Positions 1-62,647 of a stretch of 62,647 nucleotides of DNA are shown here, piece by piece. The notes beneath the pieces are model-generated. The model was not told where the DNA came from, did not search any database, and saw only the letters and a program-made list of their open reading frames with translations. The first letter of the stretch is position 1. Every line of letters starts with the position of its first letter. A program made the translations under genes and the position numbers. This DNA is from Methanolobus sp. (lineage in GTDB: Archaea > Halobacteriota > Methanosarcinia > Methanosarcinales > Methanosarcinaceae), in contig NZ_JAUXNK010000049.1 in the NCBI RefSeq assembly GCF_030682845.1, forward strand, positions 1-62,647, read 5' to 3'.

Positions 1-306
1 TACTGCTTTTTCAGGCGCCAGTATGCCAATGAATTTAACTGCGTTCTTATCGGAATTAAGAGAGAACGGATAATCAGGTTCTATCTTCAGGGAAACAGCA
101 TCCGCGCGGCCATAGCCTACGTTTTCTACTTTGATTCGGACATCCACATATTTACCTATCTCGGCAGGGTATGGGTCATAGTCCAGCACGTCCACTTTCA
201 GATTTGCACCGGAACTTGCAGATACCGGTGTGAATAATGTAAATATCATTCCAAGGCAGATCAATGTGCCTATAATCTTTCTTATAGTATCGTTTATCTC
301 AGTCAT
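1..306 (-). CDS. CARDB-type (COG1361) surface protein, N-terminal part, runs off left edge
   Basis: The first 102 residues of a secreted protein lie here; the rest is outside the window. Residues 1 to about 31 form a signal peptide with the hydrophobic core IGTLICLGMIFTLF ending near PVSA. The mature part (YDPYPAEIGKYVDVRIKVENVGYGR) is a beta-rich CARDB/NEW3-like segment. It closely resembles the start of the protein at 3617-4861 (QYQPIPAEIGEYVTVWVKVENRGFSR), so the two are paralogs. It lies 10 bp downstream of an ABC ATPase gene and is probably co-transcribed with it. By analogy with the paralog it should end in a membrane anchor, but that part cannot be seen. A role as extracellular partner of the ABC exporter is inference. 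Confidence 0.8.
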   Translation of the reverse strand, partial: MTEINDTIRKIIGTLICLGMIFTLFTPVSASSGANLKVDVLDYDPYPAEIGKYVDVRIKVENVGYGRADAVSLKIEPDYPFSLNSDKNAVKFIGILAPEKAV

Positions 307-316
307 CAGAACCACT

Positions 317-1027
317 TCAGTTATTTTTTATATATCCGTCTTTTATGAGCACGACCCTGTCTACATATTTTTGCATTTCAGGGTCGTGTGTGATCATCAC
401 TATAGTGCAGCCTTTGCGATGCAATTCAGAGAAGATACCCAGTATTTCTTCACTGGTCTTTGAATCCAGGTTACCTGTAGGCTCATCGGCAAGGATAAGG
501 GAAGGTTCATTTATCAGGGATCGGGCTATGGCAACTCTCTGGCGCTGCCCTCCTGAAAGCTCCGTTGGCCTGTGGTACATACGGTCATCAAGACCAACCA
601 GCTTTAGCAGGTCCTTTGCCCTTTGCGGGGCATTATGGCCCTTTTTTGAATTGGAGTAGGTAGGAAGCAGCACGTTCTCGTATGCACTCAGCCTCGGTAT
701 GAGGTTGAAGCTCTGGAACACAAAACCGATCTCAAAACCCCGAAGTTCTGCAAGCTCGTTTTCAGAGACGGAACATGTGTCCTTCCCCATGAGCACGACC
801 TTGCCGCTTGTAGGCCTGTCCAGGCATCCGATCATGTTCATCAGGGTGCTCTTGCCGGAACCGGATGGACCCATTATAGCAACAAATTCCCCTTTCTTCA
901 CGCAGAGATCGATCCCGTGGAGGATCGGGACTTCCATATCCCCCAGACGGTAGCTCTTCTTTAGATCGCAGATATCGATCACAACTGTGCTTTCTGAAAC
1001 TGAACTCTCCAAGTTCTTGCCAACCAT
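317..1027 (-). CDS. ABC transporter ATP-binding protein, LolD/MacB type
   Basis: A 236-residue ABC ATPase of the MacB/LolD export class. It has Walker [10 protein letters not shown] near residues 53-61, Q-loop VFQSFN, signature LSGGQRQR, Walker [13 protein letters not shown] and H-loop THD. The reading frame is open upstream to 1075, but the start is placed at the ATG at 1027 because AGAGGT precedes it by about 7 bases. It should energise a four-helix MacB-type permease at the inner face of the membrane. The partner permease is either the tandem pair upstream (1173-3605) or one beyond the left edge. It is followed after 10 bp by a CARDB surface-protein gene. A perfect 9-bp palindrome lies just upstream (1048-1073). 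Confidence 0.92.
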   Translation of the reverse strand: MVGKNLESSVSESTVVIDICDLKKSYRLGDMEVPILHGIDLCVKKGEFVAIMGPSGSGKSTLMNMIGCLDRPTSGKVVLMGKDTCSVSENELAELRGFEIGFVFQSFNLIPRLSAYENVLLPTYSNSKKGHNAPQRAKDLLKLVGLDDRMYHRPTELSGGQRQRVAIARSLINEPSLILADEPTGNLDSKTSEEILGIFSELHRKGCTIVMITHDPEMQKYVDRVVLIKDGYIKNN

Positions 1028-1047
1028 GCATATACCTCTAGTAACCA

Positions 1048-1073
1048 GTCGAAAAACTCGTCTATTTTTCGAC
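1048..1073. repeat. Perfect palindrome in the leader of the second ABC module
   Basis: GTCGAAAAA at 1048-1056 and TTTTTCGAC at 1065-1073 are exact inverted repeats around an 8-nt loop. They sit 21-46 bp upstream of the ATPase start at 1027, in a 145-bp AT-rich gap between the tandem permeases and the next module. The element could be a leader hairpin, an operator, or a transcription-termination signal between modules. Nearby, GTGCAACTAA occurs twice as a direct repeat (1144-1153 and 1161-1170), just upstream of the permease stop codon. Confidence 0.6.
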
Positions 1074-1172
1074 AAGTTAGACTATTGTGGCTTAGTACTT
1101 AAGAGTTTCTATGAATCGTCAAGTAGGTCTAATTACAAAAAGAGTGCAACTAATAAAAAAGTGCAACTAACA

Positions 1173-2387
1173 TTACTCATGCCTCAAGGCTTCCACAGGA
1201 TTCAGACCGGCGGCCCTGCTGGCAGGATAGACACCTGCAACCAGGCCGACAATAACTGAGATGAAAAAGCCCAGGAAGATCAGGTACATTGGAAAGATGC
1301 GCGGGATATTCAGATAGGTCTCGACGATGAACGATCCTGCCATTCCAAGCAGGGTTCCCAGGATACCTCCTATCACACCTACAACAATGGATTCCAGCAT
1401 GAAGAGTGTCAGGATGTCAGACCTGGCATAACCCAGGGATTTTAACAGACCGATCTCCTTTGTCCTCTCGGTCACAGTCACAAGCATGATGTTCATGATT
1501 CCAATAGAACCTACAAACAGAGCCACCAGAGCTATTATCGTTATCAGTATGGTAAGGGAATTGGAAAGCATGTCGAGTTGCTCCAGGATATCTGCCTGGT
1601 TGAATATGCGGTATGGCTTTGCATCCTCATTGTCAAGATCCCTCGCAGGGACACCGAGATTGCGGGCAAGACGCCTGTCCACTTCCTCAGACACCGACCT
1701 TACTGATTCCACGCTTGCAGTCTTTGCAGAAAAGCCGCTGTAGTCATCCACGCCCAGAATGTCGTTCATGGTCTGGATCGGGATATAGATGCTCACATCC
1801 CTGTCAGGCCCGCCTTGGACAAAAGTATTGTCCTCGCCTGTCAGTACGCCTTTGACCCTGAACTTCTGGGTCACGGTCGTACCGTCATTCCTGCGGAAAG
1901 TGATATCAACGTAATTCTTTACAGGGATACTCCTGCCAAATTTCTCTTCAGCTACATCTTTTCCAAGGACAGCCACATACCGGTCCTTGTCTGTGAGGAA
2001 ACTGCCGGATTCCACACGCAGGTTGGATATTTCCTGCGCATCCGCACTCACTCCCTGGACATCTATCTGCCGCGTCGAGGAAAGATAAGTGACAGCAGCT
2101 GTTTGCTGATTGAAAGCCGAAGCTCCCACCACACCAGGAGTGTTCTTTATCACTTCAAGCTGAGCGTCATAGAAAATATTCACATCCTGGCTGTATATGA
2201 TTATGAAATTGGAACCAAGCGAACCAAGTTCATCAGTGAAATACTGGTTGAAGCTGGCGCCAAGCGAGACATTGGCAACTACTGCTGCCACACCTATGAT
2301 AATACCAAGCGTGGTGAGGGCTGAGCGCAGCTTTGCACTCTTGATACTTCCAAGCGCTATGACCAATGCCTGCCTGATATCTATCAT
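1173..2387 (-). CDS. MacB-type ABC transporter permease (tandem copy 2)
   Basis: A 404-residue permease of the MacB/FtsX family. A first membrane helix lies near residues 20-45 (TTLGIIIGVAAVVANVSLGASF), followed by a large extracytoplasmic MacB_PCD domain (about 45-275), then three helices in the FtsX domain (about 280-305, 330-355, 370-392). It ends YPASRAAGLNPVEALRHE, the usual MacB/LolC terminus. It lies 3 bp downstream of a 404-residue paralog (2391-3605); conserved blocks such as ASFNQYFTDE and LARNLGVPARDLDN show a tandem duplication. MacB-type permeases work as dimers, so the pair may form a heterodimer. It probably belongs to the operon that starts at 5580. The substrate is unknown. 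Confidence 0.92.
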   Translation of the reverse strand: MIDIRQALVIALGSIKSAKLRSALTTLGIIIGVAAVVANVSLGASFNQYFTDELGSLGSNFIIIYSQDVNIFYDAQLEVIKNTPGVVGASAFNQQTAAVTYLSSTRQIDVQGVSADAQEISNLRVESGSFLTDKDRYVAVLGKDVAEEKFGRSIPVKNYVDITFRRNDGTTVTQKFRVKGVLTGEDNTFVQGGPDRDVSIYIPIQTMNDILGVDDYSGFSAKTASVESVRSVSEEVDRRLARNLGVPARDLDNEDAKPYRIFNQADILEQLDMLSNSLTILITIIALVALFVGSIGIMNIMLVTVTERTKEIGLLKSLGYARSDILTLFMLESIVVGVIGGILGTLLGMAGSFIVETYLNIPRIFPMYLIFLGFFISVIVGLVAGVYPASRAAGLNPVEALRHE

Positions 2388-2390
2388 ATA

Positions 2391-3605
2391 TTAGTCCTTC
2401 CTCAGTGCTTCGACCGGGTTCATCCTTGCCGCCTTATTGGCAGGATAAACACCTGCTATCAGACCAACACCTACAGCTACCACAAAACCAATAGCAATCT
2501 GTCCTATGGGGAAGATGTTAGGCAACTCAAGATAACTGTTCACCGCCAGAGCTGCGGTAACTCCTAGTACAACACCAAGCACACCACCTATCAGCCCCAC
2601 TACCATCGACTCTATGATAAACAGCACCAGAACATCCTTTTTAGTAAAACCCAAGGCTTTCATCAGACCTATCTCCCTGGTCCTTTCAGCAACTGTCACC
2701 AACATAATGTTCATTATGCCGATGGAACCTACCATGAGCGAGATCAGTGCAACCGATATCAGAAGGGAGGTCAGGGCCATAGATAACTGCCCTGTTTGCT
2801 CCAGTATCTCAAGCTGATCAAAGAGCACATAGGGTTTTGCATCATCATTATCAAGGTCCCTGTTTGGCACCCCGAGGCTGCGCGCCAGACGCCGGTCTAT
2901 CTCGTCCCCGGTGGTCCCTACAGCTTCAAGACTCTCGGCCTTGATGAAAAAACCTCCATAATAGCTGACCCCGAGTATCTCGTTCATGGTGGCGATAGGT
3001 ATGAAAATACGAATCTCCGGTTCGACTCCGGTCTGCGCAAAAGTTGTATTGGGATCTTGTATCACACCTTTGACTATAAATTTCCGGGTGACTACGCCTC
3101 CGTCCTCACGCCTGAAGGTAATCTCGATAGGATTCTTGACCGATATCCTCTTATCGAACTTCTCGTTGGCCACATCCGCACCCAGCACAGCCACGTACCT
3201 GTCATTATCGTCCAGGAATTCCCCCGATTCCATTACTATATTGGCGACCTCATCGTAGTCCTCGTTCACTCCCTGGATGTCTATCTGCCGAGACGTGGAA
3301 AGATAGGTTACCCTCGCCATCTGCTGATTTATAGGAGATACCCCGACCACCCCCGGAGTATTGCTTATAAGTTCAAGCTGGTTATCAAAGAAGATATTAG
3401 TGTTCTGGCTGTAGATGACAATGAAATTGGACCCCACAGCACCGATCTCATCGGTGAAGTACTGGTTGAAGCTGGCACCAAGGGTAACATTAGCTATCAC
3501 GGCAGCTACCCCTATGACAATACCAAGCGTTGTAAGGGCCGATCTGAGCTTGGAACTGCCAATACTTCCCAGCGATATACTGAATGACTGCCTCAGGTCC
3601 AACAT
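2391..3605 (-). CDS. MacB-type ABC transporter permease (tandem copy 1)
   Basis: A 404-residue MacB/FtsX-family permease with the same architecture as its downstream paralog: helix 1 around residues 20-45, an extracytoplasmic domain to about 275, and three C-terminal helices, ending YPANKAARMNPVEALRKD. The ATG at 3605 follows AGGTGCTGAGTTA, a suitable ribosome site. It lies 11 bp after the CARDB surface-protein gene and 3 bp before the second permease, so the order in transcription is ATPase, surface protein, permease, permease. Two permease genes with one ATPase suggest a heterodimeric transporter. No substrate-binding or cargo gene identifies what is moved. Confidence 0.92.
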   Translation of the reverse strand: MLDLRQSFSISLGSIGSSKLRSALTTLGIVIGVAAVIANVTLGASFNQYFTDEIGAVGSNFIVIYSQNTNIFFDNQLELISNTPGVVGVSPINQQMARVTYLSTSRQIDIQGVNEDYDEVANIVMESGEFLDDNDRYVAVLGADVANEKFDKRISVKNPIEITFRREDGGVVTRKFIVKGVIQDPNTTFAQTGVEPEIRIFIPIATMNEILGVSYYGGFFIKAESLEAVGTTGDEIDRRLARSLGVPNRDLDNDDAKPYVLFDQLEILEQTGQLSMALTSLLISVALISLMVGSIGIMNIMLVTVAERTREIGLMKALGFTKKDVLVLFIIESMVVGLIGGVLGVVLGVTAALAVNSYLELPNIFPIGQIAIGFVVAVGVGLIAGVYPANKAARMNPVEALRKD

Positions 3606-3616
3606 TAACTCAGCAC

Positions 3617-4861
3617 CTATTGCTTTTCCTTCCTTCGCTTATAAAGCATGTAGCCTCCGACGGCTATTGCTGCAAGCAACAGGAGAGCCAGTGCAATACC
3701 AAATCTGTTGTCCTCTTCCACAGAGACATTCCTGAGCTGCCGGACACCCACCTGACTTGAATGCTGGTTAGCTCCATTCCGATAGTCAGCGATTATGGTC
3801 AGGTTCCTCGGAGAAAGAGAATTGTTGTCTGAGGAAGTTGCCTGGAACTGGATGGTGAAGAGCTCATCCGGGTCCATTGAACCTATGAAATACTCCGAGG
3901 GGGAGAACTCAACGCCTTGCGCCTCAAGCCGTACGCTCACAGAGGAGAGCCTGTTGGGATGGATGTTCGCGACATCGAATTCAAGCTCGCCTGCACCATT
4001 CTCAAGAACAAGAGGGCTTGAAGGTATGACCCTTACAGAAGATGAGTCGATTCTTACCGGGATTCTCCAGCTGTTACTTAAGGCATGAGAATTTCCCACA
4101 ACCACAAGGTTAAGATAATACGTGCCATCCTCGATATCATCGCTCACTCTGATATTGTAGGTGAGGTTCACGGATTCCCCCGGACCTATAACACCGCTGC
4201 TTTGATAGGTGCCTGTCATTACTGTTATACCGTCAGTGCTCTCAAGAGAAGCAGATTGTATCCTGGCATTGGTATCAAATTCCTCTCCCCCTATAACCAC
4301 AGAGCCGGAGATGGCGGTGTTGGCTAAACTGAACCTGATAGTTCCTCTGTCACCGGGCATGAATACTTCTGGCTCCATGACAGGGCTCCCCATGATCTGC
4401 ACACTGCCCCTGCTGTCAAAGGTAACCGAGCCGACTCTTATATCGAACTCTTTCTGGTACCATACACCTTCAGTACCTTCCTGGTACCACACTTCTATTG
4501 ATTCGATGCCATCCCTTGCATTCTCATCAACAAAAAGACGGTACTCATGCACAGCTGCCCTACCCGGACTCAGCACCCCTGTGGTCTTGTCCGCATTCCC
4601 GGGAGAATCCAGAGTAAAAGGGTATTCAGGTACCATTCTTACTGAAACATCTTCTGCCCGTGAAAAGCCCCTGTTCTCCACCTTGACCCATACGGTCACA
4701 TATTCCCCTATCTCGGCAGGAATTGGCTGGTATTGCAATATGCTGACATCCAGGTCTGCTCCGGTTGCAGCTGTACACGGAGAGCAAAACAATACAGTTA
4801 ATAAGATGAGCCCAATCGCCCAGGTCGATATTCTCCACATTCTATGATAACTATATGACAT
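3617..4861 (-). CDS. Membrane-anchored CARDB-type (COG1361) surface protein
   Basis: A 414-residue protein with a signal peptide (hydrophobic stretch at about residues 13-32, ending PCTAATG). About 350 residues of beta-sandwich CARDB/NEW3-like repeats follow (IPAEIGEYVTVWVKVENRG; PGDRGTIRFSLANTA; GAGELEFDVANIHPNR). It ends in a single C-terminal helix (about 386-405) and a basic KRRKEKQ tail. The topology puts the repeats outside the cell. The gene lies between an ABC ATPase (14 bp upstream) and two permeases (11 bp downstream), so a role as extracellular adaptor or receptor of the transporter is inferred. The COG1361 family is S-layer-related but its biochemical role is not established. It stops at TAG, and the next in-frame stop is three sense codons further on. 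Confidence 0.85.
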   Translation of the reverse strand: MSYSYHRMWRISTWAIGLILLTVLFCSPCTAATGADLDVSILQYQPIPAEIGEYVTVWVKVENRGFSRAEDVSVRMVPEYPFTLDSPGNADKTTGVLSPGRAAVHEYRLFVDENARDGIESIEVWYQEGTEGVWYQKEFDIRVGSVTFDSRGSVQIMGSPVMEPEVFMPGDRGTIRFSLANTAISGSVVIGGEEFDTNARIQSASLESTDGITVMTGTYQSSGVIGPGESVNLTYNIRVSDDIEDGTYYLNLVVVGNSHALSNSWRIPVRIDSSSVRVIPSSPLVLENGAGELEFDVANIHPNRLSSVSVRLEAQGVEFSPSEYFIGSMDPDELFTIQFQATSSDNNSLSPRNLTIIADYRNGANQHSSQVGVRQLRNVSVEEDNRFGIALALLLLAAIAVGGYMLYKRRKEKQ

Positions 4862-4875
4862 CTGATATCTCCTCC

Positions 4876-5580
4876 TCAGGTTGCACCAATCACTCCGTCC
4901 TTTAGATGAACCACCCTGTCAGCATATTCCGCAAGATTGGGGTCATGGGTGATCATTATGATCGTCCTGCCTTTACTGTGAAGCTCTTCAAAAATGTTCA
5001 TGATCTCCTTTCCGCTCTTTGAGTCAAGATTGCCGGTTGGCTCATCGGCCAGTATGAGAGAAGGGTCATTGATCAAAGCCCGTGCAATTGCCACCCTCTG
5101 TTGCTGTCCGCCGGAGAGCGCCGTGGGTTTGTAATTCATGCGGTCCTGCAATCCTACCAGCCCTATGAGTTCCTTTGCCTTCTTCCTGCCGTCTATTCCT
5201 TCCTTTTTGTTGGCATATGTCGGTAGCTCCACATTCTGAAGAGCACTAAGCCGGGGAACAAGGTTAAAGGTCTGGAATACAAAACCGATCTCAAAACCCC
5301 TGAGTCGTGCGAGTTCGTTATCTGTGAGCTGGTTGACGTCTTTTCCCATTATGAGGACCATTCCACAGGTCGGCCTGTCCAGACATCCTATCATATTCAT
5401 AAGAGTGCTCTTCCCTGAGCCGGACGGGCCCATTATCGCGACGAACTCGCCCTTTTTCACGGACAGATCTATGCTTTTCAGGATAGGCACTTCCATATCC
5501 CCAACCTGATAACTTTTGCACAGGCTGACAAGTTCAATAACAGGCTCTCTTTTATCGATGGTTTCGCTTGACTCAGCCAT
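4876..5580 (-). CDS. ABC transporter ATP-binding protein, LolD/MacB type; first gene of leftward operon
   Basis: A 234-residue ATPase with Walker [11 protein letters not shown]-loop VFQTFN, signature LSGGQQQR, Walker [13 protein letters not shown] and H-loop THD. The frame extends to 5595, but the ATG at 5580 is preceded by GGGGAATAACT, so the shorter start is chosen. It is very similar to the ATPase at 317-1027 (both contain GDMEVPIL and [11 protein letters not shown]), so the two modules arose by duplication. It is the first gene of the leftward operon with a surface protein and two permeases, and it faces the rightward operon across a 259-bp intergenic region. Confidence 0.93.
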
Positions 5581-5696
5581 AGTTATTCCCCGCACATAAC
5601 ACTGGATTCATCTTTCCGGGGTCTAAATATCCGGCCCGGAATGTCTTTACAAATTAATAAATGAAATAAACGATTACAGATAAAGAAGACATGTCT

Positions 5697-5760
5697 TAAA
5701 ATATAAATTGTTGCTTTGGATTGAAGTTCTAAAAACATTAATAGCAAAATATAAATATAT
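5697..5760. promoter_or_regulatory. Divergent promoter region between the two ABC operons
   Basis: The AT-rich intergenic stretch 5596-5839 must drive both operons. On the plus strand AAAATATAAATATAT at 5746-5760 is a good archaeal TATA box; transcription would begin near 5785, about 55 bases before the start at 5840. On the minus strand TTTATATTTTAA (about 5697-5709) would serve the operon that begins at 5580. No operator repeat stands out. Assigned by sequence only. Confidence 0.5.
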
Positions 5761-5839
5761 CTGTCGCCTAAAAGAGTTGGCTATTAATAGTCAAGTTTGA
5801 ATATACACATATCAAACCTGATTTCGCGGAGGTAGAAAT

Positions 5840-6454
5840 ATGCTGGAAGTACTGACAGACCCAAACGGGTTTTTTAAAAGAAAAAATAATGAAGAGATTG
5901 AATTTAAAACGCCTTTGTTGATAATACTGCTGATGGCAGCGGTCGGGGCCATCACTGCTGTGATAGTGATGCAGAATGTGATAGGAGGACTTCCAGAGGA
6001 AGCCGCAGCTTTTGCCGGGATTGGAACAGTGTTAGCGGTAGTAGGTGCAGTAATTGGAACTTTTGTTATGTGGGCGGTTTACAGCGCAATATTTTACGTG
6101 ATCTCCATGCTCTTCAACGGTGAAGGAAGTTTTAAAAGAGTAATGGAATTTGTATCATACGGATTTATACCTTCCATCATAAGTTCCATAATTTCTGCGA
6201 TCTTTACAAGCAGGGCCTATTCTAACATTGACTTCACCGATCCAATGATCGCAGATACATTGCTCTCTGATCCAACCCTTCGGATTGCCGGGATAGTGGG
6301 AATAATTTTCATGCTATGGAGCGCGAATATATGGATATTTGCACTGGTCCATTCCAGGAATTTGTCTGTTAAGAATGCAGCAATTACCGTGGGAGTGCCT
6401 ATACTGCTATACGTTCTTTATACATTATATACACTCAGGATATTTGGTGCATGA
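5840..6454 (+). CDS. Yip1-domain membrane protein
   Basis: A 204-residue integral membrane protein. After a short cytoplasmic start (VLTDPNGFFKRKNNEE) it has about five hydrophobic helices, near residues 28-50, 58-90, 100-120, 148-170 and 175-200. The DPNGFF start and overall helix pattern match the Yip1 domain family, which in prokaryotes has no defined biochemical role. The ATG at 5840 follows GGAGGTAGAAAT. Its last codons overlap the start of the CARDB surface-protein gene (ATGA, 6451-6454), so the two are translationally coupled and probably work together with the ABC transporter downstream. Confidence 0.8.
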   Translation: MLEVLTDPNGFFKRKNNEEIEFKTPLLIILLMAAVGAITAVIVMQNVIGGLPEEAAAFAGIGTVLAVVGAVIGTFVMWAVYSAIFYVISMLFNGEGSFKRVMEFVSYGFIPSIISSIISAIFTSRAYSNIDFTDPMIADTLLSDPTLRIAGIVGIIFMLWSANIWIFALVHSRNLSVKNAAITVGVPILLYVLYTLYTLRIFGA

Positions 6455-7743
6455 AAGTGAGAAATGTCTTCAGAACACTTGTTGCGGCCTTCCTTGTTAT
6501 GGTCGTATTTTCCACTTTTTCCCTTGCAGCTACCAGCGAAGTCCGCCCGACGGTCACGCTGAGCTATGAGATCGAACCTGAAGTATTCATGCCGGGGGAT
6601 ACAGGCACAATCACTGTCATCCTGCAGAACATGGCCACCGGAGGGATGTACGTAACCGAGGATGCTAAAACACTGAGCATGAATGCGTACATCGCCAGTG
6701 CGACCATAGGCGGGAACGGTAATTTTGAGATACTTGACAGTGGCTACAGCAACATCGGCCTCCTTGGACCAAAGGACTCACTGAAGCTTTCCTTCAATGT
6801 CAAAGCAAAGAATAATGCTGCCTTAGGAACACATTTCCTGAATCTGCAGCTCATCGGCGGGAGCAATATGTACGACCTGAACTACAGGATCCCTGTCAAG
6901 GTTGATGACCGTGACCTGAAGATCATTCTGTCAGATGTACCTTCCACTCTTATGAACGAGGTTTCCACCATTAGTGTAGAAGTAGTTAACAGAAGGCCAA
7001 ATGCAGTAACAAGCGTCATCATAAGTCCGGAATGCGAAGGTATGGTATTTACACCTTCCGAATATTTTATCGGGGCAATTCCTTCAGGAGAGAAATCAAC
7101 TGCTACCTTCACGCTGAACACTATGTACAGCAGTGCGGAGAAAAGGGATATGTCCTTCACAGGATCCTACTTTAATGGTGACAACCTCCGCCAGACCGTT
7201 AAGACCACAAGAGAAGTGGAGGTCATTGAACAGCATTCCCTCATTTTTACATCGCTTGATGTGAGCAGAACAGGAAACCGATACACAGTCTCGGGAGACC
7301 TGAACAATTTCGGGACCACTGATGCAAGGAATGTGATGGTGTCTGTGGCGGAGTCTGACAATGTGGTACCTGCCCAGCCTTATGCAAGATATTATATTGG
7401 TACGCTTGAAGCGGATGATTTCAGCAGTTTCGAACTATCTGCACAAGTATTATCCAGTGATACCTCAAGCATACCTATCGTTATCGAGTTCAGGGACCCA
7501 AATAATGCATACATGTCGGTTCGGGAGAACATCCCAATTGGCAGTAACACCCTTACTTCTGCTTCCACCAGTGCAGAGGACATGGACAGCCCGATGCTCC
7601 TCTGGGCAGTGGCAGGAATACTTGCTATCGGAATAACTGCACTGATCTATAATTCATGGAAGAAGCGCAAGGAAGATGAAGGCAGTTTGCAACCTGAAGA
7701 AGAAGAAGAAGAGGAAGACGATGGGGAGATCCTTGACTCTTGA
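6451..7743 (+). CDS. Membrane-anchored CARDB-type (COG1361) surface protein with acidic tail
   Basis: A 430-residue protein starting within the stop of the Yip1 gene. Residues 1-27 are a signal peptide (LVAAFLVMVVFSTFSLAA). Beta-rich repeats follow, including EVFMPGDTGTITVILQNMA and an FTPSEYFIGAIPSGEK motif shared with the protein at 3617-4861. A single helix lies at about 387-406, followed by a cytoplasmic tail that becomes strongly acidic (PEEEEEEEDD). It overlaps or closely abuts an ABC ATPase gene. The most likely topology is a large extracellular part with a short inside tail. An adaptor role for the adjacent exporter is inferred from position only. Confidence 0.85.
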   Translation: MKVRNVFRTLVAAFLVMVVFSTFSLAATSEVRPTVTLSYEIEPEVFMPGDTGTITVILQNMATGGMYVTEDAKTLSMNAYIASATIGGNGNFEILDSGYSNIGLLGPKDSLKLSFNVKAKNNAALGTHFLNLQLIGGSNMYDLNYRIPVKVDDRDLKIILSDVPSTLMNEVSTISVEVVNRRPNAVTSVIISPECEGMVFTPSEYFIGAIPSGEKSTATFTLNTMYSSAEKRDMSFTGSYFNGDNLRQTVKTTREVEVIEQHSLIFTSLDVSRTGNRYTVSGDLNNFGTTDARNVMVSVAESDNVVPAQPYARYYIGTLEADDFSSFELSAQVLSSDTSSIPIVIEFRDPNNAYMSVRENIPIGSNTLTSASTSAEDMDSPMLLWAVAGILAIGITALIYNSWKKRKEDEGSLQPEEEEEEEDDGEILDS

Positions 7744-7754
7744 AAGGTGCCAAC

Positions 7755-8441
7755 ATGCCAGAAACCATTGCAGACATCAGAAAAGTGACAAAGATCTACA
7801 CTCTGGGCGAGAATAAGATATATGCCCTTAACAAGGTGAGCGCAAAGATAGAGAAGGGAGATTTTGTCACCATAATGGGCTCTTCGGGCTCCGGTAAGAG
7901 CACCCTCCTTAATATGCTTGGCTGTCTTGACCTGCCCACAAGCGGAAAAGTGCTGATCAATAATACAGACCTTTCTAAACTCGATGATGAAGGGCTTACC
8001 TCCCTCAGAAGGAACAATATCGGCTTTATTTTCCAGCAATTCAATCTTATCCAGACCCTTACAGCTGTGGAGAATGTGGAAATCCCCATGATATTCAACG
8101 GGGCTTCTCCCGGAAAACGTAGAAAGAGAGCACTGAAGCTGCTACAGAGAGCCCAGCTTCCACCGGAGTATGCTGATCACAAGCCCAATGAACTATCAGG
8201 AGGGCAGCAGCAGAGGGTCGCAATAGCCAGGGCCCTTGCAAATAACCCCACGATACTGCTTGCTGATGAACCCACAGGTAACTTGGACTCTAAGACAGGA
8301 CACGGTGTCATGGAGCTCCTCAGGGAACTCAACCAGGCAGGCACCACCGTGATAGTGGTCACCCATGATCCCAGGATGGAAGAGTATTCCCGAACTACTA
8401 TAAGGCTGCAGGACGGAGAGGTCGTTAATGAGAATCCCTGA
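7755..8441 (+). CDS. ABC transporter ATP-binding protein, LolD/MacB type
   Basis: A 228-residue ATPase with Walker A GSSGSGKST, Q-loop IFQQFN, signature LSGGQQQR, Walker [13 protein letters not shown] and H-loop THD. The frame is open from 7740, but ATG 7755 follows AAAGGTGCCAAC and gives a normal N-terminus. It is more divergent from the two leftward ATPases than they are from each other. Its end overlaps the permease gene at 8428 by 14 bp, so ATPase and permease are coupled. It would power the MacB-type permease that follows. Confidence 0.93.
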   Translation: MPETIADIRKVTKIYTLGENKIYALNKVSAKIEKGDFVTIMGSSGSGKSTLLNMLGCLDLPTSGKVLINNTDLSKLDDEGLTSLRRNNIGFIFQQFNLIQTLTAVENVEIPMIFNGASPGKRRKRALKLLQRAQLPPEYADHKPNELSGGQQQRVAIARALANNPTILLADEPTGNLDSKTGHGVMELLRELNQAGTTVIVVTHDPRMEEYSRTTIRLQDGEVVNENP

Positions 8442-9603
8442 TCCCCTGAAGAACAACATGTATGCAGAACTTGCCAGAAGAAACCTTAAAAGGCAGGCAG
8501 TCCGCACGGTACTTGCAGCTATCGGCATCATCATAGGGGTTATAGCAATATCCTCAATGGGAATACTTGGTAACAGTCTGAAACTCTCAGTCACGGATTC
8601 CTTTTCAGATATCGGGGATAAGATCATAGTTTCGCCAGTTCCCGGAGAGGATTTTATTACAGACAAGCAGGTAGATCAGATCAAAAAGGTCAGTAACATC
8701 GAAAGTGTAATACCTGTGATATCCGGCGGGGAGATAGTCGAATACAAAAAAGGCGGAACCACTATACAGTATTATGTTGCAGTCTATGATATAAAGAAGG
8801 ATGATCTGGATAAACTTGCCGACCTCCAGGAGGGCCGCCATTTCAAACCGGGGTCCACTGAATGCGTGGTGGGTTCCAGCATAGCGAAGAACCTGGATCT
8901 TAAGCTCGGTCAGAAGATTGAGATAGATGGCTCAAATTTAAGAGTTGTCGGAATACTCAAGGAGAGAGGACTTGGATTTGATATCAATACAGACAGCGGA
9001 GTTTTCACGTCCTCCGAAATGTATGGAAAATTATACCCTGACGCAGATGAAGGTTATGGTACGGTCATAGTTATAGTGAAGGATATCGACAAAATAGATA
9101 GTGTTATGAAGGATATCAAGGAACGTATCAACAAAAAAGATGAGCTTGTCACAGTCTTTGCCACGAACTCAATAACCGAAAGCCTTGACAGTGTCTTCAA
9201 GTCCATTTCACTTTTCCTAATGGGCATAGGCTCTATATCATTGCTTGTTGCAGGTGTGAGTATACTTAATGTGATGCTCATGTCCACCATGGAGCGGACA
9301 AAAGAGATTGGCATTATGAAAGCTGTGGGGGCCTCAAGGAGAGATATACTGAAGATGTTCCTGCTAGAAGCATTGTTCCTCGGGGTCATAGCCAGCACTG
9401 CAGGAGCGATATTAACCATTGGAGGAAGTTACCTCATAATGTCCCTGCTCGTCAAGAACACTTCATACCTGTTCACACTTTCCAGCATGTTCTACGTAGT
9501 GGAGGGTTTCTTTTTCGGGATAGCCACAAGCCTTCTTGGCGGCATGTATCCTGCGTGGAAGGCTTCAATGATGAGACCGCTTGACGCACTCAGGTACGAA
9601 TGA
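8428..9603 (+). CDS. MacB-type ABC transporter permease
   Basis: A 391-residue permease. Helix 1 is at about residues 22-45 (TVLAAIGIIIGVIAISSMGI), the extracytoplasmic domain runs to about 260, and three helices follow, ending YPAWKASMMRPLDALRYE. It completes the rightward module Yip1, surface protein, ATPase, permease. Unlike the leftward operon there is a single intact permease, so a homodimer is expected. A weak hairpin (CCCCT at 9615-9619 pairing with AGGGG at 9640-9644) follows the stop but lacks a T run. Confidence 0.92.
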   Translation: MRIPDPLKNNMYAELARRNLKRQAVRTVLAAIGIIIGVIAISSMGILGNSLKLSVTDSFSDIGDKIIVSPVPGEDFITDKQVDQIKKVSNIESVIPVISGGEIVEYKKGGTTIQYYVAVYDIKKDDLDKLADLQEGRHFKPGSTECVVGSSIAKNLDLKLGQKIEIDGSNLRVVGILKERGLGFDINTDSGVFTSSEMYGKLYPDADEGYGTVIVIVKDIDKIDSVMKDIKERINKKDELVTVFATNSITESLDSVFKSISLFLMGIGSISLLVAGVSILNVMLMSTMERTKEIGIMKAVGASRRDILKMFLLEALFLGVIASTAGAILTIGGSYLIMSLLVKNTSYLFTLSSMFYVVEGFFFGIATSLLGGMYPAWKASMMRPLDALRYE

Positions 9604-9633
9604 GGAGCTTAAAACCCCTAAGGTTGTTTTCCT

Positions 9634-10314
9634 GGCCTAAGGGGCTCAGTTCCCAATGCAAACACGCTTTCACTTCAAGTTGTGGCTATTTACGATACCG
9701 GCACGCCTGTTAATGAAAGTTTGACATACACATCCCTTGAGACCGCCCAGAACTTCTATGGCACCCGGGATGTCATCAATGGCATCTACCTGAGACTGGA
9801 AGATTTTAACCGTGACAGGGAGATAGCTTCCATCCTAAGGGAAGAAGGATACAGGGCAACAGGCTGGACCGTGAACAATCCGGACATTCTGCGTACCCTG
9901 GCAATTGAAAGAACATCCAACAACATCACACTGGGATTTATCCTCCTGATAGCATCCTTTGGGGTTGTGAGTACCTTGAACATGGTAGTGATGAGCAAGA
10001 TCAAGGAGATAGGTATCCTCATGGCCATGGGTGCGAACAGGTCCGGCATCAGACTCATCTTTTTGATTGAAAGTGGAATACTTGGACTTACTGGGGCTCT
10101 GCTGGGAACGCTTGCCGGGATTGCCATCGCTCTTGCCATAGGAGGTTATCCTCTTCCGGAAGGGGTGTACGGGATCACTACAATACCGGTGCTGATACGT
10201 CCCGGCGATGTTATCTGGATAATAGCCATCGTCTTCCTGCTCAATCTGATAGCCGGCATCTATCCCGCACAGCGCGCCGCCAGCCTTGACCCTGTTAAGG
10301 CCATCTCCAGATAA
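9634..10314 (+). pseudogene. C-terminal remnant of a LolC/LolE-type ABC permease
   Basis: The frame is open from 9622 with similarity to permeases from about 9634 (NTLSLQVVAIYDTGTP). The first possible start is GTG at 9682, which would give 210 residues. It matches the last half of the complete permease at 10984-12153: GTPVNESLTYTS against GTPTDETLAYAR, then three membrane helices and the end YPAQRAASLDPVKAISR. The N-terminal helix and most of the extracytoplasmic domain are absent, so a functional four-helix permease is unlikely. It looks like the product of a deletion that fused it to the 3' flank of the preceding permease gene. There is no clear ribosome site. Confidence 0.75.
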
Positions 10315-10983
10315 CGGGAATCTGAAGCGCTGTGTCACAGCACAATGCAAGCTTTATTCATCTTGTGCGGCCTGAAGAAGGGAAGTCGATTCCCTCAAAC
10401 CTGCAAGTGCATAATTTCCTTTTGTGCAGGAGGTAGAGAGCAGATTTGAATAAGGCATAGAGCCGGAAGTAGAAAGAGAAAAAGGATTTTGAGAAGAATC
10501 CTCCTATGTAAATTATGTGTTTATCGTCCCGGACAGAATCATCGATAAACCTTACGACACCATCAAAGTGATTCCTGTCGAGGACATCCCCCTGATGCAT
10601 GGCAGGACCTATAACAATGACGTCGGTTTCCATGCCATCCTAGCTCAGGCTTTTATCAATGAAACCGTAGTTGAAGAGTACGGGTATGGGAGAGATGAAC
10701 TCAGTTTTGAATTGTGACCCATCCTTTCGGTATTTAAGGAAGCTGTATTTAGGAGTCTCGATCACAATCCTCATAGCAGCGTATTAGCGTGCTATATAGA
10801 AAAAGGCTATCATTTTAGAAGCGAACGGGGAAGGATTGAATGCACAGGTTATTGGTGCTGGTATTGTGGAGAGTACTAGAAACCCGTTCGCATATATACA
10901 AATGACATCCCGATATATATACTTTCGTATACGTACGAACAAAATGCCCTGCTTACTCATCCTGTTAAAACTGGAAATTTAAA
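10315..10983. other. 669-bp region without a convincing intact gene
   Basis: The stretch between the permease remnant and the converging permease contains one protein-like frame on the plus strand, about 10493-10717. It includes VFIVPDRIIDKPYDTIKVI and LAQAFINETVVEEYGYG and ends DELSFEL. The only start is GTG 10517 without a ribosome site, so it may be the 3' end of a decayed gene; I do not recognise the family. From about 10890 the sequence becomes very AT-rich (CATATATACAAATG, CGATATATATACTTTCG). No RNA gene or repeat is evident. Confidence 0.4.
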
Positions 10984-12153
10984 TCATTCACTTTCGATAG
11001 CTTCAACAGGATCCAGCCTGGAAGCTCTTCTTGCAGGATAGATTCCAGCTGCTAAGTTGATAATGAAAGAGAATACGATAGCATAGATGAAATTGCTCAC
11101 TTCAAGGCTTAGAGGGAGCGTTGTCAGCCCAAAATACACCTCACTGGGCAGGTCTATTTGGTAATTCGAGAGCAATACAACTCCAATGTATCCCAGGATA
11201 CAGCCCAGCAATACACCCATAGTGCCCAAGATGAGTGATTCCAGCAGGAAGATGTTAGTTATATGCCTTCTGGAAGTGCCCATAGCCATCAGCATGCCTA
11301 TCTCCCTCTTTTTTTCCGCAACCACGGTAATAAGAGTATTCGCAACACCAAAACCGGCTATGAGATAGATAAGTCCGTAATATAGCCAGACAATGACCAT
11401 CTGCGTGTTTAGCAGTTCCAGGATATCCCTGTTGGCTTCTTCCCAGCTTACCGCATCCAAGCCCGTGGATTCTTCGATAGATCCGGATATTGTCTCTGCC
11501 TGGTACGGGTCGTGGGTACGTACGTTTATGCTGCTTGCAATCCCGCTCCCTCCAAAGAAGGACTGGGTGGAATCAAAGCGCGCATATGCAAGGGTCTCAT
11601 CCGTAGGTGTACCGGTGTGAAATATACCGACTACTTTGTATGACATAGGACTTGCTGTGGGTGTCACTGCAGAAACGGTATCCTCTACTTCGACTCCAAG
11701 CTCTTCTGCGAGCCTGTTTCCAAGAACTATCCCGTTATTACTTCTTGAAAGAGTGGAGAAGCTTCCTTCAACAATGTCTTCGCTGATGCGCATGACAGCA
11801 TCTTCTGCCACGGGATCTATCCCATAGAGCTCAACGCCCTGGGCCCTGTCTCTGTATTGCAGCGCAGCCTGCCCTGCGAATACAGGTGAAACAGCTAAAA
11901 CCCCTTCAGTATTAAGAATCTGCTCTGAATAGTGTCTGTAGAAATGTATGTATTCCGTGGTGTCTTCCATGGGGGTTACGACAATGTGAGGTGAGCTCTC
12001 TACTGTAAGTGATACCAGCTCGTTCGTGAATCCAGACATAAGAGACATCAGCACTACAATAACGCCTATGGCGAGAGCTACAGCAAATACAGCGAAGAAT
12101 GTTAGTCTTTTGCGTGCACTGATGTGCCGAAGGGCTATATCCAGTTCGTACAT
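10984..12153 (-). CDS. LolC/LolE-type ABC transporter permease
   Basis: A 389-residue FtsX-family permease. Helix 1 is at about residues 17-42 (FFAVFAVALAIGVIVVLMSLMSG), the extracytoplasmic domain spans about 45-255, and helices lie at about 262-288, 310-340 and 355-378, ending YPARRASRLDPVEAIESE. The ATG at 12153 has GAGGGACAG upstream. It is oriented towards the truncated paralog at 9634-10314. No ATPase gene adjoins it, so it probably uses one of the ATPases in the island (for example 7755-8441), or its own was lost along with the front part of the remnant. Confidence 0.9.
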   Translation of the reverse strand: MYELDIALRHISARKRLTFFAVFAVALAIGVIVVLMSLMSGFTNELVSLTVESSPHIVVTPMEDTTEYIHFYRHYSEQILNTEGVLAVSPVFAGQAALQYRDRAQGVELYGIDPVAEDAVMRISEDIVEGSFSTLSRSNNGIVLGNRLAEELGVEVEDTVSAVTPTASPMSYKVVGIFHTGTPTDETLAYARFDSTQSFFGGSGIASSINVRTHDPYQAETISGSIEESTGLDAVSWEEANRDILELLNTQMVIVWLYYGLIYLIAGFGVANTLITVVAEKKREIGMLMAMGTSRRHITNIFLLESLILGTMGVLLGCILGYIGVVLLSNYQIDLPSEVYFGLTTLPLSLEVSNFIYAIVFSFIINLAAGIYPARRASRLDPVEAIESE

Positions 12154-12257
12154 CTGTCCCTCTCTTACCCAGCCTAATGATTATTTGAGTATCTGGCTAT
12201 AATATGTTTTGCATGTAGGAACTATACAGTAAATTCAAAGGTCCGCAAGTACATATC

Positions 12258-12884
12258 TCATCTTTGGGAAAGCGCAAGTTCAAGGCCGATAATCATAAAG
12301 ACGCCTGCTTTTGTGCGATTGACATATTTACCGATACCGGGCCTTCCTATCAGCCTTGTGCCAATATGCCCTGCAAATACAGAGACCAGGAAGAATATAG
12401 CCAATGCCTGGACAAGGAACACACATCCCAGAAAGACCATCTGCAGAGGAACATTCCCGGCCCCGGCGTTCACGAATTGAGGCAGGAAAGCAAGGAAGAA
12501 AATGGACACTTTGGGATTGAGCAGGTTCATGAAGACGCCTCTTTTGTAAAGCAAAAGAGCACCGTATTCCCGTTCAGACACCGAGGATATGAACCTGTCA
12601 CCTTCCTGAATGGCCCTGAAAGCAAGATAGAGCAGGTAGACAGCGCCTGCATACTTCAGGACTGTGAAGGCAAGGGCAGATTTATAGATTATGGCAGAAA
12701 CACCCAGCGCAGCCGCAGTCGTGTGGAACAGCAGACCGGTGCAAAGGCCGCAGGCTGTAGCTATTCCGGCCCCTTTGCCTGAGGATATGCTCTGCGTCAG
12801 CACAAAAATAATATCCGGGCCCGGAAGCAGTGTGAGAGCTGCAGAGGCTGCAATAAAATACAGTAGCTGTGCGGGTTCTATCAA
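12258..12884 (-). CDS. LysE/RhtB-family amino-acid exporter
   Basis: A 208-residue membrane protein with six predicted helices. The family signature near the N-terminus is LLPGPDIIFVLTQSISSGKGAGIATACG (given in part: GPDIIFVLTQSI). RGVFMNLLNPKVSIFFLAFLP in the middle is typical of RhtB-type exporters of homoserine, threonine or other amino acids. The start is TTG at 12884 with AGGTGAACTA in front. The gene stands alone between a permease and the divergent LarA-family gene. The actual substrate cannot be read from the sequence. Confidence 0.88.
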   Translation of the reverse strand: MIEPAQLLYFIAASAALTLLPGPDIIFVLTQSISSGKGAGIATACGLCTGLLFHTTAAALGVSAIIYKSALAFTVLKYAGAVYLLYLAFRAIQEGDRFISSVSEREYGALLLYKRGVFMNLLNPKVSIFFLAFLPQFVNAGAGNVPLQMVFLGCVFLVQALAIFFLVSVFAGHIGTRLIGRPGIGKYVNRTKAGVFMIIGLELALSQR

Positions 12885-12951
12885 TAGTTCACCTTGTCCT
12901 TATCTTTAACTCTGCTCTTGAATTGCTCAAGCCAGATGTATGAGACGAAAT

Positions 12952-13006
12952 GCTATAAATAAAACTTCCTATTATGAACTATCCTGAGACAAGATACCAG
13001 CGGAGG
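12952..13006 (+). promoter_or_regulatory. TATA box and ribosome site of the LarA-family gene
   Basis: GCTATAAATAAAA at about 12952-12964 is a good archaeal TATA box, predicting a transcript start near 12985-12990. GGAGG at 13002-13006 is a strong ribosome site. Together they place translation initiation close to 13014, where the in-frame codon is ATC rather than ATG, GTG or TTG. Confidence 0.6.
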
Positions 13007-13013
13007 AAATTCT

Positions 13014-14264
13014 ATCAGAATACCGATACCTTATGGAAAAGATTTCATTGACCTTGACGTGCAAATCCCCCACGAGGTCATTGCACCCAACCAGGTGGAT
13101 GTGGAGAATGAATCAGAGATCATCAATGAGGCTTTGAAGAATCCCATTGGAACAGGATCACTTGAGGACTTCATAAAGAGCAGTGATAAAATTCTGATAC
13201 TGGTAAATGATGCCACCAGGCCAACACCCACGGCAAAAGTACTCCTTAAAATGCGCGATATCCTGCGAAGTCACGGAGATGTACGATTCCTTGTCGCAAC
13301 CGGTGCGCACAGAGGACCTACCGAGGATGAGGCAAAATACATTTTTGGAGAGGTTTACGATGAATTCAGGGACAGGATCTTCGTGCACGATGCCCGCAGG
13401 GATGCGGATATGGAATTCCTGGGTATCTCAGGCAATGGCACTGAAATGTACCTCAATAAGATGGTGAATGAAAGCAGGAATATCATTGTCATCGGAAGTG
13501 TGGAGCCTCACTATTTTGCAGGTTATACGGGCGGAAGGAAAGCATTCCTGCCGGGCGTGGCATCATACAGGACCATCGAAATGAACCATAAACACGCACT
13601 CTCCGAAGCTGCCCAGCCCCTGGCCATCAAAGGGAACCCTGTTGCAGAGGATATGAATGATGCTATGAAAGTGCTTAAGGACCTTAACATATTCTCCATA
13701 CAGACTGTCCTCACGGCAGACCACGGACTCTATGCCATGCTTGCAGGCGATCTTTTCAAATCATTTGATGCTGCAGTTGAGAAGGCGAACGAGGTTTTCT
13801 GTGCCAGTTGCAGCCGCAAAGGCAATATAGTGCTTACAGCCGCACCTTACCCCATGGATATTGACCTCTACCAGTCTCAAAAGGCATTGGAGAACGGCAA
13901 GCTGGCACTGGAAGACGGCGGGATAATAATCCTTGTATCCAAATGCAGGCAAGGAGTGGGTGATGACGCGTTTTTGAACTTGCTATGCTCTGCAAATACA
14001 TGTGAGGATGTGATGTGCAGGATAGAGGAAGGTTATAAGCTCGGATACCACAAAGCTGCCAAGATGGCGCAGATTGGTGTGTATGCAGAGATGTGGGCTG
14101 TATCAGAACTTGATGATGCAACGCTCAGAAAGGCAAAATTGCAGCCACGCAAGAATATACAGGAAACATTTGACAATGCAGTTGCAGAGATAAAGAGTCA
14201 GGGAAAAGAACCATATGCAGTGATCCTGCCACAGGGTAGCCTGACCGTTCCGCTCCTGAAGTGA
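13014..14264 (+). CDS. LarA-family protein (nickel-dependent racemase, DUF2088), unusual start
   Basis: A LarA-like protein of about 416 residues. In the family, LarA racemises lactate or related 2-hydroxy acids using a nickel-pincer nucleotide cofactor. Seen here are the N-terminal strand IRIPIPYGK, the DATRPTP motif, ATGAHR, VEPHYFAGYTGGRKAFLPG and a HKHAL-type segment (NHKHALSEAA). The first ordinary start is GTG 13059, but homology begins before it. Translation from 13014 gives the normal family N-terminus and the correct 7-base distance from GGAGG at 13002-13006, yet codon 13014-13016 is ATC. No larB, larC or larE gene is nearby, so cofactor supply must come from elsewhere. The exact substrate is unknown. 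Confidence 0.85.
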   Translation: MRIPIPYGKDFIDLDVQIPHEVIAPNQVDVENESEIINEALKNPIGTGSLEDFIKSSDKILILVNDATRPTPTAKVLLKMRDILRSHGDVRFLVATGAHRGPTEDEAKYIFGEVYDEFRDRIFVHDARRDADMEFLGISGNGTEMYLNKMVNESRNIIVIGSVEPHYFAGYTGGRKAFLPGVASYRTIEMNHKHALSEAAQPLAIKGNPVAEDMNDAMKVLKDLNIFSIQTVLTADHGLYAMLAGDLFKSFDAAVEKANEVFCASCSRKGNIVLTAAPYPMDIDLYQSQKALENGKLALEDGGIIILVSKCRQGVGDDAFLNLLCSANTCEDVMCRIEEGYKLGYHKAAKMAQIGVYAEMWAVSELDDATLRKAKLQPRKNIQETFDNAVAEIKSQGKEPYAVILPQGSLTVPLLK

Positions 14265-14279
14265 AAATATAAAAAAGAT

Positions 14280-15554
14280 TTAAAGCTGCATGTAACGTGC
14301 AGCTTCACCCAGGTCTTCTTCTATCCGCAGGAGCTGGTTGTACTTTGCAGTCCTTTCACTTCGTGCGGGGGCTCCTGTCTTGATCAGGTCTGCAGATATC
14401 GCAACTGCTATATCCGCGATAGTGGTGTCTTCAGTTTCTGCCGAACGGTGGCTGACGACCACACTATAACCATTGCGCACTGCCATGTTCGCAGCGTCAA
14501 GAGCTTCGGAAACAGAGCCTATCTGATTGACCTTGAGCAGGAGAGCATTGCCTGCACACATCTCTATACCCTTTGCAAGGCGTGATACATTGGTCACGAA
14601 AAGGTCATCACCTACGATTATAGTTTCCCAGGCCTCTGTTGTGAGGGTTGCGAAATCCTCGAAGGATTCCTCATGGAAGGGGTCCTCGATAAGTAGTATG
14701 GGGTATGTCTCTATGAGTTCAAGGTAATAATCAACCATCTCGCCTGGTGTAAGTAATTTCCCGTCGATGGAATAGTTCTGCCCGTCAAAGAACTCTGATG
14801 CTGCAGCGTCAAGACCAAGAGATATCTCAGATTCCGTGTAGCCGGCCTCTTCAATGGCAGTGATAAGAGCATCGAGGGCATCTGCGGTCATCTCAAGCGG
14901 AGGAGCATAGCCGCCCTCATAACCCACATTCAATGCTGATGCACCGTATTTAGATTTAAGGACTTTTCCGAGTGCATGATAGGTTTCCACACCCATACGA
15001 AGGGCTTCGGAATATGTGTCAGCACCTTTTGGCTGGATCATGAACTCCTGTATGGAAAGTTCATTGCCTGCATGCTTTCCACCATTGATGACATTCATAG
15101 TGGGAACAGGAAGAGTATAGGCATTGACACCACCAAGATATCTGTAGAGGGGCACACTGAGCGAGTCAGCAGCTGCTTTTGCAACGGCCATCGAGACTCC
15201 CAGTATTGCATTGGCGCCAAGCTCCATCTTATTGTCAGTACCATCCAGGGCAAGCATCAGGCCATCGATCTCACGCTGGTTCCTGACATCCATTCCCAGA
15301 AGCTCACTTTCAATAGTAGTGGCCACGTTGTCAACTGCATCAAGAACACCTTTTCCACCATAGCGTTCTTCCTTATCACGCAGCTCCAGAGCTTCATGAG
15401 TTCCGGTAGAAGCACCTGATGGCACACTGGCCCTCCCAAAACCACAGGAAGTACGAACGTCTACTTCAATAGTCGGATTACCTCGTGAATCCAGGATCTC
15501 ACGTGCATGGATCTTCTCAATCCTATATTTATTATCCTCGCTAATATACGCCAT
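14280..15554 (-). CDS. eno: Enolase
   Basis: A 424-residue enolase interconverting 2-phosphoglycerate and phosphoenolpyruvate in glycolysis and gluconeogenesis. Recognisable are the N-terminal ILDSRGNPTIEVDV, the SGASTG loop, NVINGGKHAGN, LLIEDPFHEE, LLKVNQIGSVSEAL and the substrate segment VSHRSAETEDT. The frame continues upstream to 15590, but ATG 15554 is preceded by AAAGGTGGAATAGG and begins the usual MAYI..YRIEKIHARE. It is a single-gene unit that converges on the LarA-family gene. Upstream, 15660-15700 is AT-rich and carries the divergent HTH-regulator promoter. Confidence 0.97.
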   Translation of the reverse strand: MAYISEDNKYRIEKIHAREILDSRGNPTIEVDVRTSCGFGRASVPSGASTGTHEALELRDKEERYGGKGVLDAVDNVATTIESELLGMDVRNQREIDGLMLALDGTDNKMELGANAILGVSMAVAKAAADSLSVPLYRYLGGVNAYTLPVPTMNVINGGKHAGNELSIQEFMIQPKGADTYSEALRMGVETYHALGKVLKSKYGASALNVGYEGGYAPPLEMTADALDALITAIEEAGYTESEISLGLDAAASEFFDGQNYSIDGKLLTPGEMVDYYLELIETYPILLIEDPFHEESFEDFATLTTEAWETIIVGDDLFVTNVSRLAKGIEMCAGNALLLKVNQIGSVSEALDAANMAVRNGYSVVVSHRSAETEDTTIADIAVAISADLIKTGAPARSERTAKYNQLLRIEEDLGEAARYMQL

Positions 15555-15703
15555 CCTATTCCACCTTTGAATTATACATCTACTTCGCAATTACCGTATA
15601 TATCGTTACCGTTCATTGGGAAGTTTTGGCGCTCGTGAAGATATTTGCAAACTCAATTATATCTACATAAATTATATAAACATACAAGTATTATAGTCTA
15701 TAA

Positions 15704-16087
15704 ATGAAAACTGATCATACCAGTCTTTTAACAGGTAAAGGGCACGAGATCATAGAATTACTACAGGGTCTGGATGTACCAAGGACAGAAGCCATATGCA
15801 TAGCATGCCTTGTCTGCGGAAAAGAGCTCACATCCCAGAACATAGAGCAAGCTTCAGGTCTCAGGCAGCCGGAAGTAAGCATCGCAATGCGTCCCTTAAG
15901 GGAAAGAAAATGGATAGAGGAACGCAACGAGAAAAAGAACAGCGACAAGGGCAGGCCTGTAAAGTACTATACACTTGTCGTGCCCTTTGAACAGATCGTT
16001 GGGACTTTTGAGAATGGCGTCCTGAAAAGAAACAGGGAAATAGCAGAAGCCCTTGAACATCTCAAAGAGCTTAGTGCAAACAGTTAG
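15704..16087 (+). CDS. Winged-helix transcriptional regulator (MarR/TrmB-like)
   Basis: A 127-residue protein with a winged helix-turn-helix between about residues 25 and 90. SQNIEQASGLRQPEVSIAMRPLRERKWIEE is the helix-turn-helix and wing (key residues S-N-I-E-Q and P-E-V-S). The C-terminal part NREIAEALEHLKELS looks helical and may dimerise. It starts at ATG 15704 after a TATA-like AAATTATATAAACATAC. It ends in TAG and its end nearly abuts the converging PPC gene. It is divergent from enolase, so control of eno or autoregulation is possible; the target is not known. Confidence 0.8.
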   Translation: MKTDHTSLLTGKGHEIIELLQGLDVPRTEAICIACLVCGKELTSQNIEQASGLRQPEVSIAMRPLRERKWIEERNEKKNSDKGRPVKYYTLVVPFEQIVGTFENGVLKRNREIAEALEHLKELSANS

Positions 16088-16093
16088 ATTTGA

Positions 16094-16534
16094 TCATTTG
16101 CTGAATCTCACGGGCGCAAAGCCCCTGCTTGCATCAAAGATCCTTTCAGCAGTAATACCTGTAAGTTCAAGGATAAATACTTCCGCGACCATGAATATCT
16201 CACTTTTACCACGCATGCAGCCTACTTTAGGTTCCGCACCCCTTCCAGCAGCAGCATGCAGATGTATCTTTGGCTGGCCGTTCTCTGAAAAGATATTCCC
16301 CACGCCCAATACCTCATGCACATCCTGGAAACCGGCCCACTGGACCTCAGGTGGAATTTTATTTTCCTTAGGCCCGACAACAAGACTGGCTTCCTTAACA
16401 GCACCAAGTAAAACAAACATGGCAGCTTTTATGTTTTCATTCCTTGCAAGATTCTCCAGTTCATGGAGCAGGTCGTCACCGTGATCCATCCGAACCACGA
16501 AAACCCTTCCTATTGATCCTTTAGTATATTCCAT
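16094..16534 (-). CDS. PPC/DUF296-domain protein
   Basis: A 146-residue single-domain PPC (plants and prokaryotes conserved, DUF296) protein. Key features are VVRMDHGDDLLHELENLA at the start of the domain, AAMFVLLGAVKEASL, and the histidine cluster PKIHLHAAAGRG that binds metal in homologs. Prokaryotic members form trimers; some are described as DNA-binding-like but their function is open. ATG 16534 is chosen over the upstream in-frame ATG at 16573, because GGGGTGCTTCC precedes it and homology starts there. It follows an ABC ATPase gene by 13 bp, so the two probably share a transcript. No functional link between them is known to me. Confidence 0.85.
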   Translation of the reverse strand: MEYTKGSIGRVFVVRMDHGDDLLHELENLARNENIKAAMFVLLGAVKEASLVVGPKENKIPPEVQWAGFQDVHEVLGVGNIFSENGQPKIHLHAAAGRGAEPKVGCMRGKSEIFMVAEVFILELTGITAERIFDASRGFAPVRFSK

Positions 16535-16547
16535 GGAAGCACCCCTG

Positions 16548-17231
16548 TTAATCCTCGTATATCTTCCCTTCAACCAGCCGGATTATACGGTCTGTCTTCT
16601 TTGCCATCTTCTCATCATGTGTCACCAGAATGAATGTCTGCCCCTTCTCATGGTTCAGCTCTCTGAGCAAATCGTATATCATATCACTTGATTTTGTATC
16701 AAGATTGCCGGTAGGCTCGTCCCCTATAACTATGCCCGGATTGTTAGCAAGCGCTCTTGCAACAGAAACTCTCTGAGCCTGTCCTCCTGAGAGCTGGCTT
16801 GGCAGGTGATCCATTCTTTCAGCCAGCCCCACATCCTTAAGTATACCTGAAGCTACCTCTCTGGCATCTTTCTTATTGGCCCCGGCTATCAGCAAAGGCA
16901 TCATTACATTCTCAAGTGCGGTGAAATCAGGCAACAGGTGATGATACTGAAAAACAAAGCCAAGGATCTCATTTCGCGCCTTTGAACGTTCCTGTTCGGA
17001 CATTTCAGTTACAACGCGGCCATCTATGGTGATAGTACCCGAAGTTGGTGTGTCAAGTATACCGATCATATGCAAAAGAGTACTTTTTCCCGAACCAGAA
17101 GGGCCTATTATGGAAAGGAATTCACCTCTCTGAATGTCGAGGTCTATGCCGTCAAGGGCGCGTACCTCTACACCGCCAGGATAGACTTTGGAGAGATTCC
17201 TTATTTCGATGATACTGGATTTGTCATTCAT
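16548..17231 (-). CDS. Orphan ABC transporter ATP-binding protein, LolD type
   Basis: A 227-residue LolD-like ATPase with Walker [11 protein letters not shown]-loop VFQYHH, signature LSGGQAQR, Walker [13 protein letters not shown] and H-loop THD. The YHHLLPDFTALENVMMPL segment is characteristic of LolD-type ATPases that work with LolC/E-like permeases. No permease lies beside it; the PPC gene follows instead. It could pair with the permease at 10984-12153, which lacks an adjacent ATPase. That pairing is inference. Confidence 0.9.
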   Translation of the reverse strand: MNDKSSIIEIRNLSKVYPGGVEVRALDGIDLDIQRGEFLSIIGPSGSGKSTLLHMIGILDTPTSGTITIDGRVVTEMSEQERSKARNEILGFVFQYHHLLPDFTALENVMMPLLIAGANKKDAREVASGILKDVGLAERMDHLPSQLSGGQAQRVSVARALANNPGIVIGDEPTGNLDTKSSDMIYDLLRELNHEKGQTFILVTHDEKMAKKTDRIIRLVEGKIYED

Positions 17232-17331
17232 AACCGATCAAGGATTTTAAACTACATTTGAGCTTACACTATTTCAATGTATTCAAAGATAATGATAACA
17301 GAAAGCGCAGAGATGACACAAATGAAGGTTT

Positions 17332-17346
17332 GGAGTCAGAGACTCC
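17332..17346 (-). terminator. Possible hairpin downstream of the tubulin-like gene
   Basis: GGAGTC at 17332-17337 and GACTCC at 17341-17346 form a perfect 6-bp stem with a 3-base loop, about 30 bp past the stop of the leftward tubulin-like gene. There is only a short T stretch after it, so a terminator role is uncertain. Confidence 0.3.
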
Positions 17347-17376
17347 TGCAGGGAGGAAAACACTGCTGAAAAAGAA

Positions 17377-18483
17377 TCAATAGGATGGGTCCATGCCATC
17401 TATCTGTGAGAAGGCCTTATCCAGCTCTTTCATACTATCAACTCTTTCTTTTTTCTTCTTTTCGTAATTGATGGCTTCCACAGCTATGGCGTACAGTTTC
17501 TCAAGCTCAACTGCAGACTCAAGAGTGAGCACGGTGAGCACCTGCGGCAACTCATCGTTGCGCACAATGATCCCTTTGAACACCTGACCTACACTGCTTG
17601 ACAGCTTTTCAACCTCAGAGGAGACTTCATCGATGCTCATGTATTTCCGGTCACCCCTGATAATGATCATCGACCTGCTTGCCTCTTGGTAGGCGTCTGT
17701 AGAGAAAAGCAGTCCTTCTGGAGAGAGAGCCTTCTTTATAACAGCCCTGATGGGCATTTCCGAATCTGCTTCATAGAAGCCGATAGTTGCAATCCCAGCA
17801 CCGCCACTCATTACTGTTTTGAAATCACCCAGATCAGTCACCATCATCATTTCACTGTCCAGTGCATCAAGCAGGAACAAGAGCCGCCTGGCGATCATAT
17901 CGTTAATCCCATTATAGGCTGACTCCACATTCCCGCCCATTTGTTTGAGGAACTGGTTGTCAGCAAGGATAATGCCGTCGGTGCCGCTTTCACGCAGATC
18001 TTTCAGGCAGAAGGCAGCATTTTGCAGATAAAGTGTTCCTTCTTCCCTGAAAGGCAGAACAACAATTGCATAAATGGGATAATTACACTTTTGCTTTAGT
18101 TCTTTTATCAGCATCGGTGTAAAAGAGGAGCCTGTTCCTCCCGAAGCAGAGGTGATAACAAAAGCAACATCAAAATTCCCTCGTTCCTGGATGTTCTTCA
18201 TAATGAGGGTCTTGTTGTCCTCAAAGACATGTTTGCCCACATTCCGGTTGGCACCGACTCCATGCAGATGGGGGGTGTGTATGCGGTCCTTCGCCTTGGT
18301 GAAACTCATTTCCTTGAGGTCGTTCACCGCAGTGTTGATAGCAATTGTCTGGACGTTACTTTTATATTTTTGATGAGCCAAGTATTTAGCAAAGCGGCTC
18401 TTGGTGCCAAAAGCGTCCCTGTTGATAGCATCAAGAATACGGTTTCCGCATTGTCCGTTCCCAATTATTAGTATATTGAGCAA
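17377..18483 (-). CDS. Tubulin/FtsZ-superfamily GTPase, CetZ-like
   Basis: A 368-residue GTPase of the tubulin superfamily. It begins LNILIIGNGQCGNRILDAI, with the GQCGN motif found in eukaryotic tubulins. It carries a T3 loop (HGVGANRNVGK), a T4 loop SASGGTGSS (the FtsZ form is GGGTGSG), NGINDMIARRL for nucleotide contact, and a T7-like TDLGDFKTVMSGGAGIATIGF. These fit the archaeal CetZ group better than FtsZ. CetZ proteins influence cell shape and surface organisation in haloarchaea; the role in methanogens is unknown. It starts at TTG 18483 with GGAGGACTCTC in front, and its C-terminus is charged and lysine-rich (NYEKKKKERV). The next gene upstream encodes a CARDB surface protein in the same orientation. 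Confidence 0.82.
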   Translation of the reverse strand: MLNILIIGNGQCGNRILDAINRDAFGTKSRFAKYLAHQKYKSNVQTIAINTAVNDLKEMSFTKAKDRIHTPHLHGVGANRNVGKHVFEDNKTLIMKNIQERGNFDVAFVITSASGGTGSSFTPMLIKELKQKCNYPIYAIVVLPFREEGTLYLQNAAFCLKDLRESGTDGIILADNQFLKQMGGNVESAYNGINDMIARRLLFLLDALDSEMMMVTDLGDFKTVMSGGAGIATIGFYEADSEMPIRAVIKKALSPEGLLFSTDAYQEASRSMIIIRGDRKYMSIDEVSSEVEKLSSSVGQVFKGIIVRNDELPQVLTVLTLESAVELEKLYAIAVEAINYEKKKKERVDSMKELDKAFSQIDGMDPSY

Positions 18484-18553
18484 GAGAGTCCTCCTATGAT
18501 AAGTATAATAGTAATATAATAAATCTTGTGCTCAGCATTTTCCAGTAACTGTA

Positions 18554-19813
18554 TCAGAACTTGTACTGCCTGTGCCTGTAGAATAACCAGCCTGCTACAG
18601 CCCCGATCACAAGCAAAGGAGCCAGATACACATAAACGGGCTGCTCAAGCAGATGATCATATTTCCCCTTCTTGACATAGATAGCATTGGTCACAGAAGT
18701 TGAGCTGGCAACTTGAGAAGTAGGATTTATCCCGTCGCTGAAACGGTAAGAGTTTTGGGTTGACAGTGTATAGGTACCTTCATCCATAGCCTTCAGATTG
18801 AAAGATATCTCTTTTTCCTGCTGAACACCGAAAGACTCCAGATAGATGGTCGGCACGCCTGAGATAATCTCAATAGCAGAATCGCCGCCGGAATATTTCA
18901 GGCCTGTGGGAACTGCCAGATTCACCGTAACAGCGCTTGCCGAAGACTCACCGATGTTCTTTATCCGGATAGTTCCCTGAAGGTTACCCCTTCGGTCAAC
19001 AGTATACTTATCAACCACCAACGTGACATCGAGATTGGCTTTCTTACTACTGTCCTCGACTATTATAGTAGGCGTATTAGAAGATGCCTGAGGCAGGTCA
19101 TCCCCTATACTGTTGGAATAGATAGCAGTAGTGGGATTTAAAACAAATGTCCCGGGTTCCGTCGCTTTCAAACTGTATGCATAAATAAGTCGAGTCTCAC
19201 CTTTTTTAATTACAGTCTGTCCAGAAGGAGATATCAAAGTCTGCTGCAATACGAACTTAGCAGAAGTAGGGTCAGAAAAAAGGACTTTTTCAGCGTCACC
19301 ATCTCCACTGTTTGTTACTGATACTTTTACATTTATGACGTCCCCTACCATAATACTATCTGCGTCAACTGTTTTGGTAATTTCAAGGACAGGAGTTTTG
19401 GGAAAAACTGCATTTTTATGGCCACCTTTAACTTCACCCAATGTTTTACTATTTATAAAACTTCCATCCGTGACGGTGATCAACAGTTTAGCGCGGAGAG
19501 CTATGCCAGAATGTATGGAGATTAAAGTTACTTCTACATCTTCGCCTTCAACTGTGAATTTGAAGGAGCTACCTACCGATACGAACTTATCGTGTGTTGG
19601 AGTGGCACTTTCACCTTCAAATACATAAATAGTTGCAGCTCCATGTTCAGAGAAGACCTCAGCTACGTCGATAACATAATTGTTTATCTGAAATCCATCG
19701 CCCTCTAATAGAGTATCATTAAACAATATTTTTCCCGAGGCACTGCCTGCTGATATCAGTAGCAGGAGTACAGCCAGCGAGATGAAAGTAAGTGTTTTTC
19801 CAAAATGCTTCAT
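18554..19813 (-). CDS. CARDB/DUF11-type (COG1361) surface protein with C-terminal anchor
   Basis: A 419-residue secreted protein. The signal peptide is residues 1-28 (FISLAVLLLLISAGSASG). The N-terminal ~110 residues form a separate domain; CARDB/DUF11-like repeats follow, including VNVKVSVTNSGDGDAEKV and QGTIRIKNIGESSASAVTVNL. One membrane helix is at about 395-413 (PLLVIGAVAGWLFY), followed by a short basic end. ATG 19813 follows GAGGGAAC. It is not beside an ABC operon, unlike the other CARDB proteins in this window, but lies 70 bp upstream of the tubulin-like gene on the same strand. A cell-surface role is likely; the precise job is unknown. Confidence 0.82.
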   Translation of the reverse strand: MKHFGKTLTFISLAVLLLLISAGSASGKILFNDTLLEGDGFQINNYVIDVAEVFSEHGAATIYVFEGESATPTHDKFVSVGSSFKFTVEGEDVEVTLISIHSGIALRAKLLITVTDGSFINSKTLGEVKGGHKNAVFPKTPVLEITKTVDADSIMVGDVINVKVSVTNSGDGDAEKVLFSDPTSAKFVLQQTLISPSGQTVIKKGETRLIYAYSLKATEPGTFVLNPTTAIYSNSIGDDLPQASSNTPTIIVEDSSKKANLDVTLVVDKYTVDRRGNLQGTIRIKNIGESSASAVTVNLAVPTGLKYSGGDSAIEIISGVPTIYLESFGVQQEKEISFNLKAMDEGTYTLSTQNSYRFSDGINPTSQVASSTSVTNAIYVKKGKYDHLLEQPVYVYLAPLLVIGAVAGWLFYRHRQYKF

Positions 19814-19928
19814 GTTCCCTCAAACAGTTAGCCATTAACAAACTCTGGTTCCGTATAAGCCGAGAAATATGCGGCGGTTAATATAAAGCTTGTGTTATGT
19901 AATCATTAGATGTATGAACTAATATCTA

Positions 19929-20768
19929 TTAAATCTTGCTCTTTTGATTGGAAAATTCAAGGCTGATATCTATCCATCTGGCCTGATGTATAAGTGAGCC
20001 CATGGAGATCACATGGACGCCTGTTCGTGCATAAGCTTCAATGTTATCAGGCCCGATACCCCCGGAGACCTCGATGATAATATGCCCGGGGATTACTGCT
20101 CTTTTCAGGCTGGCCATAGTATCCGCGACCTGATGCGGATCCATATTATCCAGCATGATGATATCCGCCCCAAGAGCCGCAGCCTGAAGTGCATCGTCAC
20201 CTGACTCGACCTCAACTTCTATCTTCTGGGTAAAACTTGCATTTTTCCTTGCAGACATTATGGCAGCCTCGATGCCCATCATCTTGACATGATTATCCTT
20301 TATCATGACAGCATCCGATAGGTTGAACCTGTGAGGGTCGCCACCGCCCGCAATGACAGCAAGCTTCTCATACTTGCGCAGACCCGGAGTGGTCTTTCTT
20401 GTACATGCAACCCTCGCATTTGAGATACGTGCGACACTATCCACGCACCTGCGCGTCAATGTTGCAATACCGCATAAGTGACCCAGGAAGTTCAGAACTA
20501 TGCGCTCGGCCCGGAGTATGGATACTGAACTGCCACTTAGTGAAAAAATAGTGCTGCCCCCTGCAATCCTATCCCCGTCTGCGCAACTGCTCACGGCACT
20601 TATTCCGAGATAATCAAAAAAGGATCTTGCAACATCCACTCCAGCCATGACACAGTCTTCTTTTGTGAAAATAATGGCTTCGACTTCCCGGTCAGGAACA
20701 AGGGTACAGGAAACATCATTGTACCCAAGGTCCTCCGCTAGAAAATATTCTATATCAGTGATGAGCAT
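19929..20768 (-). CDS. nadC: Nicotinate-nucleotide pyrophosphorylase (quinolinate phosphoribosyltransferase)
   Basis: A 279-residue NadC, which converts quinolinate and PRPP to nicotinate mononucleotide, the third step of de novo NAD synthesis. Motifs seen are LAEDLGYNDVSC, LNFLGHLCGIATLTRR, RKTTPGLRKYEKLAV, GGGDPHRFNLSDAVMIKDNH, VEVES and LDNMDP. The frame is open to a TTG at 20825 (298 residues) that has AGGT seven bases upstream. ATG 20768 gives the usual family length and N-terminus, and a TATA-like AATATAAAT lies inside the longer version, so the shorter start is preferred but not certain. It is divergent from nadX-nadA, so the three de novo NAD genes sit together. Confidence 0.93.
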   Translation of the reverse strand: MLITDIEYFLAEDLGYNDVSCTLVPDREVEAIIFTKEDCVMAGVDVARSFFDYLGISAVSSCADGDRIAGGSTIFSLSGSSVSILRAERIVLNFLGHLCGIATLTRRCVDSVARISNARVACTRKTTPGLRKYEKLAVIAGGGDPHRFNLSDAVMIKDNHVKMMGIEAAIMSARKNASFTQKIEVEVESGDDALQAAALGADIIMLDNMDPHQVADTMASLKRAVIPGHIIIEVSGGIGPDNIEAYARTGVHVISMGSLIHQARWIDISLEFSNQKSKI

Positions 20769-20903
20769 CCTTTCTTTCACAGTGGGGTAATTATCTTCAA
20801 TGGATTTATATTCTTCCGGATGCAAGGAAAACCTACTTAAGTAATCAATGTAAGCAGTGGAGTAAAAATATCTGTCAATGTATGCGATTTCATGGTGTGA
20901 AGA

Positions 20904-21719
20904 ATGCTCAGGATAGGAGTGATAGGCTGCGGGACCATCGGCAAAGGGATATGCAAGGCCATAGATGACGGAGCTGTGAAAGCCGAACTTGTTGCAGTCT
21001 ATGACAGGAATACCTGCGATGCCGAGAAACTAAAGGGGCAGTTCAATAGATGCAAGCCTGAATTCATGGAAATCGCCGAGATGGTGCAAAATATAGACCT
21101 GCTGGTGGAATGTGCCTCGCAGGAAGCGGTCTATGACGTCGTTCCGCTTGCACTCATCTCTAAGTGTGATGTGATGATATTGAGCGTCGGAGCTCTTGCA
21201 GATGAGGAACTACGCCGCAGAATAGAGGATCTGGCTACTGAAAACAGTTGCAAGGTATATATCCCATCCGGGGCCATTGTCGGCCTCGACGGACTGAAAT
21301 CCGCGTCTATTGGAGAAATATACTCCGCTACCATCACAACCAGAAAGCCTCCACGCGGACTTGTCGGTGCACCATTTGTCATCCGCAACAACATAGACCT
21401 TGACAGGATAAATGCTCCTACCGTACTGTTCGAAGGTCCGGCAAGCGAAGCAGTCAAGGCTTTCCCGGCAAACGTCAATGTAGCAGCCACTTTAAGCGTT
21501 GCAGGCATAGGATTTGAGAAGACAGAAGTAAGAGTAATTGCCGATCCGACGATCACACGCAATATACACGAAATCACAGTGGTGGGCTCTTTCGGAGAAT
21601 TTGCAACAAAAGTTGAGAATGTCCCCTCCCCTTCAAACCCTAAGAGCAGCTATCTTGCACAACTGTCTGCAATAGCGACTTTGAAGAAGATATCGAGCCC
21701 TTTTCAGATAGGGACCTGA
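20904..21719 (+). CDS. nadX: L-aspartate dehydrogenase
   Basis: A 271-residue NadX. It oxidises L-aspartate to iminoaspartate with NAD(P), replacing the oxygen-dependent NadB; this suits an anaerobe. The Rossmann start is GVIGCGTIGKGICKAI, the middle has IPSGAIVGLDGLKSAS, and the conserved C-terminal block is FPANVNVAATLSVAGIGF with the DPTITRNIHEI active-site histidine. ATG 20904 follows GGTGTGA. The next gene, nadA, lies 39 bp downstream and uses the product directly. Confidence 0.95.
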   Translation: MLRIGVIGCGTIGKGICKAIDDGAVKAELVAVYDRNTCDAEKLKGQFNRCKPEFMEIAEMVQNIDLLVECASQEAVYDVVPLALISKCDVMILSVGALADEELRRRIEDLATENSCKVYIPSGAIVGLDGLKSASIGEIYSATITTRKPPRGLVGAPFVIRNNIDLDRINAPTVLFEGPASEAVKAFPANVNVAATLSVAGIGFEKTEVRVIADPTITRNIHEITVVGSFGEFATKVENVPSPSNPKSSYLAQLSAIATLKKISSPFQIGT

Positions 21720-21758
21720 AAATCCGCCAGACTTATTGAATAAATTTCTAGTGATCCC

Positions 21759-22679
21759 ATGCAGGATATAAGAAAAACCATTGAAAGGATCAATGAACTA
21801 AAGCATATGCGCAATGCTGTCATCCTTGCCCATAATTACGAAAGGGGTGAAATCCAGGATGTAGCTGATTTCACAGGCGACTCCCTTGGTCTCAGCCAGC
21901 AGGCAGTGCAGCAGAAGGCAGATGTTATAGTATTTTGCGGAGTGCATTTCATGGCAGAGAGCGCTGCCATCCTGAGCCCGCACAAAACCGTTCTGCTGCC
22001 AGAGCTCCATGCGGGATGCCCTATGGCATCAATGGTGACTGCCGGCGCTATGCGTGAAGAAAAGAAGAAATATCCAGAAGCTGCTGTTGTCTGTTATGTC
22101 AATTCTACTGCAGAGGTCAAAGCAGAGAGTGATATCTGTTGCACCTCGGCAAATGCCATCGAGGTCGTCAACTCCCTTAATGAAGAGGAAGTGCTCTTTG
22201 TTCCCGACAGGAATCTTGCAGATTATGTGGCAAGGAACACTGATAAAAGAATAATCCCATGGAATGGACACTGTCCCACACATAACCAGATACTTGTAAG
22301 CGATATGATAAAAGCCAGGAAAGCGCATCCTGATGCAGAAGTGCTTGCACACCCGGAATGTCGCAGAGAGGTCCTTGACCTGTCAGATAAGATATACAGT
22401 ACCACAGGAATGCTGGATCACGCCGGCAGATCAGCAACTAAGGAGTTTATTGTTGCAACTGAAAAAGGCATCCTTCACAAACTGGAAAAGGATAATCCTG
22501 GCAAGAAATTCTATAGTGCATCCGATTTCGCTGTATGTCCCGATATGAAGGCCATAGACCTTGATGCCCTTTTGCTCAGCCTTGAGAAGATGCAGCATAT
22601 AATATCTGTTCCGGAAGATGTGAGAGTCAGGGCAAAGCTTGCACTTGACCGCATGCTTGCGATCAAAAGGAACAGATAG
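21759..22679 (+). CDS. nadA: Quinolinate synthase
   Basis: A 306-residue NadA, which condenses iminoaspartate with dihydroxyacetone phosphate to quinolinate using one [4Fe-4S] cluster. Family markers are [26 protein letters not shown], the cysteine in [35 protein letters not shown], the cysteine in [27 protein letters not shown] and the HPECRREV cysteine. The ribosome site is weak (GTGATCCC just before ATG 21759). It sits between nadX and the prenyltransferase gene and ends in TAG. Confidence 0.95.
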
Positions 22680-22699
22680 AGAGCGGAGCTTAACAAAAA

Positions 22700-23551
22700 A
22701 TGAAGGCATATCTGGAACTGATGCGTTATGGCAATTGCATCATGGCTGCGATTGCTGCATCCATAGGGGTTTTTATTGCATACAATATTCTGTCAGTGAA
22801 TACTCCGGGTAGTTTGCCATTCCCTTTCTACGGATCTGCTCTTGTATTTCTGACTGTTTTCCTGGTGACCGGAGCCGGGAACGCCATCAATGACCATTAT
22901 GATGTTGAGATAGACAGGATTAACAAACCCAAAAGACCGATACCTTCAGGAAGGATTGGCACCTCTACAGCTCTTTATTTCTCACTTGCATTATTTGTAG
23001 CGGGTACGGTCAGCGCGTTCATGATAAACATTCCCTGTGGAATTATAGCTATTTTCAACTCCTTGCTCCTGATATATTATGCAAAGAGCCTCAAGCGCAC
23101 GGCTTTCCTTGGAAATCTGGCTGTGGGCTACCTTACCGGATCGACCTTCCTCTTCGGAGGAGCAGTATTCTTTGAAAGAGGCGGGCTTGAAAGCGTTTTC
23201 GTGTTATTCCTGCTTGCAACTCTTGCAACAGTTGCCAGAGAGATAGTCAAGGATATAGAAGACATGGATGGCGACATGAAGGACGGCGCAAACACTCTCC
23301 CAATAGCTATCGGCGCCAGAAAGGCGGCTTATATTGCAGCATCCATAGGCCTTGTCGCTGTGCTGGCAAGTCCGCTGCCTTACTTGCAGTCCCTTATGAG
23401 TACCAGGTATCTTTTCCTCGTAGCTATCGCTGATCTGCTGTTCGCGATTGCAGTCTATGAGATACTGTTAAAGGATAACCCTGCCGGATCGTCCCGCCTG
23501 TTCAAGATGGCAATGGCCTTTGCACTGCTATCCTTCCTTGCCGGGGCCTGA
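22700..23551 (+). CDS. Digeranylgeranylglyceryl phosphate synthase (UbiA family)
   Basis: A 283-residue UbiA-family prenyltransferase with about eight membrane helices. The two Asp-rich sites are [21 protein letters not shown] and [17 protein letters not shown]. In archaea this family transfers the second geranylgeranyl group to GGGP, making the membrane lipid precursor DGGGP; the matching first enzyme (GGGPS) is at 58971-59717. ATG 22700 follows GGAGCTTAAC. It is probably in the nadX-nadA operon (20 bp behind nadA). Other UbiA substrates are possible, but the [15 protein letters not shown] motif is typical of the archaeal lipid enzyme. Confidence 0.9.
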
Positions 23552-23570
23552 CTGACATAGCTGGCTCGGT

Positions 23571-24785
23571 TCAGTACAGAGAGACCATTCCCCTTGCAAG
23601 CTCCATGGTGAACCGCTGAATATTCTCCAGCTCGGTATCTATTACTTCTTTGACTTCTTCCCTGACAGAATCAACAGAACCTTTTTTCATGAGTATCTGG
23701 GCTGCTGCGACCTTTGGCTGATCGATAGCGACACCGATGTCACTCAAAAGCCACACATACGCCTCCTCCACATCAGGCACACTGGTATATATCCGGTCTG
23801 CAATGCGATGTGAGAGTATATTGTATATCTTGCCCACATGGCTCACCGGGTTCTTGCCAGCCGCCGCCTCACTGCTTGCCGGGCGGTTAAGAGAGATTAT
23901 ACCGTTGACACGATTGCCACGGCCCACCTGCCCGCAATCTGCATCCTCGGCTGAAGTCCCTGTAACAGTAGTATAGATACCTTCCAGACCGCGCCCGGGA
24001 ACGTCAAGGTTGTTCAGTTTGAGAGATGTGTTAAGTGAGACTTTATTCTCTTCCAGATAACCTGATATGTAAGCCTGTATGGAATCTATCAGATCATCCT
24101 TCATGCGGAAGTAATGTTCTTCAGATTCTACAAAGCTGTCTATAAGAGGCATGGCTACGGTCATGTCAAAGCTCTTTCCCCTCCTGACTCCCATCACCTT
24201 TATATCTTCACCTGACTCCGGATATTGTTCCTTGAATGTGGAAGAGTTAAGATGCTTTTCCGTATCTAACACCATCCTTTCAGTGAAGGAGAGGGGCGCA
24301 TATCCTACAGCTGCAGAAGTATCATTGGCTCCCAGGAGCTCTCCACCCCTCCTGAAAATATCTGTCAGTTCCGAGGAACCTGGTTTTAGTTCCACCTGGT
24401 AGTCCACATGTTCAGGCTTGACAAAGCGAAGATTCTCATCGAACCATCTGGTGGCCGTATCGATAGCTATGCCGCATACATCTATCTCCTCTCCTTCTGC
24501 CTCGAAGGTAGCGCGGTCCCCGATAACCAGGAGCATGGGATTCACAACCATCCCGCCTCCAAAGATGCCCGCTACCTCCCCGGCCACTAGCAGGCACTTG
24601 TCTGTATTATGGTGAAGTATGGTGCCAAAACGCTCCAGATATTCCCCGGACAGGTTCACCGATATCCTGTCCATCACAGCATCGCATATACTGTCAGGGT
24701 GCCCTTTTCCTTTCCTCTCTACTATCTCCAGGTCCTGCGCAGCCGCACAGGATGCCCTGAATTCCTCTACTGATATATTCCTCAT
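23571..24785 (-). CDS. S-adenosylmethionine synthetase, archaeal type
   Basis: A 404-residue archaeal methionine adenosyltransferase (COG1812), unrelated in overall sequence to bacterial MetK. It makes S-adenosylmethionine from methionine and ATP. Recognised by IVERKGKGHPDSICDAVMDRIS at the start, GGGMVVNPMLLVIGDRA, GVRRGKSFDMTVAMPL, DCGQVGRGNRVNGIISLNRP and GKNPVSHVGKIYN. ATG 24785 gives the family start MRNISVEEF; an ATG at 24800 also has a ribosome site, and the frame reaches 24848. It is a single-gene unit. Confidence 0.95.
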   Translation of the reverse strand: MRNISVEEFRASCAAAQDLEIVERKGKGHPDSICDAVMDRISVNLSGEYLERFGTILHHNTDKCLLVAGEVAGIFGGGMVVNPMLLVIGDRATFEAEGEEIDVCGIAIDTATRWFDENLRFVKPEHVDYQVELKPGSSELTDIFRRGGELLGANDTSAAVGYAPLSFTERMVLDTEKHLNSSTFKEQYPESGEDIKVMGVRRGKSFDMTVAMPLIDSFVESEEHYFRMKDDLIDSIQAYISGYLEENKVSLNTSLKLNNLDVPGRGLEGIYTTVTGTSAEDADCGQVGRGNRVNGIISLNRPASSEAAAGKNPVSHVGKIYNILSHRIADRIYTSVPDVEEAYVWLLSDIGVAIDQPKVAAAQILMKKGSVDSVREEVKEVIDTELENIQRFTMELARGMVSLY

Positions 24786-24883
24786 TTCTTTACCCCCCAT
24801 GTAACCCCTACATGTTTTCCTATTAGCGCGAATGTGGTCCTGATACAATGGCCGGCGGGCGTATCAGGGTTTCAAGCAAGCGA

Positions 24884-25594
24884 TCATATATCCGATTCCT
24901 TATCCCAGGATAGATTTGCTACTGATGCGTGCTCCATGTATTCCTGCAGTATCATAGGAAATGTGCTTGCTGGAACAAACCTCACCCCAAGTTCTTCCGC
25001 CCATTTCTGTATCCCAAAATCACTTGCCACTACCGCTGCTTCCAGTTCCCTGGCAAGGATTAGCACGTCAATGTCCGGAGCACTGTCAAGAATTCCATAG
25101 CGCAGAGCACTTCGATATTTGTTCCTGAACTTACCGATATGGACCCCGATGACACCTCTCTCGACATCAGCCTCAATATCTTTCTTGTTATCTGCTTTTG
25201 TCGGGATGAGCAGGCAATCGGTGGATGACTCCCATATGGTTTCCTCGGCTATTACCATTCCTTTGTTGATGCGCTCCCTCATGTGCGAGACATATTCATG
25301 GAAAACTTTGGATGGGATCTGCACGTTATACCTGTCCGGAGCCTTTTTCACCAGCCATGTATCGATCTTTGCTATGACATCGGCATCACAGCCATTGTTC
25401 TGTGCGAAATCACGCAGCTCATTGTACACGGATGGGAAGGGCACATAACAACTGATACCAAGCTTCAGGCGTGCAGATGCTATCAATTCCAGCACTTTCC
25501 TCATCCCGTCGCACATACCCGCAACATTAAGCTTTTCGCGGGCCTGCAGATCGGTGAGTGCGGTAGTATCCAGAACAAAACGTTGCCTTAGCAT
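24884..25594 (-). CDS. HARP-type protein-only RNase P (UPF0278, PIN domain)
   Basis: A 236-residue PIN-domain protein of the UPF0278/RNA-ligase-partner family, now known as HARP (homolog of Aquifex RNase P). In Aquifex it matures tRNA 5' ends without RNA. Acidic PIN residues are visible in [11 protein letters not shown] at the start and in [31 protein letters not shown] near the end. The central part is helical (about residues 70-150). ATG 25594 follows GGGGTTTAT. It stands alone upstream of metK. Archaea normally also have RNA-based RNase P, so this is probably an accessory nuclease. Confidence 0.85.
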
Positions 25595-25719
25595 ATAAAC
25601 CCCTGAGCAGATCACAGGTTTTGTTTAAGCTTAACCTGCTATTAATAAAGGGAATCCCAGGCTTAAGTATTTTTGGTAGTCCCCGGTAATCTATACATTA
25701 TAAAATGGGAGTAGATTAC

Positions 25720-25733
25720 AATAAATATATATA
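25720..25733 (+). promoter_or_regulatory. TATA-like box upstream of the response-regulator/kinase operon
   Basis: ATAAATATATATAC at 25720-25733 lies about 45 bases before the regulator's ATG at 25774, a suitable place for an archaeal TATA box. It would also serve the overlapping kinase gene. Confidence 0.5.
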
Positions 25734-25773
25734 CATACCTATTTAAACTATTATCAAAACTATCAGGGATAAA

Positions 25774-26163
25774 ATGACAAAAGTACTGGTTGTTGAAGAT
25801 AATCTTATGAACATGGAGCTTGTCACCTTTATTCTGACAGCCGGCGGCATTGATGTCACACAAGCTTTCGACGGACCTGAAGCACTTGACAAGATAAAGG
25901 AAAAAACATTTGACCTTATACTCCTTGACATCCAACTCCCGGGAATGGATGGGATCGAAGTTATCCGGAACATAAATACAGATAAGGTAGTCCTGAATAC
26001 ACCTATAGTTGCATTGACAGCCCATGCGATGCAGGGAGATGAACAAAAGTTCATCGATGCGGGATGCGTCGGGTATATCTCAAAACCGATAGATATCTCA
26101 ACCTTTGTAGAGAGAGTAAACTCATACATAGCAGGCGGAGGAGCAAAACCTGAAGATACGTAA
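25774..26163 (+). CDS. Response regulator, single receiver domain (CheY-like)
   Basis: A 129-residue stand-alone receiver domain with the acidic pocket VVEDNLMN, phosphoacceptor Asp in LILLDIQLPGMDGIE (about residue 52), Thr/Ala switch VALTAHAM and Lys in YISKPID. There is no output domain, so it likely acts by protein contact or as a phosphorelay partner. ATG 25774 follows AGGGATAAA. The end overlaps the probable start of the kinase gene, so it is almost certainly the kinase's partner. Confidence 0.93.
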   Translation: MTKVLVVEDNLMNMELVTFILTAGGIDVTQAFDGPEALDKIKEKTFDLILLDIQLPGMDGIEVIRNINTDKVVLNTPIVALTAHAMQGDEQKFIDAGCVGYISKPIDISTFVERVNSYIAGGGAKPEDT

Positions 26164-27064
26164 CAGGACAATTGTAATCCTTGCAACCACATTCATCTGC
26201 CTGTTCGTCTTGCTTGCCTTGACTACAGAATTAATAATTGAGGATAGTTTTTCCAGCCTTGAAGAGCGGGAAGTTGCAACTAATGTTTTCAGAGCCAAAG
26301 CATCTATTGATTCCAGGACAAATAATCTTCTGGCTACGGCGAAGGATTGGGGCCAATGGTCAGACACCTATGAGTTTATGCAGGGAGACAGCAGTTATAT
26401 TGATAATAATCTTGATGTCGTGACTATGGCAAACCTGCAGATAGATATGATGCTGTTCTATGATATCTCCGGTAATCTCTACCATGCTGCCGGAGTGGAT
26501 CATCATACCTATGAAGAAAGAGAGATATCAGCAGCTTTTATCGACCACGTAAATAAAGAGCATCTTCTTTTCTCAGAGCCCTCTCTTCAAAAACAAATCT
26601 CAGGAATAATAAGCACTCCAGAAGGACCGATGATGGTTGGAACAAGTGCTATAACTCCAAGCCCCAGCGAAGAAACTGTTGCAGGCACTATTGTGGTCGC
26701 AAAGTTCCTGGATCCCGAGTTTGTCGAGGAAATGGAGGAAATGACCCAGCTATCTATAAATATAAAAGAGGTTGATGATGAGGTTTCAACTCTGGCTGAA
26801 AACACCGCCATCCTGCAAGGTAACGGACGTTTAAAGATAGATACTATAAATAAGGGCACTGTCACAGGCACCACCATAGTGGATGACATTAACGGCATCC
26901 AGGTACTGAACCTGCAGATAGAGATGCCAAGGGATGTTTACCAGCAGGGTCAGTCTGCCATGAAGTATGTACTGTTTGCCATGATTATAATTAATTTACG
27001 GGCTTGTACTCTTGCTACTGATGGAAAAATCCGTGCTGGCGCGTCTTACCCTTCTCAGCCGTAA
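26150..27064 (+). pseudogene. N-terminal half (membrane/CHASE4 sensor) of a frameshifted histidine kinase
   Basis: This frame encodes the sensor part of the hybrid kinase completed at 27012-28763. It has a first membrane helix (IVILATTFICLFVLLALTT), a CHASE4-type extracellular domain (about 35-265: ATAKDWGQWSDTYEFM, IVVAKFLDPEFVEEM) and the start of the second helix (KYVLFAMIII). Past about 26990 the frame becomes unrelated sequence and stops at 27064. The kinase frame resumes with YGLVLLLLMEKSVLARL, so an indel lies at about 26985-27000. No standard start codon precedes the first helix: CTG at 26150 has GGAGGAG six bases upstream and gives LKIRNRT, while TTG 26210 would cut the helix. Confidence 0.78.
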
Positions 27065-28763
27065 CGTAAGCGCGATCACTGAGAAGGGATCGCTTTCTTC
27101 CCGTGTGCATATGGATGGAAACGACGAGTTGCACATGCTTGCAGACGACATAAACTATATGCTGCAAACACTGGAAAATAACGAAATCGAACTCCAGGCG
27201 GCTGAGCATGAGAACCAGCAGAAGATGGCTACAGTGCTTGCAAACATAATCAGCGGGATTCTGATCATAGACTCTCAGACAAAAAGAATAGTAGATGTCA
27301 ACCCTGCGGCAGAGGAGATCATCGGGCTTCCTAAAGAAGACATAGTAGGACATAAATGTCACGATTTCATGTGCTCTGCAGAGAAGGGAAAATGTCCGAT
27401 AAGTGATATTGGGATGAGTATGAACAGGTCAGAGTGCATGATGCTCAATGGAGAAGGTCAAAAGATATGGATTCTTAAATCGGTAGTACCTGTGACGCTA
27501 TCAGGAAAGGATTACTTTGTCGAGAGCTTTGTGGACCTGAGAAAGATAAAGGAAGTCGAAGAGAAACTCATCCAGGCAAGGGTAGCAGCTGAGACTGCAA
27601 ACCGTGCCAAGAGCGATTTCCTTGCAACCATGAGCCATGAGCTGAGAACACCTCTTAACTCTATAATCGGATTTTCTGACCTTATAGCCAGTGGTAGCGT
27701 TGGAGAAATATCCGACAGGCAGAAGCGATTCATTGAGAACATATCCACAAGCGGGAAGCATTTGCTTGCTCTCATAAATAACGTACTCGATCTGTCGAAG
27801 GTAGAAGCAAACAAGATGGAGCTGCATTGTGAGATTTTCTCTGCTGCAGATGTATTCTCCGAAGTGAAACAACTCATCTCACCCCTTGCTGCCAAAAAAG
27901 GACTCATGGCAGAATTCATCATAGAAAATGACATTACAAACATATATGCGGATAAGACAAGATTCAAGCAGATACTCTTTAACCTGATCAGTAATGCCAT
28001 CAAATTCACACCATCAAAGGGCACTGTCACTATTTCTGCAAGCCGGAAAGAATATATGGCAAGGTTCACTGTCACAGATACAGGCATAGGGATATCAGAG
28101 GATGGGAAAGGCAGACTGTTCCAGCCCTTCACACAACTGGATTCTTCAATAAACCGCCAGTACGCAGGAACAGGACTTGGACTATCCCTTGTGAAGCAAT
28201 TCATAGAGATGCACAATGGAAATATATGGGTTGCCAGCGAGGTTGGAAAAGGCACAACCTTCACTTTTGAATTGCCCCTGATAAAAGGAGATGGAAATAA
28301 AGTAAGTCCGGGAAAGGCTGCAGGCATAGAGAATGCATTGGACGAGACAAATATTGTGTCTGGAACTATCAGGCCGGAAAATTCGATTTGCGAGAAGCCA
28401 TTGATCCTGGTGGTCGAAGATGATGACAATTCCAGGGAACTGCTTGAGATAACCCTGGAAAATGAAGGTTACCGTGTGGCATCCGCGTCCTGTGGAAGGG
28501 AAGCTATCAAGCTTGCCGGGAAATTAAAGCCTCTCGCGATCACTCTGGACATCATGATGCCCGGTATGGATGGCTGGGATGTCCTCAAACACCTGAAAGA
28601 AGAGGAATGGACAAGGGAAATACCCGTGATCATTACTTCCATGCTGGATGACAAAGAAATGGGCAAGACATGGGGGGCAGTTGACTATTTCATTAAGCCT
28701 GTCGAGAAAGAGTTTCTGATAGCCACGCTGGAAAAGATAGAAAAGGATGCTTCAAAAAAATAA
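27012..28763 (+). CDS. C-terminal part of hybrid sensor histidine kinase (HAMP-PAS-HisKA-HATPase-REC)
   Basis: 583 residues read in the frame displaced from the sensor part. In order: end of membrane helix and HAMP-like segment (1-60), PAS domain (about 70-185, GILIIDSQTKRIVDVNPAAEEIIG), HisKA with phospho-His in FLATMSHELRTPLNSIIGFS (about 208), HATPase with N box LFNLISNAIKFTPSKG and G boxes DTGIGIS and GTGLGLSLVKQF, then a receiver domain (about 460-580) with phosphoacceptor in TLDIMMPGMDGW and FIKP. All catalytic motifs are intact. With the frameshift it would be a soluble kinase without a sensor if expressed at all; if the shift is a sequencing error, the gene is a normal membrane hybrid kinase. 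Confidence 0.88.
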   Translation: MLLMEKSVLARLTLLSRNVSAITEKGSLSSRVHMDGNDELHMLADDINYMLQTLENNEIELQAAEHENQQKMATVLANIISGILIIDSQTKRIVDVNPAAEEIIGLPKEDIVGHKCHDFMCSAEKGKCPISDIGMSMNRSECMMLNGEGQKIWILKSVVPVTLSGKDYFVESFVDLRKIKEVEEKLIQARVAAETANRAKSDFLATMSHELRTPLNSIIGFSDLIASGSVGEISDRQKRFIENISTSGKHLLALINNVLDLSKVEANKMELHCEIFSAADVFSEVKQLISPLAAKKGLMAEFIIENDITNIYADKTRFKQILFNLISNAIKFTPSKGTVTISASRKEYMARFTVTDTGIGISEDGKGRLFQPFTQLDSSINRQYAGTGLGLSLVKQFIEMHNGNIWVASEVGKGTTFTFELPLIKGDGNKVSPGKAAGIENALDETNIVSGTIRPENSICEKPLILVVEDDDNSRELLEITLENEGYRVASASCGREAIKLAGKLKPLAITLDIMMPGMDGWDVLKHLKEEEWTREIPVIITSMLDDKEMGKTWGAVDYFIKPVEKEFLIATLEKIEKDASKK

Positions 28764-28859
28764 TTTGTAAAAATGCAGCGGACAAATCTCGGAAGGCCCC
28801 TTCCTCTGAACTTGCTCTCCTTGAATGCGTTTGTAACCACATTCAGTTTTTCAACACAT

Positions 28860-29234
28860 TCAGAGCCTATCCAGATATTCAGCGAGCTTGTCCAGAGATT
28901 CGAACCAACCCTGCTCCATATTAGCAAGATCGGTTTCGCTGATGCTTTCAATGTTGGGGTATTTCAGGGTCAACTTCGTCTTATCATCCTGTCCTTTGAA
29001 TGTCACTGTAACAAGCATTTCAAGTGGCCATTCTCCGCTCGTCCCATAGTAGGAAGCCGGGACAACGTTGCCTTTCTCATCTGCAAAGGAATCCGTGGCT
29101 ACGATTCTCTCCATGGGCACGATCTCGCGATAAACGCCGGTGCTCCAGAAGTCCTGGCCCTCGGGTGACCGCATGCAATAGAGATATGAGCCACCTGATC
29201 GACCCTGCAGAAGGGTGATGTGAAACACTCCCAT
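28860..29234 (-). pseudogene. SRPBCC/AHSA1-domain protein, decayed 5' end
   Basis: The open frame gives 124 residues matching the last three quarters of the AHSA1-like SRPBCC family: [66 protein letters not shown] and [15 protein letters not shown]. The expected first ~45 residues with the helix and WWGPKGF motif are missing. Just upstream, another frame reads FTSPFCRVD, exactly what precedes the GGSYLYC block in homologs, so a frameshift lies near 29200. The start ATG has a GGGGGAAT-like site that is probably fortuitous. Most likely a broken gene. Confidence 0.7.
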
Positions 29235-29430
29235 TCCCCCTTCACTTCAATAATATTTGCTTAAGCTCAGAACATATTATCTCCTGGATGCAAACTGCAC
29301 AACCCTATCCCGAGGGAATAATGCCAGAACTACTTTTCTGCCAATTACCAAAAATTCTTATCAGGACTGTAGCATAACACGCAGCCTGATTTACGAGAAA
29401 CAGATTAAAAATCAAAAAATACCGGTGCTT

Positions 29431-29607
29431 TCAGGACATTGAAATTGCATCGACAGGGCAGGTATCCACACAATCACCACAATCTACGCATGCTTCCGCA
29501 TCAACTACGGCAAGGTCTTTACCATTCATTGAGATCGCTTCCACGGGACATGAATCTACACATGCTACACACCCGGTACAAAGATCCTTATCGACAATAG
29601 CTGGCAT
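29431..29607 (-). CDS. 2[4Fe-4S] ferredoxin, 58 residues
   Basis: A short intact gene for a bacterial-type ferredoxin. The two cluster motifs are CTGCVACVDSCPVEAI (residues 10-25) and CVDCGDCVDTCPVDAI (40-55), eight cysteines in total, each followed by the Pro that caps the cluster. It starts at ATG 29607 with AGGAGTGAAATCAG upstream. It would carry low-potential electrons for methanogen oxidoreductases. It is monocistronic between the SRPBCC remnant and the MCP gene. Confidence 0.95.
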   Translation of the reverse strand: MPAIVDKDLCTGCVACVDSCPVEAISMNGKDLAVVDAEACVDCGDCVDTCPVDAISMS

Positions 29608-29703
29608 CTGATTTCACTCCTATATTTACCTTTACAAACGACAATATAATGATAGTGTGGAACCCTCGGATAAATACCTGTCGGATTTGACTTGAATACA
29701 AGT

Positions 29704-29744
29704 GTTATTTATATTTTTTCATATATAATTATTTAATAGAAGGT
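29704..29744 (+). promoter_or_regulatory. Promoter and ribosome site before the truncated MCP gene
   Basis: TTATTTATATTTTTTCATATATAATTATT (within 29704-29733) is strongly TATA-like, and AGAAGGTG at 29737-29744 resembles a ribosome site. The expected start position, about 29750-29756, holds TCC-CGG-TTA and no ATG, GTG or TTG in the MCP frame. Confidence 0.4.
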
Positions 29745-29831
29745 GCCTCCCGGTTATTAATAAGAACGGACACCGATGTAGGTGTTGACTTTGAGGCAAT
29801 ACCCAGAGGTTTTAACGCGGTACTGGATGCT

Positions 29832-31424
29832 GTGATAAATCCATTGAACATGGCTGCCGATTACGTGGACCGTATTGCAAAAGGTGCTATTCCGGAAAAG
29901 ATCACAGAACAGTACAACGGAGACTTCAACACCATCAAGAACAATCTCAACACCTGCATCGATGCAATAAATGCCATGGTTGCTGATGCCAATATGCTTT
30001 CCAATGCCGCTGTTGAGGGTAAACTTGATGCCCGTGCGGATGCATCCAGGCACCAGGGAGACTACAGGGAAATCATCGAAGGTGTCAACAATACACTCGA
30101 TGCTGTTATCGGTCCTCTGAACGAAACTGCAAGGGTGATCACAGCCTATGCTGAAGGCGACCTGAGCACCAGGGTGACAATCGACGCAAAAGGAGAATTC
30201 AGGCAACTGGGTGATACACTGGATGGCTTTGGTGATACGCTACAGAGCATCATCAATGATTCATGCGAGGTTTTGAATTCCATCTCGTCCAATGACCTGA
30301 CAAGGAAAATAAATGTTCACGGAGTTGGAGACTTCACACAACTCACAGATGGTGTGGAGAACTGCAGGTTGTCCCTGAACGAGATCGTTGCTCTTGTGAG
30401 CGAGAATGCTGAGAGTGTTGCATCTACGGCCGAGCAGATATCTTCCTCCAGCGAGCAACTCTCAGCCGCCAGCGAACAAATCACCAGCATTGTGACCGAG
30501 ATATCCAAGGGTACGCAGATGCAGTCTGCCAAAGCTGAAGAGGTCTCAAGGGCAATGAGCGATATGAGCATAAGTGTCCAGGAAGTTGCCACTAATTCCG
30601 AGAAGGCTGCGCAAGGTGCTGTTGAATCCAACAGGCTCATCCAGAGCCTCGGAGATATGTCCAATGACCTCCTCTTAAAGATGAACGGCATCAAATCTGC
30701 AGTCGGTGACTCTTCCGCTGTCATCAAGGAGCTTGATGGCAAATCCAAACAGATAGGAGAGATCGTCAGTCTCATCACAAGTATTGCAGACCAGACCAAC
30801 CTGCTTGCTCTCAATGCAGCAATAGAAGCTGCAAGGGCAGGAGAACATGGCCGTGGTTTTGCAGTGGTTGCAGATGAGGTTCACAAACTTGCTGAGGATT
30901 CAGGTAATGCCGCCAAGCAGATAGCACAGCTCATCCATCAGATGCAGAGCGGGACCCAGAATGCTGTCGCTTCCATGAAAGCAGGGACAGATGAAGTTGC
31001 TGCAGGAGCAGCCTCTCTTGAGAAATCGGTCGTTGCTATTGGAAAGGTCGTCGAGGCCGGGGATTCTATAGTAAGGATGGTCCAGGAGATTACCGCAGCT
31101 GCAGAAGAGCAGTCTGCTTCGATAGAGGAGGTCACATCTTCCGTGGAAGAGGTCTCTGCAGTTTCGGAGCACTCCGCAGCAGGAGCACAGGAGGCTTCTG
31201 CGTCTGTAGAGGAGCAGACAGCTTCAATGCATGAGCTCTCAAAGTCTGCCCAGGAACTTGCGGGCGTGGCTGCAAATATGCAGTCAGTGGTATCTAAGTT
31301 CAGGCTGGATACCGGAAGTGGTGATGCATCCATGAACTCAGATAGTGTCCGGAAAAGAGGAACTGAAGCATCTTCAAATATGAAGATGAAAAAAGCAGGG
31401 ACTTCAAAGAAAGCATTTGTCTGA
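29832..31424 (+). CDS. Methyl-accepting chemotaxis-type signalling protein lacking sensor and membrane parts
   Basis: 530 residues from GTG 29832. Similar coding sequence runs on upstream to about 29754 ([27 protein letters not shown]), but that part has no standard start. Two or three HAMP-like helical repeats ([42 protein letters not shown]) precede a long coiled-coil with the conserved MCP hairpin tip ([37 protein letters not shown], about residues 313-350). There is no membrane helix or ligand-binding domain. Full-length relatives have a sensor and PAS part in front, so this is either a soluble receptor or a 5'-truncated gene. It ends at a good terminator (31467-31490). No che genes adjoin it. 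Confidence 0.88.
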
Positions 31425-31466
31425 TGCCGTGTGACTCTGCAGTGAAGTTTAGAGGATCAGATACAG

Positions 31467-31490
31467 AAAGGGATAAAAAAGTCCCTTTTT
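31467..31490 (+). terminator. Hairpin terminator between MCP and Cdc48 genes
   Basis: AAAGGGA (31467-31473) pairs with TCCCTTT (31482-31488), followed by further T residues and a T-rich stretch. It lies 43 bp past the MCP stop. The convergent cdc48 gene ends at 31537, so the element could act on both strands. Confidence 0.6.
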
Positions 31491-31536
31491 GTCACATAAT
31501 TTTTTTCTTTTTTGAAACATTCCATGGATTCGCTTC

Positions 31537-33777
31537 CTACTGGTATCCGGTTTCCCCGCCAAGATCGGGGACCTTTTCTTCCTCATTGGCAGCATATCTT
31601 GCAAACGCCTCGGAGGCCTGCTCATAGAGGCTCATTGCGGTGCGGGACGTAGTTGGTTTGACACGACGTATGGCTTTCATGAAATGAACGGATGTTATCT
31701 TGATACCTACTACCCTGGATTTGGCTTCCTCCCTGCTTAGACCGGGAGTGACGATCTCGCGCAGGGCAAGCATGGAGGCTTCGCGGCAGATAGCTTCGAT
31801 ATCAGAGCCTACGTAGCCTTCGGTCATATGTGCCAGCTCATGGACATTCACATCATCAGCAAGAGGTTTACCATGGAGATGTATGTCAAATATTTTTTCC
31901 CGGCCTTTAGTATCCGGAGGGCGCACATATATGAGCCTGTCAAAGCGCCCCGGACGCAACAGAGCCGGGTCGACGATGTCCGGACGATTGGTTGCAGCGA
32001 TTATTACCACGTCCCTGAGCTCTTCAACGCCGTCTATCTCAGTGAGTATCTGGCTCACCACACGCTCGCTTGAGTGGGCATCGATGCTTGATCCACGCTC
32101 AGAAGCCATCGAGTCAATCTCGTCAAAGAATATTACCGTCGGAGCAGCCTGTTTAGCCTTGCGGAAGGTTTCGCGCACTGCACGCTCCGACTCGCCCACA
32201 TAGCGGCTTAACAGTTCAGGGCCCTTGATACTGATGAAATTGGCCTCACTCTCGGTGGCCACAGCCTTTGCCAGCATGGTCTTACCGGTGCCTGGAGGGC
32301 CAAAGAGCATGATTCCACGCGGAGGCCTTGTACTCACTGCCACAAACAGTTCCGGATACTTCAAAGGCCACTCCACAGCCTCAGAAAGCTCCTGCTTGGC
32401 AGCATCCAGACCCCCAATCTCATTCCACCTCACCGAGGGCACCTCCACAAAAACCTCACGCATGGCTGAAGGCTCGATATTTCTGAGAGCATCGTCGAAG
32501 TCCTTCCTGATCACCTGCAGCTTTTCCATGAACTCTGGAGGGATCTCATCCTCCACATCATCTATTTTAAGGTCGGGTAACATCCTCCTGAGAGCGTGCA
32601 TCGCAGCCTCCTTGCACAGGGAAGAAAGATCTGCACCCACAAACCCATGCGTGACAGCGGCTATTTCCTCGAGGTTAAGCCCTTCCTCAAGAGGCATGCC
32701 CCTTGTATGGACAAAGAGTATCTGAAGACGACCTTCACGGTCAGGTATTCCTACTTCGATCTCACGATCGAACCTGCCACCCCTGCGCAGGGCTTCATCA
32801 ATAGAGTTGGGGCGATTGGTTGCGGCTATGACAACTACCTTGCCCCTTGATGTAAGGCCATCCATCAGGGACAGCAATTGCGCAACTATCCTGCGCTCCA
32901 TCTCACCCAGGACCTCATCACGCTTGGGGGCAATGGAATCGATCTCATCTATGAAAATTATCGAAGGAGCGTTCTTTTCTGCATCCTCGAATATCTGCCT
33001 CAGCTTGTGTTCACTCTCCCCATAGTACTTGGAGACAATCTCAGGGCCGCTCACAGATACGAAATTTGCATCTGTCTCACTTGCAACAGCTCTTGCTATC
33101 AGTGTTTTTCCCGTGCCTGGGGGACCATATAGAAGAACACCTTTGGGAGGGTCTACTGCAAGCTTCTGGAACAACTCCGGGTGTTTCAGGGGCAGTTCGA
33201 TCATTTCCCTTACAAGCCCCAGCTCGCGCTTGAGACCCCCGATGTCTTCATAGTTGATCTGTCCTGCAACGCCCTCCTGCACCACAGTACTCTCCCTGAG
33301 ATTTATCTGGGTATTCCTGGTAACCACCACAGGACCCGCAGGAATTGTTGAGAGCACTACAAAAGAAACGGGATTGCTGACAGCTTCCACCCTGATTGCC
33401 TGTCCTTTAATTATCGGGCGCCCCTCAAGTATCCTCAGGATGAAGCGCGGACCTCCTACAAGGCGGCTTTCTTTTGTGGGTGCGAGAGTTATCTTCTCAG
33501 CCTCGCTGACAGTAACCTTCCTGACCACCACCTTATCATCGATGCTGACCTTTGCATTATTCCTGAGGTTACCGTCTATCCGAATGATCTCCTTGCCAGC
33601 ATCTTCCAGGTATCCGGGCCAGACGATAGCATAACATTTCTCCTTGTTCCGGATCTCAACAATATCACCGCTGATAACCCCGATAGATTCCATAAGGACC
33701 TTATCAAGCCTGGCAATTCCCCGGCCTGCATCCCTTGGGTAAGCCTGTCCCACACTTAAGGTAATTTCCTCAGTCAA
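31537..33777 (-). CDS. Cdc48/VCP-family AAA ATPase
   Basis: A 746-residue Cdc48/p97 homolog. The N domain is residues 1-185 (double-psi barrel: [21 protein letters not shown]). D1 has Walker A GPPGTGKT near 219 and Walker [10 protein letters not shown]2 has a second Walker A GPPGTGKT near 493 and Walker B VIFFDEID; each has an SRH Arg region ([25 protein letters not shown]). It unfolds proteins, probably feeding the archaeal proteasome. The start is TTG 33777 with GGTGATC ahead; no ATG is in frame nearby. It stops at TAG. Length is normal for archaeal members. It is a single-gene unit. Confidence 0.96.
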
Positions 33778-33879
33778 CTATGATCACCACAATAGAATAT
33801 ACGGCATATGCTAACTAGGTAATTGCTCAAACGGGATTTAAAAAGATTCCCACGACAAATAAGAAGATAAAAATGAAAG

Positions 33880-33894
33880 AGAGATCACATCTCT
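33880..33894 (-). terminator. Hairpin overlapping the end of mfnB
   Basis: AGAGAT (33880-33885) and ATCTCT (33889-33894) form a 6-bp stem with a 3-base loop that includes the mfnB stop codon. On the minus strand it is followed by CTTTCATTTTTATC. A plausible terminator for mfnB. Confidence 0.4.
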
Positions 33895-34583
33895 TTTTTC
33901 AGTTTAGCGACCAGTTCTTCCTGTATGACAGAAGTACGGTCACCGCCACATACCATGCCCCGCACGCCGATTATATCAGGCCGGATGCGCCTGAGCATGG
34001 GAAGATCCTCAAACTTGAGAGTGCCAGCCAGCGCGGATTCAAGACCATGGTCCCTGATAGCACCTGTGAACATTGTCAACTCTTCCTCGGTCATGAACTC
34101 AAAAGTTGAGCGCCCGTCCTTGATGCCTGTATCCACCATTACAACATCGACACCTGCCTGCGCACCGATGGCAGGAAGCAGGTGAGGAGATATGGAATTT
34201 ATTCTCCTGTGATCAGAATAACCTGATGCTACAACCTTTTTGGAAGAGTCCAGGTCCTTGACAGAGCGTGTGATGTTGGTCAGCATCTCCAGAGCCTGCT
34301 CCTCAGTCTGGATATCATAGAGACCCACCTTGATATAGTGAGCACCTGCGACAGCAGCGCCAAGAGCCGCAAGGGAGGCGGTGCCGGGTTTATAGTTGAA
34401 GTCCCCTATCGTCGCACTTATAGGCTTTTGAGAGCCTATGGCCTCTTTCACGGATCTAATTACCCAGGGAAAATTAGCTCCCAGTGACCCTTCTTTAGGG
34501 TTTTTCACATCGATAATGTCAGCACCACCTTTGTGTGCTGCTATTGCCTCCTCAGGGCTAATGGGACTGACAAGTAACTTCAT
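33885..34583 (-). CDS. mfnB: (5-formylfuran-3-yl)methyl phosphate synthase
   Basis: A 232-residue DUF556 protein matching MfnB, which condenses two glyceraldehyde 3-phosphate molecules into the furan precursor of methanofuran, the C1 carrier of methanogenesis. The TIM-barrel start is MKLLVSPISPEEAIAAHKGGADIIDVKNPKEGSLGANFPWVI (key K in DVKNPKEGSLG). Later blocks are ALGAAVAGAHYIKVGLY, VDVVMVDTGIKDGRSTF and DIIGVRGMVCGGDR. ATG 34583 is clear. It is divergent from a HisA/HisF-like gene 29-44 bp away, and the two share one short promoter region. Confidence 0.95.
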   Translation of the reverse strand: MKLLVSPISPEEAIAAHKGGADIIDVKNPKEGSLGANFPWVIRSVKEAIGSQKPISATIGDFNYKPGTASLAALGAAVAGAHYIKVGLYDIQTEEQALEMLTNITRSVKDLDSSKKVVASGYSDHRRINSISPHLLPAIGAQAGVDVVMVDTGIKDGRSTFEFMTEEELTMFTGAIRDHGLESALAGTLKFEDLPMLRRIRPDIIGVRGMVCGGDRTSVIQEELVAKLKKEM

Positions 34584-34627
34584 AGCATAACCTCTTTTTT
34601 ATAGCATGACAGATGTATGAATTAAAT

Positions 34628-35335
34628 ATGTTTCGTATCCTTTTTGTTCTTGACGTATTCAACCGGACAGTAGTTCATGCGCAGGGCGGAAACAGGAGGG
34701 AATACAAGCCCATTCACTTTTCCAGCCGCATTTGCGATAGTTCGGATGCTATCAGGATAGTTGATACAGTAAAACCCAGAGAGGTATACATTGCCGACTT
34801 AAATCTCCTTGAAGATATAGGCAAGAGGGAAAAGAACTTTGAAGTCATCCAGGAAGTAGCCCGGAGAGCAAAGACAATGGTTGATGCCGGAATAACATCT
34901 CTTTCCGAAACTGAGGATATACTGGAGATAGTACCCACAATCGTACTTGGCACTGAAACAGCCTCCCTTGAAACAATAGAGGAAGTGTCTGTAAATTATC
35001 CGGGCCGCGCTGTAGTCAGTATTGACAAAAAATACGGCAGGATACTTACCAAGGATCCCGCTATGCCGGATGACCCCTTTGAGATAGTAAAGATACTCAA
35101 CAGGTTCGATCTGCAGGATATAATAATCCTTGACCTTGACAGGGTCGGTACAACAAGCGGTGTAGACTCACAATTCTTAAGTAAAATAGCATCGATGTCA
35201 GAGCACAATGTACTTCTTGGCGGAGGAGTCCGCAACATCGAGGATATAGAAACACTTGAAAAAATAGGCCTTGAGGGCGCCCTTGTGGCAACTGCCCTTC
35301 ATAATAGATCACTTCCTCTTGAGAAAGTACAATAA
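34628..35335 (+). CDS. HisA/HisF-related TIM-barrel protein (TIGR00734-type)
   Basis: A 235-residue protein of the archaeal hisA/hisF-related family. Phosphate-site motifs typical of HisA-type barrels are visible (FNRTVVHAQGGNR near the N-terminus, LLGGGVRNIEDIETLEKIGLEGALVATALH near the C-terminus), and EVYIADLNLLEDIG resembles the HisA strand 2. Two ATGs are in frame (34613 and 34628); 34628 is chosen since MFRILFVLDVFNR is the family start. No strong ribosome site is present, so a leaderless or short-leader message is possible. It is next to mfnB in divergent orientation, suggesting cofactor synthesis rather than histidine synthesis. Its reaction is not established. Confidence 0.85.
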   Translation: MFRILFVLDVFNRTVVHAQGGNRREYKPIHFSSRICDSSDAIRIVDTVKPREVYIADLNLLEDIGKREKNFEVIQEVARRAKTMVDAGITSLSETEDILEIVPTIVLGTETASLETIEEVSVNYPGRAVVSIDKKYGRILTKDPAMPDDPFEIVKILNRFDLQDIIILDLDRVGTTSGVDSQFLSKIASMSEHNVLLGGGVRNIEDIETLEKIGLEGALVATALHNRSLPLEKVQ

Positions 35336-35365
35336 GATCACAATTCATTAGTTAATGGTGTAAAT

Positions 35366-35599
35366 ATGGCAGAGAATGAGGAATTAGTTGAAGTTGGCGA
35401 AGGATATGCCGAAATAAAGATGGGAGCAGGCTGGTTCCTGACAATCACCCTTGCATCCAGTGAAAAATACGAGAATGAATACATAGAGATAGCAAAAGAG
35501 AGAGCCGGGCAGAAAAAAGGGCGTTTCAACCTGAACCCCAAGTATGCGCGCACATTGGGCGAGGCGCTTATCAAATTCGCCGATGCTAACGAGCTTTAG
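35366..35599 (+). CDS. Conserved-looking small protein, 77 residues, unknown function
   Basis: ATG 35366 lies 30 bp behind the HisA/HisF-like gene in the same direction. The sequence begins MAENEELVEVGEGYAEIK, has a strand-rich centre (GAGWFLTITLASSEKYENEYIEI) and a C-terminal helix (ARTLGEALIKFADANEL). There are no cysteines and no membrane segment. Codon use and composition look genuine. Its last 14 bases overlap the end of the converging kinase gene; both stop at TAG. I do not recognise the family. Confidence 0.7.
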   Translation: MAENEELVEVGEGYAEIKMGAGWFLTITLASSEKYENEYIEIAKERAGQKKGRFNLNPKYARTLGEALIKFADANEL

Positions 35600-37127
35600 G
35601 CCTATCCGGGTTACATGCAGCTTTGCTGAATGTGACCCAGAAAACACTGCCTTTTCCCTCAGGATTATCCTCGACTCCGTAACCGCCGCAGTGCATTTCC
35701 ATGATACGTTTCACGATCGCAAGTCCAAGGCCTGTGCCCTTGACACCTTTCTTTTCCAGGCGCTTGAAACGATTGAAAACCGAGGTCTTATTCTCATCCG
35801 GAATTCCATCGCCCTGATCAGTCACTGTAACCCTGATAGTATCAGCATCTGTCAGGAAAGAGATGTCTATTCTTCCATTTTCCGGACTGTACTTGACAGC
35901 ATTGGACAGAAGATTTGCAAATACTTCGCTCACTAAAGGATTCACATTGGAATAACATGGGCCTTGTGAAGAAAGGTTCATGGTTATGTTCTTTTCCTGT
36001 AAGTAGGATGTGAAATCCAGCAAAGTACTCCTGAACAGGTTCACAAGGTCAGTATGATAATAGTCTATCTCATCAATGCTGTTAAGCTTCTCATATTTGG
36101 AAGCACTCTCAATGAGATCAATGAGCCTTTTAGTGCTAGCTTCTATCACTTTAAGCAAATTGAGCTTTTCCTTGTCAATTTCCATTTCCTGCAAGATCTC
36201 AACATAGCCTTTGATAGTGCCGGCAGGAGTCAGAAGGTCATGTCTGATGATGTCTGAAAAGAGATCCTTTAATGCATTCAGCTGTTCCAGTTCTGCAGTA
36301 TGTTTCTCAAGCTCCTCCTCATATTTTTTCTTATCGCTTATATCCAGTATTATCCCCTCAAACATGAACGGTTTACCCTGCTCGTCCTTGTGAAGCAGGG
36401 AAAGTTCACGAACCCAGAGAAACTCGCCGGTTTTCCTTAAAAGCCTGTATTCATGAGAAAAGCACGCTTCATCAGCCAGTGTGAACCGGCAAACAGCCTC
36501 AAGCAGTTTAGCCCGGTCCTGCGGGTGGATCATATCAATATAATGCATCTTCCCTGATTCGAGTTCCTCTTTGGTGTAACCAAGCTGAGAAATGTTCTCT
36601 GATACGAACAGGACAGGCCACCCCTCTTCAGAGGACCATTGCAGAACAATCACAGGGACTTCCCGATAGATCGATTCGAGCTTGCCGAAACCGGATAATT
36701 TATCAAGCAAACCCCTCTCCCGAAGGAAATAGTCACTGGTATCTTCAATATAGCAGACCATTCCATAGTAAGCGCCGTCTTCACCAAACAAAGGCACAAG
36801 GGATACTGACTGGTGCCGGAGACCTTTTTTAGGTGTGATTATTGGCATATTCTGCCAGGAAGATCTCTGAAGGGAATGTTTAGTATCCAGATAGAACTGC
36901 CTGAAGTTTGCTTTCCCTCCAAGAGTATAGTCCGGAATTGAATGGAACAGGCTCTTACCGATAACATCACAGGATGACATTCCCGAAATAGATTCCATTT
37001 CTTTATTGAAGAAAACAAAGTTATCATCTTTATCAAAGATGCATATACCCACCGGAGCATCCTGCAGAACCATAGAACCGAATCTCTGTCCTGTATTATC
37101 CAATTGTTCACCCACTAATCCTGACAA
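35586..37127 (-). CDS. Sensor histidine kinase with two PAS domains
   Basis: A 513-residue soluble kinase. PAS 1 is about residues 15-130 (APVGICIFDKDDNFVFFNKEMESISG); PAS 2 is about 150-270 (VPVIVLQWSSEEGWPVLFVSENISQLGY) with a PAC segment (SHEYRLLRKTGEFLWVRELSLL). A coiled linker precedes the dimerisation helix with FSDIIRHDLLTPAGTIKGYV (phospho-His in RHDLLTP). HATPase follows with FANLLSNAVKYSPENG, DQGDGIP and GTGLGLAIVKRIM. No membrane helix is present, so it senses an internal signal. The start is uncertain: TTG 37127, GTG 37115 or ATG 37073. No regulator gene adjoins. The end overlaps the 77-residue gene by 14 bp. Confidence 0.9.
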   Translation of the reverse strand: MSGLVGEQLDNTGQRFGSMVLQDAPVGICIFDKDDNFVFFNKEMESISGMSSCDVIGKSLFHSIPDYTLGGKANFRQFYLDTKHSLQRSSWQNMPIITPKKGLRHQSVSLVPLFGEDGAYYGMVCYIEDTSDYFLRERGLLDKLSGFGKLESIYREVPVIVLQWSSEEGWPVLFVSENISQLGYTKEELESGKMHYIDMIHPQDRAKLLEAVCRFTLADEACFSHEYRLLRKTGEFLWVRELSLLHKDEQGKPFMFEGIILDISDKKKYEEELEKHTAELEQLNALKDLFSDIIRHDLLTPAGTIKGYVEILQEMEIDKEKLNLLKVIEASTKRLIDLIESASKYEKLNSIDEIDYYHTDLVNLFRSTLLDFTSYLQEKNITMNLSSQGPCYSNVNPLVSEVFANLLSNAVKYSPENGRIDISFLTDADTIRVTVTDQGDGIPDENKTSVFNRFKRLEKKGVKGTGLGLAIVKRIMEMHCGGYGVEDNPEGKGSVFWVTFSKAACNPDRPKAR

Positions 37128-37263
37128 ATGGAAGTCAATAGGTATCTTACACAGGTATTATAAATACATTACTTGCCCACCATATAATATTAATAGGTGC
37201 ATAAAAGAAGAAATAAAGCAAGTCAATATAAAAACTGCTTTCAAAGGAGATAAACTCCCAGAG

Positions 37264-37869
37264 TCACAAATATGAAGAGATCGTCCTGATTACATCAGAC
37301 TCGATCTTATCAGTACTTCTGCAGGCATCTATTATGACAAAAGAGGAGGGGTTTTCTTCAGCCAGGCGCAGGTAGTTCTTCCTGACCCCCTCCAGGAAAC
37401 TAACTTTCTCGAACTTGGTCTTTTCGCCCCTGGTACCACATCGTGCAACTGCTTCCATAGGGTCAATATCAAAAAGAATCGTCAGATCCGGTGCTATAGT
37501 CCACTCTTTATGGATGTCCTGTATCCATTCAAGAGGGTCTTTGAACCTGCCTTGCAGTGTCATTCCCTGATATGCATAGCGGCTGGCGGAATATCTGTCG
37601 GAGATAACATTCCTGCCACTCTCCATGGATGGCAGGATCAGTTTGGAGATATGTTCGGCGTGGTCTGCTGCAAAAAGAAAAAGCTCTGCAAGGTGATCCG
37701 TGTCAGCATGTATGGCACGATTGACAGCTTCACCTATCCAGCTTCCCGTCGGCTCCCGGGTGAAAACGAAGTCACTAAAATCCGGATTTGAGGCAAGGGA
37801 CTTTGCCATGGTAGATTTGCCTGAGCCGTCGATCCCTTCAAGAGTTATGAGTTTTCCCTTTGATGGCAT
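37264..37869 (-). CDS. tmk: Thymidylate kinase
   Basis: A 201-residue dTMP kinase that makes dTDP for DNA synthesis. Walker A is LEGIDGSGKSTMAKSL, the catalytic loop TREPTGSWIGEAV, the LID/TMP region DRYSASRYAYQGMTLQ, and ILFDIDPMEAVARCGTRGEKTKFEKV follows. The start ATG 37869 is clear. It lies 52 bp downstream of a tiny zinc-ribbon gene on the same strand and may share its transcript. Confidence 0.95.
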   Translation of the reverse strand: MPSKGKLITLEGIDGSGKSTMAKSLASNPDFSDFVFTREPTGSWIGEAVNRAIHADTDHLAELFLFAADHAEHISKLILPSMESGRNVISDRYSASRYAYQGMTLQGRFKDPLEWIQDIHKEWTIAPDLTILFDIDPMEAVARCGTRGEKTKFEKVSFLEGVRKNYLRLAEENPSSFVIIDACRSTDKIESDVIRTISSYL

Positions 37870-37921
37870 GTATCATGAAAGAGAACGGATGATATTTAGC
37901 CTATTTGCATCCACGAGAAGT

Positions 37922-38050
37922 TCATGCACGAGACACGTTCTCAGAATCGCACTGGAAACATTTTACAGGAAAGCGATCCGGGTCTTCCTGGAACAGGAAG
38001 TCGCATATGTTGCATCGGAAATATACTGTTGATGGGTTGTAGTCATCCAT
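37922..38050 (-). CDS. Tiny zinc-ribbon protein, 42 residues
   Basis: ATG 38050 is preceded by AAGGTGATATC, an ideal ribosome site. The product has two CxxC pairs, CNIC (residues 13-16) and CFQC (31-34), with acidic and aromatic residues between, which is a rubredoxin-like or zinc-ribbon fold. No other domain is present. AT-rich sequence upstream (38055-38100) can hold the promoter and also that of the divergent DUF166 gene. Function unknown; such short metal-binding proteins are common in methanogens. Confidence 0.75.
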   Translation of the reverse strand: MDDYNPSTVYFRCNICDFLFQEDPDRFPVKCFQCDSENVSRA

Positions 38051-38144
38051 GATATCACCTTAATTAATATAGAAAATAGTAATATAAAAATCTCTGCCAA
38101 AACATATAAAGTAAGGATGCCCATTTTCTGAAAAGGACAAATAT

Positions 38145-38819
38145 ATGACGACAATAGGAGTGATCACCAGAGGAAAGTACGGCAGGCGGCTTATTGAAAC
38201 ACTGCTGGCAAAGACAGCTCTTGATGTCGTTCACACATCAGTGCCTGAACAACTCCCGGGTTTTATTGATGAACCGGAAGGATACCTGAGCGAGCTTGCC
38301 CTTGATGACGCTGTATTCAGATCAGATATAGTGATAACTTACTCTCTTCATCCTGACCTCACTGCTGCGATTGCGCAGAAAGCCGGAAAGGATGGCGCCA
38401 GGGCACTCATCGTACCTGGAGGGGCTTCAAAAGCACCGTTAAAGGAGCTGGAACATATCTCAGAGAAATATGGGATGTACATCGAGATTGAAGATATCTG
38501 CTGTACCCTTTCCGATAATCCTGCAATATATGATTTCTCTTCAAAGCTGGCAAGCCCGGTGCTTTATATAGAAACAGATAACGGAAAAGTGTCAGATGTA
38601 AAGGTTATCCGCGGTGCTCCTTGCGGGAGTACCTGGCAGATGGCAAAAGAGCTGATAGGCACAAAGATAGAGGATGCGCCTGCCAGGGCAGGCTTGCTGA
38701 TACAACAGTATCCTTGCAGAGCTGTGCGTGGAACCCTTGGCGGCATCCACCAGTCCGCCGAAATTCACAAGAGTGCGGTTGAGAAGGCCCTTCTCTCGAA
38801 ACAAAAGAAGGAGGAGTAG
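38145..38819 (+). CDS. DUF166 family protein
   Basis: A 224-residue protein matching the archaeal DUF166 family (at one time annotated as thymidylate-synthase-like). It begins TTIGVITRGKYGRRLIETL and has ALIVPGGASKAPLKELEHIS and a conserved cysteine-containing segment VIRGAPCGSTWQMAKELIG, then QYPCRAVRGTLGGIHQSAEIH. The conserved Cys residues (CC, C, C) may bind metal. The biochemical function is unknown to me. It ends in TAG, 34 bp before the PolX/PHP gene in the same direction. Confidence 0.82.
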   Translation: MTTIGVITRGKYGRRLIETLLAKTALDVVHTSVPEQLPGFIDEPEGYLSELALDDAVFRSDIVITYSLHPDLTAAIAQKAGKDGARALIVPGGASKAPLKELEHISEKYGMYIEIEDICCTLSDNPAIYDFSSKLASPVLYIETDNGKVSDVKVIRGAPCGSTWQMAKELIGTKIEDAPARAGLLIQQYPCRAVRGTLGGIHQSAEIHKSAVEKALLSKQKKEE

Positions 38820-38853
38820 GTAACTACAATACATAATCAGAGGAACGTTTGTG

Positions 38854-40614
38854 ATGGACAATGCTGAGATTGCGGATATCCTCAACCGCATGGGCAGGCT
38901 GCTGGAATTCATGGGAGGGGACCCATTCAAGATAATGGCCTACGAAAAAGCTGCCAGGAGCATCAAAAGACTTGAAATGGACATAAGTAGCATCCATCAG
39001 GAAGGGCATCTCTCAGACGTACCAAATGTGGGGAAAGCCATAGAGGAAAAGATAGAGGAACTGTTGACCAAAGGGACTTTTGAAGCATACGAAAAGACTC
39101 TGGCTGAAATTCCTCCCGGAATTATCGAAATAATGGATATATCCGGCATCGGTCCCAAAACTGCAAAGATACTGTATGAAAGACTTGCCATTGAATCCAC
39201 AGGAGAACTTATCAAAGCGGCAGAAGAGCATCGCATCCGCCGGCTCCCGCGTATGGGACCAAAACAGGAGGAAAGAATCCTGAAAGCAGCCAGGAACCGG
39301 GTTCAGAGCAGCGATTTCAGGAGAACTCCTCTTGCAGTTGCGACCGCCATTGAACAACAGATCACTGAGAAACTGAGCGTCAGCCCATATATAAAGAAGG
39401 TCGTACCTGTCGGAAGTCTTCGAAGAAAAATGGAAACAGTTGGGAATATTGACCTTTTTGCCCTTTCCGATGAACCTGAAAAAGCCATTGATGCCTTCAT
39501 GCATCTTGGAAAAGCTGCTCCGGTGCCGGAAATCAGGAATCTGCATGAAGGAAGTGCACATGCAGCTATTGTCCATGAAAACGGCATAAGGATAGACCTG
39601 TATGTATGCTCCGGAGGTTGCTGTGGGTCACTGATGCAGTATCTTACAGGTTCAAAAGAACATAATGTCCGCCTGCAGGAAGTAGCGCGTGCCCAGGGAT
39701 ACACTGTCAGCGAGAAGGGATTGATCTGTAAGGAAAAAAGCCGAGATGAGGAAGGATTAACAAATGAAGCCGGAGAGTTTTCAGAAGAAGCAGACATCTA
39801 TGAACTTCTCGGGCTTGGATACCTCCCGCCTGAACTCCGGGAGGACCGGGGTGAGGTCGAGGCAGGCCTGGAAAGGAGGCTCCCTGTGCTGATAGAGCGA
39901 AAAGATATCAAAGGAGACCTTCATGTCCATTCAAGATGGAGTGATGGAAGGAACACTATTGAAGAGCTTGCGTTACATGCAAGAGGACTTGGCTATGAAT
40001 ATATAGCCATAACGGACCACTCACCTTCCACGGGAGTCGCGAACGGCCTGTCCGAGCAGAGATTGCTTGACCATATACGCGAAATAGATGAAATCAATGA
40101 CAGAATTGACGGTATCAGACTGCTCTCGGGCACTGAGTGCGACATCAGATCCGACGGCAGGCTTGATTACAGCAGCGAGGTCCTGGAGGGACTTGATATT
40201 GTTGTCGTTGCCGTGCATGCTGGTCTGGAACAGGACAGAAAAAGCATGACAAAGCGTGTTATTGCTGCGCTTGAGAATGAACATGTGGACATACTTGCCC
40301 ACCCCACCGGGAGAAAGTTCGGAAAGCGTTCAGGATATGATATAGATATGGAAAAGGTCATGCAGGCGGCTTTTGATAATGACAAGGTCCTTGAGATCAA
40401 TTCTTCACCTTCAAGGCTTGACCTGAATGACATGCATGCAAGAATGGCAAAGGAAGTAGGAGTGAAGATAGCCATCAATACGGACACGCATTCACTTGCA
40501 CACTTTGACAACATCGACTATGGTATCGATGTTGCCCGCAGGGCATGGCTTGAGCCTGCGGATGTCGTGAATACGCGTGGATTAAAAGAGATATGTTCCA
40601 TGTTACGGATATGA
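38854..40614 (+). CDS. PolX/PHP family protein (DNA polymerase X-like with PHP phosphoesterase)
   Basis: A 586-residue protein. Residues 1-130 are the helix-hairpin-helix 8-kDa-type part (NVGKAIEEKIEELL; DISGIGPKTAKILYE). The nucleotidyltransferase domain spans about 160-310, and the C-terminal PHP domain about 345-585. PHP metal ligands are intact: LHVHSRWSDG, ITDHSPSTG, GTECDI, VVAVHAG, DILAHPTGR and NTDTH. The polymerase site reads VGSLRRKMETVGNIDLF, where the family has DxD; the first Asp is Asn here, while the later acidic residue in RIDLYV remains. Exonuclease or phosphatase activity is therefore likely, polymerase activity doubtful. ATG 38854 directly follows an in-frame GTG; GAGGAA lies upstream. 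Confidence 0.9.
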   Translation: MDNAEIADILNRMGRLLEFMGGDPFKIMAYEKAARSIKRLEMDISSIHQEGHLSDVPNVGKAIEEKIEELLTKGTFEAYEKTLAEIPPGIIEIMDISGIGPKTAKILYERLAIESTGELIKAAEEHRIRRLPRMGPKQEERILKAARNRVQSSDFRRTPLAVATAIEQQITEKLSVSPYIKKVVPVGSLRRKMETVGNIDLFALSDEPEKAIDAFMHLGKAAPVPEIRNLHEGSAHAAIVHENGIRIDLYVCSGGCCGSLMQYLTGSKEHNVRLQEVARAQGYTVSEKGLICKEKSRDEEGLTNEAGEFSEEADIYELLGLGYLPPELREDRGEVEAGLERRLPVLIERKDIKGDLHVHSRWSDGRNTIEELALHARGLGYEYIAITDHSPSTGVANGLSEQRLLDHIREIDEINDRIDGIRLLSGTECDIRSDGRLDYSSEVLEGLDIVVVAVHAGLEQDRKSMTKRVIAALENEHVDILAHPTGRKFGKRSGYDIDMEKVMQAAFDNDKVLEINSSPSRLDLNDMHARMAKEVGVKIAINTDTHSLAHFDNIDYGIDVARRAWLEPADVVNTRGLKEICSMLRI

Positions 40615-40636
40615 AACAGCATTAGATGGACATATT

Positions 40637-42079
40637 TTAATTTCGGTCTTTTCTCTTTTGTAGTTTTATACGTTGTCCCAGAATACACTTTCCACCCCTG
40701 TGGCCTCCAAGGGGATTGAATGTGGTACCCATGGAGTTCATGCACCTTGCCATGACAGCTGCGCCGCGTGCAAGGCCGTCATCCACGAAAACAACGTTCT
40801 CCTCGATCTTACGATTGATTCCAAGGTCATCCAGGTACTGCAGGATAAGTCTGGGTTTAGCTCCTGTAATACCTGCCCTGCCAGTAATACCGATGGCAGT
40901 ATCTTCAAACACAAGGCCTTCTTCCTGTGCTACTTTCACCAGGCGTTGAACTACCCTTGCCATGACTATATCAATTACTGCAAAGAGTGTCTTTAGATTA
41001 TGCTTCTCATATATCTCCGCTCCTATCTCTGACAACTTGTCCATATCTGTGCCATTGTTGCCAACATCACATCCGATGAGTACAACACCTATGGCATCGG
41101 CTGCCTCCGAATTGACTGGAACGCTTCCGTATCTCTTGCGGCCTTTAGGAACTCGCTCTATGAGTATGTACTTGTGGATCCGCTCAGCATACTCTTTTAT
41201 AGCCTTACTTTTCAGTTTAAGGGAAAGCATACCCAGTGAGGTCTTGTCTGCGACATCAAGAGCAGTTCCTTTCTTGGAATCTACCAGCCCTGTCCCTTTG
41301 ATAATGGCATCAGGGATCGCACCTGCATAACCACAGAAGTTCCCGATGGTCTTTGCATAAGGCAAATCAGGGCTGATGACCCTGCCATCAAGCGTGGTAC
41401 CGAAGTCTATGGAGATGCAGGGGTTGCGAAAATCGATATCCACCCATTTGGCTCCCTCCTTTATCCCTGCGGTTGCCAGTTCGCCTTCCATCTCATTCGC
41501 GACGATCTCAACCCCTGTCGCTCCGGTGGGAGGCGTGACACTCGCCACAGCCCCGTCAAATACAACCTGTTCGAGCTTTGTGTGCTTGCGAAACCTCTCA
41601 GGCACATTGGACATACCCATTGGCGGCGTCATCCTGTTTGGAGGTACACCTGCCATCAGGCAGCCATCAGCAAGGGCTTTTATAAACTCTCCAACCTCAT
41701 CAGGAGTGTCAAAGCCGGCAACAACACCTGTGGACCTTACCACAAAATGAATATCTTCCTTGATATCGAGATTTGACTGCTTCACTGCTCTAAGCAGGGT
41801 GTCCCGCACCATTTCGGCAACCGACTGGCGTGTCAGCTCCACACCATTGAGAGTTCGCCCAAAAACCTCTTCTCCTTCCTCGGGAGGACGGACATCTCTG
41901 GTCATGGTCACGATCTTGTTGACAAGGCGGGTCTTCCCGTCCTCGAGATTTGTGGCAGTAAGGATGCACTTGGTTGTGGTGTTGCCTACCTCTACCGATG
42001 CTACTATAAAATAAGGTTTGGATTTAAGGTCTATCAGGCGCACTGAAGGGCTTTCTGCGATCCTTGGTTTAAATCCCAT
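40637..42079 (-). CDS. Methanogenesis marker protein 14 (putative)
   Basis: A 480-residue protein matching the methanogen-only family known as methanogenesis marker 14. Glycine-rich nucleotide-binding segments resemble ASKHA/EutA-type ATPases: VASVEVGNTTTKCILTATNL near the N-terminus, ISIDFGTTLDGRVI in the middle and VFVDDGLARGAAVMARCMNSMG near the end. The function is not established; the family's distribution suggests a role in making or activating methanogenesis enzymes. ATG 42079 follows GAGGAATG. A thioredoxin gene ends 10 bp upstream, so the pair is an operon. Confidence 0.88.
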   Translation of the reverse strand: MGFKPRIAESPSVRLIDLKSKPYFIVASVEVGNTTTKCILTATNLEDGKTRLVNKIVTMTRDVRPPEEGEEVFGRTLNGVELTRQSVAEMVRDTLLRAVKQSNLDIKEDIHFVVRSTGVVAGFDTPDEVGEFIKALADGCLMAGVPPNRMTPPMGMSNVPERFRKHTKLEQVVFDGAVASVTPPTGATGVEIVANEMEGELATAGIKEGAKWVDIDFRNPCISIDFGTTLDGRVISPDLPYAKTIGNFCGYAGAIPDAIIKGTGLVDSKKGTALDVADKTSLGMLSLKLKSKAIKEYAERIHKYILIERVPKGRKRYGSVPVNSEAADAIGVVLIGCDVGNNGTDMDKLSEIGAEIYEKHNLKTLFAVIDIVMARVVQRLVKVAQEEGLVFEDTAIGITGRAGITGAKPRLILQYLDDLGINRKIEENVVFVDDGLARGAAVMARCMNSMGTTFNPLGGHRGGKCILGQRIKLQKRKDRN

Positions 42080-42089
42080 TTTTCATTCC

Positions 42090-42482
42090 TCACATTAAAG
42101 GCTGCAGTCTCTGGATAATCCTTTGTTTTGGAACCGCACCTATTATCCTGTCTACAAGCTTGCCATTCTTGAAAACCAGCAGTGCCGGTATGCTGGTTAT
42201 AGCATATTTTCCAGCAGTAGATTTATTATTATCGACGTTAAGCTTGCCAAAGACCACCTTTCCCTGAAGTTCGGCTGCCAGTTCGTCGATGATAGGAGAG
42301 ATCATACGGCATGGACCACACCACTGCGCCCAGCAGTCCACAACCGTCAGGTTATATTTTAAGATGAACTCATCAAATACAGCATCTGTGATCTCGACAG
42401 GGCTACCCGGGTGCTCACGTTTCTCAAGCCCCTTCTTCAAACCTTCCATTTTCCTCTGCCTTATCTCATCTATTTCGTCCAT
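42090..42482 (-). CDS. Thioredoxin with N-terminal extension
   Basis: A 130-residue thioredoxin. The active site is WAQWCGPCRMISPIIDELA (about residues 53-70) and the cis-Pro is in ITSIPALLVFKNGK. About 28 charged residues precede the fold (DEIDEIRQRKMEGLKKGLEKRE), more than in a minimal thioredoxin, and may bind a partner. It starts at ATG 42482 with AGGTAGGTAAGC in front. The marker 14 gene follows after 10 bp, suggesting that the thioredoxin reduces that protein or works alongside it. Confidence 0.94.
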   Translation of the reverse strand: MDEIDEIRQRKMEGLKKGLEKREHPGSPVEITDAVFDEFILKYNLTVVDCWAQWCGPCRMISPIIDELAAELQGKVVFGKLNVDNNKSTAGKYAITSIPALLVFKNGKLVDRIIGAVPKQRIIQRLQPLM

Positions 42483-42685
42483 TTGCTTACCTACCTTTAA
42501 AGAACCGGATCATCAATAACACTATAAAATGACGCTTTTTATCACTGCTATTTTTTCTGTATGTAGTTACATGCTTTGATAACTTAAAGTTTTGCATGGT
42601 TGTGCAATAATTGTACATAACCATACTGATATGTAATAGAATTATAATATAAATGTTACATCATTAATCATTGCGACTGATAGGA

Positions 42686-42859
42686 ATGGCAGATAAAAAA
42701 GGAAAAACCACTCCTGTAACAGACAGGACCATTTTTGACCAAAAATGCATCACATGCGGGACATGGATGCAGAGGACCGTGAAAGTAGGAAGGAACGGGA
42801 TAGGTTCATTCACATATTTCTGTCCGGAATGCGGCTTGTCTTATACTGTGGATGAATGA
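42686..42859 (+). CDS. Small zinc-ribbon protein, 57 residues
   Basis: The product has CITCGTWMQRT and YFCPECGLSYTVDE, two CxxC pairs about 25 residues apart, forming a zinc ribbon. A TATA-like TTATAATATAAAT at about 42641-42653 predicts a transcript start close to 42676, so ATG 42686 is preferred over an in-frame TTG at 42671. The stop overlaps the start of the Mrr-like nuclease gene (ATGA, 42856-42859), so the two are translationally coupled and likely act together. Confidence 0.8.
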   Translation: MADKKGKTTPVTDRTIFDQKCITCGTWMQRTVKVGRNGIGSFTYFCPECGLSYTVDE

Positions 42860-43881
42860 GCAAAATGGAAAAATGGTCGCCTGGACAACTGCAACAGATA
42901 GAGCCTTATGATTTTGAAAAGCTTCTGGCACAGCTTTTCAGGAAGATGGGATATGCGGTTGAAGAAACACAGTATTCCCATGACAGGGGCATCGACCTAA
43001 TAATAAGGATAGTTCACTTCGGACTCTCGCACTCATGGATAGTGCAGGCAAAAAGATATACAGATCCCGTGGGAGTGAAAGCTGTCAGGGAGTACAGTAG
43101 TCTGAGGTACCGTGACAGGGTCGATGGGGTAATTATAGTTGCTACCTCCAGTTTTACGAGGCAAGCACAGGATGAGGCTGCAGAGCACAACGTCAAACTC
43201 ATAGACGTTAACCTCCTTGTTGAGATGCTGAACCATTACCTCCCCGAAGAGAACAGGGGATTGTGTACAAAAGAAGCAACAGAAAATGGTGATGTACGGA
43301 ACCATGAATCTTTTACTATTATGAGGAGAGGAGAGGAATTGCTTGCTGAGGAGCCTGTAAGCCTTGGAAAAGATAAGATGGTCATGGTGATAACAAGCAA
43401 GAACATCTTTTTCAAAAAGGAGTCAGGCCTGATTTCCAGAAAAGAAAACATAGAGCAGCGTATAGAGATGAAGGACATGGCGGGAGTACATGCTGACCAG
43501 CAGGGCCTCTTCCTTATAGCAGGGCAGAAACGCCTGAAAGTGTATCCTTTGTCCGCAAAGAGAAAAGACAGGATACTGGAACTTCTTGAGAGCCTCAGGC
43601 CAGAGTATGTGCGTGGGGAGCACCTGCTTAAGTCTGCAAGGAAGAACTCGACAATGACAATCCTCACAAATAAGCGACTGGCTCAGATTGGCATTGATAA
43701 CGGGGAAATGGAAGACATTCCGTTATCAAAGATAATAAGTGTTGAAGCAGACGGCGGGTTCTTTAAAAAGGACAGTATCATTGTCTTCGAATCCTCAAAT
43801 GGTGTGGAAAAGCACTTTTTTGAAGTGGACAACGCCCTGGAGTGGAAAGCTGTCATCGAGCAAAAGGTAAGGGTGGGCTGA
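42856..43881 (+). CDS. Mrr-like restriction-endonuclease-fold protein with two PH-like domains
   Basis: A 341-residue protein. The N-terminal ~130 residues are an Mrr_cat-type nuclease: PYDFEKLLAQLFRKMGYAVEETQ, catalytic D in HDRGIDLII, and the Q-x-K motif in WIVQAKRYTDPVG, then VIIVATSSFTRQAQDEA. The catalytic residues appear intact. The remainder has two repeats resembling bacterial PH-like domains, about 150-240 (GEELLAEEPVSLGKDKMVMVITSKNIFFKK) and about 250-340 (GEHLLKSARKNSTMTILTNKRLAQIG). It starts inside the stop of the zinc-ribbon gene. Mrr-type proteins cut modified or foreign DNA; a housekeeping DNA role is also possible. No methylase is nearby. Confidence 0.82.
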   Translation: MSKMEKWSPGQLQQIEPYDFEKLLAQLFRKMGYAVEETQYSHDRGIDLIIRIVHFGLSHSWIVQAKRYTDPVGVKAVREYSSLRYRDRVDGVIIVATSSFTRQAQDEAAEHNVKLIDVNLLVEMLNHYLPEENRGLCTKEATENGDVRNHESFTIMRRGEELLAEEPVSLGKDKMVMVITSKNIFFKKESGLISRKENIEQRIEMKDMAGVHADQQGLFLIAGQKRLKVYPLSAKRKDRILELLESLRPEYVRGEHLLKSARKNSTMTILTNKRLAQIGIDNGEMEDIPLSKIISVEADGGFFKKDSIIVFESSNGVEKHFFEVDNALEWKAVIEQKVRVG

Positions 43882-43931
43882 CATGAGCCTTTCGCATTGT
43901 TAACTGTCAAGAAACCCTTAATACCAAAGCA

Positions 43932-43946
43932 CGAAATATAAGTTAT
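43932..43946 (+). promoter_or_regulatory. TATA-like box of the copper operon
   Basis: GAAATATAAGTTATA at about 43932-43946 lies about 31 bases before the copZ ATG at 43977. Suitable as the promoter of copZ-copA. No obvious copper-regulator operator was recognised. Confidence 0.45.
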
Positions 43947-43976
43947 ACAACCTTGAACAGTTAATGGGAGTATAAC

Positions 43977-44186
43977 ATGAACCAAGAGACCATAAAGATC
44001 GAAGGGATGATGTGCGGACACTGCCAGATGACAGTGGAAAAAGCAATCAGGGATGTAAAGGGCGTCCAGGACGTGAACGTCAGCCTCGGCGACAAGCAGG
44101 CTGAAGTGTCCTACAATCCCGGGATCACAGACCCTGCAACTATAAGGTCCGCGGTCGTCAAAGCAGGCTATAAGGTCATGGATTAA
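43977..44186 (+). CDS. copZ: Heavy-metal-associated domain copper chaperone (CopZ-like)
   Basis: A 69-residue HMA-domain protein with the metal site [15 protein letters not shown] (MxCxxC) and the usual fold end GYKVMD. It binds Cu(I) and hands it to the ATPase encoded 40 bp downstream. ATG 43977 follows GGGAGTATAAC. Confidence 0.9.
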
Positions 44187-44226
44187 GCAGGGTTTTTGCT
44201 GCGGATATTTTCTTGTGTTATCAGAT

Positions 44227-47019
44227 ATGAATACACATATCAAAGTGTATGGAATGACCTGTATGCACTGTCACAAGCGCGTGACAGATGCAATCATGGC
44301 CATTGAAGGCGTTTCTTCTGTTGATGTCAGTCTTGAGGATGAGAGCGCCACGTTGGAGTTTGACTCCGGGAAGACCAGCCTTGAAGAGATCAGGCAGGCT
44401 GTCACGGATGCTGGATATGAGGTCGGTGCAGAGGAATGCGAACTGGAGGAGCCTGCCGGATTGCCTGAGGCTGCCACGCAGGGACAGACTGCATGCCGGA
44501 TAATCCCTGAAGAAGCGATAGATGAGCAAAAAAGACCTGATCCCGGTGTTTTGGAAGATTCCGTTTTCAGGATATCCGGTATGAAATGCTCGTCATGTGC
44601 TCAGAACATACAGGGCGTTCTGGGCAAACGCGACGGGGTTATCTCAGTTACGGTGAACCTTCCTCTTGAGAGAGCCACTGTAAGGTACGAGCCTGCAAAG
44701 GTCAGCCCGGAGAAGCTTGCAGAGGATATAGAATCCCTTGGCTACCATGTTGTGAAGGATCGTGTGACTCTCAATGTGGGAGGAATGACGTGCGCTTCGT
44801 GTGCCCAGAACGTCGAGAAGGTGCTAAAGAGGCTTGACGGTATCAGTTCGGTCAATGTTAACGTGTCCGTGGGGAAAGCCCGGATCGAGTACAATTCCTC
44901 TGTGGTTTCGGTAGAAGATATGAGAAAGGCCATCGAGGGCATCGGTTACTCGGCTTCCATGCCTGTTGACAGGCAACTTGCCGAGGACCGGGAAAGGAAA
45001 GAAAGGGAAGACGAGATCCGGAGACAGAGGAACAACCTCATAATTTCGGTAGTGATTGCAATCCCTGTCATGTTAGGAAGCCTGAAGCCGGTCTTCCCTG
45101 ATTACTTTGGCTTCGTCCCGGATATCCTGGCCAACAGGAACGTGCTGTTTCTGCTTACAACCATCGTCATGGTATTCCCAGGAAGACAGTTCTTTGAGGG
45201 AACTTACCGGGGCCTGAAGCATGGAGTGACCGACATGAACCTGCTCATCGCCACAGGAACCGGCGCGGCCTACATCATAAGTGTTGCTTCAAGCTACCTG
45301 GACCTGGGGCCCGGCTACCATCATCTGTATTACGATACTGCCGTTATGCTTATTGCGTTCATTGTGCTCGGGAGGTACATGGAGGCCCGCGCCAGGGGCA
45401 GGACATCCGAATCCATCAAGAAGCTCATAGGGCTCCAGGCAAAGACCGCACTCATAATTGTCGACGGGCAGGAAAGAGAAGTGCCTGTTGAGAGCGTCGA
45501 GGTCGATGACATTGTTTTTGTCAGGCCAGGGGAAAAGATACCTGTTGACGGCGTAGTGATCGACGGGACATCAGCAGTTGACGAATCCATGATCACGGGA
45601 GAGAGCATCCCTGTTGACAAGAGCAAAGGGGATGTTGTGATCGGCTCTACATTAAACCGCAGTGGAGCCATGAAACTACGCGCCACCAATGTGGGCGCCG
45701 ATACCGCACTTGCGCGTATAATAGAACTGGTGGAGAACGCACAGAATTCCAAGGCACCCATACAGAGAATTGCAGACGTTGTCGCCGGCCACTTTATACT
45801 CATAGTCCATGTACTGGCACTGGCAGCTTTCTTCTTCTGGTACTTTATCGGATTCGAGAGGTACGACGTGACCCTGAACTCAGGGATAGCGAGCCCCTTC
45901 CTGTTCGCACTGCTCATCTCCATCACGGTGCTTGTGATATCGTGCCCCTGTGCAGTAGGTCTTGCAACCCCTGCGGCCATAATGGTGGGCACAGGCAAGG
46001 GTGCTGAGAACGGTATACTCATCAAGGGCGGAGAAGCACTTGAAAGAACGCTGAAAATAGACACCATTGTCTTTGACAAGACCGGGACGCTCACAAAGGG
46101 AGAGCCTGAGCTTACGGACATAGTTCCTGTTGCAGAGCTCAGCGCCGATGAAGTGCTTGAGATGGCAGCGAGTGCTGAGAAGGGTTCTGAGCATCCGTTG
46201 GGAGAAGCCATCGTCAGGGGTGCAGAGCAACGCAAGCTTAAGTTAAGGGACGTTGAAGGTTTCAGGTCCATTGCCGGTAAAGGTGTGGAAGCGACCATTG
46301 AAGGCAGCAGGATATTGCTTGGGACCCGCAAGCTGATGACAGACAATGGTATTGACATCTCTTCGGTGGAAAAGACAATGGAAAGCCTTGAAGCACAAGG
46401 CAGGACAACCATGATAGCCGCAAGGGACGACAGGTTAGTAGGACTTGTAGCAGTCGCCGACACCCTCAAAGAGAACTCGAAGGAAGCTGTGGAGAAGATA
46501 CGCAGCATGGGCATCGAGGTTGTTATGATCACCGGCGACAACCGCAGGACGGCCGATGCGATTGCATCAAGCATTGGTATCACACGGGTGCTTGCAGAGG
46601 TGCTTCCTGAGGACAAGGCCTCTGAGATCCGCAAACTGCAGGAGGAAGGCCGTATCGTTGCGATGGTGGGTGACGGCATTAACGATGCTCCCGCCCTGAC
46701 CCAGGCAGACATCGGCATAGCCATGGGAGCAGGAACCGATGTTGCCATGGAGTCAGCACAGATAGTGCTCATCAAGAACGATCTGAGAGACGTGATAGCT
46801 TCCATCAGGCTTAGCAGGCTCACAATGAACAAGATCAAGCAGAACCTCTTCTGGGCCTTCGGCTATAATACACTGGGCATACCTCTGGCTGCGGGCCTGC
46901 TTTACCCGGTGGTGAAGACTATTCTCATCAGCCCGGAACTTGCAGCGGCCTTCATGGCACTGAGCTCGGTATCAGTAACCACTAACTCCATGCTGATGAA
47001 GAGAAAGAGAATAAAATAG
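44227..47019 (+). CDS. copA: Copper-translocating P-type ATPase with three HMA domains
   Basis: A 930-residue P1B-type ATPase exporting Cu(I). Three N-terminal HMA domains carry GMTCMHC (residue ~12), GMKCSSC (~120) and GMTCASC (~192), separated by a linker of about 40 residues after the first. About eight membrane helices follow, with the ion motif [13 protein letters not shown] in the sixth; TGES of the actuator, phosphorylation site [16 protein letters not shown] and [10 protein letters not shown] are intact. Many homologs have one or two HMA domains, so three is on the high side. ATG 44227 starts the HMA fold; GTG 44215 is an alternative. It ends in TAG; a small membrane protein gene follows 25 bp later. 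Confidence 0.95.
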
Positions 47020-47044
47020 AACAACAGCCGGAGGCCAGATATAT

Positions 47045-47287
47045 ATGAACGATCAGAACATGAGCAGAAAGAAAGGCAGGTACACCCTCATAGCAAGCCT
47101 GGTGACATCCATCCTGTTAGTGATCCTCTTTGCAGTCCTCTCCACGGCAGTGAACAGTTCAAGGGCAGTGCCACTTTACACACAGGTTGACATAATCGCA
47201 GGGATGATATTCGTCTTCGTGCTCAGTATGATTGTGTCGGCCTCTGTATGGCCTGCGGTCATTGAGAAAAGGGTGAAGGACAGGTAG
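47045..47287 (+). CDS. Small two-helix membrane protein, 80 residues
   Basis: The product has a basic N-terminus (SRKKGRYTL), helix 1 at about residues 15-36 (LIASLVTSILLVILFAVLSTA), a short outside loop, helix 2 at about 48-70 (DIIAGMIFVFVLSMIVSASVW) and a basic end (KRVKDR). ATG 47045 is preceded by GGAGGCCAG. It lies 25 bp after copA on the same strand, so it is probably in the copper operon. There are no Cys, His or Met clusters that would bind copper. I do not recognise the family. Confidence 0.72.
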   Translation: MNDQNMSRKKGRYTLIASLVTSILLVILFAVLSTAVNSSRAVPLYTQVDIIAGMIFVFVLSMIVSASVWPAVIEKRVKDR

Positions 47288-47319
47288 AGCAGCAGCTATA
47301 TTCTGCACTTCAATCAATA

Positions 47320-48303
47320 TTACGGCTCGAGGTCAGAGTGTGGGTTGATGTCGCATCCCGTACAAGGCAGGCACATGGTTTCGAAGATATCAGCGCGCAG
47401 TCCATGCTCATCCAGCTTTTCCCGCAGGAAACGATTGAGCATAAGAAGTCTTTCCGCAGAAGGCCTCTCAATGAACACCTCACCTTCTCTCAGAGGATGT
47501 CTCGCAGCAGCCCTGAGTATGGGGACGACACCAATGGAAACCAGCTCTTCTATGCCTTTCATGGCAGACTCGTCAGATTCCCCGAGACCGATGATGAAGT
47601 TGGAACAGACCTTGTTCCGGCCGAATATTTCCACGCCTTGCCCAAGAGCCTGAAGGATGAATTCGAGATCCTGTTCCGGACAGACCTTCCTGTAGATATC
47701 CCGGTCCATTGTCTCCACATTATACTTCAGTTCATCCGCACCAGCACTTTTAAGCCTGCGGGTGGAGTCCTCTGTAGGATAGACAGAAACACCTATGGGG
47801 ACAGAGTATATATTTCTGAGCTGTCGGATGAGCTTTTCAGCCCGGTCAACTTCCGCTTCTGCTGACTCCTCGACACCGGAAGTTATGGATATTGCCTGCA
47901 TCCTGCCGGTGCTGTGGGCTTCCTCCATCATCTTCAGCATCTCATCCATGGACTTGACCTTGCCACTGAGCTTGGGAACAGGGCAGAATTTGCAATCGAA
48001 GATGCATTTCTCGCACATGGTGATGAAAGCCTGGTCAGGACAGTGGATGAGTTCAGGCTCAATGCTGCCTCTCGCAAGTTCGGTGCCGTCTTTGCTTATG
48101 ACAAGCTCACTGTCCTGCATCCGGGCTTGCAGTGGTGAATCCTTTTTGACGGCAAGACGGACACGGTGCCCTGCAGAACTGAAAAAGAAGGCTACATTCC
48201 CGGCTCCGGGACCGGCTGTGGGGATGGTTAACCTGTGAATGAGAGAAGGATCCATGTTCACGGAACCTATTGAGATAAGCTGTGCTTTGGTTTCTGGCCT
48301 CAT
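47320..48303 (-). CDS. Radical SAM protein
   Basis: A 327-residue radical SAM enzyme. The cluster motif is CEKCIFDCKFC (CxxxCxxC; around residues 96-106). It has a SAM-binding strand AISITSGVEESAE and a barrel with VSVYPTEDSTRRLKSAGADELKYNVETMD, similar to biotin-synthase-like enzymes, and VCSNFIIGLGESDESAMKGIEEL. A second cysteine cluster, CLPCTGCD at the C-terminus, may bind another iron-sulfur cluster. The first ~95 residues are an extra domain. The reaction is unknown. It stands alone between the copper operon and the divergent FrhB-type gene. Confidence 0.82.
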   Translation of the reverse strand: MRPETKAQLISIGSVNMDPSLIHRLTIPTAGPGAGNVAFFFSSAGHRVRLAVKKDSPLQARMQDSELVISKDGTELARGSIEPELIHCPDQAFITMCEKCIFDCKFCPVPKLSGKVKSMDEMLKMMEEAHSTGRMQAISITSGVEESAEAEVDRAEKLIRQLRNIYSVPIGVSVYPTEDSTRRLKSAGADELKYNVETMDRDIYRKVCPEQDLEFILQALGQGVEIFGRNKVCSNFIIGLGESDESAMKGIEELVSIGVVPILRAAARHPLREGEVFIERPSAERLLMLNRFLREKLDEHGLRADIFETMCLPCTGCDINPHSDLEP

Positions 48304-48496
48304 GAGTTCTCCGATACCAAGGGATGAGACGTTTTTTAGTTACGATATGTGCTATCTTCTGTGCAGGAATATTTTATTCTTTTCCTAGAATCAGCCAGGA
48401 CATCAGGAAACTTCATGATTATACGCTTCAATTTTTATTATATAGATAGAAGGTATATTTATCTGGCATAATAACACAACTTTAAAAAGGTAAAGT

Positions 48497-49657
48497 ATGC
48501 CAATCGATCCCATATGTAAGAACAAGGTGCAGGAAGACACTCCGTACTTCACAGAATACGGAGGGAAAAAATATCGTTTCTGCTCACCCGAGTGCAAAAC
48601 AAAGTTTGATCACCTTGAAAAAAGCGTTATACGCCTCAAAAGGTCCATTGCCGAGAATGAGCGGATATCTTTTGGAAATCTGAGACGGGACATCATCAAG
48701 CCTGGAATATGCACCCTTTGCGGAGCCTGCGCTGCATCATGCGAATCCATTGCAATCGAGAACGAGCAGCCAAAACTTGTAGGCAAATGCACTGCCTGCG
48801 GAGTATGCTACAACCAGTGTCCCCGGACAATAACCACCGAAGAAGGCCTCATCGGCAAGATACGTCACGCCTACTGCGCAAAGACCGCGATACCGGACCT
48901 TAAGGGACAGGACGGGGCGGTGGTCACTTCCATGCTGGCATACGCCCTTGAAGAAGGACTCATAGACTGCGCCATAGTGACTGTGAAATCCGAGGAAGAG
49001 CCCTGGAAACCAGTGCCTGTCATAGCAAAGACATATGATGAAGTTGTAGAAGCCGCCGGGAGCATTTACAGCCACAGCATGACTATCGAATCCCTGATGA
49101 GTGCCGTAAAGCAGGGCATGAGAAGTATTGCATTTGTGGGTACAAGCTGCAATATTGATGCAGTTTACAAGATGCAGAAGAGCCCTTACGGTTTCCTGCA
49201 CCTGTTCATGCGTGCCAATATCCTGAAAATGGGACTTTTCTGCATGGACACTTTCTCTTACGAGGGGATAAAGGAGTTTGTCCAGAGCAAGGACATGCGC
49301 CTGGAAGATATCGAGTCCATGAAGATCCGCAAGGGAAAGTTAGAGCTGCAGGCTTCGGAGGAGCTAAAGGTCTTTGGCCTTGAGGAACTGGACCGTTACA
49401 GGAGCAGTTCATGCAAGTACTGCACTGATCTTACTGCAGAAAGTTCTGATCTCTCCTTTGGAGGCGTCGGGACCCCCAAGAACTGGACCACGGTGCTTGC
49501 ACGCTCGGGGCTTGGCTACGAGATCTATAATGAGGCGGCGGATAATGGTTACATAGAGTCCCGTCTGCTTAAGGAAAAGGAAATGAACAGCGTGCTCAAC
49601 CTTGCAAAGATGAAGAAGATCCAGATGTATTCACTGCACCGCAGGGAGAATCCCTGA
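48497..49657 (+). CDS. YHS/TRASH domain fused to ferredoxin and F420-hydrogenase beta (FrhB)-type protein
   Basis: A 386-residue fusion. Residues 1-40 are a metal-binding YHS/TRASH domain (MPIDPICKNKVQEDTPYF and YRFCSPECKTKF). Residues 70-115 hold two [4Fe-4S] motifs, CTLCGACAASC and CTACGVCYNQCP. The rest is the FrhB/FpoF-type flavin- and F420-binding part (QDGAVVTSMLAYALEEGLIDCAIV; VGTSCNIDAVYKMQ; CKYCTDLTAESSDLSFGGVGTP). Such proteins move electrons between F420H2 and iron-sulfur partners. ATG 48497 follows AAAAAGGTAAAG, and a TATA-like stretch is at 48440-48460. The YHS part is not in FpoF or FrhB as I know them. The partner is unknown. Confidence 0.87.
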   Translation: MPIDPICKNKVQEDTPYFTEYGGKKYRFCSPECKTKFDHLEKSVIRLKRSIAENERISFGNLRRDIIKPGICTLCGACAASCESIAIENEQPKLVGKCTACGVCYNQCPRTITTEEGLIGKIRHAYCAKTAIPDLKGQDGAVVTSMLAYALEEGLIDCAIVTVKSEEEPWKPVPVIAKTYDEVVEAAGSIYSHSMTIESLMSAVKQGMRSIAFVGTSCNIDAVYKMQKSPYGFLHLFMRANILKMGLFCMDTFSYEGIKEFVQSKDMRLEDIESMKIRKGKLELQASEELKVFGLEELDRYRSSSCKYCTDLTAESSDLSFGGVGTPKNWTTVLARSGLGYEIYNEAADNGYIESRLLKEKEMNSVLNLAKMKKIQMYSLHRRENP

Positions 49658-49834
49658 TGAAGCATGCCAGCCACATGCACCTCCAACCTATTTTTAGATG
49701 TAAATTATATTTCAGTTGCCAGTTTTTTCGAACTCCATCCCCCTAAGATGGACAATTTTCCGCAGGCATCCTGAAAGAGAACTTTTGGGCATTAAGCCTC
49801 TATATTTTTAAGGACAGTCGCACAATATCCAGTC

Positions 49835-50650
49835 ATGCCCTCCCAAAAATACCACGATTATGTCCACGGCTACTCCGAAAGGGAGTCTGTCCGCCTCTGC
49901 GACCAGGCAAGCACACTTGAAGAGCTCCTGCACAGCGATACCAAGTACCCCGCAGGCAGCCAGGTACTTGAAGCCGGATGCGGCATCGGCGCCCAGACAG
50001 TAATCCTCTCAAGGAACAGCCCGCAGGCCCGGATAACATCCATAGATATCTCAGAGGATTCCCTGAACAAAGCCAAGGAACGTGCCGCCAGTGAGGGGGT
50101 AAAAAATGTGGAGTTCCGAGTGGAGAACATCTTCGAGCTGCCCTTTAAGGATGAGAGCTTCGACCATATCTTCGTCTGCTTCGTGCTGGAACACCTCAAG
50201 GAGCCCGTCAAGGCGCTGACCAGCCTGCACAGGGTACTGAAGAAAAGCGGCACAATCACAGTTATCGAAGGAGACCACGGCTCATGCTTCTTCCACCCCG
50301 AGACCGAAGCCGGAGTAAGGGCCTGGAACAGCCTGGTGGAAGTTCAGGCAAGGCTGGGTGGCAATTCACTTATCGGCAGGCAGGTCTATCCACTTCTCAG
50401 GAAGGCAGGCTTCAGTGATGTTACTGTCTCTCCCCGCATGGTCTACAGCGATGCCAGCCGCCCTCACATGGAGGAAGGCTTTGTGAGAAAGACCATCATC
50501 CCCATGGTGGAAGGCGTCAGGGAGAATGCCATCGAGATGGGGATAATCGATGCAGGAACTTTTGATAGGGGAATTGGGGACCTGCACAGGACGGCGGGGG
50601 AGGAAGGGACGTTTAATTATATGTTCTTTAAGGGTATGGGGAGGAAATGA
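49835..50650 (+). CDS. Class I SAM-dependent methyltransferase (UbiE-like)
   Basis: A 271-residue methyltransferase. Motif I is VLEAGCGIGAQTVILS (about residues 47-62), motif II ITSIDISEDSL, and the DHIFVCFVLEHLKEP region is typical of the UbiE/Methyltransf_11 group; it ends TFNYMFFKGMGRK. A TATA-like CTATATTTTT lies at about 49800-49810. ATG 49835 has no strong ribosome site. No neighbour identifies the substrate. Confidence 0.88.
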   Translation: MPSQKYHDYVHGYSERESVRLCDQASTLEELLHSDTKYPAGSQVLEAGCGIGAQTVILSRNSPQARITSIDISEDSLNKAKERAASEGVKNVEFRVENIFELPFKDESFDHIFVCFVLEHLKEPVKALTSLHRVLKKSGTITVIEGDHGSCFFHPETEAGVRAWNSLVEVQARLGGNSLIGRQVYPLLRKAGFSDVTVSPRMVYSDASRPHMEEGFVRKTIIPMVEGVRENAIEMGIIDAGTFDRGIGDLHRTAGEEGTFNYMFFKGMGRK

Positions 50651-50695
50651 CATCCCCTTCTTTTTCTTTTGATGCCAGAGAAGCAGAAGAGTGAC

Positions 50696-50896
50696 TTAAT
50701 TGCACTCGACCCTTTTCAGCACCATTTCCTGTGCAAATGCGTCAGCTACTTCTATGGTTGCGGCTTCTATCCGGGTTGTGTCTCCCATGATATCCATAAG
50801 GAACACATTTCCGTCCTTCTTCCGGGCCTTGATTATATCCGTCGCCACGACCGTCCTTTCGCCGTTCTCTTCCAGGTATACAGTAAAATCGCACAT
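50696..50896 (-). CDS. cooT: CooT-family nickel-binding protein
   Basis: A 66-residue CooT-like protein. It begins MCDFTVYLEENGER, with Cys2, the nickel ligand of the family, and continues DIIKARKKDGNVFLMDIMGDTTRIEAATIEVAD as small beta strands. CooT binds Ni(II) as a dimer in the maturation of carbon monoxide dehydrogenase. It follows cooC by 14 bp on the same strand, which supports the assignment. Confidence 0.85.
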   Translation of the reverse strand: MCDFTVYLEENGERTVVATDIIKARKKDGNVFLMDIMGDTTRIEAATIEVADAFAQEMVLKRVECN

Positions 50897-50910
50897 ACTA
50901 TCGTCCTCTG

Positions 50911-51714
50911 TTAATCTTTCTCATAATCAGCCGTGATGACATTCATTATATTCCTTATATCTTCAAGGACCGGGGAATCCGGCGCCATGTCCAGTATGAG
51001 GCTTCCCATCCTGTCAGCCTCTATGACCTTTTCGTCATATCTTACGGGGTAGGTCCTTTCTCCGTTGAGACACAACTCATCAGCCACCAGTTCAAGTTCT
51101 TTCCCGTCACGGATCTTATTGACAACAACAAGCTGCCTTTTGATGTTAAGGTCCCGTGCCAGCTTCAGAACGTGCCTTGCCACTTCCATGGATTTGGGGA
51201 AAGATTCCGCGATTACAAGGTTGTGATCGTAGTTCACTGCCAGGCCCCTGCCCAGTATCTCGGAACCTGCCTGTGAATCCACTATCACGATATCATACTG
51301 GTCTGACCACAGCGCTAGATAATCTATAAGGCGCTTGACTATGGAGATATAGGAACAGATGCATCCACCGCCACCTTCTGAAATGGTGCCCATGACAACA
51401 ACCTTCACATCATCCTTCGCAGTCACCTGGTATTTTTCAAGGAATGCGTCGATGTTTATATTCGAGCTGTGGGTATGCCCCTCTTCCTCCCCGTCAAAGT
51501 CATCCTCGTAGAACTGCTCGTGTATCTCCTTCTTATCTTCCGCAAGGGTCCTGACCGTAGAAAAAGGCACGCCCAGTGACATTGCAAGGTTCATGCTCGG
51601 GTCGGTGTCTATGACCATTACGCTAAATCCCTGCCTGGCAAGCAGGCGTGAAAGAGTGGCTACGATAGTGGTCTTTCCGGCTCCTCCTTTGCCGGTCGCG
51701 ATAATCTTCCTCAT
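50911..51714 (-). CDS. cooC: CooC-type nickel-insertion ATPase for CO dehydrogenase
   Basis: A 267-residue MinD/CooC-family ATPase. The deviant Walker A is ATGKGGAGKTTIVATLSRL, switch I is VIDTDPSMNLAMSLG, the CooC-specific CxC nickel motif is in GGGCICSYISIVKR (about residues 117-119), and VDSQAGSEILGRGLA is Walker B-like. In the family it delivers nickel to the CODH C-cluster; methanogens need this for CODH/acetyl-CoA synthase. An acidic stretch (DDFDGEEEGHTHSS) with histidines could hold metal. It lies directly upstream of cooT. No CODH structural gene is in the window. Confidence 0.93.
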   Translation of the reverse strand: MRKIIATGKGGAGKTTIVATLSRLLARQGFSVMVIDTDPSMNLAMSLGVPFSTVRTLAEDKKEIHEQFYEDDFDGEEEGHTHSSNINIDAFLEKYQVTAKDDVKVVVMGTISEGGGGCICSYISIVKRLIDYLALWSDQYDIVIVDSQAGSEILGRGLAVNYDHNLVIAESFPKSMEVARHVLKLARDLNIKRQLVVVNKIRDGKELELVADELCLNGERTYPVRYDEKVIEADRMGSLILDMAPDSPVLEDIRNIMNVITADYEKD

Positions 51715-52002
51715 GTATACATTTCTCCATTTTTGATTGACGTGGCTCTCATCTCATGAGACCACTTTAATTAGATCACATATTCAGGAAACGTGATTTA
51801 TGAAAACACATCATAACTTAAATGCATTTCGTATTAAGAACACACATCAAAATAAGACTAAATATTTAATTAAGTACAACTTAAGGAGTTCAAGACATCC
51901 CCATAACCGCCTGTGTTCCGAATTTTCGATACAACAGAGGATGATCAAGTGAAACAGTCATAATACAGGCACACCATATATTTGTGAGGGTTTAGAGCCG
52001 AT
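51715..52002. other. Intergenic region, nothing identified
   Basis: 288 bases between cooC and the divergent glycosylase gene. The first 150 are AT-rich and could hold both promoters (for example ACTAAATATTTAATTAAG near 51855). A palindrome-like CTCATCTCATGAGAC occurs near 51750. No coding frame, RNA gene or long repeat was recognised. Confidence 0.5.
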
Positions 52003-52607
52003 ATGCAGATATTCAGGTATGGAAAGAGGGAGCTGGATCATCTTAAGAAAAGGGATGAGGCACTTGGCGCTGCCATAGACCGGATCGGGATGCTGGAATT
52101 CGAGGTAGTCCCCGACCTGCTCGCGAGCCTTGTAAAGAGCATCATCACCCAGCAGATATCAACTAAGGCAGCCTGGAGCATCTGGAACAGAATGCTTGGA
52201 CATTTTGGAGCGGTCACACCCAGGACAATTCATTCCGCCAGCGCCGAAGATATTCAAAGATGCGGACTGTCCATGCGCAAAGCACGGTCTATCAAGGAGA
52301 TTGCCAGAGCTGTGATAAATGGGGAATTGAACCTGTCTGAGCTGCACGAACTCCCCGACAAGGAAGTCATCAGGCGCCTTTCCTCTCTGAACGGCATAGG
52401 CACTGGACGGCGGAAATGCTCCTCATATTCTCCATGGAGCGCCCCGATGTGGTCAGCTGGGGAGACTCTGGTATACGCCAGGGAATGATGAGACTTTACG
52501 GCCTCCAGACCTTAACGAGAAGGCAGTTCGAGGAGTACAGGGAAAGATACTCTCCTTACGGGTCGGTGGCATCACTGTACTTGTGGAGATTACCGCCTGA
52601 GCTTTGA
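52003..52607 (+). pseudogene. DNA-3-methyladenine glycosylase (AlkA/HhH-GPD type), frameshifted
   Basis: A base-excision-repair glycosylase gene read in two frames. Residues 1-132 (52003-52400) have the N-terminal helices, SIITQQISTKAAWSIW and the helix-hairpin-helix start LPDKEVIRRLSSLNGIG. The frame then turns to unrelated residues and stops at 52488. The family sequence continues in the next frame from about 52404: WTAEMLLIFSMERPDVVSWGDSGIRQGM, with catalytic Asp in SWGDSGI, through to 52607. One missing base after GGCATAGGCAC (near 52402) explains it. Either a recent inactivation or a sequencing error. Confidence 0.85.
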
Positions 52608-52658
52608 TGAGGGAAACTGAAAATCACCCAAAAAGAGATCCCGGATTAAGATGGTACT

Positions 52659-53339
52659 TCAGGCTTCTTTTCTCCCCACAGCCACAAACCCATTCACCCT
52701 GTTCCCTGTCCTCGTCACAAACTCATCGAACTTGAAGAACTCGATCTCAAACCCGTTCTCGGCCAACAGGAACACCAGCTCCTTTTCCGTGAAGTGATGG
52801 GCCACGTAAGCGACTTCCCCGGTCTCCCGGTCATAGGCAACGATGGAGCCCTCCTCCTTTGTCAGCGGCAGGTCATTGATGTAGCGCTCACGATAGAGCT
52901 TTGAATGCCAGGTCTGCCCGAAATCCGCAAGGTACAGGTGGCCGCCTGGTTTCAGAACCCTGCACGATTCCCGGATAATCCTTGCACGATCCTCTTTTGT
53001 GGTAATGGTGGTCAGGAAGGCTTGCATGATTGTAATATCAAAGGCTGCATCAGCAAAAGGGAGAGTTGTGGCATCTGCCCGGATGAATAAAGGAACTTGA
53101 GGAAAACCACGGGATATGGAGGATGACCTGGCCATCTGCAGAGCTTCGGAGTTGATGTCAATGCCTGTAACTAAGAAACCCTCTGATGCCAGGGGAATGC
53201 TGGCATTTCCGGCGCTACAGCCGATATCAAGTATATGGCAGGCCGGAGAGGTGAACCTGTGGATGACAGGATCAAGTTTGATGGTTGCTGGAATATCCTT
53301 TCCTTTAAGGCAGAACCATGGGTTTGTCTGGTCGTTCAT
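52659..53339 (-). CDS. Class I SAM-dependent methyltransferase
   Basis: A 226-residue methyltransferase with motif [17 protein letters not shown] (about residues 36-51), motif [31 protein letters not shown] and [16 protein letters not shown]. The C-terminal part ([28 protein letters not shown]) matches the Methyltransf_25/11 group. ATG 53339 is the start; it is convergent with the broken glycosylase gene. The substrate is not indicated. Confidence 0.88.
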
Positions 53340-53412
53340 CCTGTTTTCATTTCCTCCCTCGCTCCCTGATAGATTAGCAGACTTTCAGCTTGAAAAACCT
53401 CTTAGTTTAGAA

Positions 53413-54633
53413 TTATATCACAAATCCGGAAGTATCTTCAACCATACCTACTCCGCTGCCGGTTTCTTCCAGTGTTATGACTTTATCATCGGTTTCGATC
53501 TTCAGATCTACGACATCTACAAGGTTTTCTACATATGTGAAATTGAAATTGTTTTTGAATTCAAAGAGTTCCTTACAATAACTCTTCATAACCACAAAGA
53601 CCCTGTCATCCTCAGCCGTGATTACCCATCTTTTATCTCCTTTTTCTGAAGGATACTCATGAACTTTGGCCTTTTTAAATCTGTGAATGTTCTTTGTATC
53701 GGCATCATAGAATTCCATAAAATTACGGATATTATATTCCAGTCCCACAAACTCGATATTGGGTATATAATACGTTAGTATTGACCCGTTCCTGAAAACT
53801 ATTCTCGACCATTTCCACGGAATGAGCGGACCGACAACAATTACTTTCTGAACATAGCATTTTCCGGAGAACTCCTTCTCAAACAACATTCCCTTAAAAT
53901 CAAAATACAGGTTGGCCACCCTGTACCCGAATACGCCTTTGAAGTTTTCCGACAACTCCGAGTTGCAGTTCTCGTCTGCCGGCTCTGTGATATCCAGACA
54001 GCATATCATCTTGTCTCCACTTGAAATATCGAGTGTGTATTTTGGGAAGGACCCATGGAAACTTGCCAGGATATCCTGTGTGGAACAGGTCACTTTATCG
54101 TCCTTTACCTCGATAGTTCCCAGATGGTCAGTAATCTTTCTCTGAACTTCGTCATATGCCCAGGAAACACAATATCCTTCTGTTCTATCATTTATTATCC
54201 GGCTGTTCTCCACATACCTGCCATTGACCTCGATATCTCCCGCAGACCTGCCAAACATCAGGAAAAACTGGCATCTTGAACCATCGTTTGCTGTGAATTT
54301 CATGAACCAGTACTCTTTCCCGAACAGAGGCAAGTGCTCGAAAGAAAAAAGAATTTCATTAATGCCTTTATTGAGTTCCTTCTTCAGCAGCAATCTTTCA
54401 ATTTTATCTTTACTTTCTTTTATCGTCTCAATCGAGGCAATAAACGCTTTCTTTTCAACCTCAGGTAAGTTTTTGATGTAATCGTTCCTCTCTTTTATGA
54501 AATTCAGAAGCCTGTCCTTTTCGATTACAAGTCTCTCTTCAAAGTTTTTGTTTTTAGGTTCTTTGTCACTTATTGTGGCAGTCACTTTATCACCTGTTGG
54601 CTCTGTGATATTCAGGCAGCATATCATGGTCAA
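53413..54633 (-). CDS. Unrecognised 406-residue protein with internal repeat
   Basis: Residues 20-90 are strongly charged and helical (EERLVIEKDRLLNFIKERNDY; ESKDKIERLLLKKELNKGIN). The remainder is beta-rich, with DG-turns and Trp residues spaced as in lipocalin-like barrels (WFMKFTANDGSRCQFFLMFG; PWKWSRIVFRNGSILTYYIP). MICCLNITEP at the start recurs as MICCLDITEP near residue 210, and the underlying 29-bp DNA repeats (54599-54627 and 53981-54009) differ at two positions. There is no signal peptide. A distant link to AttH/CrtC-like lipocalins is a guess. It is monocistronic. Confidence 0.75.
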   Translation of the reverse strand: MTMICCLNITEPTGDKVTATISDKEPKNKNFEERLVIEKDRLLNFIKERNDYIKNLPEVEKKAFIASIETIKESKDKIERLLLKKELNKGINEILFSFEHLPLFGKEYWFMKFTANDGSRCQFFLMFGRSAGDIEVNGRYVENSRIINDRTEGYCVSWAYDEVQRKITDHLGTIEVKDDKVTCSTQDILASFHGSFPKYTLDISSGDKMICCLDITEPADENCNSELSENFKGVFGYRVANLYFDFKGMLFEKEFSGKCYVQKVIVVGPLIPWKWSRIVFRNGSILTYYIPNIEFVGLEYNIRNFMEFYDADTKNIHRFKKAKVHEYPSEKGDKRWVITAEDDRVFVVMKSYCKELFEFKNNFNFTYVENLVDVVDLKIETDDKVITLEETGSGVGMVEDTSGFVI

Positions 54634-55006
54634 TATCAGTTCATTAAGGGTAATTACTGAACTGATGTCTTAAGTATAAATGCTCCTACATAACAGTGGC
54701 ATGGAAATTTGAATGATGATTGAAGGGAAGATTATGGGATCTGACCAAGCATCTATATCAGCGAACGTCGCTTTTGGTGAACTACTAGATATATCATGTT
54801 TAATGATGTTGAAAAAGGACACGGGACATATTTTTAACAGATTCTCTTTTATCTACAGCTTTCTATTAAACGCAGTTTCGAGTTTACCTTTAATCTACGA
54901 GTCATGGATAGCATTTTTAGAAGCAACATTTTTAATATAATCGTTTGCCTTTCTAAGGTAAAATGCAGACTTATGACTATATTATTCCATATATGAGGAA
55001 CTTGCG
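54634..55006. other. Intergenic region with gatC promoter
   Basis: 373 bases. A frame of 75 codons at 54713-54940 has no ribosome site and an unconvincing composition, so it is not called. TTTTTAATATAATCG at about 54929-54943 is TATA-like, with a predicted transcript start near 54968 and gatC at 55007. Nothing else was recognised. Confidence 0.5.
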
Positions 55007-55288
55007 ATGATCACAAAAGAGAAGGTTGAACATATAGGCTGGCTCGCGCGTATCGAGATAGATGAGAAGGAATCGGATGCGTATGCAGAGAAACTTAACT
55101 CTGTTCTGGATTATTTCGGGCAGCTTGATGAGGTTGATACTGATGGCGTTGAGCCCACCTATCACGTAATGGATGTCGTGAATGTCTTCAGGAAAGACGA
55201 AGTGCGGGAGTCCCTGCCGCAGGAAGAAGTGCTTGCGAACACCGAGCACAGGCAGGAAGGTAACTTCAAAGCCCCAAGGATCATGTGA
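55007..55288 (+). CDS. gatC: Aspartyl/glutamyl-tRNA amidotransferase subunit C
   Basis: A 93-residue GatC, the small subunit that ties GatA to GatB. It begins ITKEKVEHIGWLARIEIDEKE, has LNSVLDYFGQLDEVDTDGVEPTYHV and ends with NFKAPRIM. ATG 55007 follows GAGGAACTTGCG. First gene of gatCAB, which amidates Glu-tRNA(Gln) or Asp-tRNA(Asn); archaea use this form mainly for Asn-tRNA(Asn). Confidence 0.95.
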   Translation: MITKEKVEHIGWLARIEIDEKESDAYAEKLNSVLDYFGQLDEVDTDGVEPTYHVMDVVNVFRKDEVRESLPQEEVLANTEHRQEGNFKAPRIM

Positions 55289-55297
55289 GGTATGTGT

Positions 55298-56725
55298 ATG
55301 GCAGCATGGACAGACATTTCAGGCATTAAGCAACGCATTGAAGCAAGTTCTGCGGAAGAGATTACCGCCTCATACCTTGAGACCATCGGAAAAAGCAGGA
55401 TCAATGGTTTTACAACCGTCTGGGACAAGGCGCTGGAAGTTGCCCGGGGAATAGATAAGGATGGGAACAGCGGACCTCTGGCAGGAGTTCCTATCGCCAT
55501 CAAGGAGAACATCTCCACCACAGGACTTTCCACAACCTGCTCGTCAAAGATACTGGAGGGATACGTGCCGCCCTACGATGCACACGTCATCGAGAAGCTC
55601 AAAGCGGCAGGTGCCGTTATCCTTGGGAAGACCAATATGGATGAATTTGCAATGGGCACATCCACCGAATCCAGCTGCTACGGGCCCACGCTCAACCCAT
55701 GGGATATCGGCAGGGTTCCCGGAGGCTCATCCGGCGGCAGCGCAGCAGTTGTCGCAGCAGGTGAGGCACCCCTATCCCTCGGCTCAGATACCGGCGGATC
55801 GGTAAGATGCCCCGCGGCCTTTTGTGGTGTGGTAGGACTGAAGCCTACATACGGTGCTGTTTCGAGGTACGGGCTTATCTCCTATGCCAATTCCCTGGAA
55901 CAGATAGGTCCTATGGCAACCACTGTTGCCGATATCGCTATACTTATGGATGTTATCGGCGGTTACGACCACCGGGACAGCACATCCATCAACAGGGAGA
56001 ACACATACATTGATTCTCTGAAGGAGGATGTGAAAGGACTGAAGATTGGTGTGCCCGATGAATATTTTGGTGAAGGTATTGACGAGGGTGTTAAAAAGGC
56101 TGTATGGGATGCTATAGGAAAGTATGAGGACATGGGAGCTTCCTGGAAAAAGGTGTCAATGCCGCACACTAAATACGCCCTGGCATCATATTATATCATA
56201 GCTATGAGCGAGGCATCATCCAATCTTGCACGTTTTGACGGCACAAGGTACGGTTTAAGGGTTGAAGGAGAGAACTGGCATATAATGGCCTCAAAGACCC
56301 GTGCGCTGGGATTCGGTGAAGAGGTCAAGCGCAGGATATTGCTTGGCACATACGCACTATCTGCCGGATATCACGACAAGTACTATCTCAAGGCACTCAA
56401 GGTAAGGACCCTTGTTAAACAGGACTTTGAAAGAGCACTTGCAGATGTTGACGTGCTCATGGCACCCACCATGCCGACACCGGCCTTTAAGATAGGCGAG
56501 AAGATAGATGATCCGCTCTCACTGTACCTGGCGGACGTGAATACCGTACCTGTCAACCTTGCAGGCGTACCTTCAATATCTGTTCCCTGCGGATTTGCAA
56601 ACGGTTTGCCGGTGGGATTACAGATAATAGGAAAGCCTTTTGATGAGAATACCATACTTCAAGCTGCCTACAGCTTTGAGCAGAACACCGACCATCACAC
56701 AAAGAGACCTTGGGAGGTGGCATAA
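55298..56725 (+). CDS. gatA: Aspartyl/glutamyl-tRNA amidotransferase subunit A
   Basis: A 475-residue amidase-signature protein that releases ammonia from glutamine or asparagine. The catalytic Lys is in [10 protein letters not shown], and the Ser-rich core is [39 protein letters not shown] (cis-Ser and nucleophile Ser in GSDTGGS). ATG 55298 with GAGGTATGTGT in front is chosen over ATG 55292. It sits 9 bp after gatC and touches gatB. Confidence 0.96.
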
Positions 56726-58147
56726 ATGGTGTACGACAACCCTGATGGTGTCAGGATAGGACTGGAAGTGCACGTCCAGCTGAACAAGCTTAATACAAAA
56801 CTATTCTGCGGCTGCTCCACGGACTACCATGATGACGAGCCCAACACCCATGTATGCCCCGTATGCCTGGGACTCCCGGGATCACTGCCGGTGATCAATG
56901 AAAAGGCGGTTGATTTCGCCATGAAAATAGGACTTGCCCTGAACTGTGAAATTGTAGGGCAGACCCAGTTCCACAGGAAGAATTACTATTATCCGGACCT
57001 GCCAAAAGGATTCCAGACAACCCAATACGATTATCCTATCGCCAGCAGGGGAAAGGTCATAATCGAAGGTGAGGACGGGGAACGCGTTATAGGGGTCACC
57101 CGTGCCCATATGGAGGAAGACCCTGGCAGGCTGCAGCATATAGGTTCCATCGAGAAATCCAAGGGTACGTTCATCAACTACAACCGTTCGGGCATGACGC
57201 TTATCGAGATCGTCAGCGACCCGGACATGAGAAGCCCAAAAGAGGCAAGACGCTACCTGGACAAGCTCAGGAGTATACTGGACTACCTGGATGTATTCAA
57301 CGGCGACCTGGAAGGTGCCATGAGAGTGGATGCCAACGTTTCAGTCTTTGGCGGTGACCGTGTGGAGGTCAAGAACATCTCATCCTTCAAGGGCGCCGAG
57401 AGAGCTCTGCTGTATGAGATAATGAGGCAGAAGAACCACATTCGCCGAGGCGGGAAGATCGTCCTGGAGACCAGGCATTTCGATGAGGCCAGGGGAGTTA
57501 CCATCTCCATGCGTACCAAGGAAGAGGAACACGACTACCGCTACTTCCCCGAGCCCGACCTCGTACCGATGAGGGTTGCGGACAAAGTCCCGGATATCCT
57601 GAAGACACTTCCCGAACTGCCTGATGCAAAGCGTGAGCGCTTCAACAGCCAGTACGGGATAGCCGACATGCATGCCAGGGCACTGACCATACAGATCAAG
57701 GTCGCGAATTTCTATGAGGAGGTCGCGGCAGAAGTGGACCCAAAAGATGCGGCAGTGTGGGTCGCTGATATCCTCAAGGGTGAACTCAATTACCGTGACA
57801 CAGATGTAGACGCATTCAAAGTGGACGACATTGTCGAGATCATCAGCCTTGTGAAACAGGACAAAATAACAGAGCAAAGCGGCGTGCAGATAATCCGCAC
57901 GATACTGGACGAAGGCGGCAAACCTCAGGATATAGTTGTCTCAAAGGGTCTGCTCAAAGTCGAGGATGACATCGTTGCAAAGGCAGTGGAAGAAGCAATC
58001 ACTGAAAGTCCTGAAGCTGTGGCAGATTACCTTGCAGGCAAGGAAAAGTCCCTGAACTTCATTGTTGGCAAGGTCATGCAGAAGACAAAAGGACGCGCTG
58101 ATGCCCGTGAAGCCAGAGAGAAAGTGCTTGCCATGATCAACAAGTGA
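56726..58147 (+). CDS. gatB: Aspartyl/glutamyl-tRNA amidotransferase subunit B
   Basis: A 473-residue GatB, the kinase/transamidase part that activates the mischarged tRNA. It begins VRIGLEVHVQLN, has the zinc-binding set CGCSTDY...CPVCLGLPG, YYYPDLPKGFQTTQYD, NRSGMTLIEIVSDPD, and a C-terminal YqeY-like tail (LNFIVGKVMQKTKGRADAREA). It follows the gatA stop without a gap (ATG 56726), so the three subunits are co-expressed. Confidence 0.97.
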   Translation: MVYDNPDGVRIGLEVHVQLNKLNTKLFCGCSTDYHDDEPNTHVCPVCLGLPGSLPVINEKAVDFAMKIGLALNCEIVGQTQFHRKNYYYPDLPKGFQTTQYDYPIASRGKVIIEGEDGERVIGVTRAHMEEDPGRLQHIGSIEKSKGTFINYNRSGMTLIEIVSDPDMRSPKEARRYLDKLRSILDYLDVFNGDLEGAMRVDANVSVFGGDRVEVKNISSFKGAERALLYEIMRQKNHIRRGGKIVLETRHFDEARGVTISMRTKEEEHDYRYFPEPDLVPMRVADKVPDILKTLPELPDAKRERFNSQYGIADMHARALTIQIKVANFYEEVAAEVDPKDAAVWVADILKGELNYRDTDVDAFKVDDIVEIISLVKQDKITEQSGVQIIRTILDEGGKPQDIVVSKGLLKVEDDIVAKAVEEAITESPEAVADYLAGKEKSLNFIVGKVMQKTKGRADAREAREKVLAMINK

Positions 58148-58243
58148 ATCCGGCAGTATCAGATAATCACACTTTGGGAATGACGGGGCATTTGCCCCGC
58201 ATGATCTTTTTAAATTCCATACAGACTTTGAGGACCAGAAGCT

Positions 58244-58594
58244 TCACTTAAGGTCATGCTGGGATTCCACGTTTGCCAGGAATGCCTCGCCGCGCGGAGT
58301 TAGATAGTACTCGGCCCCGCCCTCCTTTTCCTCTTTTTCGATATAGAGGGTGTCCACAAGCAAGCCCAGGTCGAATTTTGCATGCATGTCATCCAGTTTG
58401 AACTCTTCCTTTATTCTCTCGTAACTCATCCTGCCTTCTTCGCCAAGCTTTTTCATAATATTCCTTCGCATGGGGTTCTGGAGTGCTTTTAGTCCTGCTT
58501 TATGATCCTCTGTGGGGTTCGCCTTGAGCTTCCCTTCTTTTTTTGCTTTCTCGTACCATTCCTGTCTTCGTTTCATCAGTTCTTCGTCAACCAT
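58244..58594 (-). CDS. Winged-helix (ArsR-like) transcriptional regulator
   Basis: A 116-residue protein. A basic N-terminal helix (MKRRQEWYEKAKKEGKLK) is followed by a winged helix-turn-helix: ALQNPMRRNIMKKLGEEGRMSYERIKEEFKLDD, LGLLVDTLYIEKE and the wing YYLTPRGEAFLANV. No metal-binding cysteines are present. The ATG at 58594 begins the helix; an ATG at 58603 is also in frame. The target is unknown; it converges on gatB. Confidence 0.82.
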   Translation of the reverse strand: MVDEELMKRRQEWYEKAKKEGKLKANPTEDHKAGLKALQNPMRRNIMKKLGEEGRMSYERIKEEFKLDDMHAKFDLGLLVDTLYIEKEEKEGGAEYYLTPRGEAFLANVESQHDLK

Positions 58595-58814
58595 AACAAT
58601 CAATCATTATTAATGATGATATTGATAAATAAGCTTTGCTTAGGAAAGGACAAATAATAAATCATAGAAAGTGGATTTGCATTAAGCATGTGTAGTCCGG
58701 TCCAAGAGGCGCCTGTTGGCAAAACAATTATATGTTTTGACCTTCATGTAAGCAGCCTATCATTATTCTAATCTATCATATTTACAATAAATCACGATAA
58801 TACAGGTGAAGATC

Positions 58815-58964
58815 ATGACAAGATTCCCAGAAGCTGAAAACAGAATACTGAACAAGAAGATATGTATGAAATGTAATGCACGCAATGCAAGCCGTGCAAC
58901 CAGGTGCAGGAAATGCAGCAGCGAAAGCCTGCGTCCAAAATCCAAGGAAGCCAAGGGTGGCTGA
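58815..58964 (+). CDS. rpl40e: 50S ribosomal protein L40e
   Basis: A 49-residue ribosomal protein with zinc pairs CMKC (residues 17-20) and CRKC (31-34): [19 protein letters not shown]. It starts at ATG 58815 behind GGTGAAGATC. Length and sequence are those of archaeal L40e. The GGGPS gene starts 6 bp downstream, so they form an operon. Confidence 0.96.
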
Positions 58965-58970
58965 TAGTTC

Positions 58971-59717
58971 TTGATCCAAGTGGAAAAGTACCTGAACGAG
59001 ATCGCAGAACGCGAGGGTACAGTTCACTTGACACTTATCGACCCGGCATCCCAGTCTCCTGAAGCAGCAGCAGAGATAGCTTTTGCTGCGACAATGGGAG
59101 GTACGGATGCTATCATGGTCGGCGGTTCCACAGGAGCCGGTGGAGTGCTGCTTGACCAGACACTCCTTAAGATAAAAGAACGTACAGATAAGCCAACAAT
59201 CCTTTTCCCGGGGAACGCCTCAGGCGTCAGCAGGTATGCAGATGCAATACTCTTCATGAGCCTCCTGAATTCCAGGGATATAAATTTCATAACTACGAGC
59301 CAGGCAATGGGAGCACCCCTTGTCTATAAGAGCGGCATCGAGCCTATTTCGATGGCATATATCATAGTAGAGCCCGGCGGAACTGTAGGGTGGGTAGGGG
59401 ATGCAAAGCTCATTCCAAAGAACAAGCCTGAAATAGCGGTTGCCTATGCACTTGCAGGCAAATACATGGGGATGCATTATACATACCTTGAAGCAGGTTC
59501 CGGGGCCGGCGAGCCGATAAGGCCTGAGATGATAGCTGCTGTCAAGCATGTTCTTGGAGACAACAAGCTTATTGTCGGCGGAGGCATACGTGATGGTGCA
59601 ACTGCAAAGCAGTGCGCAGTTGCCGGCGCGGACATGATCGTCACTGGCACGGTGGTTGAAAATAGCTCAAATGTCACCGCAAAGATCGAAGAACTGGTAT
59701 CAGCCATCAAGATCTGA
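58971..59717 (+). CDS. Geranylgeranylglyceryl phosphate synthase
   Basis: A 248-residue TIM-barrel enzyme joining geranylgeranyl diphosphate to sn-glycerol 1-phosphate, the first step of archaeal ether-lipid synthesis. Motifs are VEKYLNEIAEREGTVHLTLIDPAS, IMVGGSTGAGGVLLDQTLLKIK, LFPGNASGVSRYADAILFMSLLNS, YLEAGSGAGEPI and VGGGIRDGATAKQCAVAGADMIVTGTVVE. The start is TTG 58971 with GGTGG about ten bases ahead; the gene follows L40e by 6 bp. The next enzyme, DGGGPS, is at 22700-23551. Confidence 0.96.
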   Translation: MIQVEKYLNEIAEREGTVHLTLIDPASQSPEAAAEIAFAATMGGTDAIMVGGSTGAGGVLLDQTLLKIKERTDKPTILFPGNASGVSRYADAILFMSLLNSRDINFITTSQAMGAPLVYKSGIEPISMAYIIVEPGGTVGWVGDAKLIPKNKPEIAVAYALAGKYMGMHYTYLEAGSGAGEPIRPEMIAAVKHVLGDNKLIVGGGIRDGATAKQCAVAGADMIVTGTVVENSSNVTAKIEELVSAIKI

Positions 59718-59780
59718 TATCCAGATACGATCTTCCTTTTTTACTCCTATTCCCATTAATTCTCATCAGAGGTTTTGACA

Positions 59781-61499
59781 ATGCTTGAAGTATCCGACAT
59801 CGTAAAGGAATATGACTCCTGTAGTGGTAAAAGGCGTGTTCTGGACAGCATCTGTTTTGCTGTTGCAGATGGAGAGATACTTGGAATAACAGGAAAAAGT
59901 GGCAGTGGTAAGACCACTCTTTTAAAGATCCTTCGTGGAATTGAGACATTAGATCAGGGAACAATCGAGCTTGATGGAAGAAAAGTCATCCCGCAGGACG
60001 GAGAGGAGGGAATGAGATTCCTCCAGTCCGTAAGCGCTATTCACCTGCAGCGTAACTTCGGACTGTGGAACGGGCCTGCCTTTGAGAACATAGTCCGCCG
60101 GCTAAACGCCCTGGAGACAGGAGATGAAAGCCTTCCTGAGCCGGAATCTCCTAAGTATGACAAGCTTAAGGAAGAGTCCATGGAGTACATGAGACTCGTG
60201 GGACTTGAAAGCAAAGCACTCCATTCTGCGAACCTGCTAAGCGGAGGCGAAAAGCAAAGGCTTATACTCGCCCGCCAGCTTGCGGCAAAACCTCGCATGT
60301 TGCTCCTCGATGAACCGGTCACCATGACAGGACCGGGCACGAAACAGGAGATACTTGATGTAATAAAGGATCTCAAAGGAAAACTTAGCATACCCATCAT
60401 TGTAGTTTCACATCTTCCGGAAGTACACCTTTACCTTTGCGACCGGGTCGCATACCTTGAAGACGGAAAGATAATAGAGGTAGGGAAGCCTGAAAGCGTG
60501 CTCAGGCATTTCCTGAAGGGCCTTAATGAGCAGGAAGGACTTGCTCAGGTGAATAAAAAGGAACCTATCATAAGGGTAAAGAACCTTTCAAACCGCTTTT
60601 CCCTCTTAAGGGTTGGCGAAGTACTCAAATTCACAGACCTGTCCCTTGATATTAATAAAGGAGAGATCACGGCGCTCATAGGCCAGTCAGGTGCGGGCAA
60701 GACCACCCTTCTTAAGATGATAGAAGGTTTAAGAGTTCCAAAGGAAGGAGATATCTCTTACCTTCATGAAGGTCAATGGACCAATATATTGAAATATTCC
60801 AGGCAGCGTGCTGATCTGCGCAAGAAGATCAGCATCATGCACCAGGAATTCACGCTTTCTCCAAATTCCACCGTGCGGGAGCAGATGGCTTTCAGGCTCC
60901 GCCTCAAAGGTAAGAGGTCACTGGAATATGCCAGGGAAAAAGCTGCCGAACTTGGGATATCGGATAAGGCACTGGATACCCTTTACAGCCTTCCAGACCT
61001 CTCGGAGGATGAGAAGGACCTGCTGATGAAGCAGATGAACCTGACAGTGGACATATATTCCCGGCTTTTCCCGCATATCACTAAAGAAGATGTGGACGGA
61101 TACGCACAGGATATCTTCGCTGCACTCGACCTCCCCCTGGAGATACTGGACAAGACCCCTTACCAGATAAGCGGCGGGGAACATGTGCGCGCATACATTG
61201 CCCTTGCGCTCATAACCTACCCGGAGATACTTATACTCGATGAACCTTTCGGGGACCTCGACCCTGTAACTCTCAGGGATGTGACCAACTCCCTCAAGAG
61301 AATAAACAGCAAGATGGACACTACTATCGTACTTGTGAGCCACCACATGGACTTTGTCAGAGAGGTCGCGCACAGAGCGATACTAGTCGACAACGCAAAG
61401 ATAATAATGGACGGGAAACCTGAAGAGGTCTGTGACAGGCTTGTTGAGATGAGTGATGCCAGGTACCTTGATCATGACCTGAAGGAACTGGCAAGCTGA
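59781..61499 (+). CDS. atwA: Methyl-coenzyme M reductase activation component A2 (twin ABC ATPase)
   Basis: A 572-residue protein with two fused ABC ATPase units and no membrane part, as in AtwA, which is needed with ATP for reductive activation of methyl-coenzyme M reductase. Unit 1 has GKSGSGKTTLLKIL, LLSGGEKQRLILAR and MLLLDEPVTM (about residues 33-200). Unit 2 has GQSGAGKTTLLKMIEGL, ISGGEHVRAYIALAL and ILILDEPFGDLD (about 300-500). ATG 59781 follows GAGGTTTTGAC; TTG 59775 is an alternative. A weak hairpin (61524-61547) follows. Confidence 0.92.
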   Translation: MLEVSDIVKEYDSCSGKRRVLDSICFAVADGEILGITGKSGSGKTTLLKILRGIETLDQGTIELDGRKVIPQDGEEGMRFLQSVSAIHLQRNFGLWNGPAFENIVRRLNALETGDESLPEPESPKYDKLKEESMEYMRLVGLESKALHSANLLSGGEKQRLILARQLAAKPRMLLLDEPVTMTGPGTKQEILDVIKDLKGKLSIPIIVVSHLPEVHLYLCDRVAYLEDGKIIEVGKPESVLRHFLKGLNEQEGLAQVNKKEPIIRVKNLSNRFSLLRVGEVLKFTDLSLDINKGEITALIGQSGAGKTTLLKMIEGLRVPKEGDISYLHEGQWTNILKYSRQRADLRKKISIMHQEFTLSPNSTVREQMAFRLRLKGKRSLEYAREKAAELGISDKALDTLYSLPDLSEDEKDLLMKQMNLTVDIYSRLFPHITKEDVDGYAQDIFAALDLPLEILDKTPYQISGGEHVRAYIALALITYPEILILDEPFGDLDPVTLRDVTNSLKRINSKMDTTIVLVSHHMDFVREVAHRAILVDNAKIIMDGKPEEVCDRLVEMSDARYLDHDLKELAS

Positions 61500-61561
61500 A
61501 ACTTCCCGCTCATTCCTTTCATACTTTTTTAAGCTGCTTTTAAAAAGAACTAGCCAGAAAT

Positions 61562-61583
61562 CCCATACCCTTTAGGGTATGGG
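61562..61583 (+). repeat. Left-end hairpin of the IS200/IS605 element
   Basis: CCCATACCC (61562-61570), loop TTTA, GGGTATGGG (61575-61583): a perfect 9-bp stem. It lies 16 bp upstream of the tnpA start, the position of the imperfect palindrome recognised by Y1 transposases in this family. Confidence 0.8.
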
Positions 61584-61598
61584 CTGAATGGCTATATT

Positions 61599-61996
61599 AT
61601 GAATACATGGAAATCAAAAAACCGACACAAATACTTGCTGCAATACCACCTGATCCTTGTATGTAAGTATCGGAATAAATTATTAAACGAACCAATAAGA
61701 GCCGACATCATAAGACTATCTGATAATATCTGTAAAAAACAGCATACTATCATCAAAAAAATAAACACTGATTAGGATCACATACATTATCTACCTGAAA
61801 CTGAGCCTACTGTAGCTGTATCCAAAATAATAAGTACATTGAAATCGTATACTACATATCACATCTGGAAATTATATCCAGAAGAATTGTCTCTTCATTT
61901 CTGGAAAGAACACACTTTCTGGACGGATATATCATTTGCAGCATTGGAAACGTCAGCGAACAAACTCTTCGAGAATACATCGAAGAACAGGGTTAG
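61599..61996 (+). pseudogene. tnpA: IS200-type Y1 transposase (tnpA), in-frame TAG and frameshift
   Basis: It begins MNTWKSKNRHKYLLQYHLILVCKYR. The metal-binding HUH histidines are in DHIHYL, and the catalytic Tyr is probably in TTYHIWK. TAG at 61773-61775 interrupts the frame just before DHIHYL, where relatives usually have Lys. After FWKEHTFW (near 61920) the correct continuation DGYIICSIGNVSEQTLREYIEEQ is in another frame and ends at TAG 61994. With both lesions no full product is made unless UAG is read through and the shift is bypassed. The element may depend on a copy elsewhere. Confidence 0.85.
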
Positions 61997-61999
61997 AAT

Positions 62000-62647
62000 A
62001 TGTCTAAACAAAACAAAGCATATAAGTTTCGATTATATCCCTGTCCTGAACAGATCGAATTCTTTATAAAATCATTTGGTTGCTGTCGTTTCATTTTCAA
62101 CAAAATGCTTGGGGACAAAATAGAGCACTACCAAGCAACAAAAACAATGCTCAATAACACTCCTGCTCAGTACAAGGAAGAGTATCCCTGGCTTAAAGAA
62201 GTGGACAGCCTGGCACTTGCCAATGAGCAGCTGACCCTTCAGCAAGCATTCCGGAACTTCTTCCATGGTGAGAATACCGGATTTCCAAAGTTCAAGAGCA
62301 AGAAACATTCCAGAAGAACATATACCACGAACAACCAGAAAGGAACAGTTGCTGTTGTTGATAACCGACATGTCAAGTTACCGAAGATTGGAATTGTTCA
62401 TTGCAGAGTTCACAGGCAAATTCCGGAAGACCATAAGATCAAATCAGCTACTATTTCCCAGACAGGTTCTGGAAAATTCTACATTTCTTTTTTAGTAGAA
62501 TTTGAGGAAGAAGAAGTTGTAGTGCCATTAGATGAGGAAAATTCAATTGGGCTGGATTACAGCAGTCCGAACTTCTATGTCGATAATCAAGGCAGAGAAG
62601 CAAATTATCCAAGGTTTTATCGGAAAGGACAGAAGAAATTAGCAGCT
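62000..62647 (+). CDS. tnpB: TnpB (IS605 OrfB) RNA-guided nuclease, N-terminal 216 residues
   Basis: ATG 62000 starts 4 bp after the tnpA frame ends. The N-terminal OrfB helix-turn-helix part reads YKFRLYPCPEQIEFFIKSFGCCRFIFN, then QLTLQQAFRNFFHG and FPKFKSKKHSRRTYTTNNQ. The beta-rich part follows (KLPKIGIVHCRVHRQIPEDHKIKSATI). The first RuvC block GLDYSSPNFYVD contains the first catalytic Asp. The frame is open to the window edge; the remaining RuvC acids and zinc finger are outside. Family members are RNA-guided DNA nucleases that help keep the element. Nothing seen so far is broken. Confidence 0.92.
   Translation, partial: MSKQNKAYKFRLYPCPEQIEFFIKSFGCCRFIFNKMLGDKIEHYQATKTMLNNTPAQYKEEYPWLKEVDSLALANEQLTLQQAFRNFFHGENTGFPKFKSKKHSRRTYTTNNQKGTVAVVDNRHVKLPKIGIVHCRVHRQIPEDHKIKSATISQTGSGKFYISFLVEFEEEEVVVPLDEENSIGLDYSSPNFYVDNQGREANYPRFYRKGQKKLAA

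What the first reader, a model, noticed from the sequence alone, without database searches (positions are those of the whole stretch)
42686..43881. Zinc ribbon coupled to an Mrr-like nuclease with two PH-like domains
The two genes overlap by ATGA. The nuclease has an intact D...QxK site and two repeated C-terminal PH-like domains, a combination I do not know from described restriction systems. No methylase adjoins. The PH-like part could sense a ligand or membrane, which would fit a defence or stress nuclease.
Basis: partly seen in the sequence, partly recalled or inferred. Interest (0 to 1): 0.6.

Follow-up and report, generated by a model that had tools for sequence, protein, structure and literature searches.

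The report
Resident archaeal nuclease with PH tail
This is a DNA-cutting-enzyme gene that a group of methane-producing archaea has inherited vertically at one fixed, ordinary chromosomal spot, with an unusual double protein-docking tail; it is not a mobile defence system, and the small zinc protein beside it is optional.

Summary
The sequence reading is right. A 57-aa protein with two CxxC pairs (42686-42859) overlaps by ATGA a 341-aa protein (42856-43881). The latter has an Mrr-type nuclease domain (Pfam Mrr_cat E=1.1e-31; E21, D47, Q64, K66 invariant in every aligned relative) and two PH-fold domains (AlphaFold model of that part: pLDDT 89, pTM 0.84).

The defence and coupled-pair reading is not supported. 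The nuclease gene is at the same locus in all 27 genus genomes searched: 25 intact, one remnant (G021), one damaged (G009). It recurs across the Methanolobus/Methanococcoides/Methanohalophilus side of Methanosarcinaceae. Its divergent neighbour is almost always a thioredoxin gene followed by methanogenesis marker 14. It is under purifying selection (dN/dS 0.10-0.20 overall, 0.01-0.08 in the nuclease domain in the pairs that give a value). No defence gene adjoins. The zinc-ribbon gene is intact in only 9 of the 27, decaying in two, absent in 16, and stands alone in other families.

Best explanation: a vertically inherited resident nuclease targeted by protein-binding PH domains; substrate and trigger unknown. 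A vertically inherited type IV-like restriction enzyme remains possible. The architecture appears uncommon: new variant of a known kind.

The parts
42686..42859 (+). 57-aa zinc-ribbon protein (two CxxC pairs); optional neighbour of the nuclease
   Evidence: C21, C24, C46, C49, D18, K20, W27, M28 invariant in 21 homologues; no Pfam/NCBIfam family above its cut-off
42856..43881 (+). 341-aa Mrr-type nuclease with two C-terminal PH-fold domains
42889..43230 (+). Mrr_cat nuclease domain (residues 12-125)
   Evidence: PF04471 E=1.1e-31; Foldseek to MspJI 4f0p E=4.5e-6 and AspBHI 4oc8 E=8.7e-5
42916..43053 (+). Putative active site: E21 (42916-42918), D47 (42994-42996), Q64 (43045-43047), K66 (43051-43053)
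   Evidence: invariant in alignments A1 and A2
43333..43596 (+). First PH-fold domain (about residues 160-247)
   Evidence: seven strands plus helix in the models; aligns with the second domain
43612..43875 (+). Second PH-fold domain (about residues 253-340)
   Evidence: bPH_3/bPH_1 matches in relatives, 3dcx E=0.013, models
42090..42482 (-). Thioredoxin, divergent neighbour conserved with the nuclease
   Evidence: TIGR01068 E=4.9e-34; beside the nuclease in 29 of 32 genome-contig loci
40637..42079 (-). Methanogenesis marker 14, core gene, conserved with the nuclease
   Evidence: TIGR03285 E=3.2e-215
43977..47019 (+). CopZ-like and CopA-like genes downstream; conserved in the genus, not in all genera

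Best explanation
A vertically inherited resident nuclease of one branch of Methanosarcinaceae. Shown: an Mrr-family PD-(D/E)xK domain with a conserved putative active site, followed by two PH-fold domains; one fixed core locus; purifying selection on the nuclease domain and, more loosely, on both PH domains; inheritance broadly tracking the flanking core genes. Inferred: it cuts DNA; the tandem PH tail is a protein-interaction or oligomerisation module, not a lipid sensor, and brings the nuclease to a partner (a repair, replication or nucleoid protein, or another copy of itself), so it serves genome maintenance or a standing check on DNA rather than a mobile immune system. The zinc ribbon is an optional, independently occurring small protein, perhaps a DNA-binding accessory.
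For: Found in 27 of 27 genus genomes at the same locus, 25 intact, and in Methanococcoides, Methanohalophilus, Methanomethylovorans, Methanohalobium, Methanosalsum and ANME-3 records. Thioredoxin and marker 14 flank it in 29 of 32 loci. dN/dS of the nuclease domain is 0.01-0.08 in the ten pairs that give a value, PH domains about 0.03-0.39, linker mostly 0.2-1.1. The nuclease tree recovers largely the same groups as the tree of marker 14 plus thioredoxin. E21, D47, Q64, K66 invariant. PH modelling. Both modelled PH domains have a short beta1-beta2 hairpin, the feature from which the PHb structure paper argued against phospholipid binding; that paper describes protein-protein and oligomer contacts instead (PMC2817789). 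No relative of the full architecture in the plasmid, phage and viral-contig searches.
Against: No substrate, partner or phenotype is known. The gene is dispensable: a remnant in G021, damage in G009, an in-frame TAG in some Methanohalophilus, and no match in G255, G265 and the genomes of genera g7 and g11. It evolves about three times faster than marker 14 plus thioredoxin (median end branch 0.16 against 0.056). Mrr_cat is also the domain of many restriction enzymes. Conserved synteny also fits an old resident defence gene.
Confidence: 0.45

Rival explanations
1. A vertically inherited type IV-like (modification-dependent) restriction enzyme: the PH pair replaces the usual SRA, winged-helix or Mrr_N reader, and the enzyme cuts incoming modified DNA.
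For: Mrr_cat with QxK, nearest solved nuclease domains MspJI and AspBHI, which are modification-dependent (PMC3874153). PADLOC models with Mrr domains match the nuclease part. No adjoining DNA methylase, as expected of type IV. Occasional loss is typical of defence genes.
Against: No modification-reader domain recognised. No mobile-element or defence-gene context among the immediate neighbours. Purifying selection on the PH part. PH domains are not known as DNA-modification readers (own knowledge).
Confidence: 0.3
2. A membrane- or ligand-sensing stress nuclease: the PH domains sense a lipid, metal or redox state and release nuclease activity.
For: PH fold. Neighbours are thioredoxin and, in several genera, CopZ/CopA. 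A bacterial PH-domain gene (YozO) is stress-induced (PMC2817789).
Against: Short beta1-beta2 hairpins argue against phospholipid binding (with PMC2817789). The CopZ/CopA linkage is absent in the Methanococcoides vulcani and Methanohalophilus loci.
Confidence: 0.12
3. A chromatin-linked nuclease: the tandem PH tail binds the archaeal histone or another nucleoid protein, as tandem PH domains of Rtt106 and FACT bind histones.
For: Foldseek lists Rtt106, Spt16, Pob3 and SSRP1 tandem-PH domains among its best hits. The genome encodes a histone-fold protein (PF00808 E=4.9e-16).
Against: TM-scores to these are only about 0.4-0.5 with rmsd above 6 A and 7-17% identity. Tandem-PH proteins with other partners (BBS5, IRS-1, Dok7, centaurin) match as well, so the match shows two PH folds, not a shared ligand. 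Histone-fold proteins also occur where the nuclease architecture was not found (Methanosarcina acetivorans control).
Confidence: 0.08

Closest known systems
Mrr_cat family nucleases (PF04471), including E. coli Mrr and the MspJI/AspBHI family
   Same: PD-(D/E)xK fold, D...QxK site; nuclease domain detected at E=1.1e-31 and by structure
   Different: No Mrr_N, SRA-like or other recognised DNA-reading domain; two C-terminal PH folds instead
Bacterial PH domains (PF08000 bPH_1, PF14470 bPH_3; structures 3dcx, 3hsa)
   Same: PH fold; weak sequence similarity of the second domain
   Different: Here two in tandem fused to a nuclease; the characterised PF08000 proteins are small ring-forming proteins (PMC2817789)
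Plasmid-borne Mrr_cat plus Zn_ribbon_Top1 fusions (Staphylococcus, Vibrio, Priestia)
   Same: Mrr nuclease together with a four-cysteine zinc ribbon
   Different: One polypeptide, on plasmids, no PH domain; here the ribbon is a separate, dispensable gene
Phage-encoded 'restriction endonuclease' A0A8S5QJ85 (292 aa, BFVD)
   Same: Foldseek alignment (367 columns) runs over most of the archaeal model, so it may also join an Mrr domain to a PH-like part
   Different: 14% identity, rmsd 23 A; sequence not available here to confirm; viral origin

Membership tests
Mrr_cat nuclease family | Mrr_cat domain with catalytic D and (D/E/Q)xK | tested here: met
   PF04471 E=1.1e-31; D47, Q64, K66 invariant
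Mrr_cat nuclease family | Nuclease activity | not testable with these tools
   No biochemistry available
Type IV modification-dependent restriction | Recognised modification-reading domain (SRA, Mrr_N, winged helix and the like) | tested here: not met
   No such domain in Pfam or NCBIfam scans; C-terminal part is PH fold
Type IV modification-dependent restriction | Cuts modified DNA | not testable with these tools
   Needs an assay
Mobile defence system | Patchy, horizontally moving, in defence islands or on mobile elements | tested here: not met
   27 of 27 genus genomes at one locus, core neighbours, gene tree broadly like the flanking genes
Two-component zinc ribbon plus nuclease system | Both genes kept together | tested here: not met
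   Zinc ribbon intact in 9 of 27 genus genomes; debris in G011, stop in G013, none in 16; stand-alone homologues in other families
PH-domain superfamily | Seven-stranded partly open barrel closed by a C-terminal helix | tested here: met
   Two such units predicted, pLDDT 89; Foldseek hits to PH structures
Lipid-binding PH domains | Extended beta1-beta2 hairpin for phosphoinositide binding | tested here: inconclusive
   Short hairpins in both modelled domains argue against it, but this is a model, not a binding test

The most novel reading that the evidence does not exclude
A chromosomal nuclease steered by a tandem PH reader that recognises an archaeal chromatin or repair protein: a chromatin-docked nuclease whose targeting part resembles eukaryotic tandem-PH histone chaperones.
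Probability: 0.07. Interest if true: 0.6.

Novelty: new variant of a known kind. Interest (0 to 1): 0.27.

Why it matters
If the reading holds, it adds a conserved, vertically inherited Mrr-family nuclease to the near-core gene set of a group of methylotrophic methanogens, and shows Mrr domains used outside mobile restriction systems with PH folds as the targeting part. It also warns against reading every Mrr domain as a defence gene.

Tried and rejected
Fixed zinc ribbon plus nuclease pair: rejected by presence/absence and by a decaying zinc-ribbon gene beside an intact nuclease. Mobile defence gene: rejected by synteny and the gene tree. CopZ/CopA as fixed functional partners: linkage not kept in Methanococcoides vulcani and Methanohalophilus. 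The stop reported in G003 is the zinc-ribbon gene's own stop, not a broken nuclease. Phage, plasmid and viral-contig searches for the PH part or the whole protein gave nothing beyond the Mrr domain. Haloarchaeal and bacterial plasmid Mrr proteins looked at carry no PH domain by Pfam. Literature searches for Mrr with PH found no relevant paper. Phmmer of the single protein against PDB: no match.

Full report
Observation. The window lies in a 2.87-Mb genome of Methanolobus type. At 42686-42859 there is a 57-aa protein with two CxxC pairs. Its stop overlaps by ATGA the start of a 341-aa protein at 42856-43881. The latter matches Mrr_cat (PF04471) at E=1.1e-31 over residues 12-125. Its bacterial PH match (bPH_3, E=0.024) is below the curated cut-off.

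Domains. Alignments of 28 and 31 sequences keep E21, D47, Q64 and K66 invariant. AlphaFold with 31 sequences gives pLDDT 79, pTM 0.54 for the whole protein. For residues 153-341 with 17 sequences it gives pLDDT 89, pTM 0.84: two units of seven strands and a C-terminal helix. Among the relatives bPH_3 matches 12 of 31 (best E=2.1e-4) and bPH_1 matches 6. A profile finds the bacterial PH structure 3dcx at E=0.013. The two halves align in register (GE...TNK...I..KDI.G; hhalign E=2.6e-4, probability 43%; nuclease controls 0.16-0.22). Foldseek against PDB lists tandem-PH proteins (BBS5, IRS-1, Dok7, Rtt106, Spt16) and, for the nuclease part, MspJI and AspBHI. The TM-scores of the PH pair to tandem-PH proteins are mostly 0.4-0.6 with rmsd of 5 A or more, so the fold is supported but no particular shared domain arrangement or ligand.

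Distribution. All 27 genomes of the genus match. G021 holds only a frameshifted, shortened remnant at the same locus, and G009 has lost its start and carries a stop near the end. The one stop reported for G003 belongs to the upstream zinc-ribbon gene. Outside the genus the protein is found in Methanococcoides, Methanohalophilus, Methanomethylovorans, Methanohalobium, Methanosalsum and ANME-3 records. In 247 genomes of the phylum the PH profile finds no other full match, only one half match (G198, E=2.3e-4), and none in the listed genomes of genera g7 and g11 (probably Methanosarcina and kin, judged by size) or in G255 and G265. Within G000 it is the only full-length Mrr_cat protein.

Context. 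In 29 of 32 genome-contig loci the divergent neighbour is thioredoxin followed by methanogenesis marker 14. The exceptions are L045 (contig edge), L053 and L062. In Methanolobus the gene is followed by CopZ/CopA, but in Methanococcoides vulcani and Methanohalophilus loci it is not. The further neighbours in the genus include a DfsP-like protein, PolX and a radical-SAM protein. None is a defence gene. Five Methanosarcinaceae genomes in which the nuclease was not found (G027, G032, G034, G035, G036) have marker 14 without this neighbourhood.

Selection and inheritance. Nei-Gojobori dN/dS is 0.10-0.20 for the whole gene in ten pairs (one more pair is saturated). It is 0.01-0.08 for the nuclease domain, about 0.03-0.39 for the PH domains, and mostly 0.2-1.1 in the linker. 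The nuclease tree and the tree of marker 14 plus thioredoxin recover largely the same groups, so inheritance looks vertical; no formal congruence test was run. The nuclease evolves about three times faster than the flanking genes.

The zinc ribbon. Within the genus it is intact in 9 of 27 genomes, carries a stop in G013, is debris beside an intact nuclease in G011, and is missing in 16. Across the wider set it is also missing in Methanomethylovorans, Methanohalobium and Methanosalsum loci. The trees need three to five changes of its presence, of which well supported branches force two or three. Homologues in other families of the order stand beside unrelated genes with no nuclease. Zinc ribbon plus Mrr is otherwise seen as a fusion in plasmid-borne bacterial proteins.

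Mechanism. Shown: a conserved putative nuclease site, two PH folds, one fixed locus, purifying selection. Inferred: DNA cleavage; PH domains as a docking or oligomerisation module. The PHb structure paper argues from the short beta1-beta2 hairpin that bacterial PH domains do not use the phospholipid site and describes protein and oligomer contacts (PMC2817789); both modelled hairpins here are short. A vertically inherited type IV-like enzyme is the main rival: MspJI-type enzymes use the same nuclease domain (PMC3874153), and occasional loss fits it.

Comparison and novelty. It is a member of the Mrr_cat family by domain. It fails the tested markers of a mobile defence system and has no recognised modification reader. 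The Mrr plus tandem PH architecture was not found elsewhere here, except that one phage 'restriction endonuclease' model (A0A8S5QJ85) aligns along most of the model and may be a looser parallel. New variant of a known kind; modest interest.

Noticed in passing
L060 6001-6954; L107 and L108 (Methanohalophilus): An in-frame TAG in the second PH domain at the same place in two Methanohalophilus genomes (L060 and L108 appear to be the same record). In these archaea, some of which use pyrrolysine, it could be read through, or the gene may be decaying.
   Followed up: partly
L110 2267-2962 (G198): A 231-aa archaeal protein joins an N-terminal four-cysteine zinc ribbon to a C-terminal stretch matching the PH profile (E=2.3e-4), without a nuclease.
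   Followed up: partly
L063-L066, L068-L070: In several other families of the order the small zinc-ribbon gene sits downstream of a gene whose product begins like MQCIAIDVGAGTQDILVYD, suggesting a separate role for the ribbon.
   Followed up: partly
L091 1600-2900 (G021): Frameshifted, shortened remnant of the nuclease gene between thioredoxin and CopZ/CopA genes.
   Followed up: yes
G000:C31:20136-20348 (L135): A second, partial Mrr_cat match with an in-frame TGA elsewhere in the genome.
   Followed up: no
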